Source: Cyanobium sp. E1_MAG_00006 (lineage in GTDB: Bacteria > Cyanobacteriota > Cyanobacteriia > PCC-6307 > Cyanobiaceae). Taken from it: a stretch of 64,000 nt of DNA. Positions 1 to 64,000 of this stretch are shown piece by piece; the first letter of the stretch is position 1, and every line of letters begins with the position of its first letter. The notes beneath the pieces were generated by a model. That model was not told where the DNA came from. It saw only the letters and a program-made list of their open reading frames with translations, and did no database searches. Location of the stretch: positions 248,001-312,000 of the forward strand of contig JAIYAQ010000012.1 in NCBI GenBank assembly GCA_027488975.1, in the 5' to 3' direction. The position numbers and the translations under genes are program-made.

Positions 1-1
1 T

Positions 2-937
2 GTGGGGGTATGGGAGGCGATCCAGGGGCGGCTGGTGGCGGCCGTGCAGCAGGGCCTCAGCAACCGCAGCGGTCAGCTGCTGGCCCTGGAGGGCCTGAGC
101 CCGGAGCACCGGCGCGACCTGCTGCTGGCCCTGCTCAGCCAGCTGGATCTGCTGATCACCCGCCTGCGCCACGAGCAGCTGCGCGGCGAAGTCCTCGAGC
201 TGCGCTGGCAGGAGCAGCAACCGGAGCTGCGACGCCTGTCGCTGCGGCACATGGCCGGCGAATACGTGCAACTGCCTCAGGCCGGTGGTCTGCTGCCGGT
301 GGCCGAGAGCCTCAGCACCGCCAGCAATCTCTCAACCAGCGATCCGGAACTGCCCCAGGCCCTGCCGATGCTGGCCGCCCTGGTGCAGGCACAGCCACTG
401 CTGGTAGAAGGCCGCTTGCTGGCCCCGGATGAACCCCAGGCCCTGCTCCATCTCGAGGCCCTGATCAGCAACTGGCTGATCCGCAGCGCCGAGCTGATCA
501 GTGCCGAGGTGCTGGCCTGCTGCAGCAGCTGGCCGGAGCTGCGCCGCTATCTGCTTTGCCCGGAGCTCCTGGCCACCCGCAACCTGGAGCGCCTGCGCAA
601 CCAGCTCAATGCCCAGCAACGCTGGGGCAGCTGGTTCGAGCGGCCTGTGCAGCTCTACGAAAGCCAGCGCCTGCTCTACCGGCTGCAGGAGGGGGCCATC
701 GTGCCGCTGCAGCTCACCGAACCGCGCGACCCTGAACTGCGCCAGCTCAGCTGGCCCCAGCAACTGGTGACCCTGCTGCTCGAGGCCCGCGATGCCCTGG
801 CCCCCCAGGTGCAGTCGCTGCTGCGTCGCTTCGGCGACATCGTGGTGGTGGTGCTCACCCAGGTGGTGGGGCGGGCCATCGGCTTGGTGGGCCGCGGAAT
901 CATGCAAGGCATGGGTCGCAGCATCAGCCGGGGCTGA
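2..937 (+). CDS. DUF3685-domain protein, N-terminus outside window
   Basis: The reading frame is open at the left edge and the visible 311 residues have no convincing start, so this is the C-terminal part of a larger protein. The visible part is leucine- and glutamine-rich and mostly helical. It ends with a hydrophobic stretch (FGDIVVVVLTQVVGRAIGLV, about residues 278-297) followed by a glycine- and arginine-rich tail. This matches my memory of DUF3685, a cyanobacterial and plastid family in which many members carry an N-terminal response-regulator-like domain. The function is unknown. The assignment is by recall and the upstream part was not seen. Confidence 0.6.
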   Translation: MGVWEAIQGRLVAAVQQGLSNRSGQLLALEGLSPEHRRDLLLALLSQLDLLITRLRHEQLRGEVLELRWQEQQPELRRLSLRHMAGEYVQLPQAGGLLPVAESLSTASNLSTSDPELPQALPMLAALVQAQPLLVEGRLLAPDEPQALLHLEALISNWLIRSAELISAEVLACCSSWPELRRYLLCPELLATRNLERLRNQLNAQQRWGSWFERPVQLYESQRLLYRLQEGAIVPLQLTEPRDPELRQLSWPQQLVTLLLEARDALAPQVQSLLRRFGDIVVVVLTQVVGRAIGLVGRGIMQGMGRSISRG

Positions 938-949
938 GGGGCCGCGGGC

Positions 950-955
950 CACAAT
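950..955 (+). promoter_or_regulatory. candidate -10 element
   Basis: CACAAT lies in the 41-base gap before the thylakoid-protein gene, 24 bases ahead of its ATG. It sits within the small inverted repeat GGGCC-ACAAT-GGCCC (948-962). No clear -35 element is visible, so this is weak, sequence-only evidence. Confidence 0.25.
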
Positions 956-978
956 GGCCCCAGCCCGCTCTCCTCTTG

Positions 979-1544
979 ATGCCCCGATCGCTGGCCCGGC
1001 TGCTCCAGCCCCTGGCAGCCCTGGCCCTCAGCCTGCTGCTGGCGTTCGGCCTGCTGCCCACTGCCGCCGAGGCCGCCCGGGACACCAACAGCTACGACGG
1101 CAACATCTACGCCCTCTACGCCGGCAACGGCTCGCTGGTGCCGCCACGCGGCAGCCTGGCGCAGGCCATGGCCGACCACCGGCCGATCGTGCTGGGCTTC
1201 TTCCTCGACGACAGCGCCGCCAGCAAGCAGTACGCGATTGTCTACAACGAGCTGCAGAGGCTATGGGGCCGCACGGCCGAACTCATCCTGCTGCCGACCG
1301 ATCCGCTGCAGAATCGTGCCGGCCAGGGCCCAACCGATCCCGCCTCCTACTGGAAGGGCGTGATTCCCCAGGTGGTGGTGTTCAACGCCGATGGACAGCC
1401 GGTGCTTGATGAAAGCGGGCCGGTGAGCATCGATGCGATCAACGCCGCCCTCACCAAGGTCACCGGCCTCAAGCCCCAGGGCGACGTGACCCTCAGCCTC
1501 AACCGCGAGGTGAACGAACTGAACAGCGAAATCGTCGCCAGCCG

Positions 1545-1548
<4 letters not shown>
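979..1548 (+). CDS. thylakoid thioredoxin-like protein, PSI accumulation factor family
   Basis: This 189-residue protein has an N-terminal signal or membrane segment (about residues 8-30, ending in AEAA), consistent with export to the thylakoid lumen or membrane. Next comes the block [18 protein letters not shown] and a thioredoxin-like fold with [13 protein letters not shown] and [13 protein letters not shown]. It lacks a CxxC pair, so it is probably not a redox-active thioredoxin. I recall this family being annotated as a thylakoid membrane photosystem I accumulation factor. The ATG at 979 is preferred over the TTG three bases upstream. The stop overlaps the fumC start (ATGA), so the two genes are probably translationally coupled. 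Confidence 0.7.
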
Positions 1549-2921
<1,373 letters not shown>

Positions 2922-3036
2922 ACCGCACTGCGATGCAGACACCGGCAGAAGAGCAGCAGCGTGGGGATATCGGGCACCGTCACCCTCAGGATCGGAGGAC
3001 AGGCACAGCAGCCTCTCCACCGCAGGAACGTTCAGC

Positions 3037-4968
3037 ATGGGGATCGACATCGGATCCAGCGCCTTCAGCGACGCCGGCATTCCCATGGCGTTCGTGACCC
3101 CATGTCAGGAGCCCGGAGGGCTAGGCACGATCCTGCTGGCCAATGGGGCGATGGCCTGGTTCAGCGGCCGATCGATAGATTCACTGCCAGGGCTGCCGTT
3201 CGCAGACCTGCTCCATCCCGACGACATCGCCGTCAGCGACGACCTGATCGGCCGGCTGCGCAGCGGTGCGATGGACAGTTGCTCCTTCGAGAAGCGCTTC
3301 GAGCATGCCGATGGTCATCACACCTGGGGGCTGGTCACCGTCTCCGAATCCCAGGACCTGAGCGGCAGCCTCAAGGGCGCGCTGATCGTGCAGGTGCAGG
3401 ACATCTCCCAGCGCAAGCATTTCGTCGGACAACTGGAGTATTTCGTCGACCACGACCCGCTGACCTGCCTGTACAACCGGCGCCGTTTCGTGATCGATGT
3501 GGATCGGCAGCTGGCCTACGACCGCCGCCATGGCGGCACAGGCGCCGTGCTGATGCTGGACCTCGATAACTTCAAGCAGATCAACGACCAATACGGGCAT
3601 GCCGCCGGCGACGCAATGCTGATCGCCGTGGCGGAAGCCCTCAGCGGAGCATCACGTGAAACCGATCTCGTGGCGCGGATGGGTGGGGATGAATTCGCGA
3701 TCCTGCTGCCGCAGGCTGGACTAGGAGAGGCAGAGCGGCATGCCCGCAAGCTGCTGAACGCCATCGGTGCGGTGGAGGTGGGAGGCGGAGGTCGGGGCAT
3801 CAAGGTGGCAGCCAGCTGCGGCGTCGCCGACTTCAGCAGCGGGGACAACCAGTGCGCCGATGATGTGCTGATCAATGCCGATCTGGCCCTCTACCAGGCC
3901 AAGGAATCGGGCCGCGGTCGCGTGCGGGTGTTCCACATCGACAGCGGGCTGCATGAAAAGGTGCATGCCCGACTGCTGTGGTCGGAGCGACTCCGCGAAG
4001 CCCTCAATCACGACGGCTTCGTGCTGCACGCCAAACCGGTGATCGACCTGAAAACCGATGCTGTGGTGTATTTCGAACTGCTGATCCGCCTGCGCAGTCC
4101 CGATGGCAGCCTGATTCACCCGTCGGTGTTTCTGTACACCGCCGAGCGCTTCGGCATGGCGATCGCCATCGACGAATGGGTGACCGGCCGGGCCATCAGC
4201 CTGCTGGATCTGATGCCGGCAGACCAGAGCACCGCCCTGGCGGTGAACATCAGCGCCGCCTCCCTGCAAGGCGATCAGTTCATCACCTTTCTGCAAACCC
4301 GTCTCGCCAGCACCAGCTTTCCACGGGAGCTGCTGATCTTTGAGCTGGCCGAATCGGTGGCCATGGCCAACCTGGAGCGGGCACGTCACTTCGCACGCAG
4401 CCTGAAGGAGCTCGGCTGCCGGCTGGCGCTCGACAACTTCGGTGCCGCCTTCGGCAGCTTCTACCACCTCAAGCATCTACCTGTGGATCTGCTCAAGATC
4501 GATGGCGAATATGTGCGCAGCCTTGGCAGTGAAAACGATCCCACCGATCGGCTGATCATCGAAGCGGTGGTCAAGCTGGCCCGCGGCCTGAACACGATGG
4601 TGATCGCTGAATTTGTAGGCGATCAGGAAACACGCCAGGAGCTACTGGCCATGGGGGTGCATCTCGGCCAGGGGTCCTTGCTCGGCAGCACGCAGGATGT
4701 GTCAGAGATCGAAGCGCTCCGGCCTGCGCTGCAGGCAGCAGGCCAGTCGTCCAAGCACAGCCGTGAAGCGACAAGCAACAAGGCCTTGATTAGCCCGCCA
4801 CAACCAATTGAACTGACTGAAGCAAACGACCCAATTGAAGCGATCGTGACCATCAACACCCGCCGGACTGCTGCCAGCCCCGAACCCCGCCATGCCGCCA
4901 TCAAAGCAGCTGCAGGAGTCAGAGCAGATTCGCCGCCAGCTCCGCAAGCTCGCTGCGCTCGCCCCTGA
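3037..4968 (+). CDS. PAS-GGDEF-EAL protein with degenerate EAL domain
   Basis: This is a 643-residue c-di-GMP signalling protein. A PAS-like sensor (about residues 20-130) precedes a GGDEF diguanylate cyclase domain with an intact GGDEF motif (about 215-219) and an upstream RETD product-inhibition site. The C-terminal EAL domain (about 325-575) is altered: EAL reads ELL, DDFG reads DNFG, and EGVET reads EFVGD. The Asn, Lys and Gln catalytic positions remain (AVNISA, LLKID, GQGSLL). I infer an active cyclase with a weak or regulatory EAL domain. The ATG at 3037 is chosen because AGGA lies nine bases upstream, whereas longer starts overlap fumC. A roughly 75-residue tail follows the EAL domain. 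The 3' end overlaps the convergent phoH-like gene by 50 bases. Confidence 0.88.
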   Translation: MGIDIGSSAFSDAGIPMAFVTPCQEPGGLGTILLANGAMAWFSGRSIDSLPGLPFADLLHPDDIAVSDDLIGRLRSGAMDSCSFEKRFEHADGHHTWGLVTVSESQDLSGSLKGALIVQVQDISQRKHFVGQLEYFVDHDPLTCLYNRRRFVIDVDRQLAYDRRHGGTGAVLMLDLDNFKQINDQYGHAAGDAMLIAVAEALSGASRETDLVARMGGDEFAILLPQAGLGEAERHARKLLNAIGAVEVGGGGRGIKVAASCGVADFSSGDNQCADDVLINADLALYQAKESGRGRVRVFHIDSGLHEKVHARLLWSERLREALNHDGFVLHAKPVIDLKTDAVVYFELLIRLRSPDGSLIHPSVFLYTAERFGMAIAIDEWVTGRAISLLDLMPADQSTALAVNISAASLQGDQFITFLQTRLASTSFPRELLIFELAESVAMANLERARHFARSLKELGCRLALDNFGAAFGSFYHLKHLPVDLLKIDGEYVRSLGSENDPTDRLIIEAVVKLARGLNTMVIAEFVGDQETRQELLAMGVHLGQGSLLGSTQDVSEIEALRPALQAAGQSSKHSREATSNKALISPPQPIELTEANDPIEAIVTINTRRTAASPEPRHAAIKAAAGVRADSPPAPQARCARP

Positions 4969-6337
4969 TCAGGGTCACATGGCCGGCCAGGCTCTGGCCC
5001 TTGAAGCGCTCCACCAACCAGGTGAGGCCATTGCTTTCGGCATCCACGTAGGGATTGTCGATCTGATATGGATCACCGGTGAACACAATCTTGGTGCCCT
5101 CGCCAACGCGGGTCACGATCGTCTTCACCTCATGGGGGGTGAGGTTCTGGGCCTCATCCACCACCATGAACTGGCGGGGAATCGAGCGACCACGGATGTA
5201 GCTGATTGCTTCCACTTCCAGCAGGCCCATGCCTTTGAGGTCGGTCCAGTTGCTGCGCGCCGGACGATGACTGCCCGGGCGAGCACCAGCACCACCGCCC
5301 CCCGTACTGCGCGCGCCGCCGCGACCTTCCTCCTCAGCACTGCCGCCCAGCAGGAAGTCGAGGTTGTCGATGATCGGCTGCATCCAGGGGCCCATCTTTT
5401 CCTCAAGGCTTCCCGGCAGAAAGCCGATCTCCTTGCCCAGGGAGATCACCGGCCGCGTCACCAGCAGGCGCTCGTAGAGATGATCGTCGGCCACCTGATG
5501 CAGGCCGGCCGCCAGCGCGAGCAGGGTCTTGCCGGTGCCCGCCTTACCCACCAGCGTCAGCAGCTGCACCGCGGGATCGAGCAGCAGCTCGAGGGCAAAC
5601 GTCTGCTCGCGGTTGCGAGCGCTGACCTTGCCGAGGCGGACCTTGCCGGCCCGCAGCAGCGGCACCAGGGCCTGGCGGGCGCCATCGAAGCGCGCCAGCA
5701 GCGTGTGGTTCGCCTGGGCCTCATCCACCAGCGTGATGCCCTCGTTGGCCTGCAGGGCCACCCCCGTGGCGGCGGGCAGAGCCGTCAGCGCCAGGCTGCC
5801 CTCGCTCCTGAGGGTCTCCATGGCCGTGGCACTCGCCATCAGCTCGCAGACGCCGGGGTAGAGGTCGGCGATGGTGACCTTGTCGGTTGTGTAGTCCTGG
5901 GCGATCAGGCCCACCGCATCGGCCTTGATGCGCAGGTTGGTGTCCTTGGTGACCAGCACCACCGGCGGCTGATCGGCGATCACACCCGAGCGCAGCTGCT
6001 CGAGGGCCACCGCCAGGATGTTGTTGTCGCCATTGCCGCCCTTCAGCTCCGGCGGCAGCTGCGCCAGGGTTTCGCTGCGGCAGAACACCACCTGCAGCGT
6101 GCCGCCGCTGGCCTCGTCGATCGTGACGCCATCGGCGAGGTTGCCCTTCTCCCGCAGAGCATCGAGCAGGCGCGAGATCTGGCGGGCATTGCGCCCCTTC
6201 TCGGAGGGATCGCGTTTGAAGCGATCGATCTCCTCCACCACCTCGATCGGGATCACCACCGCGTTGTCCTCAAAGCGGGTGAGGGCCTGGGGGTCATGCA
6301 GCAGCACATTCGTATCGAGCACGAAGGTCTTGCGCAT
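4919..6337 (-). CDS. PIN-domain PhoH-family ATPase (PhoH2/YlaK type)
   Basis: The N-terminal PIN domain (about residues 3-150) begins with the acidic motif VLDTNVLLHD. The PhoH P-loop ATPase follows, with Walker A GKAGTGKT (about 265) and Walker B MVVDEAQN (about 390), then FTGDPYQID. PIN-PhoH proteins are thought to couple an RNA helicase-like ATPase to an endoribonuclease. A glycine- and arginine-rich segment (about residues 326-355, including STGGGGAGARPG) is inserted between the two Walker motifs and looks longer than usual. ATG 6337 is chosen because the PIN fold starts immediately after it. The 3' end overlaps the convergent PAS-GGDEF-EAL gene by 50 bases. Confidence 0.9.
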   Translation of the reverse strand: MRKTFVLDTNVLLHDPQALTRFEDNAVVIPIEVVEEIDRFKRDPSEKGRNARQISRLLDALREKGNLADGVTIDEASGGTLQVVFCRSETLAQLPPELKGGNGDNNILAVALEQLRSGVIADQPPVVLVTKDTNLRIKADAVGLIAQDYTTDKVTIADLYPGVCELMASATAMETLRSEGSLALTALPAATGVALQANEGITLVDEAQANHTLLARFDGARQALVPLLRAGKVRLGKVSARNREQTFALELLLDPAVQLLTLVGKAGTGKTLLALAAGLHQVADDHLYERLLVTRPVISLGKEIGFLPGSLEEKMGPWMQPIIDNLDFLLGGSAEEEGRGGARSTGGGGAGARPGSHRPARSNWTDLKGMGLLEVEAISYIRGRSIPRQFMVVDEAQNLTPHEVKTIVTRVGEGTKIVFTGDPYQIDNPYVDAESNGLTWLVERFKGQSLAGHVTLIRGERSELAELAANLL

Positions 6338-6425
6338 GAGCCGGCCCTGTGGTGGCGGTGCCGAAACGCTAGGGGCCTTTCCCGGCCTCACGGCCTACGC
6401 TCCCGCAGAACGAAATCTGCCGGCT

Positions 6426-7604
6426 TTGCTCCCCCTGCTCGCTGTTCTGCTGATCACGGCCCTGATCTTCGGGCTGTCCCTGCTCTGGCTGGAGGCTCGC
6501 CATCGGCTGCGGCCCGCCTCACCGCTGCAGCTCAGCACCTCCGACTGGAAGGTGCTGCGCCAGAGCGACCAGCAGCTGCTGATCAAGGGCACCCTCTCGA
6601 TCACCAACCCGCACGGGCGCATGGAAGTGTTCGTGCCGGAGATCAGCCTCAGGCCAACCCTGCTGGGCCGAGGCGAGCTGAGCGGGCTGGAGATCCGCAG
6701 CGAGATCCGGCCGCAGCACCCCGATGAAGAGGCTCGCGACGACGGCTACTGGTTCGCGTACATCGTCAAAGGGCACAAAACCACCCAGGCCCAGGCCAGG
6801 GTCAGCATCAGTGCCCCCGAGGGCACCGACCTCAGACAGCTGCTGGACACCCTCTGGCTGGAGATCCTCTGGGTGAACTACGGCCCCTTCGGCCGCCTGC
6901 AGCGACGCGACGGCGTGCTGATCCCCCTGCGTCGTCCCGCGGCCGCCAGCCCAGCCAGCGCCCAGTGGCGCCAGGGGGACCAGTGCTCCGTGCTGCCGAT
7001 CCGCACCCATCTGCTGGGCACCCTCGACGATCCAGCCGAGGTGCTGCGCCACTACGCCGGTGCCGTGCTGCAACCTGGCGACGTGCTCACGATCGGTGAA
7101 ACGCCGCTGGCGGTGATGCAGGGCCGTTACCACCACCCCGCCATGGTGGAACCCTCCTCGCTGGCACGCCTGCTCTGCCGCGTGTTTCACCCCACCAGCT
7201 CCCTGGCCACCGCCTGCGGTCTGCAGACCCTGATCGACGATGTGGGTCCGGCCAGGGTTCTCTGCGCCTGGCTGGTCGGTACCGCCCTCAAGGCCGTGGG
7301 TCTGAAGGGCTGGTTCTACAGGCTGGCCGGCGAGCAGGCCCGCCTGATCGACGACATCACCGGCACCACTCCCCCCTACGATCAGACCATCGTTCTCGGT
7401 CCCGCCGAGCCCGACATCGTCTGTCGGCAGCTGGCGGCGGAGCTGGGGGTAGCAGTCGCCGTGGTCGATGTGAACGATCTCGGGCGCGTCAAGGTGCTGG
7501 CCTCCAGCCCCGGCTGCGATGAAGGCCTGCTGCAGCGGGCCCTGCGACCAAATCCCGCCGGCAACGCCAACGAACGAACCCCACTGGTGCTGGTGCGCCC
7601 TTAG
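6426..7604 (+). CDS. CofE-like (F420-0:gamma-glutamyl ligase-like) membrane-anchored protein
   Basis: The protein has one N-terminal membrane segment (about residues 4-22, LLAVLLITALIFGLSLLW) and a cyanobacterial N-terminal region. From about residue 195 it resembles CofE, the ligase that adds glutamate to coenzyme F420-0: LPIRTHLLG, DVLTIGETPLAVMQGR. No other F420 biosynthesis gene is visible nearby, so the substrate is unknown. Start choice is uncertain. TTG 6426 gives 392 residues and begins just before the membrane segment. An ATG at 6336 is in frame but overlaps the start codon of the divergent phoH-like gene. The family call is by motif resemblance. Confidence 0.72.
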   Translation: MLPLLAVLLITALIFGLSLLWLEARHRLRPASPLQLSTSDWKVLRQSDQQLLIKGTLSITNPHGRMEVFVPEISLRPTLLGRGELSGLEIRSEIRPQHPDEEARDDGYWFAYIVKGHKTTQAQARVSISAPEGTDLRQLLDTLWLEILWVNYGPFGRLQRRDGVLIPLRRPAAASPASAQWRQGDQCSVLPIRTHLLGTLDDPAEVLRHYAGAVLQPGDVLTIGETPLAVMQGRYHHPAMVEPSSLARLLCRVFHPTSSLATACGLQTLIDDVGPARVLCAWLVGTALKAVGLKGWFYRLAGEQARLIDDITGTTPPYDQTIVLGPAEPDIVCRQLAAELGVAVAVVDVNDLGRVKVLASSPGCDEGLLQRALRPNPAGNANERTPLVLVRP

Positions 7605-7648
7605 GCCACCGGGCCCATAACATGGTGGAAAGGCCCCAGCCGGTGGCC
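7604..7648 (+). other. inverted repeat after CofE-like gene
   Basis: A perfect 9-base inverted repeat, GGCCACCGG (7604-7612) and CCGGTGGCC (7640-7648), encloses a 27-base loop that itself contains the palindrome CCAT-AAC-ATGG (7615-7625). It starts at the last base of the CofE-like stop codon. No T-run follows the stem, so it may be a structured leader of the next gene rather than an intrinsic terminator. Confidence 0.4.
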
Positions 7649-7703
7649 GCCCTGCACCCAGGCGGAGTCGCTCCCTGGGACGGTCAACTCCGGGGATCCC
7701 ACC

Positions 7704-8789
7704 GTGTCGCCAGCCACCCAGCCCCCGCCAACCGAGGCCCCGCCTCAAGGCACTCCAGGGCCCGACACCCCCCTGCAGGTGCGCTCGCTGCGTGGCTGGC
7801 AGTTGCCCTTGCTGCAGGGCCCGGTCTTTCTTGATCTGCTGCCCCTGCTGCAGCGCTCTCTGCTCCTGCAGGGTCCGGAGCGGCTGCTGCACCGCCTGAC
7901 GCCGCGGCCGGCCCTGGCGCCCGACGTGCTGGTGGCGTCCCGCCATCCGCAACACCCCCTGGGCCTGGTGGTGAGCCAGCGCCTCAACCGCAGCGGCAGC
8001 TGCTGGCAGCTGCTGCACCTGCGCACCAGCGACAGCTGCCTCGAGGCCGGCGAGACCGGTCGTCTGGCGATCGAGGCGGCCCTCGTGCGTGAGGCCATCC
8101 AGCGCAGCCGCCACGCCGCCAGTTGGATCGCCACCAGCTCCAGTGGCGACGAAGACCGCTTGGCGGTGCTGCGCCAGCAGGGTTTCCAGCCCCTGCGCCG
8201 CGAAACCCTCTGGCGCTGGCAGCGCACAGCCGCCACCAGCGCATCAACCGCCAAGGCCCTGCCGCGCGAGCTGCAGCTCAGGCCCTTGAACCGCCGCACC
8301 GCCGCCGCCATGTGGCAACTGGAGCAGGCCGTGCTTCCGGCCCAGCTGCGCCAGCTGCTCGATCGCCGCGTCGACGATCTGCTCGATCAGAGCGAGCAGC
8401 CCAGCCTCATGCTGATCGATGTGGCCCGCAACCAGGCTGTGGCCGGTGCCCGTCGGCTACGCCCCTGCTCAGGCGGACTCCCGGAACTGGAGCTGAGCCT
8501 GCATCCCGGCTGGCAGCACCTGCTCGGCGAACCGCTGCAGCTGCTGCTGGAGCGCTGCGCCGCCGGCGCCGAGCAGCTGGTGGTGCGCAGCGACGTGCTC
8601 GACGACGAACGCAGCCGCTGGCTGCAAAGTCTGGGCATGGTGGCAGAAGGCGAGGAGGTGCTGATGGCCCGCAGCGTCTGGCGCCGCCATGCCCCGCAGC
8701 CCAGCCAGGAGATGGCCCGCCGGCTCGAGGCGGTGCTGGGGCAGCTGCAGCCTCGCCAGCGCCCGATTCCCACCCCCCTCGGCCGCTGA
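7704..8789 (+). CDS. conserved cyanobacterial protein, possible tandem GNAT-like folds
   Basis: This 361-residue soluble protein starts at GTG 7704; no ATG is available before the conserved part. Each half ends like a GNAT acetyltransferase domain: LRQQGFQPLRRETLWRW (about residues 153-169) and LQSLGMVAEGEEVLMARS (about 308-325). This suggests two degenerate acyltransferase-like lobes, but no clear acetyl-CoA loop (Q/RxxGxG/A) is visible. The stop abuts the ruvX start with no spacer, so the two are probably co-transcribed. The function is unknown, and the GNAT suggestion is inference from the half-domain ends only. Confidence 0.6.
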   Translation: MSPATQPPPTEAPPQGTPGPDTPLQVRSLRGWQLPLLQGPVFLDLLPLLQRSLLLQGPERLLHRLTPRPALAPDVLVASRHPQHPLGLVVSQRLNRSGSCWQLLHLRTSDSCLEAGETGRLAIEAALVREAIQRSRHAASWIATSSSGDEDRLAVLRQQGFQPLRRETLWRWQRTAATSASTAKALPRELQLRPLNRRTAAAMWQLEQAVLPAQLRQLLDRRVDDLLDQSEQPSLMLIDVARNQAVAGARRLRPCSGGLPELELSLHPGWQHLLGEPLQLLLERCAAGAEQLVVRSDVLDDERSRWLQSLGMVAEGEEVLMARSVWRRHAPQPSQEMARRLEAVLGQLQPRQRPIPTPLGR

Positions 8790-9275
8790 ATGGCGGCACC
8801 GGCACCGGCTCCACGCTCGGTGCTGGCCCTGGATGTGGGTCGGCGACGGATCGGCCTGGCGGGCTGTGACCCCCTCGGCCTGACGGTGACCCCGCTTCCG
8901 GCCCTCCGGCGGGGCCGGTTCGCGGCCGACATCAGCCTGCTGGCCCCCCTGGTGCAGCAACGGCGCATTGCCGCGCTTGTGGTGGGTCTGCCGCTCGACT
9001 CCGCTCAGCAGCACACCGAACAGGCCCTCCACTGCCGCCGCTATGGCGAGAACCTCGCCCGCAGCCTCAACCTGCCGCTGGCCTTCGTGAACGAACACGC
9101 CAGCAGCTGGGCCGCAGCCGAACGGCACGGCCTGCATGGCGACCGCAGCGGCGCCCTCGACAGCGCGGCCGCAGCCCTGCTGCTCGAGCAGTGGCTGGCG
9201 GAGGGCCCCGAACCTGCGCCGGTCGCGCCGGCGACCCCTGCCCGTGGCCCGGGGGCGGACGCCCAGGCATCCTGA
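8790..9275 (+). CDS. ruvX: RuvX/YqgF-family putative Holliday junction resolvase
   Basis: This 161-residue RNase H-fold protein has the family's ordered acidic motifs: LALDVGRRRIGLA near the N-terminus, LVVGLPLDS (about residues 64-72), FVNEHASSWAA (about 97-107) and a final aspartate in SGALDSAAAALLLEQ (about 119). YqgF/RuvX proteins are implicated in resolving branched nucleic acids and in 16S pre-rRNA 5' processing. The ATG directly follows the TGA of the upstream gene. The C-terminus has a short Pro/Ala-rich extension. Confidence 0.88.
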   Translation: MAAPAPAPRSVLALDVGRRRIGLAGCDPLGLTVTPLPALRRGRFAADISLLAPLVQQRRIAALVVGLPLDSAQQHTEQALHCRRYGENLARSLNLPLAFVNEHASSWAAAERHGLHGDRSGALDSAAAALLLEQWLAEGPEPAPVAPATPARGPGADAQAS

Positions 9276-9297
9276 ACTAGCACCCTTGGCCCGCCCC

Positions 9298-9885
9298 ATG
9301 AGCTCCGACGGCACCAGCAGCCCCAGCGACGGCAGCAGCAGCAACGGTTCCGGTGATGTGCCCACGGTGCTGGTGCGCGATGGCCAGGGCCGGCAGCTGC
9401 TCTGCTTCCTTGAGCAGCTGATCCCCCTCGATGGCCACGACTACGGCCTGCTCACCCCCGTGGATACCCCGGTGTGCCTGGTGCGCATCGCTGGCGATGA
9501 CGACGAGGAGGACGAGGTGATCGAGGAGCTGGATGGCGCCGAGCCGATCCTCTCGGTGGCGGAGGTGGTGCTGCAGGAGCACGAACTCACCCTGGTGCGT
9601 TCCGCGGTCACCCTCACGGTGAGCGGCGAACTCGAGGAGCCCGATCAGGACGAACTCGATGAGGAGATCGACGGCGAGGACGACGACGACACCGACCTCT
9701 ACGAAATGCTGATCCAGTTCCGCGCCGAGGGGCAGGACTACGGTCTGTTCATTCCCCTCGACCCCTTCTTCGTTGTGGCGCGCATCCAGAACGGCGAGGG
9801 TGTGCTGGTGGAGGGCGAGGAATTCGAGCGGGTCCAGCCCCGCATCGAAGCGGAACTGGAGGAGCGCGAGCTCGCCGCCGACTGA
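9298..9885 (+). CDS. DUF3727 (with DUF1292-like half) acidic protein
   Basis: This 195-residue strongly acidic protein contains two related blocks. LEQLIPLDGHDYGLLTPVD (about residues 37-55) and LIQFRAEGQDYGLFIPLD (about 137-154) share the pattern DYGL-x-x-P-x-D followed by V-x-x-x-R-I. An Asp/Glu-rich linker joins them. The layout fits cyanobacterial and plastid DUF1292/DUF3727 proteins of unknown function. ATG 9298 is the first start after ruvX and precedes a Ser/Gly-rich disordered N-terminus. The ruvX, DUF3727, yqeG order with short gaps suggests one transcript. Confidence 0.8.
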   Translation: MSSDGTSSPSDGSSSNGSGDVPTVLVRDGQGRQLLCFLEQLIPLDGHDYGLLTPVDTPVCLVRIAGDDDEEDEVIEELDGAEPILSVAEVVLQEHELTLVRSAVTLTVSGELEEPDQDELDEEIDGEDDDDTDLYEMLIQFRAEGQDYGLFIPLDPFFVVARIQNGEGVLVEGEEFERVQPRIEAELEERELAAD

Positions 9886-9948
9886 TCCAGACTGATCCTG
9901 TCTGAACAAGTCCACATCCCTCCTCCGCCTCTTCCCCCGGCCAGCCCC

Positions 9949-10470
9949 TTGCTCCCCCGCTCGCTTCCGCAGCTGCTGCAGCCCGACTGGGTGGCCCCCG
10001 GCACCCTGGCGGAGCTTCCCCTGGAGCATCTGCTCGAGCGGCGGATCCGGGCCCTGGTGCTGGATGTGGATCGCACGCTGCTGCCGCGCCATGGCAACCG
10101 CATGCCGCAGAGCGTGGAGCACTGGCTGCGCCAGGCCCAACAGCGCATGCCGCTGCACCTGTTCAGCAACAACCCCTCCCGCAGCCGCATCGGCGCCGTC
10201 GCCGAGCAGCTCGGCGTGACCTTCACCACCAGCGCCGGCAAACCGCGGCGGGCCCCCCTGCGGCGGGTGCTGGAGGAGCTGGCCATGCCCGCCGGCGAGG
10301 TGGCGATCGTGGGGGATCGCGTGTTCACCGATGTACTGGCCGGCAACCGCCTGGGCCTGTACACCGTGCTGGTGAAGCCGGTGAACGCCGAGGGACGTCC
10401 CTGCCGCCACGATCGCTGGCAGAAGCTGGAGGTTCAGCTGGCCCGCCTGGCGGGCGCCCCGCTGGCCTGA
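9949..10470 (+). CDS. YqeG-family HAD-IIIA phosphatase
   Basis: This is a 173-residue HAD-superfamily protein. Motif I is LDVDRTLL (about residues 37-44, the two aspartates), motif II is LFSNNPS (about 68), a lysine lies in SAGKPRRAP (about 98), and motif III is AIVGDRVFTDV (about 120-130). Members are phosphatases of poorly defined substrate; plant and cyanobacterial relatives include phosphatidylglycerophosphate phosphatases. It starts at TTG 9949, since no ATG or GTG is placed better. It lies between DUF3727 and proB on the same strand. Confidence 0.82.
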   Translation: MLPRSLPQLLQPDWVAPGTLAELPLEHLLERRIRALVLDVDRTLLPRHGNRMPQSVEHWLRQAQQRMPLHLFSNNPSRSRIGAVAEQLGVTFTTSAGKPRRAPLRRVLEELAMPAGEVAIVGDRVFTDVLAGNRLGLYTVLVKPVNAEGRPCRHDRWQKLEVQLARLAGAPLA

Positions 10471-10476
10471 ACCGCG

Positions 10477-11562
10477 ATGCCGATGCGCCGGGTGATCAAG
10501 GTGGGCACCAGCCTGCTGCGGGGCCGTGAGGGCCGCAGCACCGAGCAGGTGATCGATGATCTGGCCGCCAGCCTCTGCGGGCTGTGGCAGCGAGGTGAGC
10601 CGGTGGTGCTGGTTACCAGCGGCGCCGTTGGCCTGGGCTGCCATGCCCTGGGCCGCTCCGACCGCCCCTCCGAGCTCGAGGCCCTGCAGGCCGCCGCCGC
10701 CGTGGGGCAGGGCCGGCTGATGACCCTCTACGACCAGGCCTTCGCCCGCCGCGGCCGCTGCGTGGCCCAGGTGCTGCTCACCCGCGGCGATCTGGCCTCC
10801 CGGCGCCGCTACCAGAACGCCTGCCGCACCCTTGAGCAACTGCTGGCCTGGGGCGTCACACCGGTGATCAACGAGAACGACACCCTCGCTACCGACGAGC
10901 TGCGCTTCGGCGACAACGACACCCTCTCCGCCCTGGTGGCCGAAGCGGTGAGCGCAGATGAGCTGGTGCTGCTCACCGACATCGACAGCCTCTACAGCGG
11001 CGATCCACGCAGCGATGCCAATGCCCGCCCGATCGCGGTGGTGGAGGGCCCGGCCCAGCTGGAGGCCCTCAGCGGCGCCGCCCGGGGAGGCGGCCGCTGG
11101 GGCACCGGTGGCATGACCACAAAGCTCGCCGCCGCACGCATCGCCACCGCCAGCGGCATTCAGATGCGTCTGGCCGACGGACGCGAGCCGGCGGTGCTGG
11201 AGGCCCTGCTGGCTGGGGAATCCTGCGGCACCCTGTTCCGCGCCAGCAGCCAACCCCTGAGCAGCCGCAAAGGCTGGCTGGCCCATGCCCTGCTGCCCAA
11301 GGGCAGCATCCGCGTGGATGCCGGCGCCGAGCAGGCCCTGCTCGGGCGCGGCGCCTCCCTGCTGGCGGCCGGCGTGCGCAGCGTGGAGGGGGCATTCGAG
11401 CGGCGGGAACCGGTGCGGGTGCTCAGCCTCGATGGGCGTGAACTGGCCCGCGGCCTCGCCGCCCTGAGCAGCGCCGAGGTGCACCAGCGCATCGGTCAGC
11501 GGGGGCTGGTGGTGCACCGCGATCACCTGGTACTCACAGCCAGGCCGGCTGAGGCCAGCTGA
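10477..11562 (+). CDS. proB: glutamate 5-kinase
   Basis: This enzyme phosphorylates glutamate to gamma-glutamyl phosphate, the first step of proline synthesis. The N-terminal amino-acid kinase domain shows IKVGTSLL (about residues 7-14), VLVTSGAVGLG (about 43-53), VTPVINENDT (about 128-137), FGDNDTLSALVA (about 144-155) and LTDIDSLYSGDPR (about 166-178). A C-terminal PUA domain follows from about residue 275, as in the long bacterial form. The length of 361 residues is normal. It begins six bases after yqeG, consistent with co-transcription. Confidence 0.96.
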   Translation: MPMRRVIKVGTSLLRGREGRSTEQVIDDLAASLCGLWQRGEPVVLVTSGAVGLGCHALGRSDRPSELEALQAAAAVGQGRLMTLYDQAFARRGRCVAQVLLTRGDLASRRRYQNACRTLEQLLAWGVTPVINENDTLATDELRFGDNDTLSALVAEAVSADELVLLTDIDSLYSGDPRSDANARPIAVVEGPAQLEALSGAARGGGRWGTGGMTTKLAAARIATASGIQMRLADGREPAVLEALLAGESCGTLFRASSQPLSSRKGWLAHALLPKGSIRVDAGAEQALLGRGASLLAAGVRSVEGAFERREPVRVLSLDGRELARGLAALSSAEVHQRIGQRGLVVHRDHLVLTARPAEAS

Positions 11563-11569
11563 CGGGGCC

Positions 11570-11575
11570 TACGAT
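11570..11575 (+). promoter_or_regulatory. candidate -10 element for lpxD
   Basis: TACGAT lies in the 36-base gap between proB and lpxD, 23 bases before the lpxD ATG. The same hexamer occurs before acsF (37794) and before the 59-residue gene at 54880. No -35 box is evident. Confidence 0.3.
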
Positions 11576-11598
11576 CCGGCCGACCGCCCGGCCGCCCC

Positions 11599-12672
11599 AT
11601 GCGCTTCAGCGACCTGCTCAGCCATCTGAGCGAAGTGCAGGCCGGCGGCGGCAGCCAGGCTCTGGCCCTGGCGCACGACCTGGCCGCCGACCCTGACCTG
11701 CGTGGTGCAGCCGCTCTGGATCAGGCCACCAGCGGCCAGCTGAGCTTCCTGGAGCCCGGCAATGCCCTGGCCGCCGGCCTGGCCGCCAGCGGCGCCTGTG
11801 CCGTGCTGCTGCCGGCCCGCGGGGAGGAAGCCGATGCCCTGCAGCAGCAGGCCAGCGCGCGGGGCCTGGCCTGGATCGCCCTGAACGACCCGCGTCTGGG
11901 CTTCGCTGAAGCCCTCGATGCCCTGCATCCACGGCGGCCCAAGCCAGCCGGAATCCACCCCAGTGCCGTGATCGATCCAACGGCTGTGTTGGGCATGGGC
12001 TCCCACGTCGGCCCCCAGGTGGTGGTGGGGGCCGACGTGCAGATCGGCGCCGGCTGCACCCTGCATCCCCAGGTGGTGCTCTACGACGACGTGCAGATCG
12101 GCGAAGGCTGCGAGATCCACGCCGGCGCGGTACTACATCCGGGCTCGCGTCTGGGCCGCGGCTGCGTGGTGCACTCCAATGCCGTGGTGGGCAGCGAGGG
12201 CTTCGGCTTCGTGCCCACCGCCAACGGCTGGCGCAAGATGCCCCAGACCGGCCTGGTGGTGCTGGAGGACGGCGTCGAGGTGGGCTGCGGCAGCACGATC
12301 GATCGGCCCTCGGTGGGCGAAACCCGCATCGGCGCCGGCACCAAGATCGACAACCTCGTGCACATCGGCCACGGCGTGACCACCGGCAAAGGCTGCGCCC
12401 TGGCCGCCCAGGTGGGCATCGCCGGCGGCGCCAGGCTCGGCAACGGCGTGATCTTGGCGGGCCAGGTGGGCCTGGCCAACAAGGCGGTGATGGGCGATCG
12501 CTCGATCGCCTCCTCCAAATCTGGCGTGCACGGCGAGGTGGCCGCCGGGGAGGTGGTGAGCGGCTACCCCGCCATCCCCAACAGGCTCTGGCTGCGCTGC
12601 TCCGCCGCCTTCAACAAATTGCCGGACCTCACCCGGGCGATCCGCCAGCTCGAGAAGGGCCGCACGCCCTGA
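11599..12672 (+). CDS. lpxD: UDP-3-O-acylglucosamine N-acyltransferase
   Basis: This is a lipid A biosynthesis enzyme that transfers a 3-hydroxyacyl chain from ACP to UDP-3-O-acylglucosamine. An N-terminal uridine-binding region (about residues 1-105) is followed by a left-handed beta-helix of hexapeptide repeats ([27 protein letters not shown] and similar, about 115-320). The catalytic histidine lies in LVHIGHGV (about 253-260), and [10 protein letters not shown] (about 208-217) is characteristic of LpxD rather than LpxA. The length of 357 residues is slightly above the E. coli enzyme. It indicates an outer membrane with lipid A. Confidence 0.93.
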
Positions 12673-12775
12673 ATCTGGCGCAGGGCATCGGGGAGGAGAT
12701 TGCTGAGGACGCTGCGGCGTAGCCTCGCGCCACGCCCTCCATGCCACGGCAGCCGCCGTGCAGCCGCAGTCCCCC

Positions 12776-13870
12776 ATGACCAGCTACCGGATCACCCTGC
12801 TCCCCGGCGACGGCATCGGCCCGGAGATCACGGATGTGGCCCGCCAGCTGCTGGATGCGGTGAGCCGCCGCCACGGCTTCGAGCTCGTCTACGACGAGCA
12901 GCCCATGGGCGGCGCCGCCATCGACGCCACCGGTGAGCCCCTGCCCGCCAGCACGCTGGCGGCCTGCAAGGCCGCCGATGCGGTGCTGCTGGCCGCCATC
13001 GGTTCCCCCCAGTACGACGCGCTGCCCCGCGAGAAGCGCCCGGAGTCCGGTCTGCTGGGCTTGCGGGCCGGCATGGGGCTGTTTGCCAATCTGCGGCCGG
13101 TGACGATCATCCCGGCCCTGATCGATGCCTCCACGCTCAAGCGGGAGGTGATCGAAGGGGTTGATCTGCTGGTGGTGCGCGAGCTCACCGGCGGCGTGTA
13201 CTTCGGCACCCCCAAGGGGCGCGTCGAGGCCGACGGCCATGTGCGTGGCTTCAACACCATGGCCTACTTCGACTACGAGATCGACCGGATCGCCAAGGTG
13301 GGCTTCGATCTGGCCCGCCAGCGCAGCGGCCGCCTCTGCAGCGTCGACAAGGCCAACGTGCTGGATGTGAGCCAGCTCTGGCGGGACCGCGTCGAGGCAC
13401 TGCATGCCAGCAGCTACAGCGACGTGGCCCTGAGCCACATGTATGTGGACAACGCAGCGATGCAGCTGGTGCGCAACCCCCGCCAGTTCGATGTGCTGCT
13501 CACGAGCAACCTGTTCGGCGACATCCTCAGCGATGAGGCCGCCATGCTGAGCGGTTCCATCGGCATGCTGCCCTCCGCCTCGCTCGGGGAGAGCGGGCCG
13601 GGCCTGTTCGAACCGATCCATGGCTCCGCACCCGACATCGCCCGCCAGGACAAGGCCAACCCGATGGCGATGGTGCTCAGCGCCGCGATGCTGCTGCGGG
13701 TCGGACTGAAGCAGGATGCCGCCGCCGCGGATCTGGAAGCCGCGGTGGATCGCGTACTGGCCGCCGGCTATCGCACCGGTGACCTGATGGCCGAGGGCTG
13801 CACACCGCTCGGCTGCAAGGCCATGGGCGATCAGCTGCTGGCGGCTCTGGAGGCTGCTCAGCCCGCCTGA
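12776..13870 (+). CDS. leuB: 3-isopropylmalate dehydrogenase
   Basis: This enzyme oxidises and decarboxylates 3-isopropylmalate in leucine biosynthesis. Signature elements are [11 protein letters not shown] (about residues 7-17), the arginines in [14 protein letters not shown] (about 94-107) and [12 protein letters not shown] (about 134-145), and the signature [20 protein letters not shown] (about 241-260). ATG 12776 matches the usual N-terminus; a GTG 18 bases upstream is less likely. The length of 364 residues is typical. It follows lpxD after a gap of about 100 bases. Confidence 0.96.
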
Positions 13871-13962
13871 GCACGATCGGCGCAGCGGCGCCGGAGCACG
13901 GCGGTTTCGGGCCGGGTCCCACGACCTGCCAAACTCACGGTCGGTTTTCTGGATCCCAGCGC

Positions 13963-14865
13963 ATGTCGAAGCGTCACCCGGTCGTATCGGTCACCGGCTC
14001 CTCCGGCGCTGGCACCAGCACTGTGAAGCGCGCCTTCGAGCACATCTTCAAGCGCGAAGGCATCACCCCGGCCGTGGTGGAGGGCGACAGCTACCACCGC
14101 TACGAGCGCGGCCCCATGAAGGAGGCCATGGCCTCGGCCCTGGCGAAGGGCGAGAACTTCTCCCACTTCGGCCCCGAGGCCAACCTGTTCGACAAGCTCG
14201 AGGAGTTGTTCAAGACCTACGGCGAAACAGGCAGCGGCCAGAAGCGCTACTACCTGCACTCCGTTGAGGAGGCCGCCGAGCACAACGCCCGCCTCGGCAC
14301 CACCCTCGAGCCCGGCCAGTTCACGCCCTGGGAAACCATCCCGGCCGGCACTGACCTGCTCTTTTACGAGGGCCTGCATGGCGGCGTGAAGGGTGAGGGC
14401 TACGACGTGGCCGGCCTGGCCGACCTGCTGGTGGGCGTGGTTCCCGTGGTGAACCTCGAGTGGATTCAGAAGATCGCCCGCGACAACAAGGAGCGCGGTT
14501 ACTCCGCTGAGGCGACCGTGGACACGATCCTGCGCCGCATGCCGGATTACATCAACCACATCTGCCCGCAGTTCAGCCAGACGGACATCAACTTCCAGCG
14601 GGTCTCGACTGTCGACACTTCGAACCCCTTCATGATCCGGGACATCCCCACCCCGGATGAGTCGTTCGTGATCATTCACTTCCGCAAGGGAGCCCGCGAG
14701 AAGTGGGGCATCAACTTCCGCCACCTGCTCGACATGATTCACGACTCCTTCATGTCCAGCCCCACCTCGATCGTGGTGAACGGCGGCAAGATGGGCTTCG
14801 CGATGGAGCTGATTCTCACCCCGATCATCCACCGCATGATCGAGGAGAAAAAGAAGCTCGACTGA
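13963..14865 (+). CDS. prk: phosphoribulokinase, short proteobacterial-like form
   Basis: This enzyme makes ribulose 1,5-bisphosphate for RuBisCO in the Calvin cycle. The P-loop reads TGSSGAGTSTVKR (about residues 11-23), followed by VEGDSYHRYERGPMKE (about 44-59), LFYEGLHGG, VVNLEWIQK (about 164-172) and ILRRMPDYINHICPQF. The 300-residue length and these motifs match proteobacterial class I enzymes rather than the roughly 333-residue plant and beta-cyanobacterial enzymes. Only one cysteine is visible (about residue 205), so the N-terminal redox cysteine pair used for thioredoxin control is absent. The gene stands alone after leuB with a 92-base leader. Confidence 0.95.
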   Translation: MSKRHPVVSVTGSSGAGTSTVKRAFEHIFKREGITPAVVEGDSYHRYERGPMKEAMASALAKGENFSHFGPEANLFDKLEELFKTYGETGSGQKRYYLHSVEEAAEHNARLGTTLEPGQFTPWETIPAGTDLLFYEGLHGGVKGEGYDVAGLADLLVGVVPVVNLEWIQKIARDNKERGYSAEATVDTILRRMPDYINHICPQFSQTDINFQRVSTVDTSNPFMIRDIPTPDESFVIIHFRKGAREKWGINFRHLLDMIHDSFMSSPTSIVVNGGKMGFAMELILTPIIHRMIEEKKKLD

Positions 14866-14921
14866 ACAACAGCGGCGACTCCACCGTTGCGGGCCTACTC
14901 TTAGCCCCATCGGCGGACCCG

Positions 14922-15299
14922 GTGACGGCCATCGCGCTCGCTCCAGAGCCCACCACCACCGGGCAACCCCGGCGGCTTAACCCACCGACCTCCCCCTCCT
15001 TCGAGATCCGGGGAGCGGTGGGTATTTCTTTATCCGGGCCACGCTGGGATCGCATCAACAGCGCTGCCGTGATCGCCTGCGCCCGGCGCATTTATCACGA
15101 CTATCTGGCGAGCGGCTGCGTGTGCGCCGAGCCCATCGGCATCGTGATCGCCGCGACCCCCAGCGGCCAGAGCGTCAGTCTGGGCCGGGCGGTCTTCGAG
15201 CCGCCAGTGCTGCTTCCCGGCGAGCAGTACATCCCCCTGGAGCTGGTGCGCCCTCGCACCAGCCGGGGCCGCACCCCCCGCCCCTTCACCCGCGGCTGA
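14922..15299 (+). CDS. conserved hypothetical protein upstream of pilD
   Basis: This is a predicted 125-residue soluble protein starting at GTG 14922, the first plausible start after prk. The core is hydrophobic and well formed (VGISLSGPRWDRINSAAVIACARRI, read as two blocks, about residues 33-57; PIGIVIAATPSGQSVSLGRAVFEPP, about 68-92). The basic C-terminus TSRGRTPRPFTRG is probably disordered. Its TGA overlaps the pilD ATG by one base, which supports it being translated. I do not recognise a characterised family. Confidence 0.55.
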   Translation: MTAIALAPEPTTTGQPRRLNPPTSPSFEIRGAVGISLSGPRWDRINSAAVIACARRIYHDYLASGCVCAEPIGIVIAATPSGQSVSLGRAVFEPPVLLPGEQYIPLELVRPRTSRGRTPRPFTRG

Positions 15300-16159
15300 T
15301 GCTGCTGCAACTTCCAGAGCCTCTTCTCTCCACAGCCGCCCTGATCTGTGCGGTGCTCGGCGCCTGCCTCGGCAGCTTCCTGAACGTGGTGGCCTGGCGG
15401 TTGCCTCGGCAGGAATCGGTGGTGTTCCCCGGCAGCCACTGCCCCCGCTGCGGCACCGCGCTGCGCTGGTACGAAAACCTACCGCTGCTGAGCTGGCTGC
15501 TGCAGCGGGGCCGCTGCCGCCACTGCGGCACGTCCATCTCCGTGCGTTACCCGGCGGTGGAACTGCTCTGCGCCGGCCTGTTCGTAGCCGCCGCTGCCGC
15601 TCAGCCCAGCGGGCTGGGGCCGGCCGCTGAGCCGCTGCTGCAGCTGCTGGCCGGCTGGCTGCTGGTGGGGCTCTTGCTGCCACTGATCCTGATCGACCTC
15701 GACCATCTCTGGCTACCGGAGCCCCTCTGCCGCTGGGGCGTGGTGCTGGGATTGGTGGTCACCGCGGTGGCGGGCTTCAGCCAGGGCGACGGCGTGGGGC
15801 GGTCCCTGCTCTTCTGGCATCTGCTGGCGGCCAGTGCCGGCCTGCTGGGGTTTGAGGCGATGAGTGCCGGCGCCGCCCGGCTGCTCGGCAAACCGGCGCT
15901 CGGGCTGGGCGACGCCAAGCTGGCGGCCCTGCTCGGCGCTTGGCTGGGCCTGAGCGGTCTGGGGCTGATGGTGGTGCTGGCGGTACTGAGCGGCGCCCTC
16001 TTCGGTGTGCTCGGTCTGGTCAGCGGTCGCCTGCAGCGTGGTCAGCCGTTCCCATTCGGCCCCTTCCTGGCCGGCGCCGGTCTGGCGGTGTGGATCGGCG
16101 GTAATGCGTTCTGGGTGCAGCAGATCAGCGGGTTGCTGGGCTGGAACAACCTCGGCTGA
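15299..16159 (+). CDS. pilD: prepilin peptidase / N-methyltransferase
   Basis: This inner-membrane aspartic protease cleaves and N-methylates type IV prepilins. The N-terminal methylase region has the two zinc-binding pairs CPRCG (about residues 47-51) and CRHCG (about 74-78). The membrane protease domain has its catalytic aspartates in DLDHLWLPEPL (about 137-147) and GLGDAKL (about 202-208). Several membrane segments are evident and the length of 286 residues is normal. The start overlaps the stop of the preceding small gene. It implies a type IV pilus or competence system elsewhere in the genome. Confidence 0.94.
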   Translation: MLLQLPEPLLSTAALICAVLGACLGSFLNVVAWRLPRQESVVFPGSHCPRCGTALRWYENLPLLSWLLQRGRCRHCGTSISVRYPAVELLCAGLFVAAAAAQPSGLGPAAEPLLQLLAGWLLVGLLLPLILIDLDHLWLPEPLCRWGVVLGLVVTAVAGFSQGDGVGRSLLFWHLLAASAGLLGFEAMSAGAARLLGKPALGLGDAKLAALLGAWLGLSGLGLMVVLAVLSGALFGVLGLVSGRLQRGQPFPFGPFLAGAGLAVWIGGNAFWVQQISGLLGWNNLG

Positions 16160-16160
16160 A

Positions 16161-16202
16161 GCCCGCGGCTGCGCCAGCCGGCCTGCCAAGCGGGCGCGCC
16201 TT
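16161..16202 (+). terminator. possible weak terminator after pilD
   Basis: GCCCGC (16161-16166) can pair with GCGGGC (16190-16195) starting one base after the pilD stop, and a short TTT follows at 16201. The loop is long and the T-run is poor, so this is tentative. Confidence 0.25.
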
Positions 16203-16241
16203 TAATGGTGTGATTCATCCCATCGCCATCGCCGCCAGCCC

Positions 16242-17113
<872 letters not shown>

Positions 17114-17117
<4 letters not shown>

Positions 17118-17569
17118 GCAACCACCGGACCGCAGAACGGCCGCGGCTGCTTCAGCAGCTCTGGCACCTGCTCGTGGCGCCGCTGGTGCCGGCGATCCTG
17201 CTGCTCTCTCTGGCGTTGCCTCTCCCCCAGGCCGCCCTGGCTGGGCCTGTCGACTGGCATGAGGTGACCGCCACCGCGGAGGGCCGTCAGTGGTGGGATG
17301 CGGGCAGCCTGCGCCTCAGCCGCGACGGCAATCTCAGCGTGCTCAGCCGCTTTCAACCCGCCGCCGACGAGGCCGAAGGCCAGCGCCCGCCTGCCAGCGA
17401 CCTCTATGTGATGGAGGTGGACTGCGGCCAGAGCCTGTTCCGCGACACCTCGATCAACGGCATTCCCCAATGGGGCAGCCACTGGCAGCCAGTGGGCGCC
17501 GATGGCCTGATCGAGGAAACCCTGGCGGCTGTGTGTGTGGCCGGGTCCGATCTGCTGGCAGGCTCCTGA
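17114..17569 (+). CDS. exported conserved cyanobacterial protein
   Basis: This 151-residue protein has a hydrophobic N-terminal segment (about residues 22-43) ending in a signal-peptidase-like site (ALAGPVD), so it is probably periplasmic or lumenal. The mature part contains [22 protein letters not shown] and a C-terminal cysteine (AAVCVAGSD), giving two cysteines that could form a disulfide. It is coupled to accD by a four-base overlap. I do not recognise a function. Confidence 0.6.
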
Positions 17570-17594
17570 GCCAGCCCCTGCAGCAGCCGCCACC

Positions 17595-18728
17595 TTGACC
17601 GCCGCTCTGACCGCCCTCCGCTCCCATCCACAGCCGCTGGGCGTTGCCGTTGCCGGCCTCGGCTTCGGCCAGGCGGTGCACCTGCCCGCCCTGCGCGACT
17701 GCCCGCTCACCCAGCCCGTGGCCCTCTGGCACCCACGCCGCGAGCGGCTCGAGCAGGCCTGCAACGCCGCTGAGCTGCAAGGCTTCACAGACTTCAACGC
17801 CCTGCTGGCCGATCCACGCGTGGAGGCCCTGGTGATTGCCACGCCTCCGGGGCCGCGCTTTGCACTGGCCAGCGCCGCCATTGCCGCCGGCAAGCATCTG
17901 CTGCTGGAAAAACCAGTGGCCCTGGAGGCGGCCCAGATCGAGGAGCTGCAGCGGCTGGCCCTGGCGGCCAGGGTCACCGTGGCGGTCGACTTCGAATACC
18001 GGGCTGTTCCAGCCTTCCAGCAGCTGGCTGCCCTGTTGGACAGCAATCCCATCGGCACCCCCTGGCTGGTGAAGCTGGACTGGTTGATGGGCAGCCGCGC
18101 CGATGCGTCGCGACCATGGAACTGGTATTCGCAGCGCGCCGCCGGCGGCGGGGTGCTGGGATCGCTCGGTACCCACGCCTTCGACACCCTCCACTGGCTG
18201 CTGGGGCCCACCCGCAGCGTCAGCGCCAGCCGCAGCCTGGCCATTCCCCAGCGGCCCCTGGCCGATGGCAGCGGCAGGCCGGCAGCGGTGGACGCCGAAG
18301 ACATCGCCCTGCTGCAGCTGGAGCTCGAACTGGCCAGCGGCCGGACGTTGCCGGCGCAGGTGAGCCTGGCCTCCGTGACCCGGCCCGGGCGCGGCTACTG
18401 GATCGAGCTCTACGGCAGCGAGGGCAGCCTGGTGCTCGGCTCAGCCAATCAGACCGATTACGTGCACGGCTTCGAACTCAGCCAGGCCGCCGGCAGCGGC
18501 CCGGGGGCCGGCCGCTTCACGCCGATCCCGCCAGACCCGCAGCTGGCCGTCCCAAACACCTGGCCCGATGGCCGGGTGGCGCCCGTGCGGCGTCTGATCC
18601 AGTGGTGGGCCGAAGCCATCCGCGACCAGCGGCCGATGCGGCCCGGACTGGCGGAGGCCGTCCTGAGCCAGAGGGTCTGCGACCTGGCGCTGGTGTCGGC
18701 CGATACAGGGCTGCGCCAACGGATCTGA
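17595..18728 (+). CDS. Gfo/Idh/MocA-family oxidoreductase
   Basis: This is a 377-residue NAD(P)-dependent oxidoreductase. The N-terminal Rossmann fold starts GVAVAGLGFGQAVHLPAL (about residues 16-33). The family motif LLLEKPVAL (about residues 100-108) has the conserved EKP, and the catalytic histidine region is GSLGTHAFDTLHWLLG (about 193-208). The second domain matches the GFO_IDH_MocA C-terminal fold. The substrate, probably a sugar or polyol, cannot be read from sequence. TTG 17595 is chosen because the earlier in-frame GTG lies inside the preceding gene. Confidence 0.88.
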   Translation: MTAALTALRSHPQPLGVAVAGLGFGQAVHLPALRDCPLTQPVALWHPRRERLEQACNAAELQGFTDFNALLADPRVEALVIATPPGPRFALASAAIAAGKHLLLEKPVALEAAQIEELQRLALAARVTVAVDFEYRAVPAFQQLAALLDSNPIGTPWLVKLDWLMGSRADASRPWNWYSQRAAGGGVLGSLGTHAFDTLHWLLGPTRSVSASRSLAIPQRPLADGSGRPAAVDAEDIALLQLELELASGRTLPAQVSLASVTRPGRGYWIELYGSEGSLVLGSANQTDYVHGFELSQAAGSGPGAGRFTPIPPDPQLAVPNTWPDGRVAPVRRLIQWWAEAIRDQRPMRPGLAEAVLSQRVCDLALVSADTGLRQRI

Positions 18729-18741
18729 GCGGCTGCCAGTG

Positions 18742-18767
18742 CGCCCGCAGCGACCCGTCTGCGGGCG
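18742..18767 (+). other. stem-loop between the oxidoreductase gene and fba
   Basis: CGCCCGCAG (18742-18750) and CTGCGGGCG (18759-18767) form a perfect 9-base stem with an 8-base loop, 13 bases after the oxidoreductase stop. No T-run follows on the plus strand, so it may act as a rho-independent-like stabiliser or as a weak terminator. Confidence 0.5.
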
Positions 18768-18777
18768 GGAAGGGGCC

Positions 18778-18808
18778 TTCAAACGGGCGAAAAGTCGCCG
18801 GTTAGGAT
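18778..18808 (+). promoter_or_regulatory. candidate fba promoter
   Basis: TTCAAA (18778-18783) and TAGGAT (18803-18808) are 19 bases apart and end 28 bases before the fba ATG. A small hairpin (GGCGA-AAAG-TCGCC, 18786-18799) lies between them and could be an operator. This rests on sequence resemblance only. Confidence 0.3.
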
Positions 18809-18836
18809 CGCCCGCATTCCCACAGAGGTTTCCCCC

Positions 18837-19910
18837 ATGGCGCTCGTCCCTCTTCGGCTGCTGCTCGACCACGCCGCTGAGAACGGCTACGGCATCCCTG
18901 CGTTCAACGTGAACAACCTGGAGCAGGTGCAGTCGATCATGGAGGCGGCCTACGAAACCGACTCTCCGGTGATTCTGCAGGCCTCACGCGGTGCACGCCA
19001 GTACGCCGGCGAGAACTTCCTGCGCCACCTGATCCTGGCCGCCGTGGAAACCTATCCCGACATCCCGGTGGTGATGCACCAGGACCACGGCAACAGCCCT
19101 GCCACCTGCTTCGGAGCCGCCGCCAACGGCTTCACCTCGGTGATGATGGACGGCTCGCTGATGGCCGACGCCAAGAGCCCTGCCAGCTACGAGTACAACG
19201 TGGCTGTCACCAAGGAAGTGGTGGACGTGGCCCACGCCATCGGCGTGAGCGTGGAAGGCGAGCTGGGCTGCCTCGGCTCCCTGGAAACCGGCATGGGTGA
19301 AGCCGAGGACGGCCACGGTTTCGAGGGCAAGCTCGACCACAGCCAGCTGCTCACCGATCCCGCCGAGGCCGCCGACTTCGTGGCCAAAACCAAGGTGGAC
19401 GCCCTGGCCATCGCCATCGGCACCAGCCACGGCGCCTACAAGTTCACCCGCAAGCCCACCGGTGAAGTGCTGGCCATCAGCCGCATCGCCGAAATCCACA
19501 AGGCCATCCCCAACACCCACCTGGTGATGCACGGCTCCTCCTCGGTTCCCCAGGAGTGGCTGGACATGATCAACAAGTACGGCGGTGCCATCCCCGAGAC
19601 CTACGGCGTGCCTGTTGAGGAAATCCAGGAAGGCATCCGCAACGGTGTGCGCAAGGTGAACATCGACACCGACAATCGCCTCGCCTTCACCGCCGCTGTG
19701 CGTGAAGCCGCCGCCAAGGATCCTGCCAACTTCGATCCTCGCCACTTCAACAAGCCCGCCCGGGCCTACATGAAGCAGGTGTGCCTGGATCGCTACCAGC
19801 AGTTCTGGTGCGCCGGCAACGCCAGCAAGATCAAGCAGCGCGACATCAACTACTACGCCGGCCTCTACGCCAAGGGCGAACTCGACCCCAAGACCGCCGT
19901 TGCCGCCTGA
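18837..19910 (+). CDS. fba: class II fructose-bisphosphate aldolase, Calvin-cycle subtype
   Basis: This zinc-dependent aldolase condenses glyceraldehyde 3-phosphate or erythrose 4-phosphate with DHAP in the Calvin cycle and glycolysis. Key stretches are [13 protein letters not shown] (about residues 19-31), [10 protein letters not shown] (about 77-86, metal-binding His), [13 protein letters not shown] (about 140-152), [15 protein letters not shown] (about 189-203) and [10 protein letters not shown] (about 230-239). The length of 357 residues fits the CbbA-type subfamily. A strong intrinsic terminator follows the gene. Confidence 0.96.
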
Positions 19911-19942
19911 TCAACCTCCGATCCTTCGGGTTTGATCGATTC

Positions 19943-19968
19943 GGGGCCCTCTCAAGGGGCCCCTTTTT
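19943..19968 (+). terminator. intrinsic terminator of fba
   Basis: GGGGCCC (19943-19949) pairs with GGGCCCC (19957-19963) around a 7-base loop and is followed by TTTTT (19964-19968). It is the clearest intrinsic terminator in the window. The stem lies just downstream of the convergent UPF0182 stop codon (19968-19970), so it may serve both strands. Confidence 0.85.
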
Positions 19969-22796
19969 CATGGCTGCGCGCCGGCGCCAGCTGGTTTGGC
20001 TCCCCGTTCGCCTGCCGCCAGCAGGGCGCTGATGGCCGCGTCGAGGCTGCGCTCCATCACGATGCGCGTGCCGTCGCTGACCACCACCCGGGCCAGGGTC
20101 GGCAAGCCCCCCTGCCGGGCCCGCAGGTAGATCGGTTCCACATACAGCAGGGCCTCTCCCACCGGCACCACCAGCAGGTTGCCTTCAATCACTTCGGCAC
20201 CAGAACGATTCCAGAGGCCGAACTGCTGGCTGATCACCGGATCCTGGTTGATCAGGGCGGTGATCTGCTCGGGGCCGAAGATGGTCGTCTGGCTGGGGAA
20301 ACGCAGCAGCACCAGCTGGCCGTAGTGGGGGTCGTCGCTGCGGGCGGCCAGCCAGGCCACCAGGTTGGGCCGGGCCAGGGGGGTGAGCGGCTGCAGGAGC
20401 AGAAATTCCGGAGGCAGCTGCGGGCTGAGCTGGGCGCTGATGTGATACGGCCGCACGGGCACCTGGCGCTGGCCGTAGACCTCCTTGGGCACCTGCCAGA
20501 CATCGTCTCCGCTGTAGAAAACACGCGGATCGGTGACGTGGTAGCGCAGCATCTGGGCGGTCTGCAGCTCGAACTGGCGGATCGGGTAGCGCACGTGCGC
20601 CTTCAGGGCAGGCGGCATCGCCCGCAGCGGCTCGAACAGTTCCGGGAAGAGGCGCCACCAGCCGGCGATGATCGGATCGCGCGGTTCACTCACGTAAAGC
20701 CGCACGCTGCCGTTGTAGGCATCCACCACCGCCTTCACGGAATTGCGCAGGTAGCGGATCTCCGGATGGCCAGGCACCGGTGCGCTGTACGGATAGCTCT
20801 GGCTGACGGTGAACCCGTCCACGATCCAGTACTGGTGCTGCTTTGCCGGAAACGGCTTGCCGGAACCGATCTTGGCCGACACCAGGTAGGGCTCGGCGGT
20901 GAAGCGCACGAACGGCGCCAGGGTGCGCAGCCGCTGGCGTACCTCGCGGCGCAGCAGCAGACGGCTCTTGGGGGTTAGGGCACCACGGCTGAGCAGCTTC
21001 GGCTCCCCGAGGTAGAGCGCCGCCGCCAGGCGCTGCAGCGGCGCACCCACCGGCACACCGAGGTTGCCGGTGTAGTGGGTGTAGATGTTCTGCTCTCCCT
21101 GAGGGAAATCAAACTCCTGCACCCGCGTGGGCGCGATCGCATAAGGGCTGGGCAGGGCTCCGAAATAGAGGCTGGGGCGGCCGATCGGGATCGCCGCCTT
21201 CACCTGGTCGCGGGTGATGCCGAGCTGGGGATTGCCTGAAATCCGGGGGGGGTTGCCCAGATCGCTGATGAAGTATTCGGGCAGACCATCCGGACCACTG
21301 GTGTTCACCGGCGACACGGTGAAGCCCATACCGTGCGTGAACACGAGGTGACGGTTCAGCCAGGTGCGGGCAGGGACCGGCAGGGCTGAGGGGTCCATCT
21401 CCCGGGCGGTGATCATCACCAGCTGACGGCCATCAGCGCGGGGCTGGCCCAGGTCGTAGCGGTCGACGGCCGGTTCGGAGAAGCGGTAGTAGACCCTCAG
21501 CTTCTGCAGCTGATTGTTGGTGGCCAGTAACGGCTGGCTGTCCCACAAGCGGATGTTGCGCAGGGTGGCGCGACTGGCTTCGACATCCGCACGGGTGAGC
21601 CGGGTTTTCGGGTTGACGTTGCGGCTCACCATCCGGTTCAGCTGAAAGGCCTCGCGGGTGGCGCGGATCGAGCGGGCCAGGTAGGGGGCCTCGCGTTCCA
21701 GCTCCCGCGGCTTGACGACGATCAGCTGCAGCACCGGCAACAACACGGCCTCCAGCAGAGGCACCAGCAGCAGCACCCCCCCACTGATCAGCACGGCTGG
21801 GGCACGTAGCCCCGGACGAGGCAGCCTGAGGGTCACGGCCACGGCAAGCACCAGGGCCAGCAGGGCGGCCAGGGTGCGCATGGGCAGGGACAGGTGGATG
21901 TCGAGCCAGCCGGCACCGGGCACGCTGCCCTGGGTGCTGAGCAGCAGTTGATGCCGCCCCAGCCAGAAGGCAGCGGCCGTTGTCAGCGCCAGTAGGCCGA
22001 GCGGCCGGCGCAGGGCCCTCAGCTGCGCCGATGAAAAGCCGCCGAAGCGGCCATCACTGAGCTGGGGCGCGCGGGCCATCAGCCCCCAGAGGCCCGCGGC
22101 CAAGGCGGTGATCAGCAGCCCCGCCAGCAGCGCCAAGATGAGGGCCAGGGCTGGGAAGCGCACCAGGCCGAAGCTGATGTCGGCCCCGAGCACGGGCTCG
22201 CTCACCCCGGCGTTCGGGGCGACCAGGGCCAGGCTCCACACCCCCCAGCCCCTGGCCAGGCAGGCCGACGCCGCCACAGCGGCGAGTGCCGCCAGCAGGC
22301 GGGCGGTGGCCAGCGGACGCAGCAACAGGCCGGCAGCGCAGACCAGGCCCAGTCCCAACAGCAACGGCAGCGGTTCGCTGGGCAGCGACAGGCTGCCCAG
22401 CAGGGGAGTCGCGACGAAGGGGTCGACCACAAGACGACGCGCCAACCGCAGCAGCAGCAGCCCCGGAAGGATCTGTCCAAGGGCGAGCACCACCAGCGAG
22501 CCCGCGTAGGGGAGCGGCGCCAATGGCATGCGCCGGCGGCCATCGCGGGGGAGGCGCCAGAGGCGGGTGAGCCAGGCCTCCATCGCCCAGCAGAGAGCAA
22601 AGCCAACCCCCGCACCCAGCAACTGCAGGGCCCAGCGGCGGGCGAGCAGCCCGGTGAGATCGAACTGGCCGAACCACTGCCACTCAACCCAGAGCCGGGC
22701 CAACAGCCAGACGAGCAGGGCCGCGGCAAACATCGCGACCCCGACGACGGCGACGCGACGCAGGCTTGGCGACGGGATGGAAGGGGCAGATCGCAC
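19968..22796 (-). CDS. UPF0182-family large membrane protein
   Basis: This 942-residue protein has about seven hydrophobic segments in the first 310 residues and a long soluble C-terminal region facing one side of the membrane. Recognisable family stretches include ATRANQ-like LIRSIRATREAFQL, the block FTHGMGFTVSPVN, and QLGITRDQVKAAIPIGRPS-type sequence around the middle. UPF0182 (COG1615) occurs in cyanobacteria and actinobacteria and has no established function. GTG 22796 is chosen because it precedes the first membrane segment and leaves room for a divergent promoter with thrC. Confidence 0.85.
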   Translation of the reverse strand: MRSAPSIPSPSLRRVAVVGVAMFAAALLVWLLARLWVEWQWFGQFDLTGLLARRWALQLLGAGVGFALCWAMEAWLTRLWRLPRDGRRRMPLAPLPYAGSLVVLALGQILPGLLLLRLARRLVVDPFVATPLLGSLSLPSEPLPLLLGLGLVCAAGLLLRPLATARLLAALAAVAASACLARGWGVWSLALVAPNAGVSEPVLGADISFGLVRFPALALILALLAGLLITALAAGLWGLMARAPQLSDGRFGGFSSAQLRALRRPLGLLALTTAAAFWLGRHQLLLSTQGSVPGAGWLDIHLSLPMRTLAALLALVLAVAVTLRLPRPGLRAPAVLISGGVLLLVPLLEAVLLPVLQLIVVKPRELEREAPYLARSIRATREAFQLNRMVSRNVNPKTRLTRADVEASRATLRNIRLWDSQPLLATNNQLQKLRVYYRFSEPAVDRYDLGQPRADGRQLVMITAREMDPSALPVPARTWLNRHLVFTHGMGFTVSPVNTSGPDGLPEYFISDLGNPPRISGNPQLGITRDQVKAAIPIGRPSLYFGALPSPYAIAPTRVQEFDFPQGEQNIYTHYTGNLGVPVGAPLQRLAAALYLGEPKLLSRGALTPKSRLLLRREVRQRLRTLAPFVRFTAEPYLVSAKIGSGKPFPAKQHQYWIVDGFTVSQSYPYSAPVPGHPEIRYLRNSVKAVVDAYNGSVRLYVSEPRDPIIAGWWRLFPELFEPLRAMPPALKAHVRYPIRQFELQTAQMLRYHVTDPRVFYSGDDVWQVPKEVYGQRQVPVRPYHISAQLSPQLPPEFLLLQPLTPLARPNLVAWLAARSDDPHYGQLVLLRFPSQTTIFGPEQITALINQDPVISQQFGLWNRSGAEVIEGNLLVVPVGEALLYVEPIYLRARQGGLPTLARVVVSDGTRIVMERSLDAAISALLAAGERGAKPAGAGAQP

Positions 22797-22837
22797 GCCC
22801 GGAGCGTAGGCAGAACCCCCGAGGTGACAAGAGCGAA

Positions 22838-22893
22838 TTAATCCCGATCCCACGCATCGGATTTAATCCACCGCAACGGCCGGCGCTGATAAC
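22838..22893 (+). promoter_or_regulatory. thrC upstream region with repeated TTAATCC and candidate -10
   Basis: The 121-base divergent gap holds an AT-rich patch unlike its surroundings. TTAATCC occurs at 22838-22844 and again at 22863-22869, 25 bases apart. GATAAC (22888-22893) is a plausible -10 element about 25 bases before the thrC GTG. The repeated heptamer could be part of a regulator site or of two overlapping promoters. Confidence 0.3.
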
Positions 22894-22917
22894 CTCATCT
22901 CCACTGCCGGGCCGTCC

Positions 22918-24186
22918 GTGACCGTCACGCTCTCCCGCTCCACCTTCACTGGCCTGCGCTGCAAGGAGTGCGGCCATGCCTACGAGGCCGGAGCACGCCA
23001 CGTCTGTGAGGACGTCTGCTTCGGTCCGCTGGAGGTGGTCTACGACTACGACGCGATCCGCAGCCGGGTCAGCCGCGCCACGATCGAGGCCGGCCCCGCC
23101 TCGATCTGGCGCTACCGCGAATTCCTGCCCATCGAGGGGGATCCGATTGATGTGGGCACCGGCTTCACGCCTCTGCTCAAGGCCAACAACCTGGCTCGCC
23201 GCCTCGGGCTGAAGAGCCTCTACATCAAGAACGACGGCGTGAACATGCCGACGCTCTCCTTCAAGGACCGTGTGGTGAGCGTGGCCCTCACCCGCGCCCG
23301 CGAGCTCGGCTTCAAGACCGTGAGCTGCGCCTCCACGGGCAACCTGGCCAACTCCACCGCCGCCATCGCCGCCCACGCCGGCCTCGAGTGCTGCGTGTTC
23401 ATCCCCAGCGATCTGGAGCTGGGCAAAGTGCTCGGCACCCTGATCTACAACCCCACCCTGATGGCGGTGCACGGCAACTACGACCAGGTGAACCGCCTGT
23501 GCTCGGAAGTGGCCAACACCTACGGCTGGGGCTTCGTGAACATCAATCTGCGCCCCTATTACTCCGAAGGTTCCAAGACCCTCGGCTTCGAGGTGATCGA
23601 ACAGCTGGGCTGGGAACTGCCCGATCACATCGTGGCGCCGCTGGCCTCGGGCTCCCTGTTCACCAAGATCCGCAAGGGCTTCGACGAGTTCATCAAGTGC
23701 GGCCTCGTGGAGGAGAAGTCGGTGCGCTTCAGTGGTGCCCAGGCTGAGGGTTGCAGCCCGATCGCCCAGGCCTTCGCCGAAGGGCGTGACTTCATCACGC
23801 CGGTGAAGCCCCACACCATCGCCAAGTCGATCGCCATCGGCAACCCGGCCGACGGCCCCTACGCGATCGATATCGCCAACCGCACCGGCGGCACCATCGC
23901 CGCCGTGAGCGACAGCGAGATCATCGACGGCATCAAGCTGCTCGCCGAAACCGAGGGCGTGTTCACCGAAACCGCCGGCGGCACCACCATCGCCGTGCTC
24001 AAGAAGCTGGTGGAGCAGGGGAAGATCAACCCCGAAGAGCGCACGGTGGCCTACATCACCGGCAACGGCCTCAAGACGACGGAAGCCGTGGTGGATGCCA
24101 TCGGCAAGCCCTACACGATCGAGGCCCAGCTCGACAGCTTCAATGCCGCCTGGCAGCAGGCCCAGGCCTCCCAGAGCAACGGCTGA
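22918..24186 (+). CDS. thrC: threonine synthase
   Basis: This PLP enzyme converts O-phosphohomoserine to threonine. The 422-residue protein starts with a zinc-ribbon-like segment (CKECG, about residues 19-23, and later cysteines CEDVC). The PLP-binding lysine lies in LSFKDRVV (about 113-120), and the phosphate-binding glycine loop and CASTGNLANSTAAIAAHAG follow at about 140-158. The C-terminal ETAGGTTIAVL and ITGNGLK motifs are also present. GTG 22918 is used because no ATG precedes the conserved start. A sulfur-carrier-like gene follows 54 bases downstream. Confidence 0.95.
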   Translation: MTVTLSRSTFTGLRCKECGHAYEAGARHVCEDVCFGPLEVVYDYDAIRSRVSRATIEAGPASIWRYREFLPIEGDPIDVGTGFTPLLKANNLARRLGLKSLYIKNDGVNMPTLSFKDRVVSVALTRARELGFKTVSCASTGNLANSTAAIAAHAGLECCVFIPSDLELGKVLGTLIYNPTLMAVHGNYDQVNRLCSEVANTYGWGFVNINLRPYYSEGSKTLGFEVIEQLGWELPDHIVAPLASGSLFTKIRKGFDEFIKCGLVEEKSVRFSGAQAEGCSPIAQAFAEGRDFITPVKPHTIAKSIAIGNPADGPYAIDIANRTGGTIAAVSDSEIIDGIKLLAETEGVFTETAGGTTIAVLKKLVEQGKINPEERTVAYITGNGLKTTEAVVDAIGKPYTIEAQLDSFNAAWQQAQASQSNG

Positions 24187-24240
24187 GCCCACATCCCGCC
24201 AACCACCCCTCCATCCGACTCGCCCAATCCGACTCGATCC

Positions 24241-24516
24241 ATGCCCGTTCAGGTTCTGATCCCCACCCCCCTGCAGAAGTTCACCAACGACGAGGCCAGC
24301 GTCAGCCTGGACGCCGGCAGCGTGGATGCCCTGATCGATGCCCTCGACGGCCGCTATCCCGGCCTCAAGGGCCGCCTCTGTGATGAAGCCGGCAAGCTGC
24401 GTCGCTTCCTCAACGTCTACGTGAACAGCGAGGACATTCGCTTCCTCGACAACCAGGCCACGGCCCTCAGTGATGGCGACGAGGTCTCGATCGTGCCCGC
24501 AGTGGCCGGAGGCTGA
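24241..24516 (+). CDS. MoaD/ThiS-family sulfur-carrier-like protein
   Basis: This 91-residue beta-grasp protein ends in VAGG. The C-terminal di-glycine is the feature that becomes a thiocarboxylate in ThiS, MoaD and CysO-type carriers. Core motifs are [16 protein letters not shown] (about residues 60-75) and [13 protein letters not shown] at the end. It lies directly downstream of thrC, an arrangement that resembles amino-acid sulfur-carrier contexts more than thiamine or molybdopterin operons. The accepting pathway is not shown here. Confidence 0.85.
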
Positions 24517-24592
24517 TCGGTAGCGAGGCTGGCAGTCGTCAGCTCCGACAGGCTGCTCAATAGGTTGATTCCACTGCCAGGGGACGCGTGCC

Positions 24593-25576
24593 ATGACCCA
24601 GACCCCGGAACGGATGAGTGTCGAGCAGCCGATGGTCTGTTCGGCAGCCGTGCACCCTGAGGGGGAGAGCAAGGCCCTCCTGTACGACTACCGCAAGGCC
24701 GCCAACCCGGTGCGGCGCGGTCTGAGCGACCCGATCCCCTACCGCTGCTGGGGCCCGGAACTGCATGCCTCCGGACCCAGCGCCGTGCTGCCGCTCGATC
24801 TCAGCGAAGAGCTGGGAGCCATCGGGCCCGCCACCAGCCCCGGCCTGGCAGCCCACTTCATCCGGATTGAGCCTGGCGAAGGGGTGAAGGCGGCGGCCAA
24901 TGCCACCAGCTCGCTGTTCTATGTGATGTCCGGCAGCGGCCGTTGCGAGCGGGCTGGCGATGGCCAAAGCGCAGGCACAACCCTCACCTGGCAGAGCGGT
25001 GACCTGTTCGTGCTGCCCGCCGGCCCGGCGCCGCTGCTGCAGGCCGACAGCCGCAGCATTCTCTACTGGGTGCACGACGCTCCCCTGCTCGATTACCTGG
25101 GGGTGGTGCCCAGTGCACCCCGGTTTGAGACCACCCACTATCCGGGCTCCTGGCTGAAGGCAGAACTTGCCCAGCTGGCAGCGGATCCAAGCAGCGCCAG
25201 CAGCAACCGCCTCAGCCTGCTGCTGGCCAATCGCGACCTTCCCAACACCCGCACGGTGACCCACGTGCTCTGGGCGATGTTCGGCATGGTGCCCTCCGGC
25301 GCCACGCAGGCCCCGCACCGCCATCAGTCGGTCGCCCTCGATCTGATCATCGACTGTGACCCCAGCTGCTACACCCTCGTGGGCACCGAGCTGGCCGCAG
25401 ACGGCACGATCCGCGACCCGAAGCGGATCGACTGGCAGGCCGGTGGCGCCTTCATCACCCCGCCGGGTCATTGGCACGCCCACGTCAACGAGAGCGGGCG
25501 CACCGCCTACCTGCTGCCGATCCAGGACGCCGGCCTCAAGACCTACCTGCGCAGCCTCGACATCCGTTTTGCCTGA
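24593..25576 (+). CDS. bicupin protein (gentisate dioxygenase-like fold)
   Basis: This 327-residue protein has two cupin barrels. The first (about residues 85-160) contains SLFYVMSGSGRCE and GDLFVLPAG but lacks the usual metal-binding histidines. The second (about 225-310) keeps APHRHQSVALDLII and PPGHWHAHVNE, which could bind a metal ion. The layout resembles gentisate 1,2-dioxygenase and related bicupins, but there are no aromatic degradation genes around it, so the reaction is unknown. It is convergent with ftsH. Confidence 0.72.
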   Translation: MTQTPERMSVEQPMVCSAAVHPEGESKALLYDYRKAANPVRRGLSDPIPYRCWGPELHASGPSAVLPLDLSEELGAIGPATSPGLAAHFIRIEPGEGVKAAANATSSLFYVMSGSGRCERAGDGQSAGTTLTWQSGDLFVLPAGPAPLLQADSRSILYWVHDAPLLDYLGVVPSAPRFETTHYPGSWLKAELAQLAADPSSASSNRLSLLLANRDLPNTRTVTHVLWAMFGMVPSGATQAPHRHQSVALDLIIDCDPSCYTLVGTELAADGTIRDPKRIDWQAGGAFITPPGHWHAHVNESGRTAYLLPIQDAGLKTYLRSLDIRFA

Positions 25577-25588
25577 ACGGCGGGGCCC

Positions 25589-27517
<1,929 letters not shown>

Positions 27518-27603
27518 AGGGGTCTGCCGCTGGGATGAGCTTAGCGATTTGACGAAAGGGAGGACGGCAGCGGAAGATCTTGGTTTGGCAAAACGAGAGC
27601 GGG

Positions 27604-27780
27604 ATGGCTGTTCCCAAGAAGAAAACCTCCAAGGGCAAGCGGAACCAGCGCCATGCCACCTGGAAGGCCAAAGCCGCAGTGGCTGCTCAGAAAGCACTCT
27701 CGATCGGCAAGGCTGTGCTGAGCGGTCGCGCCCAGGGCTTTGTCTACCCCGTGGCTGAAGAGCAGGCCGACGAGGACTGA
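27604..27780 (+). CDS. rpmF: 50S ribosomal protein L32
   Basis: This 58-residue basic ribosomal protein begins [17 protein letters not shown], the diagnostic L32 N-terminus. It lacks the zinc-binding cysteines of the C+ form. It is divergent from ftsH with an 86-base gap. Its last 37 bases overlap the 3' end of the convergent glycerate kinase gene. Confidence 0.95.
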
Positions 27781-28679
27781 TCCAGTCGCTTCACCAGCTC
27801 GCCGCCAGGGCCCTGCCAGCGGCACCTGCGGCGGGCATCCAGTTCACGCACCCAACGGGCCTGTTGCAGCAGGGGACGTTGGTAGAGCGGTGCAGGCAGC
27901 GATTGCAGCGTGGCCTGCACCAGCTGATCCAGCCGCTCCGGCCTGAGCCAGCCGCCACCGCTGCGCCGCTGGCGGGCCTCCGCCTGAAAGCGCCAGCGGC
28001 GGGGCAGGTTCCAGCTGGATGGCCACAACATCACGAGTTGATCGATCGTGCCCCAGAGCTGCAGATAGGCCAGCAGTGCCTGATTGCTGCGCTGCAACCA
28101 GGCCTGCGCCGGCGCCTCAAGCCCTGCAGCAGCTGACCAGGCCAGCAGCTCTTGCTCCGGCACCGGCCGGCAGCCCAGCAGCCACCCCTCAAGCAGCACG
28201 GCATCGGACTGGCCATGCCAGTTCGGCGTGCGATCCCCCTCCCCATCGCGGAGGGTCTTGTCGAACCGGGGCAGGTCCAATGCTGCGGTGGCCCGGCCAT
28301 CCCCTCTCCAGGGCTGTTCCCGCCAGCACAGGAGCGGCTCTGCCAGGGCCGCCGGATCATGGCTCCCGGGCGGCACGCGGCTGACGCCGAATGGATTCCC
28401 GGCCATGCGCTGCCGGCGCTCGGCCCAGGGCAGGTAGGCATCGTCGATCGAGGCCACCGCCAGCTGCAGCCCCGCCCGGGCGAAGTCCTGGCGCAACTGG
28501 CGCGAAAGGGTGCTCTTGCCGGACCCCACCGGCCCGTTCAGCCCGAGCACAGGACGATGACCGGCGTCGATCATCCTGCGGCAGTCCTGCAGGAGCAACA
28601 GTGTCAGCGCCTCCTGCTCCTGCCCCAGGGGCTGCTCCTGTGGCTGCTCCTGTGGCAGCGGCTGGATGGCCTCGCTCAT
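27744..28679 (-). CDS. plant-type D-glycerate 3-kinase (GLYK-like)
   Basis: This 311-residue P-loop kinase has Walker [15 protein letters not shown] (about residues 46-59), SIDDAYLPW (about 77-85), [14 protein letters not shown] (about 94-107) and LLEGWLLG (about 161-168). This motif set matches the plant GLYK and YggC/uridine-kinase-like family, whose plant member phosphorylates D-glycerate to 3-phosphoglycerate at the end of photorespiration. The ATG overlaps the stop of the Ycf20-like gene (ATGA). The 3' end overlaps rpmF antisense by 37 bases. A pantothenate- or uridine-type kinase is the alternative. Confidence 0.78.
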
Positions 28680-29020
28680 GAGCCGAGCTTGAAGGCCTCG
28701 AGCACCAGCGCATACACCAGACCGATGCGCAGGTTGTCGAGCAGCAACCAGCCCAGGGGCGTGCGATCGGCCACAAAGCGGCTGCGCAACCGCACCATGA
28801 GTTCAATCACCAGCACCAGCACCAGCACCACCTGAGGGCGGCGGCCGATCTCCTCCAGCCAGAGGGCCGTCATGTTCTGGCCCCCGTAGAAGCCCAGCAG
28901 CAGCGCCAGCACGATGAGGCTTCGGCGCCGCCAGCTGCCGCGCAACCCCGACAGCAGCACCTCGCCAACCCGTCGCTGGAAGCGATCGAAACGGGTGACC
29001 TGGAAGGGAGGCGGACTCAT
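28676..29020 (-). CDS. DUF565 / Ycf20-like membrane protein
   Basis: This 114-residue protein has two to three hydrophobic segments (about residues 31-48, 58-72 and a weaker one near 90-108). It contains GFYGGQNMTALWLEE and the block LLLDNLRIGLVYALVLEAFKLG. This resembles DUF565, the family of plastid Ycf20, which is linked to non-photochemical quenching in algae and plants. ATG 29020 overlaps the stop of the upstream HAD gene and its own stop overlaps the kinase start, so all three are coupled. Confidence 0.7.
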   Translation of the reverse strand: MSPPPFQVTRFDRFQRRVGEVLLSGLRGSWRRRSLIVLALLLGFYGGQNMTALWLEEIGRRPQVVLVLVLVIELMVRLRSRFVADRTPLGWLLLDNLRIGLVYALVLEAFKLGS

Positions 29021-29778
29021 CCGCTCGGCAGCAGCTGCTGCAGGTAGGAGAGCGTGATGCAGCCCTCTGAGCAAGCGGGACCGTGCAGTACGGCACAGGG
29101 CTGATCCCGATCCCCCAGGTGCGTCACCTGGGCGCTGGCCAGCGCGAAGGCCTCGGCAGGCTCCGCGGCGCTGGCGGCGCTGCGGGTCACCAGCACCGCC
29201 AGGCCAGCGTCATGGGCCGCCGCCAGGCCGTTGGCGGAATCCTCAATCGCCAGCACCCGTTCGGGAGGCAGTTTCAACTCGCGAACGGCCAGTCGGTAGG
29301 CCTCGGGGTCGGGCTTCTTGGCGGCCACATCCTCCCCGCACACCCACAGCTGCAGCTGCACGTGGTGCTGGGGCAACAGCTGCTCAAGCAGGGCTGCCAC
29401 CGCCGTCCGGCCGCTGGTGGTCACGATCGCCTGCACGATTCCGGCCTCGGCCGCTGCCGCCATCAGTCGCGCCACGCCTGGTCTGAGCGTCAGCTCACCG
29501 GCGGCCACCAGCCGCTGGTAATGACGTTGCTTGGCAGCCTGCAGGGCCTCCACCCGATCCGGGGCCGCAGGTCGCCCATCCACCTCCGCCAGGAAATAGC
29601 TCAGTCGCTCGCGGCCACCGCTGATCCGCAGCAGCTGGATGTAGCGCTGCCGATCCCACACCCAGGGCAGGCCGGCCTCCTCGAAAGCGCGGTTGAAGGC
29701 CCGGCGGTGGCCTTCCAGCTCCGTCTCCGCGAGGGTGCCATCCACATCCCAGAGCAGAGCCGCTGGATGTGCTGCCAT
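29017..29778 (-). CDS. HAD-IA hydrolase, CbbY-like sugar phosphatase
   Basis: This 253-residue HAD phosphatase has motif I WDVDGTLAETELEGHRRAFN (about residues 10-29); the DGHR/EGHR-x-AFN form is typical of CbbY. Motif II is IVTTSGR (about 117-123), the lysine motif is AKKPDPEAY (about 153-161), and motif III is IEDSANGLAAA (about 177-187). CbbY proteins dephosphorylate the RuBisCO inhibitor xylulose 1,5-bisphosphate. The first gene of a coupled three-gene set with the Ycf20-like protein and glycerate kinase, it fits a metabolite-repair role. Substrate is inferred, not shown. Confidence 0.82.
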   Translation of the reverse strand: MAAHPAALLWDVDGTLAETELEGHRRAFNRAFEEAGLPWVWDRQRYIQLLRISGGRERLSYFLAEVDGRPAAPDRVEALQAAKQRHYQRLVAAGELTLRPGVARLMAAAAEAGIVQAIVTTSGRTAVAALLEQLLPQHHVQLQLWVCGEDVAAKKPDPEAYRLAVRELKLPPERVLAIEDSANGLAAAHDAGLAVLVTRSAASAAEPAEAFALASAQVTHLGDRDQPCAVLHGPACSEGCITLSYLQQLLPSG

Positions 29779-29956
29779 CAGACCTGTGGTTCCGTGTGGA
29801 GGCTCGATGCGGAGGCTAAGTGGGAACCCTCAGGGACGACAGCGCCGGCGCGCATGAACCGAATCGCGGATGACCACCCCGCCACCGACCACTGGCTCCC
29901 GGCCGGAGCGCCCCGCACAATGGGAGGCCTGTCGATCGGTGCCGTTGCTCACCTCC

Positions 29957-31858
29957 ATGCCTGAGCAACGCTGGCAGCTGCCGGCCGCGGTGAGCGTCAC
30001 ACCAGAGCTGCGCCAGCTGGGCTTGCCCGATGCCCTGCTCACGCTGCTGCTGCGCCGTGGTCACACCAGCCTGGCGGCGATCAAGGCCTTGCTGGATCCG
30101 CCCGAAGCCCCGGATCCCAGCCGCCATTTCCCCGACCTGCGACGTGCCGTGCAGCGCCTGCGCCAGGCCTGCCGGGCCGGCGAAGGAGTGGCGATCTGCG
30201 GCGACTACGACGCCGACGGCATGACCAGCACGGCCCTGCTTGTGGGTCTGCTGCAGCGCCTGGGTGCGGCAGCGGTGGCGGCGATCCCGAGTCGGATGGA
30301 CGACGGCTACGGGCTCAACAGCGCCATGGTGGAACGGCTGGCGGCTGATGGGATCCGACTGCTGGTCACGGTCGATAACGGCGTCGCCGCCCGTGAAGCC
30401 CTGGAGCGTGCCCGCGAGCTGGAGCTGGATGTGATCCTCACGGACCACCACACCTTGCCGGCCGAACTCCCACCCTGTCTGGCCTTGCTGCATCCAGCCT
30501 GCACCCCGGAGGAATCGCCCTACCGCGGTCTGGCGGGTGTCGGCCTGGCGACGGTGCTGGCCCAGGCCCTGGCCCGGGCCTGCCGCTCCCGCGAAGGCCT
30601 GGCCCTGGCACTCGATCTGTTCTGTATCGGCACCATCGCCGACATGGCCCCACTGCTGGGGGTGAACCGGCGCTGGCTGATGGACGGCCTGCCCCAGCTC
30701 AAGGAGAGCACCCTGGCGGGCCTGCAGGCCCTGCAGCAGGTGGCGGGGCTCGATGACGTGCCGATCGACGCCACGGCCGTGGGCTTCCAGATCGCTCCCC
30801 GCATCAACGCCGTGGGGAGGCTGGGGGATCCTCAGCTGGTGGTGGATCTGCTGACCACCACCGATCAGGAGTGCGCCCTGGAACTGGCCCGCCAGTGCGA
30901 GAGCCTGAACCGCCAGCGCCGTGAGCTCTGCGATGCCGTCGAGGCGGAAGCCCGAGCCTTAGTGGAGGCCGATGGCGAGCAGCGCAGCACGTTCCTGCTC
31001 CTTGCCCAGAGCCACTGGCACCACGGTGTGATCGGCATCGTGGCCGCGCGGCTTGTGGATCATTTCGGCTTGCCGGTGGCCCTGCTGGCCAGCGAGGGAG
31101 ATGGCCGGCTGCGGGCTTCCGTGCGCGCTCCGAAGGGGTTTGCCGTGGATGCGGCCCTGCAGTCCTGCACAGAGTTGCTCGAGCGCCACGGGGGCCATCC
31201 GGCCGCCGGCGGCTTCACGGTGCGCGCCGAAAGGCTCAGCGAACTGCACGAGCGCCTGAATCTGTTGGCCGAGCGCTGGCGGGATGCGCACGGCGGCAGC
31301 CAGCTGCTGGAACCGGAGGTGCGGGTCGACCTGGCGGAGCTGACTCCGGATTTTTGGCGACAGCTGCAACGGCTTGAGCCCTTCGGGATCGGCCACGCCA
31401 CGCCGCTGTTCTGGAGCAGCCGCTGCCGGGTGGTGCAGCAACGCCAGCTACGGGGCGGCCATCTGCAGCTCACCCTGGAGCAGGAGGGGGCAACGGCCCG
31501 GGCGATTGCCTGGCGCTGGGCCGGTGCGTGGACCCTGCCGAACGAGCTGGACGTGGCCTTCCACCTGCGGCTCAACCGCTGGCAGGGTCAGGAGCAGCTG
31601 CAGCTGGAGCTGAAGGGATTGAGAGCCAGCACAAGCGAAACGGTGCTGCTACTGCGCCAGGAGCGCCGCTACTGGGTGCGGCGTGACGGTGAAGCGCTGG
31701 TGATTCGCAATGCCGCCGGCGACGAGTTGAGGGGGATCGCCGGGGCAGGGAGCGGCTCTGAGGCTGGCGAACTGGCCCTGGAGGATCCCCAGACAAACCA
31801 CCCCTATGTCCGGGCCCTCTTCCGCGAGGCCGCCATGGCCTTGGGGCTGGCTGCCTGA
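29957..31858 (+). CDS. recJ: single-stranded-DNA-specific exonuclease
   Basis: This 5'-3' ssDNA exonuclease acts in recombination and mismatch or base-excision repair. The DHH domain shows AICGDYDADGMTST (about residues 79-92), LLVTVDNGV (about 135-143), ILTDHHTLP (about 159-167) and a GTIADMAPL block. The DHHA1 domain ends with the glycine-rich LERHGGHPAAGGFTV (about 407-421), and an OB-fold follows. ATG 29957 gives 633 residues. An in-frame ATG at 29870 would add 29 residues unlike the family start. Confidence 0.94.
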   Translation: MPEQRWQLPAAVSVTPELRQLGLPDALLTLLLRRGHTSLAAIKALLDPPEAPDPSRHFPDLRRAVQRLRQACRAGEGVAICGDYDADGMTSTALLVGLLQRLGAAAVAAIPSRMDDGYGLNSAMVERLAADGIRLLVTVDNGVAAREALERARELELDVILTDHHTLPAELPPCLALLHPACTPEESPYRGLAGVGLATVLAQALARACRSREGLALALDLFCIGTIADMAPLLGVNRRWLMDGLPQLKESTLAGLQALQQVAGLDDVPIDATAVGFQIAPRINAVGRLGDPQLVVDLLTTTDQECALELARQCESLNRQRRELCDAVEAEARALVEADGEQRSTFLLLAQSHWHHGVIGIVAARLVDHFGLPVALLASEGDGRLRASVRAPKGFAVDAALQSCTELLERHGGHPAAGGFTVRAERLSELHERLNLLAERWRDAHGGSQLLEPEVRVDLAELTPDFWRQLQRLEPFGIGHATPLFWSSRCRVVQQRQLRGGHLQLTLEQEGATARAIAWRWAGAWTLPNELDVAFHLRLNRWQGQEQLQLELKGLRASTSETVLLLRQERRYWVRRDGEALVIRNAAGDELRGIAGAGSGSEAGELALEDPQTNHPYVRALFREAAMALGLAA

Positions 31859-31918
31859 GCAGCGGACCGGATCCAGCAGCGGACTTCTGCTGCTGAACGG
31901 AAAGGTTGAGAGGCAGAC

Positions 31919-31942
31919 GTCGGCTCGCCTTGGCAAGCCGAC
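31919..31942. terminator. hairpin between convergent recJ and psb30
   Basis: GTCGGCT (31919-31925) pairs with AGCCGAC (31936-31942), and inner GCC/GGC bases extend the stem. It lies 61 bases after recJ and 10 bases beyond the psb30 stop, so it could terminate both converging genes. Neither strand has a strong T-run. Confidence 0.45.
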
Positions 31943-31951
31943 TTCAAGGTC

Positions 31952-32059
31952 TCAGAGGGCGCCGCGGCGATAGAAGAGGATGAAGATCACGGCCGGGCCG
32001 GCGATGGTGATCAGGAACAGGGCCGCGAAGTTGGCGATCAGATGGAAGTCGATTCCCAT
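31952..32059 (-). CDS. psb30: photosystem II protein Psb30 (Ycf12)
   Basis: This 35-codon gene was read directly from the reverse complement. The protein begins [14 protein letters not shown] and ends [13 protein letters not shown], with one membrane helix (about residues 8-29) and a basic RR C-terminal end. This matches Psb30/Ycf12, a small subunit at the periphery of the PSII core near cytochrome b559 that aids PSII stability. It is monocistronic, convergent with recJ and divergent from the ykgJ-like gene. Confidence 0.9.
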
Positions 32060-32136
32060 GGAAGAACGGCGCAGCGGCTGCACAAATCGAGGCTCAGACT
32101 ACGGGGCGATCGGTGGGCGCCAAGTCCTGCAGCACC

Positions 32137-32159
32137 GTCACTGTGACGGGTTGTCACAG
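32137..32159. promoter_or_regulatory. overlapping palindromes in psb30/ykgJ-like divergent gap
   Basis: CTGTGAC (32141-32147) and GTCACAG (32153-32159) form a perfect 7-base inverted repeat with spacer GGGTT. GTCAC (32137-32141) also pairs with GTGAC (32143-32147). The half-site GTCAC/GTGAC therefore appears three times in 23 bases, ending 17 bases before the ykgJ-like ATG. The site resembles a CRP/FNR-type operator but with one extra spacer base. Confidence 0.4.
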
Positions 32160-32176
32160 CAGCGCGGAGGGCTGGC

Positions 32177-32578
32177 ATGAGTAAGGAACTGCACTGGTGC
32201 TGCATCAGCGGTTGTGGCTCCTGCTGCCGCCTGGATCCAGGGGAGCGCAACGAAGCCCTCGAAGCGCTCACGCCGGAACAGCAGGAGCAGTATCTGGCCA
32301 TGGTGGGGCCTGACGGCTGGTGTATCCACTTCGACACGGGCTCAAGCACCTGTCGCGTTTACAACGAGCGGCCGATGTTCTGCCGCGTCGAGAACCTGGC
32401 ACGCCTGTTCCACGTTCCCGAGCAGGAGGCCAATGATTTCGCCATCGCCTGCTGCCGGCAGCAGATCCGCAGCGAACACGGGGGTCGTGGCATGGTGATG
32501 AAACGGTTCGAGCAGGCGATCCGCCAACCTGCAGACCCGCTTCCTGACGAGGCCCCAGAGACCGGCCACCACCGCTGA
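32177..32578 (+). CDS. YkgJ-family cysteine-cluster protein
   Basis: This 133-residue protein starts with a dense cysteine cluster (CCISGCGSCC, about residues 8-17) and adds WCIHFD, TCRVYNERPMFCR and FAIACCRQQ. This is the CxxCxxxCC pattern of the YkgJ family, thought to bind zinc or an iron-sulfur centre. Function is unsettled. Its TGA overlaps the following UPF0016 gene's ATG by one base, so it is translated with the cation transporter pair. Confidence 0.82.
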   Translation: MSKELHWCCISGCGSCCRLDPGERNEALEALTPEQQEQYLAMVGPDGWCIHFDTGSSTCRVYNERPMFCRVENLARLFHVPEQEANDFAIACCRQQIRSEHGGRGMVMKRFEQAIRQPADPLPDEAPETGHHR

Positions 32579-32997
32579 TGTCTGAGCTGCCACCCCCCGC
32601 ACCTGAGCCCGTCAACGGCCAATCGCCCGCCGACACTCAGGCCTCGACCGAGGCTCCGACGCCTTCGCCACAGACGACAGCAGGCGGTACCGACCGTGCC
32701 GGCAGCTTCGGGGCTGTGTTCCTCACCACCTTCACCACGGTGTTTCTGGCGGAACTGGGCGACAAGACCCAGCTGGCGGCCCTGCTGCTCTCCGCTGAAT
32801 CCGGCCGCCCGGTGATCGTGTTCATCGGCGCCTCCCTGGCGCTGATCAGCTCCAGCCTGGTTGGGGTGGTGCTCGGCCGCTGGCTGTCTCGGGTTCTTCC
32901 CCCCCAGCAGCTCGAGCGCCTGGCCGGGATCCTGATGATCGGCCTGGGCCTCTGGCTGGGCCGTCAGGCCGCCATGACCATGCTGCCCCTGGCCTGA
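32578..32997 (+). CDS. half-size UPF0016/GDT1 cation transporter subunit, first copy
   Basis: This 139-residue membrane protein has a disordered Pro/Thr-rich N-terminus (about residues 1-42) and three hydrophobic segments. The signature ELGDKTQLAALLLS (about residues 58-71) is the E-x-G-D-K-[ST] motif of TMEM165/GDT1. Full-length family members carry this motif twice; here each of two adjacent genes has one. Cyanobacterial relatives export manganese. It presumably pairs with the next gene product. Confidence 0.85.
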   Translation: MSELPPPAPEPVNGQSPADTQASTEAPTPSPQTTAGGTDRAGSFGAVFLTTFTTVFLAELGDKTQLAALLLSAESGRPVIVFIGASLALISSSLVGVVLGRWLSRVLPPQQLERLAGILMIGLGLWLGRQAAMTMLPLA

Positions 32998-33009
32998 CCC
33001 ACCACCGCG

Positions 33010-33339
33010 ATGCAACTCCCCCTGCTGGCCTCCACGTTCGTGACCGTGTTCCTGGCGGAGCTGGGCGACAAGACACAGCTGGCGATCGTGACCATCAGCG
33101 GCACCTCCAGCCGCAGTGGCGCGGTGTTTGCCGGCAGTGCCGCCGCCCTGGTGCTGGCCAGCCTGCTGGGGGCCGGTGCCGGCGGCTCCCTCGCCAGTGT
33201 GATTCCGCCTGATGCCCTCCAGCTGGCGGCCTCAGTGGGGTTCCTGGTGATCGGCGGACGGCTGCTGCTGCTGGCCGGCCGCAATCAGGACACGGAAGCG
33301 AACGCTGAGCAGAACGCTGAACAGAACGGGGACGCGTGA
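33010..33339 (+). CDS. half-size UPF0016/GDT1 cation transporter subunit, second copy
   Basis: This 109-residue protein has three hydrophobic segments and the signature ELGDKTQLAIVTISG (about residues 17-31). It starts 12 bases after the first half-size gene. The acidic tail repeats the unit NAEQ (EANAEQNAEQNGD). It probably forms a heterodimer with the upstream product, giving the two inverted motif repeats of a full transporter. Confidence 0.85.
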   Translation: MQLPLLASTFVTVFLAELGDKTQLAIVTISGTSSRSGAVFAGSAAALVLASLLGAGAGGSLASVIPPDALQLAASVGFLVIGGRLLLLAGRNQDTEANAEQNAEQNGDA

Positions 33340-33367
33340 GCCAGCGGACAGCGGCGCAGCCTCTGTC

Positions 33368-33498
33368 TACATTGGTGGCATTGATCCATCAGTTCAGGGC
33401 GTTGGCCGTCCTGCGTTGGTGCGAGCAACACGCCGGTGCCGGGCTCTGCTGCTCAACACCCTGGTGATCCAAACAGGTGAACCAAACCAGGTGAACCA
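33368..33498 (+). promoter_or_regulatory. long leader of RNB-family gene with 11-base direct repeat
   Basis: The 202-base gap holds a possible -10 element, TACATT (33368-33373), far from the downstream ATG. CAGGTGAACCA occurs twice (33474-33484 and 33488-33498), ending 43 bases before that ATG. If transcription starts near the -10 candidate the leader is about 160 bases. I see no convincing small gene in this gap. Confidence 0.25.
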
Positions 33499-33541
33499 CC
33501 CCAGCTGACCGGCCCGCACGAGAGAACGTTTCGTCATCCCC

Positions 33542-35881
33542 ATGAAGTTCACGGTCGCCGATCTGATCGACCAGCTCCCCGCCGAGGACGCGCTCAGCGT
33601 GGCGAAGCTGGAGAAGGCCCTCGGCCTCAGCACCAAGGCCGATCGCGAACAGCTGCGCATCGCCCTCACCGCCCTGGTGAAGGTGGGCGTGCTGGAGGAA
33701 GCGGAGGACGGCATCAGCCGGGTGCAGGACGAGGGCCTGATTGAGGCCCGGTTGCGCTGCAGCAGCAAGGGTTTCTGTTTCGCCCTGCGCGACGATGGCG
33801 GCGAGGACATCTACATCCGCGACAACCAGCTCAACCACGCCTGGAACGGCGACAGGGTTCTGGTGCGCGTCACCCGGGAGGGTGGCCGACGCCGCTCGCC
33901 CGAAGGCGGCGTGCAGTGCATCCTCGAGCGCAGCACCACCAGCCTGCTGGCCCATGTGGAGCAGCAGAACGAACGGCTGGTGGCCGTGCCCCTCGACGAC
34001 CGGCTGCTCACGGCGGTGGAGCTCCCCGCCAGCGATGCCGAGCACCTGAAGCCTGCCGAGGAGGCCGTGGTGGAGGTGAAGGTGGATCGCTTCCCCGTCG
34101 GACAACTGCCCCCCCAGGGCCATGTGGCGCGCAGCCTGGCCGTGAATGCAGGTCCGGAGGCCGATCTCGATCTGCTGCTCACGAAGCACGACCTGCGCGA
34201 CCGGCCGGCAGCGCCCAAGGCCACCGCCAAAGCGCTGGACAGCAAGAACCGCGACGATCTCACCGCCCTGCCGACCGTGCTGCTGCAGGGCTGGGACGGC
34301 AGCGAGGCACCGATCCTGCCGGCGGTCTCACTGGAAAGCATCGACAACGGCCTGCGCCTGTGGGTTCACGCCCCGGCCGTGGCCGAACGGGTCGGCTTCG
34401 GCAGCGCCCTCGATCAGCACCTGCGGGAGCAGGGCGAGGCCTTCTGTGTGGGCACCACCTGGCTGCCGCTGCTGCCGCCCAGCCTTACCAAGGCGGCTGC
34501 CTTCCCGCTGGGCAGCAGCGCCGCTGCCCTCTCCGTGGCCCTGGACTTCAGCGCCGATGGCGTTCTGGAGCACTACCGCTTCAGCCGCAGCACCATCCGC
34601 CCCGACGGCGTGGTGAACCAGGCGGCACTGCAGGCCTTCGCCGAGCGCAAGCCCAAGGCACGTACCACCCCGGCCGCCCTCAAGGCGCTCAAGGATCAGC
34701 TGCCCCTCCTGGAGCAGCTGATCGCTCTGGCCGAGCTGCTGCGCCAGCAGCGCCTGAGCCACGGCTCGATCGATCTCGATCTGGCGATGCCCGCCATCGA
34801 GGGCCTCGGCGATCTGGCGATTCCGGAACCCGATGAAAGCCGCCAGGGATGGCTGGTGCAGCTGGATCCGGCCCTCAGCGCCGCCGGGCTGCTGCGTGAG
34901 CTGGTGCTGCCGGCCCACCGCGCCTTCGGTCGCCACATGGCCGCCCTCGAGCTGCCGGCCATCTACGCCCAGAACCCGCCTCCCGAACCCGATGCCGTGA
35001 ACGATGTGGCCAAGGCGGCCCTTGCCCTGGAGATCCCGCTGGAGCTCTCCGCCGACGGCAACGCCACTGCCCAGGAGCTGGCGTTGGCGTTCGCCGCCAG
35101 CGATCGCTGCCGGGTGCTGCAGCAGCAACTGCGCGAGCCGCTGCGGCCAGTCACCCTGAGCTGCGAGCCGGGAGCGAACATGCTCGCCGGCGAACCGCTT
35201 GCCTACGCCCCCTGGTGCTGCCCGTCGCTGCACTACGCCGACATCTGGAATCAGCATGTGCTGGTGCTGCTCCTCGCCGAGGGCAAGGACCGGCCCTCGG
35301 TGCGACACAAGACCCGGGTGGACATCGCCGGCGACAGCAGCCACGGAGTGATCGACTGGCCGCTGCTGGCCCCCAGCCAGATCAATCCGGCTGAGGAGGG
35401 CAGGAGCGTTGGCCTGCTGCACCGCCTCAACGGCCGCTCCCGCTTCGCCGCCGAGCTGCAGGCCGATGCCCTGGCGATGGCCCAGGCCCGCCAGGCGGAA
35501 CCGCTGGTGGGGCAGACCCTCACCGGTGTGATCAGCGGCGTGCAGAGCTATGGCTTTTTCGTGGAGGTGCCGCCCTCCCAGGTGGAGGGGCTGGTGCACG
35601 TGAGTTCCCTCAAGGACGACTGGTACGAGTACCGCTCGCGCCAGAACCGCCTGGTGGGTCGCAAGAACCGCCGCACCTACATGCTCGGCGACGCGGTCGA
35701 GGTGATCATCCAGAAAGTGGATGTGCTCCGTCATCAGATCGATCTGGCCGTGGTCCTGCCGGAGGGCTACGAGGAGCTGGATGGCGATCAGGGCGGGCAC
35801 CGCGCCGAAGGCCCCGATGACGCCGAAGGCCCCGATAACACCGAAGACAACGAAGACAATCTCCAGAACGGAGAGGACTGA
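33542..35881 (+). CDS. RNB-family (RNase II/R-like) protein lacking catalytic aspartates
   Basis: This 779-residue protein has the RNase II/R layout: an N-terminal winged-helix-like region, cold-shock-like domains (about residues 50-200), an RNB region (about 235-620) and a C-terminal S1 domain (about 658-742, LTGVISGVQSYGFFVEV). Where active enzymes have four aspartates (TIDxxxxxDxDDA), this sequence reads VLLQGWDGSEAPILPAV (about 245-262). The later HFTSPIRRYxDL block reads APWCCPSLHYADI. Flanking RNB landmarks are retained, so I infer a pseudoenzyme that may still bind RNA. Relation to cyanobacterial Zam proteins is possible. The tail is acidic with EGPD repeats. Confidence 0.85.
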   Translation: MKFTVADLIDQLPAEDALSVAKLEKALGLSTKADREQLRIALTALVKVGVLEEAEDGISRVQDEGLIEARLRCSSKGFCFALRDDGGEDIYIRDNQLNHAWNGDRVLVRVTREGGRRRSPEGGVQCILERSTTSLLAHVEQQNERLVAVPLDDRLLTAVELPASDAEHLKPAEEAVVEVKVDRFPVGQLPPQGHVARSLAVNAGPEADLDLLLTKHDLRDRPAAPKATAKALDSKNRDDLTALPTVLLQGWDGSEAPILPAVSLESIDNGLRLWVHAPAVAERVGFGSALDQHLREQGEAFCVGTTWLPLLPPSLTKAAAFPLGSSAAALSVALDFSADGVLEHYRFSRSTIRPDGVVNQAALQAFAERKPKARTTPAALKALKDQLPLLEQLIALAELLRQQRLSHGSIDLDLAMPAIEGLGDLAIPEPDESRQGWLVQLDPALSAAGLLRELVLPAHRAFGRHMAALELPAIYAQNPPPEPDAVNDVAKAALALEIPLELSADGNATAQELALAFAASDRCRVLQQQLREPLRPVTLSCEPGANMLAGEPLAYAPWCCPSLHYADIWNQHVLVLLLAEGKDRPSVRHKTRVDIAGDSSHGVIDWPLLAPSQINPAEEGRSVGLLHRLNGRSRFAAELQADALAMAQARQAEPLVGQTLTGVISGVQSYGFFVEVPPSQVEGLVHVSSLKDDWYEYRSRQNRLVGRKNRRTYMLGDAVEVIIQKVDVLRHQIDLAVVLPEGYEELDGDQGGHRAEGPDDAEGPDNTEDNEDNLQNGED

Positions 35882-35884
35882 GCC

Positions 35885-36532
35885 ATGACGACCGCCGGCC
35901 GCGAGCCGATCGTGCTGGCGGTGTCCGGCGCCAGTGCCCAGCCCCTGGCGGAACGGGCCCTGCAGCTACTGCTGCAGGCGGGAGAGACCGTGGAGCTGGT
36001 GGTCAGCCGCGGAGCGATTGGCGTCTGGCAGGCCGAACTCGGCATCCGCGTGCCCTCGGAGCCGGAGAGCCAGGCGCTGTTCTGGCGGGAACGCACCGAC
36101 TGTGAGGCAGGCACGCTGCACTGCCACCGCTGGAACGATCAGGCGGCCGCCATCGCCAGCGGCAGTCACCGCACCCGCGGCATGGTGATCCTGCCCTGCT
36201 CGATGGGAGCCGTGGGCCGCATCGCCGCCGGCGTGGCCACCGACCTGCTGGAGCGGGCTGCCGATGTGCACCTCAAGGAGAGCCGGCCGCTGGTGATCTG
36301 CCCCCGGGAGACTCCCTGGAACCTGGTGCATCTGCGCAACCTCACCACCCTGGCCGAGGCCGGTGCCCGCATCGCCCCACCGGTGCCGGCCTGGTATCAC
36401 CGCCCCACCACGATCGAGGACATGGTGGATTTTCTGGTGATCCGCGTGTTCGATGGCCTCGGTTACGAGCTCGGCCCCCTGCACCGCTGGAACGGTCCCG
36501 TCCAGCCGCAGAGTCCCTCAGCACCCTGCTGA
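35885..36532 (+). CDS. ubiX: UbiX-family flavin prenyltransferase
   Basis: This enzyme makes prenylated FMN, the cofactor of UbiD-type decarboxylases, from FMN and dimethylallyl phosphate. The 215-residue flavoprotein has the N-terminal LAVSGASAQPLAERAL (about residues 11-26), the loop LPCSMGAVGRIAAGVATDLL (about 102-121) and the stretch RPLVICPRETPWNLVHLRNL (about 137-156). It starts four bases after the RNB-family stop, so the two are likely co-transcribed. Confidence 0.92.
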   Translation: MTTAGREPIVLAVSGASAQPLAERALQLLLQAGETVELVVSRGAIGVWQAELGIRVPSEPESQALFWRERTDCEAGTLHCHRWNDQAAAIASGSHRTRGMVILPCSMGAVGRIAAGVATDLLERAADVHLKESRPLVICPRETPWNLVHLRNLTTLAEAGARIAPPVPAWYHRPTTIEDMVDFLVIRVFDGLGYELGPLHRWNGPVQPQSPSAPC

Positions 36533-36562
36533 TCAAGCGCCCAACGCCTGCATGAGCCCCCT

Positions 36563-37129
36563 GTGAGCCTGTTGCAACGCCTGCTGCTGCTGCCGCTGCT
36601 GAGCCCACTGCTGGCGCTGCTGCTGCTGGCTGCCGTCAACCCTCGCCCCTGGGTGGCACTGCGCCTGCTCACCTGGACCTCACCGGCCTGGCCCCTGGGG
36701 GCCTGGATCGGCGCTGCCGCTGCCGCAGGGGCCGGCCTCAGCGCCGCTGCCACGGGTCTGGCGCTGCAGGGGGCTGCCCAGACGCTCGAACGCCGGCAGG
36801 TGCGCCGTCGGCCCGCAGACGACGGGTCGGCGTCGGCTGAGGTGGACGAACCCCAGACCCGAACAGCACCCCCACGGCAGCGGCAGAGCGCTGAAACCTC
36901 CGAATCGGCCGCCTGGGGCGGCTGGAGCGGCTGGGCTGGTCCCACCCGAGCGGCCGCGGAGCCGGCTCCCACCGTGTCCGTGCCGTTCCGGGTGATTCGC
37001 AAGGGACGCGCCCAGTCCAGCGCCGGTGCCACCAGCAGCGCCTCAGCAGCCAGCCCAGGAACCACCAGCCAGCCCTCGGGCGGATCCAGCACTGACGACT
37101 GGACAACTCCCGCCTCCGACGACTGGTGA
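36563..37129 (+). CDS. two-TM membrane protein with disordered Ser/Thr-rich tail
   Basis: This 188-residue protein has two hydrophobic helices (about residues 4-24 and 42-67). A long low-complexity tail rich in Ala, Ser, Thr, Gln and Arg ends in DDWTTPASDDW, where SDDW/TDDW is repeated. A VPFRVIRKGR patch (about 138-147) may be a short conserved element. It starts at GTG 36563; an ATG just upstream hits a stop after four codons. I do not recognise a characterised family. Confidence 0.6.
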   Translation: MSLLQRLLLLPLLSPLLALLLLAAVNPRPWVALRLLTWTSPAWPLGAWIGAAAAAGAGLSAAATGLALQGAAQTLERRQVRRRPADDGSASAEVDEPQTRTAPPRQRQSAETSESAAWGGWSGWAGPTRAAAEPAPTVSVPFRVIRKGRAQSSAGATSSASAASPGTTSQPSGGSSTDDWTTPASDDW

Positions 37130-37221
37130 TCCCACGGTGTGTCGCGCTGCATGGCATCGGCACAATCCTGCCCGCCACCCTCCCTAAAGTTCCGCCAGCG
37201 TTCCGCCCGAGGCCCGCGACG

Positions 37222-37653
37222 GTGACCGACTCCGCCCAGCCAGCTCCCGCCGCCGCCAAGGCTGCCACCACGGCCAAAGCTGCCAAGCCACCTGCACCGG
37301 AGGACAAACCCTTCGGCGAGTTCGTACCGGATCTGCTGATCCCGGCGATCGCCAGCGAGATCAAGACCTACGGGGGCCCCGACACGACCCTCAGCTTCGA
37401 GCAGGGACCGATGCCGGTGGTGGGCAGCACCGCCTGGATGGTGAAGGGTGAACTGCCGGGCGGGCGTCGGTTCTGGCTCTGCTTCACGGCGGACTCGATC
37501 AGCTCCAGCAAGACCATCGCCGTGGCCGAGGCCGGTGCCGAGCCGAGCCTGCTGGAGTCCTTCCTGATCGACGAGAAGAAGATGACGCTGGCGCTGATCG
37601 TGTCGCGGCTGGTGCAGCGGCTGAACGGCCAGAAGTGGTTGGGCGCCAACTGA
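37222..37653 (+). CDS. DUF2996-family protein
   Basis: This 143-residue soluble protein has an Ala/Lys/Pro-rich N-terminal tail (about residues 1-32). A conserved core follows, with FGEFVPDLLIPAI, TTLSFEQGPMPVVG, FWLCFTADSISSSKTIA and LIVSRLVQRLNGQKWLG. The core matches cyanobacterial and plastid DUF2996, of unknown role. GTG 37222 is preferred; a longer in-frame GTG at 37126 overlaps the upstream gene. CACAAT at 37161-37166 is a possible -10 element. Confidence 0.72.
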   Translation: MTDSAQPAPAAAKAATTAKAAKPPAPEDKPFGEFVPDLLIPAIASEIKTYGGPDTTLSFEQGPMPVVGSTAWMVKGELPGGRRFWLCFTADSISSSKTIAVAEAGAEPSLLESFLIDEKKMTLALIVSRLVQRLNGQKWLGAN

Positions 37654-37686
37654 GAACTCTGGGCTAGGCGCGTCGCCTAAACGCTG

Positions 37687-37760
37687 GGCATGGCAACAGG
37701 TGGCTTGCCAACAGATGGCTTGCCCACACGTGGCTTGCCAACACACGGCTTGCCAACGCA
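37687..37760 (+). repeat. 15-bp tandem repeat upstream of acsF
   Basis: Four contiguous 15-base units occupy 37701-37760: TGGCTTGCCAACAGA, TGGCTTGCCCACACG, TGGCTTGCCAACACA and CGGCTTGCCAACGCA. A degenerate partial copy precedes them (37687-37700). The core GGCTTGCC is unchanged in all four units. The array lies in the 173-base gap before acsF and ends 66 bases upstream of its ATG. There are no spacers, so this is not CRISPR. Confidence 0.9.
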
Positions 37761-37793
37761 TGAACGTGGCGCCGCCAAGCCCCCGGCGACTCC

Positions 37794-37799
37794 TACGAT
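37794..37799 (+). promoter_or_regulatory. candidate acsF -10 element
   Basis: TACGAT lies 27 bases before the acsF ATG and 33 bases after the end of the tandem repeat array. No -35 element is evident at the expected distance, where the sequence is GCCGCC-like. Confidence 0.3.
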
Positions 37800-37826
37800 G
37801 CAAGCCCGTCCACTGCCGCCGCCCCG

Positions 37827-38927
37827 ATGGTGCCTCCCTCCGCCGTTGCTTCGCCCGACGCCGCGACAGCCGCCATCGGCACCCCTGACGCACCGGCCGT
37901 CAAGGATCCGGTGAAGGACACCATCCTCACCCCGCGGTTCTACACGACCGATTTCGAGGCCATGGCCGCCATGGACCTCCGCCCGAATGAGGTGGAGCTG
38001 GAGGCCATCTGCGAGGAGTTCCGCAAGGACTACAACCGCCACCACTTCGTGCGCAACGAGGAGTTCGAAGGCGCGGCCGACAAGCTCGATCCCGATACCC
38101 GCCGGGTGTTCGTTGAGTTTCTCGAGCAGAGCTGCACCTCCGAGTTCTCTGGCTTCCTGCTCTACAAGGAGCTGAGCCGACGCATCAAGGAGAAGAACCC
38201 CCTGCTGGCCGAGTGCTTCGCGCACATGGCCCGCGATGAAGCCCGCCATGCCGGCTTCCTCAACAAGTCGATGAGCGACTTCGGTCTTCAGCTCGACCTG
38301 GGCTTCCTGACCGCCAACAAGGCCTACACCTACTTCAAGCCCGCCTACATCTTCTACGCCACTTACCTGAGCGAGAAGATCGGCTACTGGCGCTACATCG
38401 CCATCTACCGCCACCTCGAGAAGAACCCCGACAGCAAGATCTTCCCGATCTTCAACTTCTTCGAGAACTGGTGCCAGGACGAGAACCGCCACGGCGACTT
38501 CTTCGATGCCCTGATGAAAGCTCAGCCCAGCACGGTCACCGGTCTCAAGGCCCGCCTCTGGTGCCGCTTCTTCCTGCTGGCGGTGTTCGCCACCATGTAC
38601 GTGCGTGACGTGGCCCGCAAGGAGTTCTACGAAGCCCTCGGCCTCGATGCGCGCGAGTACGACAAGTACGTGATCGCCAAGACCAACGAGACCACGGCGC
38701 GGGTCTTCCCGGTGGTGCTGAACGTCGACCATCCGAAGTTCTATGAGCGGCTGGAGCAGCTGGTACAGAACAACGCCCAGCTCAGCAAGGCCGACGAAGG
38801 CTCGGCACCGGCGCCGCTCAAGGCACTGCGCAAGCTCCCCTTCTGGATCGCCAACGCCGCCGTGATGGCCAAGTTGTTCCTGACGAGCCCGATCCGCAGC
38901 GAGCAGTTCCAGCCCGCCGTGCGCTGA
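37827..38927 (+). CDS. acsF: aerobic Mg-protoporphyrin IX monomethyl ester cyclase
   Basis: This di-iron oxygenase forms the isocyclic ring of chlorophyll. The ferritin-like core shows its iron ligands in [18 protein letters not shown] (about residues 94-111), [11 protein letters not shown] (about 134-144) and [13 protein letters not shown] (about 213-225). The length of 366 residues is typical. The N-terminal 28 residues are Ala/Pro-rich and likely flexible. Distinctive upstream context is the 15-bp tandem repeat, and a terminator follows. The oxygen-dependent enzyme fits an oxygenic phototroph. Confidence 0.96.
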
Positions 38928-38954
38928 AGCGGCAAACGCCGCAGCGTCCCCTTG

Positions 38955-38983
38955 GCCCTGGCCGTTGCGGCCGGGGCTTTCTT
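38955..38983 (+). terminator. intrinsic terminator after acsF
   Basis: GCCCTGGCC (38955-38963) pairs with GGCCGGGGC (38969-38977), including one T-G wobble, around a five-base loop. TTTCTT follows at 38978. It lies 27 bases after the acsF stop and matches a rho-independent terminator. Confidence 0.75.
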
Positions 38984-39087
38984 GCAGGGCCCTCCAGCAG
39001 GACTCTCCAGCCGCGCTCCCGCAGGCTGTCCTGCAGACCAACAGCCCAACACCCGCCCATCCAAGCCCTGATCGCCAGAGACCTCGC

Positions 39088-40542
39088 GTGATCGCCACCC
39101 CCTCCGCCAGTCCATCCACCGCAGCGAACGCCAGCCTGGCCGACGGCTTCGGCGATCACTGGCGCCCCAGGCTGGAGACCCTTTTGGCCGATGGCCGGGC
39201 CGCCGGTGCTGATCTGGTGGAGGTCTTTCTAGAGCGCACCGACCACCTCGGCGTGCTGGCGGAGCAGGAGCGGATCACCAGCGTGACCCCGGCCTTCGGC
39301 ATGGGCGCCGGCATCCGTGTGTTCCTGGCCCACCGCGATGGCTTCGTCAGCACCAACGACCTCAGCGAAGCGGGGCTGCAGCGGGCACTCGAGCAGGCGC
39401 TGGGCATGCTCGGCCTGCAGCGCAACAGCCAGGCGGCCTCTCTCTTCGACGGTCTGACGCCGCTGCGCGATTTCGCTGCCACCAAAGCCGACTGGCTGCA
39501 ACGCTGCCCGATGCTGCAGGAGGCCACCGTTCGGCTACTCGACGGCACCGCCGCCTTGCAGCGACGCGGCCGTCATCTGCAGGCTCGCCGCGGCAGCTAT
39601 GCCCGCGACTGGCAGGAGGTGCTTGTGGCCGCCAGCGACGGCACCTTCGGCCGCGACGTGCGCCTGCATCAGTCGGTGGGTCTGAATGTTCTGGCAGCCG
39701 ATGGCGACAACCGCGCCGGCGTCGGCCGCCGCTACGGCACCGAAGGGCGGCCGGACGATCTGCGCCAGTGGGACGCGGAAGCCTCAGCGGCCGAGGTATG
39801 CGAAAGCGCCGGCACCATGCTCTATGCCGACTATGTGGAAGCGGGACAGCTTCCGGTGGTGCTGGCCAACCGCTTCGGCGGCGTGATCTTCCACGAAGCC
39901 TGCGGCCACCTGCTGGAAACCACCCAGGTGGAACGCGGCACCACACCCTTCGCCGAGAAGGTGGGCGAGCCGATCGCTCACGCCGCCGTCACCGCCATCG
40001 ATGAGGGCCTCACCGGCGGCGCCTTCGGCTCGTTGTCGATGGACGACGAGGGCATGGAACCGCAGCGCACGGTGCTGATCGAGAACGGCGTGCTGCAGCG
40101 CTTCATCAGCGACCGGGCCGGCGAACTGCGCACGGGCCACGCCCGCACCGGTAGCGGCCGCCGCCAGAGCCACACCTTCGCGGCCGCCAGCCGCATGCGC
40201 AACACCTACATCGCCGCCGGCCCGCACACCCCGGACGACCTGATCGCCTCGGTGGACAAGGGGCTGTACTGCAAGTCGATGGGGGGCGGCAGCGTGGGCC
40301 CCACCGGCCAGTTCAATTTCGCCGTGGAGGAGGGCTACCTGATCGAGAACGGCAAGCTCACCAAACCCGTGAAGGGCGCCACCCTGATCGGCGAGGCCAA
40401 GGAGGTGATGCCGCGCATCTCGATGTGCGCCAACGATCTCGAGCTGGCCGCCGGCTTCTGCGGCTCCGTGAGTGGCAGCATCTTCGTCACCGTCGGCCAG
40501 CCGCACATCAAGGTCGATTCGATCACCGTGGGGGGCCGCTGA
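39088..40542 (+). CDS. tldD: TldD metalloprotease subunit
   Basis: TldD carries the active zinc site of the TldD/TldE heterodimeric protease, known from microcin B17 maturation and CcdA antitoxin degradation. The zinc motif is [11 protein letters not shown] (about residues 267-277). C-terminal family blocks include [16 protein letters not shown] and [17 protein letters not shown] 39088 gives 484 residues, and the first 20 are Ser/Ala-rich. tldE follows two bases downstream, the expected pairing. Confidence 0.94.
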
Positions 40543-40544
40543 CC

Positions 40545-41951
40545 ATGACCATCTCCACCCCTGCCGGCAGCAGCAGCGCAGACAGCGCGACCAGCAGCCT
40601 CAACGCCGAGCACCTGCGCCAGCGCCTCGAGCAGCTCGCCAGCTCCGCCGGAATCCGCCAATGGGATCTCGGCGCCGCTTGCAGCACCGACACCTCCGTG
40701 CAGGTGGATCGCGGTGAGGCCAAGCAGCTCAAGGGCGCCCAGCGCAGTTCGATCACCGTGCGCGTCTGGAACGACGACGGCCTGGTGGGCGTCACCAGCA
40801 CCTCCGATCTGTCCGACTCCGGACTGGCCCGTGCCCTCTCCGGGGCGCGCGATGCCAGCGCCTACGGCAACCCCGACGACACCCCCGCCTTCTCACCACT
40901 GGCCACCGCGCCTCTGGCGCACCTGGATCAGCCGCTGCATGAACCGCGCGGCATCCTGCAGCTGCTCGACACCCTGCGCGATGCCGAGCGACAGCTGCTC
41001 GGCCGCCACAACGCCATCGGCACGGTTCCGTACAACGGCCTGGCGGAACGCAGCAGCGAACGCATCTATCTCAACAGCACCGGCGCCTGCCGTCAGCAGC
41101 GCCTCACCACCGCCAGCCTCTACCTCTACGCCCGCGCCGAGGAGACGGGCCGCAAACCCCGCAGCGCCGGAGCCGTGCGGCTGGGCTACGGCGCCAGCGA
41201 GCTCGACATCGCCGGCTGTATCGACGAAGCCGCTGAGCGCACCATCGCCCACCTCGACTACGCCCCGATCGAGACCGGCCGTTACACCTGTGTGTTCAGC
41301 CCCGAGGCCTTCCTTGATCTGATCGGCGCCTTCAGCAGCCTGTTCAATGCCCGGGCCGTGCTCGACGGCGTCAGCCTCAGCAACCGCGAGTCGATCGGTC
41401 AGCAACTGGCGGTGCCATTCCTCTCGATCCACGACAACGGCCTGCACCCGGGCAACATCGGCGCCGCCGCCTTCGACGGCGAAGGCACACCCACCAGCCC
41501 GCTGGCCCTGCTGGAAGGCGGCGTGCTGCGCAGTTTCCTGCATTCCGAAGCCACGGCCCGCGCCTTCGGTGTTGCGCCCACCGGGCACGCTGGCCTTGGG
41601 GCGAAGGTGTCTGTGGGGCCAGACTGGTTCGAGATCACGGCAACCCCCGGCAGCGGCGGCGGTCAGGCGGGTCTGGATCGCTTCAATGCTGGTGAACCGA
41701 TCGTCTGGATCGATTCACTCTCGGCCCTGCACGCCGGCGTGAAGGCCAGCCAGGGCTCCTTCTCGCTGCCATTCGACGGCTGGCTGGTGCGCGGCGGTGA
41801 AGCGCGCTCGATCGAGGCCGCCACCGTGGCCGGCGATATCCGCAGCCTGCTGAAGGCGATCGTGGGCTTCGAAGGTGAGGCCAAGGTCACACCGGATGGC
41901 CTCTGCCCGTTGGTGTGGGTGGAGGGGCTCTCGATCACAGGCGAGGCCTGA
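40545..41951 (+). CDS. tldE: TldE/PmbA metalloprotease subunit
   Basis: This 468-residue partner of TldD has the same fold without the HExxxH zinc motif. Family stretches include RVWNDDGLVGVTSTSDLS (about residues 73-90), YTCVFSPEAFLDL, the LSIHDNGLHPGNIG region and SLPFDGWLVRGGE near the C-terminus. It is separated from tldD by two bases. The substrate in cyanobacteria is unknown; no ribosomal peptide cluster is visible nearby. Confidence 0.93.
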   Translation: MTISTPAGSSSADSATSSLNAEHLRQRLEQLASSAGIRQWDLGAACSTDTSVQVDRGEAKQLKGAQRSSITVRVWNDDGLVGVTSTSDLSDSGLARALSGARDASAYGNPDDTPAFSPLATAPLAHLDQPLHEPRGILQLLDTLRDAERQLLGRHNAIGTVPYNGLAERSSERIYLNSTGACRQQRLTTASLYLYARAEETGRKPRSAGAVRLGYGASELDIAGCIDEAAERTIAHLDYAPIETGRYTCVFSPEAFLDLIGAFSSLFNARAVLDGVSLSNRESIGQQLAVPFLSIHDNGLHPGNIGAAAFDGEGTPTSPLALLEGGVLRSFLHSEATARAFGVAPTGHAGLGAKVSVGPDWFEITATPGSGGGQAGLDRFNAGEPIVWIDSLSALHAGVKASQGSFSLPFDGWLVRGGEARSIEAATVAGDIRSLLKAIVGFEGEAKVTPDGLCPLVWVEGLSITGEA

Positions 41952-41960
41952 ACGCATCGG

Positions 41961-43001
41961 ATGAAGATCCTGTTCTGGGGCACGCCCGCCTACGCCGTGT
42001 CCAGCCTGAATGCCCTGGAGGCCGCTGGCCATGAGCTGGTGGGGGTGGTGACCCAGCCGGACCGGCGCCGCGGCCGCGGACGGGAGTTGATGCCCTCACC
42101 AGTGAAAGTGCGTGCCCTGGAACTCGGGCTGCCGGTGTTCACCCCGGAGCGGATCCGTCGGGAGCCGCAATGCCAGCAGGAGCTCGCCGCTCTTGGCGCT
42201 GATGCCTACGTGGTGGTGGCCTTCGGCCAGATCCTGCCACCCGAAGTGCTGCAACAGCCGCCCCTGGGATGCTGGAACGGCCACGGCTCCCAGCTGCCGC
42301 GCTGGCGCGGCGCCGGACCGATTCAGTGGTGCCTGCTGGAAGGCGATGCCAGCACCGGCGTGGGGATCATGGCGATGGAGGAGGGCCTGGACACCGGGCC
42401 GGTGCTGCTGGAGCGGGCCATTCCCATCGGCCTGCTGGAGAACGCCAAGCAACTGGGGGAGCGCCTGGCCCAGCTCACCGCCGCGCTACTGGTGGAGGCG
42501 ATGCCACACATCGAAGCGGCGGGGCCGGGAACGGAAGCGGAACGGCTGACCCGCCTCGGGGTGCGCAGCCAGGCGGGGGACGGCCTCACCTACGCCCGCA
42601 TGCTCAGCAAGCAGGACTTCCAGATCGACTGGAGTCAGTCGGCGCTGGCGATCCATCGCCGCGTGATGGGCCTCTACCCCGGAGCCACCGCCAGCTGGCA
42701 CGGCAAGCGACTGAAGTTGCTGGCCACTGAACCGCTGGTGGAGAGGCTGAAGGATCAGCTCAGCCCAGAGGCTGCCGCCTTGGTGCGCCCCGTGGGGACA
42801 CAGCCCGAGGCTGAGCCCACCGTTGCCGGCACTGTGTCGCCCGGCACCGTGCTGGAGGTGGTACCGGAGGTTGGCCTGGTGGTGGCCAGCGGCGGCTGTC
42901 CGCTGCTGGTGCGGGAGGCGCAGGTGGAGGGCAAGGCGGCCGCAGCAGGCACCCAGCTGCTGCAGCAACTGCAGGTGAAACCTGGCGATCGCCTGGGCTG
43001 A
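41961..43001 (+). CDS. fmt: methionyl-tRNA formyltransferase
   Basis: This enzyme formylates initiator Met-tRNA using 10-formyl-THF. The N-terminal domain begins ILFWGTPAYAVSSL (about residues 3-16). The catalytic Asn and His lie in WNGHGSQLPRWRGAGPIQW (about 110-128), and the catalytic Asp lies in MAMEEGLDTGPVL. A C-terminal OB-fold follows (about 215-340). The usual NIHPSLLPRWRGAAPIQ reads NGHGSQLPRWRGAGPIQ here, keeping the key residues. The length of 346 residues is slightly long. The gene starts nine bases after tldE. Confidence 0.94.
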   Translation: MKILFWGTPAYAVSSLNALEAAGHELVGVVTQPDRRRGRGRELMPSPVKVRALELGLPVFTPERIRREPQCQQELAALGADAYVVVAFGQILPPEVLQQPPLGCWNGHGSQLPRWRGAGPIQWCLLEGDASTGVGIMAMEEGLDTGPVLLERAIPIGLLENAKQLGERLAQLTAALLVEAMPHIEAAGPGTEAERLTRLGVRSQAGDGLTYARMLSKQDFQIDWSQSALAIHRRVMGLYPGATASWHGKRLKLLATEPLVERLKDQLSPEAAALVRPVGTQPEAEPTVAGTVSPGTVLEVVPEVGLVVASGGCPLLVREAQVEGKAAAAGTQLLQQLQVKPGDRLG

Positions 43002-43037
43002 ATGCAGGCAGAGGGCAGCGTTGCGATCAGCAATCCC

Positions 43038-43889
43038 TCAGGCGAGCAGCAGCTGATACGCCGCGTTGATGCGGTGGAAATCAGCTGCCTGACCACCCAT
43101 GTCGGGGTGGTGGCGCTTCACCAGCCGGCGGTGCGCAGCCTTGATTGCCTCGCGTGATGCTCCCCAGCGGAGCCCAAGCACCTGCAGAGCCGCCAGCAGG
43201 CGGGGATCCGCATCAGCCGGAGCCGGATCAGCGGCGGAGTGTTGGTGAGTCTGGCGGTCCGATCGGCGCTGATCGGTACTGCGCTGATCCGTACTGCGTT
43301 GATCCGTGCGGGTGCGGCGGCCTTGACGATGCTGCGATCGAGGCCGCTCCAGACGCTGCTGGCGCTGGCGCAGGTCGGCCACCACGCGGGCGGGATCGTC
43401 CTCCAACCATTCGCTGGCACTGATTCCGTAGAGCCCGAAGGCGGCAAGCACCGCCAGGCGCTTCTTGGTGAGCGGCCCGGCCAGAGCCTGCTGCAGATCC
43501 GCGCCAAGGCCCGGAGCCAGGCGATCCAGCCTCTGCTCGAGTGTGAGGTGGGGATGCAAACTGCCGCGGTTCAGCGCCTCGATCAGTCCGCGCAGGCCGC
43601 TGTCGTCGCCACCGGAGCGCAGCTCCGGCCAGCCGCTCTGGCGAGCCAGCCGCTCACCCCAACGGCGCACCTGCTCGGCGGTGACGCGCGGCGCGGCCTG
43701 GGTTTCGGCACCAGTCGGGCCAGCGGATCGGGAATGTCGATCCAGCCGCTCCAGCTGGGCGAGGCGCCGGCGCAGCTGCTGCACTTCCTGGCGCAGGGCC
43801 TGGTTTTCGGCGAGCAGGCCCTCCAGATTGCTGGTCACCGGCCGGGGCTGCCGCGGCGGGGAGGACCAACGGCGTGGATCGAACCCCAT
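43038..43889 (-). CDS. coiled-coil protein with C-terminal J domain
   Basis: This 283-residue protein has a short heptad-like segment (about residues 20-50, NLEGLLAENQALRQEVQQL), a helical middle region and a C-terminal J domain (about 227-283) with the HPD motif in RLVKRHHPDMGG. A charged linker repeats STDQ (about residues 196-214), encoded by a 15-base tandem DNA repeat at 43268-43312. J domains recruit DnaK; the client or location is unknown. It lies downstream of the helicase on the same strand, 20 bases away. Confidence 0.8.
   Translation of the reverse strand: MGFDPRRWSSPPRQPRPVTSNLEGLLAENQALRQEVQQLRRRLAQLERLDRHSRSAGPTGAETQAAPRVTAEQVRRWGERLARQSGWPELRSGGDDSGLRGLIEALNRGSLHPHLTLEQRLDRLAPGLGADLQQALAGPLTKKRLAVLAAFGLYGISASEWLEDDPARVVADLRQRQQRLERPRSQHRQGRRTRTDQRSTDQRSTDQRRSDRQTHQHSAADPAPADADPRLLAALQVLGLRWGASREAIKAAHRRLVKRHHPDMGGQAADFHRINAAYQLLLA
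43268..43312 (-). repeat. 15-bp tandem repeat inside the J-domain gene
   Basis: On the plus strand, GCTGATCGGTACTGC, GCTGATCCGTACTGC and GTTGATCCGTGCGGG follow one another. They encode the repeated (R)STDQ linker of the minus-strand J-domain protein. The period is a multiple of three, so copy changes would keep the frame. Confidence 0.75.
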
Positions 43890-43909
43890 GGGCGATGGCG
43901 GGCCTCAGC

Positions 43910-45256
43910 TCAGCGGCTGCGGGGCCGCGCCTGAGAGCGGCCACGGGAGGCGCCGCCGGCCACCGCTCCAGCGGCGGAACGCCCACCCCCCGAGCGGCTA
44001 CCACCGCGCCCGCGACCGCCACTCAGATCCAGCGGCGGGGCCGAGAGCACCGTGGGCTCGAAGCCGGGCACCGCCTGACGGGGCAGCGGGTTGCCGATCA
44101 TCCGCTCGATCGCGCGCAGCAGCTCGTGCTCCTCGGCCGCCACCAGCGAAACGGCATGGCCGCTGTGGCCGGCGCGCCCGGTGCGGCCGATGCGGTGGAC
44201 GTAGTCCTCCGCCTGGTTGGGCAGATCGAGGTTCACCACATGCGGCAGCTGGTGGATGTCGATGCCGCGGGCGGCAATATCGGTGGCCACCAGCACGCGC
44301 ACCTCGCCGCCCTTGAAGCCCGCCAGGGCGCGGGTGCGGGCCCCCTGGCTCTTGTTGCCGTGGATGGCGGCGGCCTCGATGCCCTCCTTCGTGAGCCGCT
44401 CGGCAATGCGATTAGCGCCGTGCTTGGTGCGAGAGAACACCAGCACCTGCTGCCAGTCGTTGCTGCGGATCAGGTGACCAAGCAGCTCCGGCTTGCGGTC
44501 CATATCGCAGGGATGGAGCACATGCTCCACCGTTGCGGCCGTGCGGTTCTCCGGCGTGGCCTGCAGCTGCACGGGGTTGTGCAGCAGGCCGGTGGCCAGC
44601 TTCTTGATCGAGGCCTCGAAGGTGGCCGAGAACAGCAGGTTCTGCCGTTTTGGCGGCAGCAGCGCCAGGATCTTCTGGATGTCACGGATGAAGCCCATGT
44701 CGAGCATGCGATCGGCCTCATCGAGCACCAGGATCTCGACGCGATCGAGCTTGACGGCGTTCTGCTGAGCCAGATCCATCAGCCGGCCTGGCGTGGCCAC
44801 CAGCACATCGGCGCCGCGGCGCAGGCGCATCATCTGCGGGTTGACCTTCACACCGCCAAACACCACGTCGGAACGCAGATCAAGGTGGCGCGAATAGGCC
44901 GCCACGTTCTCACCCACCTGGGCCGCCAGTTCGCGGGTGGGGGTGAGCACCAGGGCTCGCACGATGTTGTTACGAGCATGGGCCCCATGCCGCAGCCGCT
45001 CCAGCATCGGCAGAGTGAACCCGGCGGTCTTGCCCGTGCCGGTCTGAGCCGCGGCCATCACATCACGGCCCTCCAGCACTGCCGGAATGCACTGCTGCTG
45101 AATCGGCGAAGGCGTGGTGTATCCCTTCTCCAGAACCGCCTGCACGATCGGCCGACCCAGGCCGAGGGCGGTGAAGGGTGAGCTGCTGAGGGCCTCCTCA
45201 CTGGGAACAGGCATCTGGCGGACCGGCTGCGGGGTGCGCGCACCTGGATCAGTCAC
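43910..45256 (-). CDS. DEAD-box RNA helicase, RhlE type
   Basis: This ATP-dependent RNA helicase has the nine motifs in order: Q motif ([12 protein letters not shown], about residues 47-58), motif I AQTGTGKT (about 70-77), PTRELA, TPGR, motif II DEAD (about 173-176), SAT, then the C-terminal ARGID and [11 protein letters not shown] glycine/arginine/serine-rich tail ([12 protein letters not shown]) likely binds RNA. GTG 45256 gives MTDPGART and 448 residues. An ATG at 45214 is also possible. Cyanobacterial relatives include cold-induced helicases. Confidence 0.92.
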
Positions 45257-45397
45257 AGGCTGAGACTGGCCTGCCTCCCCTGCGCTGCCCGCACTGGGAA
45301 TGGCTGCCCCGGGCCGGGCACTGCTGCGACGGCGCCGGACACTGGATGCGGGGTTGGATGACGGCGAAATGGCAGCAGCCCCGCAGATCCCTTCACC

Positions 45398-46102
45398 CTA
45401 GGGTCCGCCCCTGCGCGGCTCCTCGGTGTACAGCTGTCGCGCCTGCTCCAGGCAGCGCAGCAGATCGGCATCGAGGAGATCGCAGGCCTCCGGCCACAGC
45501 CCGGCCAGCCAGCGGCGCAGCGCCGTGACATCAGGCTCCGGGCTGAAGAACGCCTCCTGAGCTGCCAGCACCCGGAACTTGAGGAACTCCAGCAGACGTG
45601 CCCGCAGGCGGGCCGGCTGGATCAACCGGCAGCGCCGTGGATCCAGCGCCAGGGCAAAACGCTCGCCGATCGTCACCGCCGGCAGAGGCGGTGCCAGCAC
45701 CTCCAGCAGCGAGAGGCTCTGGTGGTGGGCCCGTTTGGTTTCCGGATGCGGGTAATAGATCAAAGCCGGCGAATCCGTCGCTGCCGGATCGCTCAGGCGC
45801 CGCAGGTGGCAGTGCCAGAAGGAGAAAGTCTCCGGAGGGTGACGATCCGTCCAGCGCAGCTCGGGCACGTGGTGGTCGGGGTCGCGCAGGCGCCATTCCC
45901 CCGGAGCGAATGAGAGGTTGAGGGTGGCTGCTTGATACGGCGCGAGATCAAGTCCGTGGGTGGCGAACAGGGGCGCCTGCAGGGCGATCGTGCCGGAGGG
46001 GTAGGGACTGTCTGCCGCGCGGCCGGATGCCACGCCATGGCCCGCCACCAGCCGGCCCTCGACCCAGAGCGGTGCAGGTTCCGTGGCCAGCGCGCCGCTC
46101 AC
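45398..46102 (-). CDS. conserved hypothetical protein downstream of DUF6464
   Basis: This 234-residue soluble protein starts at GTG 46102, which overlaps the stop of the DUF6464 gene by four bases (GTGA), indicating translational coupling. Conserved-looking blocks are PLWVEGRLVAGHGVASG, ATLNLSFAPGEWRLR, ETFSFWHCHLRRL and ALIYYPHPETKRAHHQ. The His/Trp-rich centre could bind a metal or nucleotide, but no known motif is recognisable. A longer frame exists upstream but lies inside the DUF6464 gene. Confidence 0.6.
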   Translation of the reverse strand: MSGALATEPAPLWVEGRLVAGHGVASGRAADSPYPSGTIALQAPLFATHGLDLAPYQAATLNLSFAPGEWRLRDPDHHVPELRWTDRHPPETFSFWHCHLRRLSDPAATDSPALIYYPHPETKRAHHQSLSLLEVLAPPLPAVTIGERFALALDPRRCRLIQPARLRARLLEFLKFRVLAAQEAFFSPEPDVTALRRWLAGLWPEACDLLDADLLRCLEQARQLYTEEPRRGGP

Positions 46103-46443
46103 GAAACGGCTGGGCTGTAGTGGGCACAGCGCTCGCAGGGCCCCTCCGGCAGCACGGCGCAGCGCAACAGCGGTGTGCGGGCGTTGTAGCGGCAACTGGG
46201 ATCGCCGATCACCCAGCGCCCCTGCCAGTGGCGGGCATCGGCAGGCTGCCGCTGGGGTTTCACCTGCAGAGCGATGCTGCTGAGTTCGTAGCGTCCGCCG
46301 CGCAGCTGGTAGCGATGGTGGCGCTGCAGCACAAGAAAGCTGCGGTCCTCCACCACCAGCCAGCGGCCGGGATGGGGCACGTCCTCCAGTTCGAGACGCT
46401 GCAGCAGACGATTGCTGCCGGCCTGGCGCAGTTCCACCTGCAT
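46099..46443 (-). CDS. DUF6464-family protein
   Basis: This 114-residue protein resembles the cyanobacterial DUF6464 family. Recognisable stretches are LEDVPHPGRWLVVEDRSFLVL (two blocks), RHHRYQLRGGRYELS, WQGRWVIGDPSCRYNA and LRCAVLPEGPCERCAHY. Four cysteines in the C-terminal half (SCRYNA, LRCAV, PCERC) could form a metal site. ATG 46443 is used rather than the GTG one codon upstream. It lies just after the TerC-family gene and is coupled to the next gene. Confidence 0.7.
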   Translation of the reverse strand: MQVELRQAGSNRLLQRLELEDVPHPGRWLVVEDRSFLVLQRHHRYQLRGGRYELSSIALQVKPQRQPADARHWQGRWVIGDPSCRYNARTPLLRCAVLPEGPCERCAHYSPAVS

Positions 46444-46447
46444 CACT

Positions 46448-47224
46448 TCAGGGAACCACCTCAGCCGGCTCGGTACTGGACTCAGCTAGCAGGGTCCGCT
46501 TGGAGAAACCCCAGGCGAACAGCAGGGCCACGACCGCCAGCAACACCCATTCCGGCGGCACCAGCTGCGGCAGCGCCAGTCGCAGCAGCAGGCGGATGCC
46601 CACCAGGCCCACAGCCAGATAGCCGGCGCTTTCGAGATGGTTGTATTCCGCCAGCCAGCGGATGAACAGCCCGGATGTGAGCCGCAAGGCCACCACACCG
46701 ATGAACCCGCCGGCCATCACCAGCAGCAGGTTGTCGCTCACCGCCACGGCAGCGGCGACGCTGTCGAGCGAGAAGGCCAGATCAGTGAGGGCCAGGGTGG
46801 TCACCACGGCGAACAGGCCGCGATCGTGGGGGGGATGGGCATCACCGCCACCAGCCTCGGCCTCGGTGATACCCCCGTCGGAATCGCCCATGGCGGCGCG
46901 CAGCAGAGGCGTCAGGTTGCTCAGGCAGAGCCAGAGCAGATAGCCGGCAGCCAGCAGCTGCAGGGGCCAGAAATCCAGCACCCAGCGGGCCAGGCCGATC
47001 AGGGCCAGGCGGAACACCAGCGCCAGCCCGAGGCCGAAATTGAGCGCCTTGCCCTGCAGAGCGGGATCGCGCACCTGGCGCGAGATCGCCGCCAGGGCGA
47101 TGGCGTTGTCCGCCGAGAGCACCGCTTCCAAGGCCACCAGCAAGGGCAGCAGCAGCAGCCATTCACCCCACTGATCCGCCGATTCGATCAGCGGCGACAG
47201 CGAAGGAATGGACTCCGCTTCCAT
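46448..47224 (-). CDS. TerC-family integral membrane protein
   Basis: This 258-residue protein has about seven membrane segments. The TerC signature residues appear in LEAVLSADNAIALAAI (about residues 32-47) and LTDLAFSLDSVAAAVAVS (about 144-161), each with an acidic residue within the membrane. A His/Asp-rich loop (about 112-135) joins the halves. TerC proteins are linked to metal export or to loading manganese into exported proteins; plastid TerC affects thylakoid formation. The gap to the divergent gene is 65 bases. Confidence 0.88.
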   Translation of the reverse strand: MEAESIPSLSPLIESADQWGEWLLLLPLLVALEAVLSADNAIALAAISRQVRDPALQGKALNFGLGLALVFRLALIGLARWVLDFWPLQLLAAGYLLWLCLSNLTPLLRAAMGDSDGGITEAEAGGGDAHPPHDRGLFAVVTTLALTDLAFSLDSVAAAVAVSDNLLLVMAGGFIGVVALRLTSGLFIRWLAEYNHLESAGYLAVGLVGIRLLLRLALPQLVPPEWVLLAVVALLFAWGFSKRTLLAESSTEPAEVVP

Positions 47225-47289
47225 GCAATCCCTCAGAGGCGGCGTTGAACATGCACCCTAGGGAGGCCCCCGCCGCCCAAGAGTTCGCC

Positions 47290-48117
47290 ATGCAGTCCCC
47301 GGCTCAGCAGAGCGTGGTGTGGGAGGCCCGCCTGGTGCATGGCGAGCCCGGCCGGCGGGTGGTGGAAGTGAGCGGCTGGCGCGGTGGCCAGTGCCTGGGT
47401 CGCTGCCTGGGGGAAGCCGAGGATGCCGAAACCGCCGAAGAACGCGCCGTCGCCCGCCTCAGCCAGCGGCTGGCTGCGCTGCAGGACCCCACCGAGAGTC
47501 CGGCGAGCCAGCCGCGCCAGGCCCTGATCCGCATCAGCGAGGAGGAGGCCAGAGAGATGGCGGCCAGCGAGCAGACCAGCCCGCAGAAGGCGGCCCCGGC
47601 CCCGGCCCCAGCGCCAGCGCCAGCTGCGCTGCCTCAGCAGCCGCAACAGCCGCAACAGCCACAGCTGCCGCAGCTGCCCATGGAACCGGCCGCCGATCCG
47701 GACGACTGGAGCGAGGAGCTGGCGGAGCTGGATGTGCAGTTGCAGCGCCTCGGCTGGGACCGCAGCCAGGAATCCATCTATCTGCAGCGGGCCTTCGGCC
47801 ATCCCAGCCGCAACCGCCTCACCGCCTACGCCGACCTGGCGGCCTACCTACGGGCCGTTCGGGTGCTGAGCCCGGGCAGCAGCCCCGAGAGTGCGGCGAT
47901 CCCGCTGCGCCGCAGCGAGCTGCTCAGCCAGTGCGAGCAGTTGCTCGTCAGCCTCGGCTGGGATGCCGGCCGAGGCCGCCAGTTCCTGGAGCAGCACTTT
48001 CAGCTGGCGAGCCGTCAGCAGCTGGGTGATGAACAGCTGCTGCAGTTCAATATGCTTCTGGAGGAGCAGCTCATCGGCTTCGGCAGTGCGCCTGCAGCAG
48101 CTGCAAGCCCAGGCTGA
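47290..48117 (+). CDS. conserved protein with duplicated C-terminal helical unit
   Basis: This 275-residue protein has an N-terminal domain (about residues 1-85, VVWEARLVHGEPGRRVVEV) and a Pro/Ala/Gln linker (PAPAPAPAPAA, QQPQQPQQPQ). Its C-terminal half contains two related units: LQRLGWDRSQESIYLQRAFG and LLVSLGWDAGRGRQFLEQHF, each followed by a helix rich in Leu and Arg/Gln. ATG 47290 is chosen because the upstream 13 residues are poorly structured. The 3' end overlaps the convergent HExxH gene by 47 bases. Function unknown. Confidence 0.62.
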   Translation: MQSPAQQSVVWEARLVHGEPGRRVVEVSGWRGGQCLGRCLGEAEDAETAEERAVARLSQRLAALQDPTESPASQPRQALIRISEEEAREMAASEQTSPQKAAPAPAPAPAPAALPQQPQQPQQPQLPQLPMEPAADPDDWSEELAELDVQLQRLGWDRSQESIYLQRAFGHPSRNRLTAYADLAAYLRAVRVLSPGSSPESAAIPLRRSELLSQCEQLLVSLGWDAGRGRQFLEQHFQLASRQQLGDEQLLQFNMLLEEQLIGFGSAPAAAASPG

Positions 48118-48829
48118 GGTTCTCCTGGTTGGCGTAGGCCTCCTCCTCCAGCACCCGCTCCTGCGGGCTGGCATCGGCATACACCGGTGCCGCCAGATTG
48201 CGCAGGGCGCGGGCATCGACAGCGCGGGAGAGGCCAAGCGGCATCGGCCTGGCGTTGAGGCTGCCGCGGCGACAACTCTGGGCCACATGGATCGCCTCGT
48301 GGTTCAGGACCCGCACGAACTCACGGCTGCCCTTGGCGGGCACATCGGGACGGATGCGCAACACATTGCGCCGCGGTTCCCACTCGCCGGCGGCACCCTG
48401 CTTGCGGGGCGGACCCAACACCACCCGGGCGCCCACGCGCCGCAGTTCCAGCAGCAGTGCATCGATGGCACGGCGCTCCATTGCAAAGCTGGGAGGGTCG
48501 AGCATCAGCGCCTTGATCTGGGCAAGGTTCAGGGGTGGATCGCCAGCGCGGCGCTTGTATACGTAGCGGGTGCCGCCGCCCGGAATCGGTTCGGCCCGGG
48601 GCTTCCAGGCGCGATCGGCCGCATCGAGCTGGCTGAACAGAACGCCTACGCGGCCCGGGTCAAGGGGGAAGTCCTGGGGCTGCAGGTGCGGCTGTGGTGC
48701 GGGCAGGGCCGCCAGCAGCGGCTCAGGCCATGCGTCCGGCCGGGTGAGCACTGCAGCGCCGGCCCCCGCCAGCACCAGCACGATCACCAGCGGCAGAGGG
48801 CTGCGGGGTCGACGCTGGGTGCGAGGCAT
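48071..48829 (-). CDS. membrane-anchored or exported protein with HExxH motif
   Basis: This 252-residue protein has a basic N-terminus and one hydrophobic segment (about residues 12-29), so it is probably exported or membrane-anchored. The mature part contains NHEAIHVAQSC (about 175-185), a zinc-metallopeptidase-like HExxH. A glutamate-rich EEEAYANQEN stretch about 45 residues later could provide the third ligand. Two Cys near the C-terminus may form a disulfide. Peptidase activity is inferred from the motif only. Confidence 0.65.
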   Translation of the reverse strand: MPRTQRRPRSPLPLVIVLVLAGAGAAVLTRPDAWPEPLLAALPAPQPHLQPQDFPLDPGRVGVLFSQLDAADRAWKPRAEPIPGGGTRYVYKRRAGDPPLNLAQIKALMLDPPSFAMERRAIDALLLELRRVGARVVLGPPRKQGAAGEWEPRRNVLRIRPDVPAKGSREFVRVLNHEAIHVAQSCRRGSLNARPMPLGLSRAVDARALRNLAAPVYADASPQERVLEEEAYANQENLSLGLQLLQAHCRSR

Positions 48830-48840
48830 GCCGTCGGTGC

Positions 48841-50610
48841 TCAGCAGTGGAGCGGCTGGAGCTGTACCGGCCAGATCTGGGCCTGATCCAGGGGTTGCGG
48901 ATGGCTGTAGAGGAAGCCCTGAGCCAGCCGGCAGCCCATGTCGAGCAGCAGCTGACGTTGCTCGCAGGTCTCCACGCCTTCGGCCACCACATCAAGATCC
49001 AGGGTACGGGCGAGATTCAGGATCGCGCCGACCAGAGCGCAGCGGCGCGGGTCGGTGACCATGGAGGCGGTGAAGGTGTGGTCGATCTTGAGGCCATCGA
49101 TCGGCAGATCCACCAGTGAGTTGAAACTGAAACTGCCGATGCCGAAATCATCGAGCACCAGCCGAAAACCGGCATGGCGCAGCCGCTCCAGCTCGCTGCG
49201 GGTGCGCTGAGGCTGATCGACTAGCGCGGTCTCGGTGACCTCGATCGTGAGCAGCTCAGGCGGAAACGCATGCACCCTGGCCATGGCGATCACATCGTCG
49301 GCAAAGCCAGCCCGGGCCAGCTCATGGGTGCTGAAATTCACCGCCAGCCTCAGGCCTCGCTCCTTCAGGCGCAGCTCACGGGCGGCCGCGAAGCAGCGCT
49401 GCAGCATCAGCTGGCCCAGCGAGCCGATCAGACCCGTGAGCTCGGCCTCCGCGATGAACTCCCGCGGAGAGATTGGCTGCCCCTGCCCATCAACAGGACG
49501 GCAGAACGCCTCCACCGCCACCAGAACCCCATCGGACAACCGCACCACAGGCTGCAGATGCAAGCCGAGCCGGTGGTCCTTGAGAGCCTGACGCAGGCTG
49601 TCGTGGATCTCCTGCCGGCGAGCCACACGGGCATCCATCACGGCATCGAAGATCACCGGTTCACGGCTGCGCGATCGCTTCGCCTGATACCTGGCGAGAT
49701 CAGCGTCATGCAGGATCTGAGCTGCGGACCGCTTGCCGCTGTTGCAGAGAACGATCCCCACACTCATCTCCGGCAGGATATCGAGTGAGGTACCGGTGTC
49801 CTCCGGAGTCCAGGGCAAGGCCACCATGTCCAGCAGGCGCCGGGCGATGAACAGCGCTTCATCGGGATGCATGAGGGTGGTGCAGAGCAACACGAACTCA
49901 TCGCCGCCAAGGCGGGCCACCACGTCCTCCGGCCGGAGGGCCCGCTGCATGCGCTGTGCCAGGGCAACCAGCAGCTGATCACCTACGGCATGGCCGTAGA
50001 TGTCATTGACCTCCTTGAAACGATTGAGGTCGCAGAACAGAACCGCCAGCCAGCCCGGCTGGTGCTCCAGTTGATCCAGGGATGCATCGAGGGCCTCCAG
50101 CAACCCACGTCGATTGGGCAGGCCGGTCACCGGACAGGTGACCACCTGTGCAGCCAGAGTCAGTTGCTGATCGAGCAGCTCTTGGGAGCGCAGCCGCAGC
50201 TCCTCCAGCGACACCCGGGCGCTGACATCCTGGAAACGAAACACGTAGGGCACGGGTTGCTCGGAGAGCACCGGGCGCCACTCGATCTCGATCAACTGCA
50301 GCGGCTCTCGGCACGCCACCGCGGTGATGGTGCCGCCCTCGGGCCGCTGCAGCAGCAAGCCATCGAGATTGAGGCGGGTCTCGGCCGGCAGCAGAGCGCC
50401 CATCAGGCTGATCAGCCGGCGCCCCATCAACAGCAGCCGCGGCTGACCGACGAACTGCTCAAAGGTGGTGTTGCACCAGAGAATCTCGCCGGCACCGTCA
50501 CAGATCACCAGGCCGTTGGAGATCTGGCCGAGGGCCAGCTCCATGCGGGCCATGGTGCGACGCAGCTCCCGCACCAGGGATGAATCCTGGGACAGGGACT
50601 GCTCGTTCAC
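48841..50610 (-). CDS. PAS-GGDEF-EAL c-di-GMP enzyme
   Basis: This 589-residue protein has a PAS sensor (about residues 20-130, GEILWCNTTFEQFVG), a GGDEF domain with intact LGGDEF (about 239) and an RPED inhibitory site, and an EAL domain (about 345-580). EAL reads EAF, but other phosphodiesterase residues are present: AVNFST, EVTETAL, LDDFGIGS, LKID, AEGVET and AQGF. I infer both activities are possible. Its ATG overlaps the end of an upstream PAS gene that carries an in-frame stop. Confidence 0.92.
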   Translation of the reverse strand: MNEQSLSQDSSLVRELRRTMARMELALGQISNGLVICDGAGEILWCNTTFEQFVGQPRLLLMGRRLISLMGALLPAETRLNLDGLLLQRPEGGTITAVACREPLQLIEIEWRPVLSEQPVPYVFRFQDVSARVSLEELRLRSQELLDQQLTLAAQVVTCPVTGLPNRRGLLEALDASLDQLEHQPGWLAVLFCDLNRFKEVNDIYGHAVGDQLLVALAQRMQRALRPEDVVARLGGDEFVLLCTTLMHPDEALFIARRLLDMVALPWTPEDTGTSLDILPEMSVGIVLCNSGKRSAAQILHDADLARYQAKRSRSREPVIFDAVMDARVARRQEIHDSLRQALKDHRLGLHLQPVVRLSDGVLVAVEAFCRPVDGQGQPISPREFIAEAELTGLIGSLGQLMLQRCFAAARELRLKERGLRLAVNFSTHELARAGFADDVIAMARVHAFPPELLTIEVTETALVDQPQRTRSELERLRHAGFRLVLDDFGIGSFSFNSLVDLPIDGLKIDHTFTASMVTDPRRCALVGAILNLARTLDLDVVAEGVETCEQRQLLLDMGCRLAQGFLYSHPQPLDQAQIWPVQLQPLHC

Positions 50611-51002
50611 TGGTCTGGTTCGCTGCCCTCGGGCAACGGCGTGAGGGTGGCCCCGAACACCCAGCCCTCGGTGCGTTTCTCCGCCACGATGAAGTGCTCG
50701 GACACGATCACCCGTCCATCCGCGCAGAGGGTCTTCAGGCGCAGCGGATGACCCAGGATCGTGGATTGTTCGGTTGCCGTGAAGCGGGAGAAGCCGAGCT
50801 GATGGGCCATACGGAAGGCCTCCGGCAGGATCAAGCCGATTGGCTCACCGATCAGGCCGGCGGCGTCCCAGCCGTAGAAATCTCAGAGAGCGTCGTTCAT
50901 GTCGATGACGACACCGTGGTCATCAGCCAGAACAAAGGGTTTGTCCCCCGCCGCCAGGGAATCGAGAGAAGGGGGCGGAGTGGCCGGATCGATGTCGCTC
51001 AC
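50607..51002 (-). pseudogene. PAS-domain gene interrupted by in-frame TGA
   Basis: From GTG 51002 the frame encodes a PAS-like start (PFVLADDHGVVIDMNDAL), hits TGA at 50883-50885, then resumes without shift as DFYGWDAAGLIGEPIG and continues through FSRFTATEQSTILGHPLRL to the stop at 50607. The combined product would be one normal PAS domain of about 131 residues. A single base change accounts for the break. TTG 50834 could restart translation of the C-terminal 75 residues. The 3' end overlaps the PAS-GGDEF-EAL start (ATGA). Confidence 0.75.
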
Positions 51003-51094
51003 AATGTCGATCCGGCCAGGATCTCGACCGAGGACTTGAACACAGAGAGTTCTGCCTGAGATTTCAATGTAAACGCACGGTCCACCACCGCGCT

Positions 51095-51126
51095 TCGCTG
51101 CGTCTCAGTGCGGACGAGCGCAGCGA
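51095..51126 (+). other. inverted repeat upstream of mfd
   Basis: TCGCTGCG (51095-51102) and CGCAGCGA (51119-51126) form a perfect 8-base stem with a 16-base loop, in the 182-base gap between the divergent PAS pseudogene and mfd. It lies 59 bases before the mfd ATG. It may be a leader structure or an operator; no T-run follows. Confidence 0.4.
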
Positions 51127-51184
51127 GCAAGCCACCACGGCAGGCACCGGTTGCGAGGATGACCTGCTCCCAGTGCCATCCCCC

Positions 51185-54100
51185 ATGCCCCTCACTCCCC
51201 TGGTGCGCCAGCTGCAGCAGGTGCCCCTCACCGGGGAAGTGCTGGCCCGCCTGGATCGTGCGGAGCGGCTGCGGCTGAGCGGAGCCGGGCGGGGCGCCAG
51301 GGCCCTGATCAGCAGTGCCATGGCGTGCTGCGCCACGGCCCCCCTGCTGGTGCTGGTGCCCACGCTGGAGGAGGCGGGCCGCTGGGCGGCGCTGCTGGAG
51401 CTGATGGGCTGGCGCAGCAGTCAGCTCTATCCCACCAGTGAGGGCAGCCCCTACGAGCCCTTCGATCCCACCGACGAAATCACCTGGGGGCAGCTGCAGG
51501 TGCTCAGCGAGCTGCTGGATCTGCCCGCCCAACCCGGCGGCCGCCGCCTGGCGATCGTGGCCACCGAGCGCGCCCTGCAGCCGCATCTGCCCCCGCCCTC
51601 CAGCCTGCGGGCTCGCTGCCTCAGCCTGCGCAAGGGCGACAGCGTTGATCTCGAGCAACTCGGTGAGACGCTCACACGCCTTGGCTACGAGCGGGTTACC
51701 AGCATCGAACAGGAGGGCAGCTGGAGCCGCCGCGGCGACATCGTTGATGTGTTCCCGGTGAGTGCCGAGCTGCCGGTGCGGCTGGAGTTCTTCGGCGAGG
51801 AACTGGAGAAGCTGCGGGAGTTCGACCCCGCCAGCCAACGCTCCCTCGATCCGATCGAGGTGGTGCGCCTCACCCCGAGCGGCTACGGGCCGCTGGTGGC
51901 CGAGGCCCTGCGCGACGTGGTGCCGGATGGGCTGGAGCAGCTGCTGAGCCCCGAAGCCCTGGAGCAGCTGCTGGAGGGGGGAACGCCGGAGGGCATGCGC
52001 CGGCTGATGGGTCTGGCCTGGGCGGAACCGGCCTGCCTGCTCGACTACCTGCCGGAGGCCACCCTGATCGCCGTCGACGAGCGGCGTCACTGCCTCTCCC
52101 ACGGCCAGCAGTGGTTTGAGCACGCCACGGAGCACCACGGCGAGGTGTGCGCCGAGCTCGCCGCAGCACATCCCGGCGGCGCCACAGCGCAGGCCCTGCT
52201 GCCGGCGAGCCTGCACCGCGATCCAGCCGCGGCGCTGGACCAGGCCTGCCGGCGTTTCCGCGGCTTCGACCTGGCGGAGCTGCACGAAAGCGACAACCAC
52301 GCCAACAGCTTCGATCTGGCCAGCCGACCGGTGCCGGCCTTCCCCAACGCCTTCGGCCGGCTGGCCGGCCTGGTGAAGGATCTGAAGCGCGACGGCGCCC
52401 GGGTGTGGCTGCTCTCGGCCCAGCCCAGCCGCGCCGTGGCCCTGCTGGAGGAGCACGACTGCATCACCCGCTTCGTGCCCAACCCGGCCGACACGGCCAC
52501 GATCGGGCGCCTGATCGAGCAGAACACGCCGGTGGCCCTTAAGACGAAGGGCACCGCCGAGCTGGAGGGCCTGCAGCTGCCGGCCTGGAAGCTGGCGCTG
52601 ATCACGGACCGCGAATTCTTTGGCCAGCACGCCCTGGCAGCCACGGGTTACGTGCGCCGCCGCCGCAAGGCCGCCAGCCGCACGGTGGACCCGAACAAGA
52701 TGCGCCCCGGCGATTTCGTGGTGCACCGCAACCATGGCATCGGTCGCTTCCTCAAGCTCGAGAAGCTGGCGATCGGCGGCGAATCGCGCGACTACCTAGT
52801 CGTGCAGTACGCCGATGGCCTGCTGCGGGTCGCCGCCGATCAGCTGGGCAGCCTCGGCCGCTACCGCGCCACCACCGAGCAGGCCCCCGAGCTCAACCGC
52901 ATGGGTGGCACCGCCTGGAGCAAGGCCAAGGAGCGGGCCCGCAAGGCCGTGCGCAAGGTGGCGCTCGATCTGGTGAAGCTCTACGCCGAACGCCACCAGG
53001 CGGCCGGCTTCGCCTTCCCCGGCGATGGCCCCTGGCAGAACGAACTGGAGGACTCCTTCCCCTACGAGCCCACGCCCGATCAGGTCAAAGCGATCACGGA
53101 CGTGAAGCGCGACATGGAGAAGCCCCAGCCGATGGACCGGCTGGTGTGCGGCGATGTGGGCTTCGGCAAGACCGAGGTGGCCATCCGGGCCATCTTCAAG
53201 GCCGTCACCGCCGGCAAGCAGGTGGCGATGCTGGCGCCCACCACGGTGCTGGCGCAGCAGCACTGGCGATCGCTCTCGGAGCGCTTCGCGCCCTATCCGC
53301 TGAAGGTGAGCCTGCTCAACCGCTTCCGCACCGCGAGCGAGCGCAAGGCGATCCAGGAGGGGCTGGCCGAGGGCACGGTGGACGTGGTGGTGGGCACCCA
53401 CCAGCTGCTCGGCAAGGGCACCGCCTTCAAGCAACTGGGGCTGCTGGTGGTGGATGAGGAGCAGCGCTTCGGCGTGAACCAGAAGGAAAAGATCAAGGCG
53501 CTGCGCAAGGACGTGGACGTGTTGACGCTCAGCGCCACGCCGATCCCACGCACCCTCTACATGAGCCTTTCGGGCGTACGCGAGATGAGCCTGATCACCA
53601 CGCCGCCGCCGCTGCGCCGGCCGATCAAGACCCACCTGGCCGCCCTCGATGAGGAGGCGGTGCGCAGCGCCATCCGCCAGGAACTGGATCGCGGCGGCCA
53701 GATCTTCTACGTGGTGCCGCGGGTGGAGGGGATCGAGGAGGTGGCCGAGCAGCTGCGGCTGATGGTTCCGGGACTGAAGCTGCTGGTGGCCCACGGCCAG
53801 ATGGCCGAGGGGGAGCTGGAGAGCGCCATGGTGGCATTCAACGCCGGCGAAGCGGATCTGATGCTCTGCACCACGATCGTGGAGAGCGGCCTGGATATTC
53901 CGCGCGTCAACACGATCCTGATCGAGGACGCCCAGAAGTTCGGTCTGGCCCAGCTCTATCAACTACGCGGCCGGGTGGGCCGCAGCGGCATTCAGGCCCA
54001 CGCCTGGCTGTTCTATCCCGGTGACGCCTCCCTGAGCGAAGCGGCGCGTCAGCGGCTGCGGGCGATTCAAGAGTTCGCCCAGCTGGGGTCCGGCTATCAG

Positions 54101-54784
54101 CTGGCCATGCGCGACATGGAGATTCGCGGCGTCGGCAACCTGCTGGGGGTGGAGCAGAGCGGCCAGATGGAGGTGATCGGCTTCGACCTCTACATGGAGA
54201 TGCTGCAGGAATCGCTGGCGGAGATCCAGGGGCAGGACATCCCCTCGGTGGACGACACCCAGATCGACCTGCCGATCACCGCCTTCATCCCGGGCGACTG
54301 GATCGCCGACAACGACGAGAAGATCGCCGCCTACCGCGCCGCCGCCGACTGCGGCAGCCCCGAGTCTCTTGTGGAGCTGGCTGCCGGCTGGGTGGATCGC
54401 TACGGCGCCATCCCGGCTCCGGTGGTTTCCCTGCTGCAACTGATGGAGCTGAAGCTGCTGGCGAAGCGCTGCGGCTTCTCGCGCATCAAGCCAGAGAAGC
54501 CCAACATCGCCCTGGACACCCCCATGGAGGAGCCCGCCTTCCGGCTGCTGCGCCAGGGCCTGCCGCAGCATCTGCACGGCCGCCTCGTGTATCAACCCGG
54601 CGCCGGCAGCACGGCCAAGGTGCTGGCCCGCGGACTGGGGGTGCTGCCGATCGAGAAGCAGGTGGAGGAGCTCAAGGAGTGGTTGGCCCAGATGGCCGCT
54701 CAGATCCCCGGCAGCGATGGCCTCAGCGACGCCCAGCGGGCCGATCAGCAGAGCAGCCGCAACGAAGCAGTCCTATCGGTCTGA
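51185..54784 (+). CDS. mfd: transcription-repair coupling factor
   Basis: This DNA translocase removes stalled RNA polymerase and recruits UvrA. The 1199-residue protein has UvrB-homology domains (about residues 1-440), an RNA polymerase interaction domain (about 500-570, DFVVHRNHGIGRFLKLE), a RecG-like translocase with Walker A CGDVGFGKTE (about 653-662) and Walker B VVDEEQRFG (about 754-762), motifs TIVESGLDIPR and QLRGRVGRS, and a C-terminal TRCF domain. ATG 51185 is preferred over GTG 51173. Confidence 0.96.
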   Translation: MPLTPLVRQLQQVPLTGEVLARLDRAERLRLSGAGRGARALISSAMACCATAPLLVLVPTLEEAGRWAALLELMGWRSSQLYPTSEGSPYEPFDPTDEITWGQLQVLSELLDLPAQPGGRRLAIVATERALQPHLPPPSSLRARCLSLRKGDSVDLEQLGETLTRLGYERVTSIEQEGSWSRRGDIVDVFPVSAELPVRLEFFGEELEKLREFDPASQRSLDPIEVVRLTPSGYGPLVAEALRDVVPDGLEQLLSPEALEQLLEGGTPEGMRRLMGLAWAEPACLLDYLPEATLIAVDERRHCLSHGQQWFEHATEHHGEVCAELAAAHPGGATAQALLPASLHRDPAAALDQACRRFRGFDLAELHESDNHANSFDLASRPVPAFPNAFGRLAGLVKDLKRDGARVWLLSAQPSRAVALLEEHDCITRFVPNPADTATIGRLIEQNTPVALKTKGTAELEGLQLPAWKLALITDREFFGQHALAATGYVRRRRKAASRTVDPNKMRPGDFVVHRNHGIGRFLKLEKLAIGGESRDYLVVQYADGLLRVAADQLGSLGRYRATTEQAPELNRMGGTAWSKAKERARKAVRKVALDLVKLYAERHQAAGFAFPGDGPWQNELEDSFPYEPTPDQVKAITDVKRDMEKPQPMDRLVCGDVGFGKTEVAIRAIFKAVTAGKQVAMLAPTTVLAQQHWRSLSERFAPYPLKVSLLNRFRTASERKAIQEGLAEGTVDVVVGTHQLLGKGTAFKQLGLLVVDEEQRFGVNQKEKIKALRKDVDVLTLSATPIPRTLYMSLSGVREMSLITTPPPLRRPIKTHLAALDEEAVRSAIRQELDRGGQIFYVVPRVEGIEEVAEQLRLMVPGLKLLVAHGQMAEGELESAMVAFNAGEADLMLCTTIVESGLDIPRVNTILIEDAQKFGLAQLYQLRGRVGRSGIQAHAWLFYPGDASLSEAARQRLRAIQEFAQLGSGYQLAMRDMEIRGVGNLLGVEQSGQMEVIGFDLYMEMLQESLAEIQGQDIPSVDDTQIDLPITAFIPGDWIADNDEKIAAYRAAADCGSPESLVELAAGWVDRYGAIPAPVVSLLQLMELKLLAKRCGFSRIKPEKPNIALDTPMEEPAFRLLRQGLPQHLHGRLVYQPGAGSTAKVLARGLGVLPIEKQVEELKEWLAQMAAQIPGSDGLSDAQRADQQSSRNEAVLSV

Positions 54785-54847
54785 CCCGAAACCGCTGACG
54801 CCGCAAGGCAGGACCCCGGATCGCCTGCGGATCCCGCAAACATCCGT

Positions 54848-54853
54848 TACGAT
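54848..54853 (+). promoter_or_regulatory. candidate -10 element of small membrane-protein gene
   Basis: TACGAT lies within a locally AT-rich patch in the 95-base gap after mfd, 26 bases before the 59-codon gene's ATG. This suggests the small gene has its own promoter. Confidence 0.35.
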
Positions 54854-54879
54854 TCTGAGAAGTTCTGTTAAGCGCCACC

Positions 54880-55059
54880 ATGGGCGAGGTGATCGATCTG
54901 GGAACCGGCCTTCAGGGCGGTTATGGCCTGATCTCCGGTGTGCTCAGCCTGCTGGCCCTCGGCATCTACGCCCTGCTCCAGGGTGAATCCGGCAACAACG
55001 ACGACGACGACTCCACCCCCGGTGGCGGGCTGATGCAGCCCGTGGGCAGCGGCGCCTGA
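54880..55059 (+). CDS. 59-residue single-TM protein with acidic tail
   Basis: ATG 54880 opens a 59-codon frame. The N-terminus MGEVIDLGTGLQGGYGL precedes one hydrophobic helix (about residues 17-33, LISGVLSLLALGIYALL). A hydrophilic tail follows with four consecutive aspartates (NNDDDDSTPGGG). The clean membrane helix, the promoter-like patch upstream and the 95-base gap after mfd support a real gene. It ends three bases before the convergent ctp stop. I do not recognise a named family, and photosystem subunits do not match. Confidence 0.6.
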   Translation: MGEVIDLGTGLQGGYGLISGVLSLLALGIYALLQGESGNNDDDDSTPGGGLMQPVGSGA

Positions 55060-55062
55060 ACG

Positions 55063-56418
55063 TCAGCGGCCGGTGTCCAGTGCAGCCGGCACATTCGCGC
55101 TAGTTGGGTTGTACAGACTGGCCTTCTTGACAGAGCCTGCCGTCTTCAGCTGCTTCACCAGGGTGGATTCAGCAACGCGGTACTGGCTGTCCTTCTTGGT
55201 GCCAAGGTCCTCAAGCCGCAGTTTCTGGGCATCATCCGGCGCGAGCTTGGCGCGCACATCGGGATCAATGCCGTGCTTGTGGATATCGCGGCCACTGGGG
55301 GTGAGGTACTTGGCGATGGTCACTGTCATGCCGGATCCATCGGCCAGCCCCCGCACCGACTGAACCAATCCCTTGCCGAAGGTCTTCTCACCCACCAGCA
55401 CGGCGCGGTTGTTGTCCTGCAGAGCACCGGACAGGATCTCGCTGGCACTGGCGGAGCCCTCGTTCACCAGAATCACGAGAGGGCGCTTGGTGAGGGCCCG
55501 GCCGTTGGCGCGCTTCACGTCCTGGATGCCATCCCGGGTCTTGGTGGACACGATCACCCCCTCGTCCAGCCACTGACGGGCGATGGCAACGCTGGCCATC
55601 AACAGACCGCCCGGGTTGCTGCGCAGGTCCAGCACGTATCCCTGGACATCCTTGCCCTCAAGATCCTTGACCGCGGCAGCCATGTCCTTGGCGGCGGTGG
55701 CGTTGAACTGCTTCAGGCGGATGTAGCCGATCTTTGTGCCATCGGCATTGGTGTTGATCTTGTGGTCAACGGCGTGCAGCTCAATACGCTCGCGCACCAG
55801 CGGCGTGTCGATCAGCTTGCCGGCGCGGCGCAGCTGGATGGTCACCTTGGTACCGGCCTGGCCGCGGATCAGCTTGACGGCGTCCTCGGTGCTCATGCCC
55901 TTGGTGCTCTTGCCGTCGATCTCCGTGATCACGTCCTTCGGCATCACACCGGCACGGGAGGCGGGTGATCCCTCGATCGGGCTCACCACCACCAGTTCCT
56001 TGGTGTCCTTGTCCAGGCTCAGCTGGATCCCCACCCCGGAGAGCTCGCCGGAGGTGTCGATCTGCATCTCCTTGAACTCCCGCGGGTCCAGGAAACGGGT
56101 GTAGGGGTCATCCAGGCTGGCGAGCATGCCGCGGATGGCCTCATAGCTTTCCTTGGTGCTGCCGTAGCTCTTGGCCAGGACCTGCTTGCGCAGCGTGCGC
56201 CACTTATCAGACGTGTACTTGCCGTTGATATCCAGATAATCCCGGAAGACGATCTGCCAGGTCTGGTCGATCACCTCCTTGGGGCTGTCACTGATCAGGG
56301 AGGCGGCACCCGGCGCCAGCAGCGGAGGTGCCACCACGGCGGTCATCGCGCCGATCCCCACCAGCAGCAGCATCGGAGCCCGTCCAAGACCCCGCACCGA
56401 ACCATCACCGCTGGCCAT
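55063..56418 (-). CDS. carboxyl-terminal processing protease (S41)
   Basis: This 451-residue exported protease has an N-terminal membrane or signal segment (about residues 15-41), a PDZ domain (about 120-200, GIQLSLDKDTKELVVVSP) and an S41 protease domain. The catalytic serine lies in NEGSASASEIL (about 319-329) and the lysine in VGEKTFGKGLVQ (about 342-353). The family includes CtpA, which matures the PSII D1 protein. Which of the CtpA/B/C paralogues this is cannot be decided here. Confidence 0.92.
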   Translation of the reverse strand: MASGDGSVRGLGRAPMLLLVGIGAMTAVVAPPLLAPGAASLISDSPKEVIDQTWQIVFRDYLDINGKYTSDKWRTLRKQVLAKSYGSTKESYEAIRGMLASLDDPYTRFLDPREFKEMQIDTSGELSGVGIQLSLDKDTKELVVVSPIEGSPASRAGVMPKDVITEIDGKSTKGMSTEDAVKLIRGQAGTKVTIQLRRAGKLIDTPLVRERIELHAVDHKINTNADGTKIGYIRLKQFNATAAKDMAAAVKDLEGKDVQGYVLDLRSNPGGLLMASVAIARQWLDEGVIVSTKTRDGIQDVKRANGRALTKRPLVILVNEGSASASEILSGALQDNNRAVLVGEKTFGKGLVQSVRGLADGSGMTVTIAKYLTPSGRDIHKHGIDPDVRAKLAPDDAQKLRLEDLGTKKDSQYRVAESTLVKQLKTAGSVKKASLYNPTSANVPAALDTGR

Positions 56419-56537
56419 TCAGCGCGTCCCCGAAAGACTCTGATTTCACTCTGAAAGCTAATGCCCATGGGCCGCCGTCCAGCGGCCGGGAAACCGGAAG
56501 AAAAGAGGGGGCTTGCCGGCCTGGTCTGAGGAGAGCG

Positions 56538-56561
56538 TCAGGGATCGACTCAGGGATCGAC
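56538..56561 (-). repeat. 12-bp tandem duplication across ispG stop codon
   Basis: TCAGGGATCGAC is present twice in a row (56538-56549 and 56550-56561, plus strand). Read on the minus strand it gives Val-Asp-Pro-stop twice in the same frame, so the ispG terminus and its stop codon are duplicated without changing the protein. Confidence 0.8.
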
Positions 56562-57809
56562 CCAGCGGCCATCCTCCCGGATCAGGGCGATCAGGGCCTC
56601 AACGCCCTCCTGCTCCGGCACACGGCGGATCTCATCGCGGCCGCGGTACAGGGAGATCACACCGGGGGTCTTGCCCACGTAGCCGTAGTCGGCATCGGCC
56701 ATCTCGCCAGGACCGTTGACGATGCAGCCCATCACGGCGATGTCGAGCCCCGTCAGATGGGCCGTGGCGCTGCGCACCTTATGCAGCACGTCCTCCAGAT
56801 TGAAGAGCGTGCGGCCGCAGCTCGGGCAGGCCACGTACTCCACCATCGTCTTGCGCAGACCCAGGGCCTGAAGAATCGCGTAGCAGACAGGGATCTCCTT
56901 CTCCGGTGCTTCAGTGAGCGAGACACGGATCGTGTCGCCCAGGCCCTCGCTCAGCAGGGTGGCGATGCCGGCGGTGCTCTTGATCCGGCCGTAGTCGCCG
57001 TCACCCGCCTCGGTGACACCCAGGTGCAGGGGGTAATGGAAACCCTCCGCGTCCATGCGGTCCGCCATCATCCGGTAGGCGGCCAGCATCACCGGCGCCC
57101 GCGACGCCTTCATCGAGATGACGATGTTGTGGAAGTCGAGGCGGTCACAGATGCGAATGAACTCCATCGCGCTCTCGACCATGCCCAGTGGTGTGTCGCC
57201 GTAGCGGAACAGCATCCGTTCCGCCAGGGAGCCGTGGTTCACGCCGATGCGCAAGGCCTTGTCCTGCTGCTTCAGCAGCTTCACCAGGGGTTCGAAGGTC
57301 TCGCTGATGCGATCGCCGATCGCCGCGATCTCGGCCTCACTGAATTCGGTGCGGTTGGGGTCGGGCTTGTCGAACACGAACAGGCCCGGATTGATGCGCA
57401 CCTTGTCGACGTGCTGGGCCACCTCCAGGGCGATCTTCATGCCGTTGTGGTGCACATCCGCCACCAGCGGCACCGGCCGATAGGTGCTCTCCAGCCGCTG
57501 GCGGATCTCGCCCATGGCCCTGGCATGGGCAAGGGACGGCACGGTGACCCGCACGATCTCGCAGCCCGCCTCGTGCAGGCGGCGGATGCCGGCCGTGGCT
57601 CCCTCGATGTCGAGGGTGTCCTCATTAATCATCGACTGCACCACCACCGGGTGCTCGCTGCCCATCCAGACATCGCCCACGCGCACGCTGCGGGTCTTGC
57701 GGCGGCTGATGGTGGTGGCGTAGCGCGGATTGCTGGCCCAGGCTTCCAGCTGCGCTTGGCTCTGCGCCTGGGGGGCCTGGGCATCGGAGCGGGCCAGGGT
57801 ACCGGTCAT
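56550..57809 (-). CDS. ispG: (E)-4-hydroxy-3-methylbut-2-enyl-diphosphate synthase
   Basis: This [4Fe-4S] enzyme makes HMBPP in the MEP isoprenoid pathway, upstream of carotenoids, chlorophyll phytol and quinones. The 419-residue protein has the N-terminal [17 protein letters not shown] region (about residues 41-57), LVADVHHN and VRINPGL. The C-terminal cluster ligands are in VACPSCGRT (about 326-334) and [15 protein letters not shown] (about 365-379). ATG 57809 is chosen; a GTG at 57854 overlapping the upstream uracil glycosylase stop (GTGA) is possible. The stop is followed by a tandem duplication. Confidence 0.94.
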
Positions 57810-57850
57810 GGCGGCGGTCTCAGCGGGGCCGGAAGGTTGGTCAAAGCCTG

Positions 57851-58510
57851 TCACAGCGGGGCCGTCAGTTGGGCCAGGCGGCGCTGCACCTCCTGCAGAT
57901 CTTGCCCGGTGAGCCACCTGGGCGACTCCGGCTCGAGCGAGCCGTGACGCAGCAGATAGGAGGGATGGAAGATCGGCATCAGCCAGCGACCCTCCAGGCT
58001 GCCGCCCTCCCCGCGGCTCCACTGGCCGCGCAGCTTGGTGATGCCGCCCTTGATGCCCAACAGCCCCTCTACCGCAGTGGCACCCACCAGCAGGATCACG
58101 GCCGGATCCATCAGCTGGATCTGACGCTCCAGCCAAGGGCGGCAGGCCGCCATCTCCTGGGCCGTGGGCCTGCGGTTCTCCGGCGGCCGACACTTGACGA
58201 TGTTGCAGACGTAGGCGTCGGTGTTGCTGTCGAGGCCGACGCTCTCAAGCAGGCGATCGAGCAGCTGACCGGATCGCCCCACGAAGGGCAGACCCTGCTC
58301 ATCCTCCTGGGCGCCGGGCGCCTCGCCGATCAGCATCAGCCGGGCCCGCGGATTGCCGCGGCTCACCACCGCGGTCCGTCGCCCATCCGCGAGGCTGCAG
58401 CAGCGGCAGCCCTCACAGTCGTGAGCCAGCACCTCCAGCTCCCTGGCCTGGAGAACGGCATCGACCGTTCCCGCACCGGCGCCCGGTTCAAACAGGGGAG
58501 CAGCGCTCAT
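57851..58510 (-). CDS. family 4-type uracil-DNA glycosylase
   Basis: This repair enzyme removes uracil from DNA. The 219-residue protein has iron-sulfur cysteines in DCEGCRCC (about residues 31-38) and the pair VCNIVKC (about 101-107). Motif A is [18 protein letters not shown] (about 61-78), and the C-terminal motif is FHPSYLLR (about 182-189). ATG 58510 is used rather than the GTG one codon earlier. Its stop overlaps a possible alternative start of ispG. Confidence 0.9.
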
Positions 58511-58533
58511 CACGGGGCCGTGCTGGCGGGATC

Positions 58534-58935
58534 CTATGGGGAGTCAGCCAGGGCGGGCGTCACCAGCAGCAGCAGGGCATTGCCCTCTGGATCGGCGAGC
58601 CAGGCCTCCAGACCAAACGGCTCGCTCCGTGCAGGCTCCTGGAGAGTCGCCCCACGGGCGATGGCCGCTGCGATCCACTCCTCCAGCACTGGCCCTGCCC
58701 CGATGCGGCGCAGGCAGAGGGCCAGGCGGCCCGGCTGTCGCGGGCGTGGGCGGCTGGCCGAAGGCGTGTAGATCTCCAGAGGAGCGCCACCGGGCAGGGT
58801 CAGCAGCCAGTGGCTGGGCCCGAAACCGGGAGCTGGATCCTGCTCCAGCAGGGCCCCGTAGAAGCCGGCCAGTGCCGGGGCATCGTCCGCCGCGAGCACC
58901 ACGCTGCCGGCGGGAGCAAGGGTGTGTGCAGCCAT
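58534..58935 (-). CDS. VOC (glyoxalase/bleomycin-resistance-like) superfamily protein
   Basis: This 133-residue protein has the two beta-alpha-beta-beta-beta modules of the vicinal oxygen chelate fold: GSVVLAADDAPALAGFYGALL (two blocks, about residues 10-30) and a second half ending FGLEAWLADPEGNALLLLV. The DPEGN turn is typical of the family. Substrate cannot be inferred. ATG 58935 aligns with the usual domain start; an upstream start would add 19 residues of low similarity. Confidence 0.75.
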   Translation of the reverse strand: MAAHTLAPAGSVVLAADDAPALAGFYGALLEQDPAPGFGPSHWLLTLPGGAPLEIYTPSASRPRPRQPGRLALCLRRIGAGPVLEEWIAAAIARGATLQEPARSEPFGLEAWLADPEGNALLLLVTPALADSP

Positions 58936-59055
58936 CCAGGTTGCCGATCCGACCGAAAAAGTCTGGGCTGCAACAACCCAGCGGTGGTGCATGCGGCAGG
59001 ATGCATGTAGTCCCTGGCACGTCTGCGCAGGGCCTGTCTCCTGTCGCTAGCGCCG

Positions 59056-60249
59056 ATGCTGCGCCCGCCGATGCCGCGCCCATTGACGCTCTCCGCCCGG
59101 GCCCAAGCGCTGCAGCCCTCCCTGACCCTGGCCATCGCCGCCCGTGCCAAAGCCCTCATGGCTGCCGGGGAGGACATCTGCAGCCTCAGCGCCGGCGAAC
59201 CAGACTTCGACACTCCGGCCTTCATTCGCCAGGCGGCGGCCGAGGCCCTGGAAAACGGGCACACCCGCTATGGGCCAGCCGCCGGCGAACCGGCCCTGCG
59301 CGACGCGATCGCCACCAAGCTCAGCCAGGAGAACGGGGTCCCCACCCGCGGCGAGCAGGTTCTGGTGACCAATGGCGGCAAGCAGGCCCTGTACAACCTG
59401 TTCCAGGTACTGCTCGGCCCCGGCGATGAGCTGCTGCTGCCGGCCCCCTACTGGCTGAGCTACCCCGAGCTGGCTCGGCTGGCAGGCGCCTCGGTGCGGC
59501 TGATCCCCAGTTCAGCGGCCGAAGGCTTCCGGCTCGATGCCGATCGCCTCGAAGCCGCGATCAGCCCGGCCAGCAAGTTGCTGGTGCTGAACAGCCCCAG
59601 CAACCCCACCGGGATGGTGCTCAGCCGACCGGAACTGGAGGCGATCGCCGCCGTGCTGCGCCGCCATCCGCAGGTGGCGGTGGTGTGCGATGAGATCTAC
59701 GAATTCCTGCTGGCTCCCGGCCACGAGCACCACAGCTTCGCCGCCATGGCCCCAGACCTGGCCGATCGGGTGTTCAACGTGAATGGATTTGCCAAGGGCT
59801 GGGCGATGACCGGCTGGCGCATCGGCTGGCTGGCCGGTCCAACCGAGGTGGTGAAGGCAGCGATCGCCCTGCAGAGCCAGAGCACCAGCAACGTGTGCAG
59901 TTTTGCTCAATTCGGCGCCTTGGCCGCCATCCGTGGCCCTCGCGCCTGCGTGCAGGCGATGGCCACGCAGTTCAACGAGCGCCGGAGCCTGCTCAGCGAG
60001 GGCCTGCGCGCCATTCCCGGGCTGGGCCTCCTGCCTCCCGAGGGAGCCTTCTATGCCTTCCCGGATGTGAGCAGCACGGGGCTGGACTCGATGAGCTTCT
60101 GCAACCGACTCCTGGAGGAGCAGGGGCTGGCGGTGGTGCCAGGGGTTGCCTTCGGCGACGACCACTGCATCCGCCTCTCCTGTGCAGCCTCCAACACCAC
60201 CATCGAAGACGGCCTGGCCCGACTGCGGCGGTTCATCGCAGGCCTCTGA
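59056..60249 (+). CDS. class I/II aminotransferase, aspartate aminotransferase-like
   Basis: This PLP enzyme of fold type I has 397 residues. Family motifs are SAGEPDFDTP (about residues 45-54), TNGGKQALYN (about 109-118), PYWLSYPE (about 135-142), NSPSNPTG (about 177-184) and the PLP lysine in NGFAKGWAMTGWRIGW (about 241-256). The substitution of the usual SKTYAMTGWR by AKGWAMTGWR is a small departure. The subclass resembles Ib aspartate aminotransferases, with prephenate or other keto acids as alternative substrates. Confidence 0.88.
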   Translation: MLRPPMPRPLTLSARAQALQPSLTLAIAARAKALMAAGEDICSLSAGEPDFDTPAFIRQAAAEALENGHTRYGPAAGEPALRDAIATKLSQENGVPTRGEQVLVTNGGKQALYNLFQVLLGPGDELLLPAPYWLSYPELARLAGASVRLIPSSAAEGFRLDADRLEAAISPASKLLVLNSPSNPTGMVLSRPELEAIAAVLRRHPQVAVVCDEIYEFLLAPGHEHHSFAAMAPDLADRVFNVNGFAKGWAMTGWRIGWLAGPTEVVKAAIALQSQSTSNVCSFAQFGALAAIRGPRACVQAMATQFNERRSLLSEGLRAIPGLGLLPPEGAFYAFPDVSSTGLDSMSFCNRLLEEQGLAVVPGVAFGDDHCIRLSCAASNTTIEDGLARLRRFIAGL

Positions 60250-60252
60250 GAC

Positions 60253-60294
60253 CGAACCCGGCCGCGAACGCTGCCGAGCGTTGCCGAACCCTGC
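60253..60294 (+). promoter_or_regulatory. 10-bp direct repeats and palindrome upstream of phnD-like gene
   Basis: CGAACGCTGC (60265-60274), CGAGCGTTGC (60275-60284) and CGAACCCTGC (60285-60294) repeat with a 10-base period, and a related CGAACCCGGC occurs at 60253-60262. AACGCT-GCCG-AGCGTT (60267-60282) is a perfect inverted repeat within them. The array ends 50 bases before the ATG of the binding-protein gene, where an activator site would be expected. The period differs from the 11-base Pho box. Confidence 0.45.
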
Positions 60295-60344
60295 CGTGGA
60301 AGCGCACGGGAGGCCCGGAGATCGGGCACGATCGAGAGGTCTGC

Positions 60345-61340
60345 ATGCTCTTCGCCTTGAAAGCCCGAGAACCTCTGACCGCCGTGCTGGCGGGCTTCGC
60401 CCTGACCTGCCTGCCGGCGGTCCTGCCGATCAACCCAGCCTCGAAGCCTGCGGGAAGCGCCACGTTGTCGGTGCTGCCGCGCGCCCAGGCCCAGACCAAC
60501 CCCGCCAGCACCGCCAGTACCGCCAAGGTGCTGCGTATCAGCGCCATCCCCGATCAGAAGCCGGAGAAGCTGAACCGGCTCTACGGGCTGGTGGCCAACG
60601 AACTCAGCAAGCAGCTGGGCGTCACGGTGAAGTACGTGCCCGTGACCGACTACACCGCCGCCGTGAGCGCCTTCCGCACCGGTGATCTGGATCTTGTCTG
60701 GTTCGGTGGCCTCACCGGCGTGCAGGCGCGCCTCCAGAAACCCGGTGCGCGGGTCTTGGCCCAACGAGACATCGACGCCTCCTTCCACACGATCTTCATC
60801 GCCAGCACCCGCAGCGGGCTTCAGCCCTTCAACAACGTGAAGGGGCTGACGGAACTGAAGGGCAAGCGCTTCACCTTCGGCTCCGAGAGCTCCACCTCCG
60901 GTCGGCTGATGCCGCAGTATTTCCTCGGCAAGGCGGGCGTGAAGCTGAGCGACTTCGCCGGCGGTGCACCCGGTTTCAGTGGCAGCCATGACGCCACCAT
61001 CGCCCTGGTGCAGAGCGGCGCCTACGACGCCGGCGCCGTGAACGCGCAGGTGTGGCGCTCCAGCCTCCGCGACGGCAAGGCCAACCGCTCCAAGGTGATC
61101 GCGATCTGGAAGACCCCCGGCTATCCCGACTACCACTGGATCGCCCAGCCCAATCTGGATCAACGCTTCGGCAAGGGCTTCACCACCAAGGTGCAGCAGG
61201 CCATCGTCAGCTGGCGCCCCTCCGATCCGGAGCAGAAGCAGATCCTCGGCCTGTTCGGTGCCCAGCAGTTCACCGACGCCAACGCCGCCGCCTACGGCCA
61301 GATCGAACAGGTGGGTCGGCAGATCGGCAAGATCCGCTGA
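60345..61340 (+). CDS. phnD: PhnD-family phosphonate/phosphite-type binding protein
   Basis: This 331-residue periplasmic binding protein has an N-terminal export signal (about residues 10-50, Ala-rich) and the PhnD-like fold: LRISAIPDQKPEKLNRLYG (about 64-82), VPVTDYTAAVSAFRTGDLDLVWFG (two blocks), GKRFTFGSESSTSGRLMP (about 173-190) and SHDATIALVQSGAYDAGAVN. It captures phosphonate, phosphite or phosphate for the ABC transporter encoded downstream. Two small membrane-protein genes separate it from the ATPase. Ligand is not decidable from sequence. Confidence 0.88.
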   Translation: MLFALKAREPLTAVLAGFALTCLPAVLPINPASKPAGSATLSVLPRAQAQTNPASTASTAKVLRISAIPDQKPEKLNRLYGLVANELSKQLGVTVKYVPVTDYTAAVSAFRTGDLDLVWFGGLTGVQARLQKPGARVLAQRDIDASFHTIFIASTRSGLQPFNNVKGLTELKGKRFTFGSESSTSGRLMPQYFLGKAGVKLSDFAGGAPGFSGSHDATIALVQSGAYDAGAVNAQVWRSSLRDGKANRSKVIAIWKTPGYPDYHWIAQPNLDQRFGKGFTTKVQQAIVSWRPSDPEQKQILGLFGAQQFTDANAAAYGQIEQVGRQIGKIR

Positions 61341-61430
61341 CCTCCTGCACCCGCAGCGGCATGAATCAGCCGGGAGTGGTTGAATCGGATCGAGACAGCA
61401 TTCGCTGGAGCTCAGGCTCCCGCTATCGGC

Positions 61431-61664
61431 ATGGCCCTTCTGCTCGATCTGATTCTGCTCGCTGCCGGCCTGGTGCTCTGGCAGCGGAGCAGCAGCGAGG
61501 GCGATGAGGTCTGGTCGCTGTTCCTGCGCGGGCTGGCGGTGATCGATCTGTCCATGATCGCAATCGGCAACGGGGTGCTCTGGCTGGAGATTCCCCTGCT
61601 GCTGGGAGCCCTGGCCCTGCCGTCGGTGGCGCGGCTGGAGCGTCGCCGCCACGGCAGCCTCTGA
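61431..61664 (+). CDS. 77-residue two-TM protein in phosphonate-type ABC cassette
   Basis: This small protein has two hydrophobic segments (about residues 2-15, ALLLDLILLAAGLVLW, and 32-60, LAVIDLSMIAIGNGVLWLEIPLLLGALAL) and a basic C-terminus (RLERRRHGSL). ATG 61431 is preferred; a TTG at 61380 would add 17 residues. It lies between the binding-protein gene and the ATPase gene on the same strand with short gaps, so it is probably co-expressed. No family is recognised. Confidence 0.55.
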   Translation: MALLLDLILLAAGLVLWQRSSSEGDEVWSLFLRGLAVIDLSMIAIGNGVLWLEIPLLLGALALPSVARLERRRHGSL

Positions 61665-61673
61665 GATCGGACG

Positions 61674-61760
61674 ATGAATCCGCGCGGACCTGATCTCGTG
61701 GAAGTGGCCCTGGTGGGGGTGATCCTGGCGCTGATCGTGTTCCGGTTCACGCTCCCTTAG
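61674..61760 (+). CDS. 28-residue single-TM peptide in phosphonate-type ABC cassette
   Basis: ATG 61674 opens a 28-codon frame encoding MNPRGPDLVEVALVGVILAL and then IVFRFTLP. One hydrophobic helix (about residues 8-25) is visible. It starts nine bases after the preceding small gene's stop and ends 17 bases before the ATPase start. The clean helix and operon-like spacing support it, but at this length chance cannot be excluded. It does not match small photosystem or cytochrome subunits that I know. Confidence 0.35.
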   Translation: MNPRGPDLVEVALVGVILALIVFRFTLP

Positions 61761-61777
61761 GCAGGCAGCATGGGGCC

Positions 61778-62557
61778 ATGAGCGCGTCAAGCCCCGCCAG
61801 CCCGCCGAACCCGGTGCTCGAACTGCGTGATATCCACGTGGCCGGCCGCGGCCAGCCGCGGCTGGAGGGCGTCTCGCTGACATTGGCCGCCGGCGAACGG
61901 GTGGCGCTGCTCGGCCCCAGTGGCGCCGGCAAAAGCACCCTGCTGGCGGTGGCCAACGGGCTGCTGGTTCCGCAGCGTGGCGCGGTGATCTGGGAGGGGC
62001 TGCCGCGGGCCCGCCAGGCCGGCCGCCGCCGCCGCCAGCAGGCGCGCATCGGCACCCTCTGGCAGGAGCTGCGCCTGATCGAGGAGCTCACGGTGCAGCA
62101 GAACCTCAACGCCGCGCGGCTGGCGCGCTGGAGCTGGCCACGCGCCCTGCTCAACCTGCTGCTGCCCCTGGAGAGCGAGGCCTGCGCCGCCGTGCTGCGC
62201 CGCATGGACCTGGATCCAGAACTGCTTAGTCAGCCGGTGACGGCCCTCTCCGGCGGCCAGCGCCAGCGGGTGGCCATGGCCCGGCTGCTGCGCCAGGAGC
62301 CGACGCTGCTGCTGGCCGATGAACCACTCGCCAGTCTCGATCCACGCCTGGCTGAGGAGCTGCTGGGGCTGCTGCTGCGGGAGGCCGAGGCGCCGCGGGC
62401 CCTGCTGCTGAGCCTGCACCGCCCCGATCTGCTCGCAGGCTTCGATCGAGCCATCGGTCTGCGCGGCGGCCGGCTGCAGTTCGACCTGCCCCTTCAGGCC
62501 ATCCGGCCCGAGCAGCTGCAGGAGCTCTATGCCGGCAGCGGCGAGCTGGTGGCATGA
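61778..62557 (+). CDS. phnC: PhnC-type ABC transporter ATP-binding protein
   Basis: This 259-residue ATPase has Walker A GPSGAGKST (about residues 45-53), the Q-loop around LWQELRLIEELTV (about 92-104), the ABC signature LSGGQRQRVAMARLL (about 155-169), Walker B LLLADEP (about 176-182) and the H-loop LSLHRPD. It powers the permease encoded next, whose ATG overlaps its TGA (ATGA). The pairing with a PhnD-like binding protein and a PhnE-like permease supports phosphonate/phosphite-type uptake. Confidence 0.88.
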   Translation: MSASSPASPPNPVLELRDIHVAGRGQPRLEGVSLTLAAGERVALLGPSGAGKSTLLAVANGLLVPQRGAVIWEGLPRARQAGRRRRQQARIGTLWQELRLIEELTVQQNLNAARLARWSWPRALLNLLLPLESEACAAVLRRMDLDPELLSQPVTALSGGQRQRVAMARLLRQEPTLLLADEPLASLDPRLAEELLGLLLREAEAPRALLLSLHRPDLLAGFDRAIGLRGGRLQFDLPLQAIRPEQLQELYAGSGELVA

Positions 62558-64000
62558 GGCCAGCCCCACCCCTGCTGGTGTTGCTGCCGGCCCTGGTGCT
62601 GCTGCCGGTGCTGCTGATGCTGCCGCAGCTGCTGCACGGCGGCGGCTGGGACCTGATCGGTCAGTTCGCCTGGGCAGCGCTGACGCCCGCCACCGACCCG
62701 GTGGTGGTGCAGTCCCTGCTGCGGGGGCTGGGGATCACCGCGGGCATGGCACTGCTGGGCTGGGCGCTGAGCCTGTTGCTGGGACTCGGGCTCGGATTGC
62801 TGAGCTCCCGCCTGATCTGGCACACCCTCAGCGGCGCAGCGGCGCCGGCCGCATTGATCCGGCGCCTGCTGGCGCTGCCGCGCTCGATCCATGAACTGAT
62901 CTGGGGCCTGCTGCTGCTGCAGTTGATCGGTCAGCGGCCGGCCGTAGCGGTCGTGGCCATCGCCATCCCCTACGGCGCGCTGGTGGCTCGTGTGGTGAGC
63001 GACCTGCTCGATGCCCTGCCCACCCGCGGCCTGGAAGCCCTGCGCACGGCGGGCGCTCCTGCCACCGGCGCCCTGCTCACCGCCATCGGCCCGCCGCTGC
63101 TGCCAGGGGTGATCAGCTACAGCGGCTATCGGCTCGAATGTGCGCTGCGCAGCGCCACCTTGCTGGGGGTGTTCGGCCTGGGCGGCCTCGGCAATGAGCT
63201 GCTGCTCACCCTGCAGTCGTTGCAGTTCCATGAGCTCTGGAGCGGCCTGTGGCTGCTGCTGGCGGTGATGCTCACGCTCGAGAGCACGATCGCGCTGCTG
63301 CGACGGCGCTGGAGCATGCCCCGCCGCCTTGGCCTGGCCGCCGCCGCGGTGCCCGTGGGTTCACGTGGTCGGGAGATCCTGCTGGCCCTGGCGCTGCTGC
63401 TTCCCGTGCTGCTGCTGGTGGCCGGCGCGCTGGAGGTGAAGCCGACGGACCTGTTGCAGTGGCAGCCCCTGCCACCGCTGGCGCCCCAGGGCTGGGCGAC
63501 GGCCCTGGCCCTGCCCTGGCCCAGCCTGATCGGCAGCACGCTGCTGCTCACCCTGATCGCCGCGGGACTGGCGGTGGGGGCGGCTCCGCTGCTGCTGCTG
63601 GCGGTGGCCCCCTGGCCCTGGGGGCGGACTCTGCTGCAGCTCCTCTGGGCCTTCGGCCGCCTCTGGCCGCCACCGCTGACGGCGCTGCTGCTGCTGTTCG
63701 TGCTCCAGCCGGGTGTGATCGCCGCGGCCCTTGCCCTCGGCTTCCACAACCTGGGCATCCTGGGGCGCCTGCTGCTTGAGGGGTGCGAAGCGGCAGGCCC
63801 GGCCACGGAGCAGGCCCTGCTCTGCAGCGGCACCACCCCCAGGCTGGCCCTGCTCTACGGACGCTTCAGCGCCCTGGCGCGCACCTACCTGGCCTACGGC
63901 GCCTACCGCAGCGATGTGATCCTGCGGGAAACCGTGGTGGTGGGCCTGGTGGCCGGCAGCGGCCTGGGCAGCCAGCTGCGCGAGAGCTTGAGCGGCTTCG
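62554..64000 (+). CDS. phnE: PhnE-type ABC permease, two fused domains, 3' end outside window
   Basis: The frame opens at ATG 62554 and stays open to the right edge (482 codons seen). Two permease domains follow one another. The first (about residues 50-245) has the coupling loop region LEALRTAGAPATGALLTAIG. The second (about 325-482) has LLEGCEAAGPATEQALLCSG, GRFSALARTYLAYGAYRSDV and VVVGLVAGSGLGSQL. Each half corresponds to one PhnE-like subunit, so this is a fused dimer. It is very leucine-rich with ten or more membrane segments. Confidence 0.88.
   Translation, partial: MRPAPPLLVLLPALVLLPVLLMLPQLLHGGGWDLIGQFAWAALTPATDPVVVQSLLRGLGITAGMALLGWALSLLLGLGLGLLSSRLIWHTLSGAAAPAALIRRLLALPRSIHELIWGLLLLQLIGQRPAVAVVAIAIPYGALVARVVSDLLDALPTRGLEALRTAGAPATGALLTAIGPPLLPGVISYSGYRLECALRSATLLGVFGLGGLGNELLLTLQSLQFHELWSGLWLLLAVMLTLESTIALLRRRWSMPRRLGLAAAAVPVGSRGREILLALALLLPVLLLVAGALEVKPTDLLQWQPLPPLAPQGWATALALPWPSLIGSTLLLTLIAAGLAVGAAPLLLLAVAPWPWGRTLLQLLWAFGRLWPPPLTALLLLFVLQPGVIAAALALGFHNLGILGRLLLEGCEAAGPATEQALLCSGTTPRLALLYGRFSALARTYLAYGAYRSDVILRETVVVGLVAGSGLGSQLRESLSGF

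Follow-up and report, generated by a model that had tools for sequence, protein, structure and literature searches.

The transporter cassette and its fused permease

At the right-hand end of the window, the whole 64,000-nucleotide stretch of Cyanobium DNA that was analysed, there is an ABC transporter cassette whose genes all lie on the forward strand:

60345..61340, +, substrate-binding protein, 331 aa, orthologue of picocyanobacterial PhnD1 (TIGR04553, PDB matches)
61431..61664, +, ORF1, 77-aa hydrophobic membrane protein (conserved, under purifying selection)
61674..61760, +, ORF2, 28-aa one-helix peptide (conserved, partner of ORF1)
61778..62557, +, PhnC-like ABC ATPase, 259 aa (PF00005; TIGR02315 below its cut-off)
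62554..64000, +, cut by the window edge, fused permease with two PhnE-like halves (TIGR01097, hhalign)

The frames confirm the description, in an earlier note on this DNA, of two small membrane proteins of 77 and 28 aa between the binding protein and the ATPase. ORF1 begins 90 nt after the binding-protein stop, and the subsequent gaps of 9 nt (ORF1 to ORF2) and 17 nt (ORF2 to the ATPase gene) agree with the 9–17 bases given there. The ATPase and permease genes overlap by 4 nt, and a GDSL gene lies downstream of the cassette. The permease continues for ∼104 nt past the window, to a full length of 516 aa (locus L005:7555-9105). A scan for promoters and terminators found none, and Rfam, applied to 19 kb at the gathering threshold, gave no match.

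The two halves of the permease are homologous (hhalign probability 96.6, E 5.7e-10, 134 columns), and the full protein aligns in two stretches with the PhnE model TIGR01097 (200.3 bits, missing the cut-off of 216.7). Both results support the earlier view of the permease as a fusion of two PhnE-like domains. The AlphaFold2 model of the permease (pLDDT 84.4, pTM 0.84) finds its best PDB fold match in the fused type I ferric permease FbpB (9j4r; E 4.5e-7, TM 0.56), likewise a single chain of ∼500 aa holding both halves and the only whole-length fold match of high rank. FbpB is an iron importer, however, and its alignment to the cassette permease has 22% identity and an rmsd of 9.6 Å. The ATPase matches PF00005 at 107 bits, and its best NCBIfam model is that of PhnC (TIGR02315), at 153 bits and below the cut-off of 266.1.

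Two conserved small membrane proteins

ORF1 and ORF2 are real, conserved genes for small membrane proteins. Among 201 genomes of the window's family, ORF1 matches adjoining a binding-protein gene occur in 21 other genomes, at 58–72% identity, and an ORF2 profile gives strong matches (E 1.2e-16 or better) in exactly 22, which are the genomes with operon-type ORF1, the window genome included. In a sample of 80 named loci, both small proteins are encoded at 27, neither at 53 and one alone at none.

Both genes carry the mark of purifying selection. Within four groups of close relatives, pN/pS is 0.06–0.20 for ORF1 and 0.09–0.19 for ORF2, beside 0.08–0.14 for the binding protein; across all pairs of 22 loci, where synonymous changes are many, the values are 0.48, 0.42 and 0.30, respectively. 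Differences fall at codon positions 1, 2 and 3 in the proportions 39/13/108 for ORF1 and 13/12/41 for ORF2, counted over 8 hand-picked pairs of related loci. The synonymous-biased conservation that the earlier note had proposed as a check on both small frames is thus present. In a region where mechanical ORFs are numerous, short frames could be chance openings in GC-rich DNA, but conservation in 22 genomes, the pN/pS values, the codon-position bias and the strict co-occurrence leave that reading with next to no probability, and we reject it.

ORF1 contains three hydrophobic segments, which corrects its earlier description as a two-helix protein. Its invariant residues over 28 rows include D6, W17, R19, D25, W28, D39, P64 and S65, and its AlphaFold2 model is weak (pLDDT 61.3, pTM 0.33). 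ORF2 has a single hydrophobic segment (residues 8–26) behind a conserved N-terminal N-P-R-G-P-D, and 11 of its 28 alignment columns do not vary across 14 rows. Searches of Pfam, NCBIfam and the PDB returned nothing near a cut-off for ORF1 and no significant match for ORF2; each stands for a protein family with no significant match in these collections, and one is only 28 residues long. The pair occurs in a set of mostly freshwater lineages, for example Vulcanococcus and the Cyanobium usitatum group. The ORF2 profile also gives weak, partial matches in 13 further genomes (E 2.7e-4 to 0.083). We inspected three such loci and rejected these matches as genuine ORF2: at L095 the motif lies inside a 278-aa frame, and the other two showed nothing.

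ORF1 and ORF2 could well act as accessory subunits of the transporter, contributing to stability, coupling or regulation. KdpF, AcrZ and CydX are small accessory membrane subunits encoded with a larger membrane complex; they resemble ORF1 and ORF2 in having one or few helices. The position of the pair behind the binding-protein gene is fixed in all 27 carriers, the two genes overlap in 16 of these, and the ATPase gene lies within 109 nt in 24, 3.6 kb away in two and was found nowhere in the remaining one, where the contig ends. It is also quite conceivable that the two proteins are real but passengers, co-expressed with the binding protein but working in another process; the strict pairing, the fixed position and the overlap speak against this. 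In its favor, the small genes at L127 and L155 stay behind the binding-protein gene with the ATPase and permease genes 3.6 kb off, past opposite-strand genes, which weakens a direct tie between the pair and the permease. The 53 of 80 loci that do without the pair, in line with the earlier statement that such proteins are not part of canonical cassettes, likewise favor passengers. Relatives of ORF1 elsewhere point both ways: in 16 of 27 loci they lie directly behind another ABC permease gene, which argues against passengers; they also lie near trmH, and in 9 of the 27 a DppC-like permease gene is missing from the stretch examined, which argues for them. In some genomes an ORF1 relative adjoins no transporter gene at all. 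Taken together, these relatives show that the tie of ORF1 to the cassette is not exclusive.

We considered a link between the small proteins and the permease fusion. A permease match of at least 600 bits is present at 53 loci, comprising 22 carriers and 31 non-carriers of ORF1/ORF2, with no, a partial or a weaker match at the other 27 named loci. Permease length is 511–548 aa in 49 of 54 rows, that of the window included, and the five shorter ones reflect a contig end or the chosen start. Since the fusion is found whether or not a relative carries the small proteins, the two are not linked, and we reject the idea.

The binding protein and its association with selenium genes

With 318.7 bits the binding protein passes the 250-bit cut-off of TIGR04553, “putative selenate ABC transporter SBP”, and with 119.5 bits it misses the 261.1-bit cut-off of the PhnD model TIGR03431; it matches PF12974 at 207.8 bits. 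TIGR04553 is a hypothetical equivalog whose name is a prediction, and selenite seems a likelier substrate than selenate. The only text match that we found for the wording “putative selenate ABC” is PMC13077682. Its PDB matches include 7s6g/7zck (E 3.7e-121) and 5lq5 (E 2.9e-95), among them the orthologous PhnD1 of Synechococcus MITS9220 (7S6G) and Prochlorococcus MIT9301 (5LQ5), and the window protein retains every residue named as contacting phosphate in MITS9220 PhnD1. The downstream GDSL gene corresponds to tesA, published as a neighbor of phnD1C1E1 in almost all picocyanobacteria and interpreted there as a phospholipid link (PMC10284923). The window cassette differs from PhnD1CE in having ORF1 and ORF2 between its binding-protein and ATPase genes. 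With PhnCDE and PtxABC it shares the ABC-importer superfamily and the set of binding protein, ATPase and permease; in contrast to these, it misses the equivalog models, its permease is fused, and there are no catabolic genes nearby.

The cassette is tied to selenium use by the gene complement of its relatives and by the order of their genes. MnmH, the enzyme that puts selenium into tRNA, and the binding protein were scored over the cut-offs of TIGR03167 and TIGR04553 in 292 cyanobacterial genomes. MnmH is present in all 49 genomes with TIGR04553 and in 7 of 243 without (Fisher 1.6e-48, kinship ignored). Outside the window's family the counts are 15/15 and 6/241 (Fisher 8.1e-20, kinship ignored), and as a control, MnmH occurs in 3 of 78 genomes holding only sub-cut-off relatives of the binding protein. 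Within the family, MnmH accompanies the transporter in 160 of 170 genomes, against 22 of 31 genomes without it (Fisher 5e-4); G005 and G044, both near-complete, have neither. The window genome itself encodes SelD (TIGR00476, 186.1 bits) and MnmH (TIGR03167, 356.1 bits), both over cut-off.

The exceptions run in both directions. MnmH without an over-cut-off transporter is found in 7 genomes of the phylum-wide set and 22 of the family set, the latter including 9 of 10 genomes of genus g9, plus G073 and G179; that g9 keeps MnmH without this transporter indicates that the cassette is not the sole selenium route. Conversely, 10 family genomes have the transporter without an over-cut-off MnmH (G013, G015, G021, G026, G028, G041, G046, G050, G120 and G127). 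These are mostly incomplete, with G026, at 99% complete, holding a partial match only.

The mnmH gene is part of the locus, taken as ∼5 kb on each side as far as the contig extends, in 28 of the 80 named cases, and in 24 of these selD is there too. By frame position mnmH is upstream of the binding-protein gene in 26 and downstream in 2, or 22 and 2 under a stricter rule. This linkage is found in 2 of 27 ORF1/ORF2 carriers versus 26 of 53 non-carriers, and in the window genome the transporter lies on a different contig (C2) from selD (C22) and mnmH (C11). The stretches examined at 13 loci outside the family, probed with window-genome sequences only, contained no mnmH or selD.

Candidate substrates

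The cassette is the freshwater-picocyanobacterial version of the PhnD1CE importer. From these associations we infer that its substrate is fairly likely to be a selenium oxyanion, selenite before selenate, with ORF1 and ORF2 as probable accessory proteins. The periplasmic binding protein would close around SeO3(2-) and then dock on the permease, in which the two fused halves would form one translocation path, with the ATPase driving import. The imported selenium would be reduced and passed via SelD, as selenophosphate, and MnmH into 2-selenouridine in tRNA. We lean slightly toward a broader proposal, in which PhnD1CE is a dedicated high-affinity selenite importer to which freshwater lineages add a two-protein membrane module, and its phosphite affinity is mimicry. 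The preference of PhnD1 for phosphite over phosphate may be read as mimicry of selenite because selenite is likewise a three-oxygen trigonal oxyanion.

Picocyanobacteria count among the most abundant phototrophs. PhnD1CE, reported from each of the 97 Prochlorococcus and Synechococcus genomes in one database, poses a paradox, in that it binds phosphite yet most strains have no known pathway for phosphite use (PMC10284923). A selenium role would resolve this paradox. It would also make PhnD1CE a candidate for the dedicated selenium importer that reviews describe as still missing in prokaryotes (PMC9312934; PMC13188914). The available literature assigns the system to phosphorus, and our analysis to selenium. 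The string “selen” is absent from the main text of PMC10284923, and mostly open-access papers, without preprints or supplements, yielded none linking PhnD1 or the cassette to selenium; nor did mostly open-access papers yield any on selenium binding or transport by PhnD1CE.

The published alternative, a constitutive medium-affinity phosphate importer (Shah et al., 2023), would make phosphite binding fortuitous and the selenium association indirect. It draws on the phosphate in the crystal structure, on a reported KD of 7–182 μM for phosphate, on the system's lack of response to phosphate status and on the tesA neighbor (PMC10284923). The co-purification of phosphate with MITS9220 PhnD1 and the stabilization of the four proteins by P-containing cocktails only also speak against a selenium substrate. 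However, the reported KD for phosphite is 0.05–4.3 μM (PMC10284923); by ratios of the published values, phosphate binding is 6- to 52-fold weaker than phosphite binding in four Synechococcus proteins, and in the Prochlorococcus one it is weaker by several hundredfold or more. Neither the 49/49 co-occurrence with MnmH and the mnmH-selD neighborhood nor the failure of sub-cut-off relatives to track MnmH (3/78) is predicted by phosphate import, which we consider unlikely.

Import of phosphite or phosphonate, the substrate named in the earlier note, is suggested by the PF12974 fold family and the phosphite KD and is in our view very improbable: none of the PhnC, PhnD and PhnE equivalog cut-offs is reached, and the context points to selenium. 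The ptxD or C-P lyase genes that the note had proposed looking for past the right edge are, like phnYZ, missing from the frames inspected over the following 10 kb. Neither of the Synechococcus strains WH8102 and MITS9220 grows on phosphite or methylphosphonate, and the Synechococcus PhnD1 proteins do not bind hypophosphite (PMC10284923).

An arsenic role was also considered, as ArrX appears far down the PDB list of the binding protein at E ∼1e-7.

Layout of the cassette and its fused permease

The cassette lies in a 2.7-Mb genome (window at G000:C2:248001-312000) and runs from the binding protein through ORF1 (77 aa) and ORF2 (28 aa) to the ATPase and the fused permease, so that the make-up first described in the earlier note, with two small membrane proteins and a permease built from two PhnE-like domains, is confirmed. 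Among the best 80 matches, the nearest named binding protein comes from an uncultured Synechococcaceae bin (97% identity over 269 columns). The next gene, past the window edge, is GDSL lipase-like and is the counterpart of the tesA described next to phnD1C1E1. Beyond it, ten more frames, chosen by eye, were examined up to the end of the stretch L005. Neither ptxD nor C-P lyase genes, for which the earlier note had proposed searching past the right edge, are among these ten.

Frames past the window edge, in L005
sigma factor
DUF92
frame without Pfam match
RNA methyltransferase
DUF3531
ABC ATPase
Hsp33
CPP1-like protein
release factor 3
methyltransferase

The two halves of the permease are homologous, and its predicted structure is good (pLDDT 84.4, pTM 0.84). 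The top-ranking PDB structure is FbpB, a fused ferric permease, which aligns over the whole length but at TM 0.56 and 9.6 Å rmsd; other type I permease matches mostly span one half. A strong permease match is present in 53 of the named loci, the best 80 binding-protein matches of the scan, comprising 22 carriers of both small proteins and 31 non-carriers, and 49 of 54 rows (the window's included) have a permease of 511-548 aa. Fused-size permeases thus occur with and without the small proteins, and the two features are independent of each other.

Substrate class and association with selenium genes

The binding protein is an orthologue of PhnD1. It passes the NCBIfam model TIGR04553, named for a putative selenate binding protein, and fails the PhnD model. 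The ligand contacts of published PhnD1 (Y44, S124, T125, S126, H156, D203 and Y204) are all retained, as Y103, S183, T184, S185, H215, D262 and Y263, with positions taken from an alignment and the offset counted by hand. Selenite is like phosphite in shape and charge. On the best reading, the cassette imports a selenium oxyanion, and its architecture is a known one. The NCBIfam name foresees this substrate class, which limits the novelty; what the present analysis adds is the testing across genomes and gene neighbourhoods and the connection to published work on PhnD1.

The selenium idea was tested by gene content, with TIGR04553 set against MnmH (TIGR03167), the enzyme that puts selenium into tRNA, over cut-off in 292 phylum genomes. 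TIGR04553 is present in 49 and MnmH in 56, and all 49 lie within the 56. With the 36 genomes of the window's family removed, MnmH occurs in 15 of 15 genomes with TIGR04553 versus 6 of 241 without, the positives covering eleven family codes; Fisher values for these phylum comparisons take no account of relatedness. MnmH is found in 3 of 78 genomes that have merely weaker relatives of the binding protein and in 4 of 165 that have none, so the selenium link belongs to the subfamily that passes TIGR04553.

Within the family, where many genomes are incomplete, 160 of 170 transporter-bearing genomes have MnmH over cut-off, versus 22 of the 31 that lack the transporter (Fisher 5e-4, a value that ignores the relatedness of genomes); the association is weaker here because both genes are nearly everywhere. 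Two family genomes, G005 (99% complete) and G044 (95%), have neither. Ten others have the transporter and no MnmH over cut-off; most of them are incomplete, but G026 (99%), G013 (90%) and G021 (90%) come close to completeness. Of the 10 genomes in genus g9 (G008, G063, G091 and others), 9 have MnmH while TIGR04553 stays below cut-off, and G073 and G179 are alike in this; the transporter is thus not the sole way to selenium, and g9 is expected to have another entry route.

The gene order agrees with the link drawn from gene content. mnmH lies in 28 of the best 80 named loci, 24 of which also hold selD, for the selenophosphate step. By frame position, mnmH is upstream of the binding-protein gene in 26 and downstream in 2; under a stricter placement rule the counts are 22 upstream and 2 downstream, and the 4 left unplaced have very long frames on the antisense strand. 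On the binding-protein tree, this neighbourhood pattern requires at least five changes, counted without the 4 loci that lack mnmH and have a short upstream flank. In family genomes too, the matches to mnmH and to the binding-protein gene lie close together (for example <0.3 kb in G175, G113, G090 and G198). Only 2 of the 27 carriers have mnmH in the locus, so it is mostly the non-carriers that supply the neighbourhood evidence. Beside 13 loci outside the family, neither mnmH nor selD was found up to ~8 kb on each side with probes from the window's genome, whose reach at that distance is uncalibrated.

SelD of the window's genome is encoded at L006:1501-2427 (G000:C22), inside a 726-aa open frame, and is probably fused to another domain. 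A Cyanobium-type selD-mnmH-transporter cluster also appears in L126 (CALPNT020000008.1), a contig titled as a Bifidobacterium breve MAG and most likely from a mislabelled bin.

Prochlorococcus MIT9301 carries a second system together with ptxD and does grow on phosphite and methylphosphonate (PMC10284923); the main text of that paper does not name selenium, and its ligand list sits in the supplement. Selenium is likewise unmentioned in the searched passages of PMC8786288 and PMC5700983. Passages of PMC9312934 and PMC13188914 state that a high-affinity selenium transport system has not been identified, and a specific transporter was unknown to the authors of PMC11097638. Of two further papers, one proposes YedE (PMC5322559) and the other names an ABC ATPase, not further specified, in the vicinity of orphan selD genes (PMC5029168).

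ORF1 and ORF2 are genes

ORF1 adjoins the binding-protein gene in 22 of 201 family genomes, including the window's, at 58-100% identity in a protein search, and strong ORF2 matches in a profile search fall in exactly the same 22. Among the best 80 binding-protein matches, 27 loci have both, none has only one and 53 have neither; in carriers the order binding protein, ORF1, ORF2 is invariable. With the first position of the ORF2 profile match as reference, 16 of the 27 carriers show a 1- or 4-nt overlap between the two frames and 11 a spacing of 1-9 nt. In 24 carriers the ATPase match begins no more than 109 nt from ORF2 and in two (L127 and L155) it is 3.6 kb away; in the remaining one the contig ends first. 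At L127 and L155, ~3.6 kb with opposite-strand genes, by eye arginase- or agmatinase-like and urea transporter-like, parts the binding-protein unit from the ATPase and permease.

Nucleotide differences in both frames pile up at third codon positions, and pN/pS resembles that of the binding protein in close groups, being somewhat higher over all pairs; these two results bear out the conservation and synonymous bias that the earlier note had named as a check. In ORF2, 11 of 28 columns are invariant across 14 aligned rows. Presence of the pair requires at least four changes on a quick binding-protein tree with many weak branches, implying that it was gained or lost a few times and is mainly inherited. 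The pair is lineage-specific, and an accessory role to the transporter is plausible for it.

In 10 of 11 examined gaps of non-carrier loci, the interval between binding protein and ATPase holds another, soluble-looking frame of 73-105 aa with the motifs LNWWP and LVGDPAxR. For the one such sequence tested, Pfam gave nothing above cut-off and NCBIfam no match at all.

Alternative frames of 73-105 aa (examples)
L110:5988-6230, alternative frame
L128:5893-6135, alternative frame
L164:5887-6129, alternative frame
L155:9527-9799, alternative frame ahead of the displaced ATPase

The wider ORF1 family

Weaker relatives of ORF1, at ~30-45% identity, occur elsewhere in many family genomes. At the level of the order, 131 of 299 genomes match the ORF1 profile; in the phylum sample (n = 292), 18 of 36 family members do so and none of 256 others. 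The window's genome has a DppC-like gene, yet a single ORF1-profile match. We examined 28 loci of such relatives, corresponding to 27 distinct ones (two loci are one gene), and none has an ORF2 match nearby. Sixteen of the 27 lie directly behind (≤123 nt) a DppC/NikC-like ABC permease gene, which is 1-1.4 kb ahead of two more and absent from the stretch read in nine. These positions hint that the wider family consists of ABC-associated small membrane proteins, in an association that is not strict. The stretch read contains trmH for 24 of the 27, and in many family genomes (at L064, L070, L207, L218, L224 and others) the ORF1 relative sits between the DppC/NikC-like permease gene and trmH.
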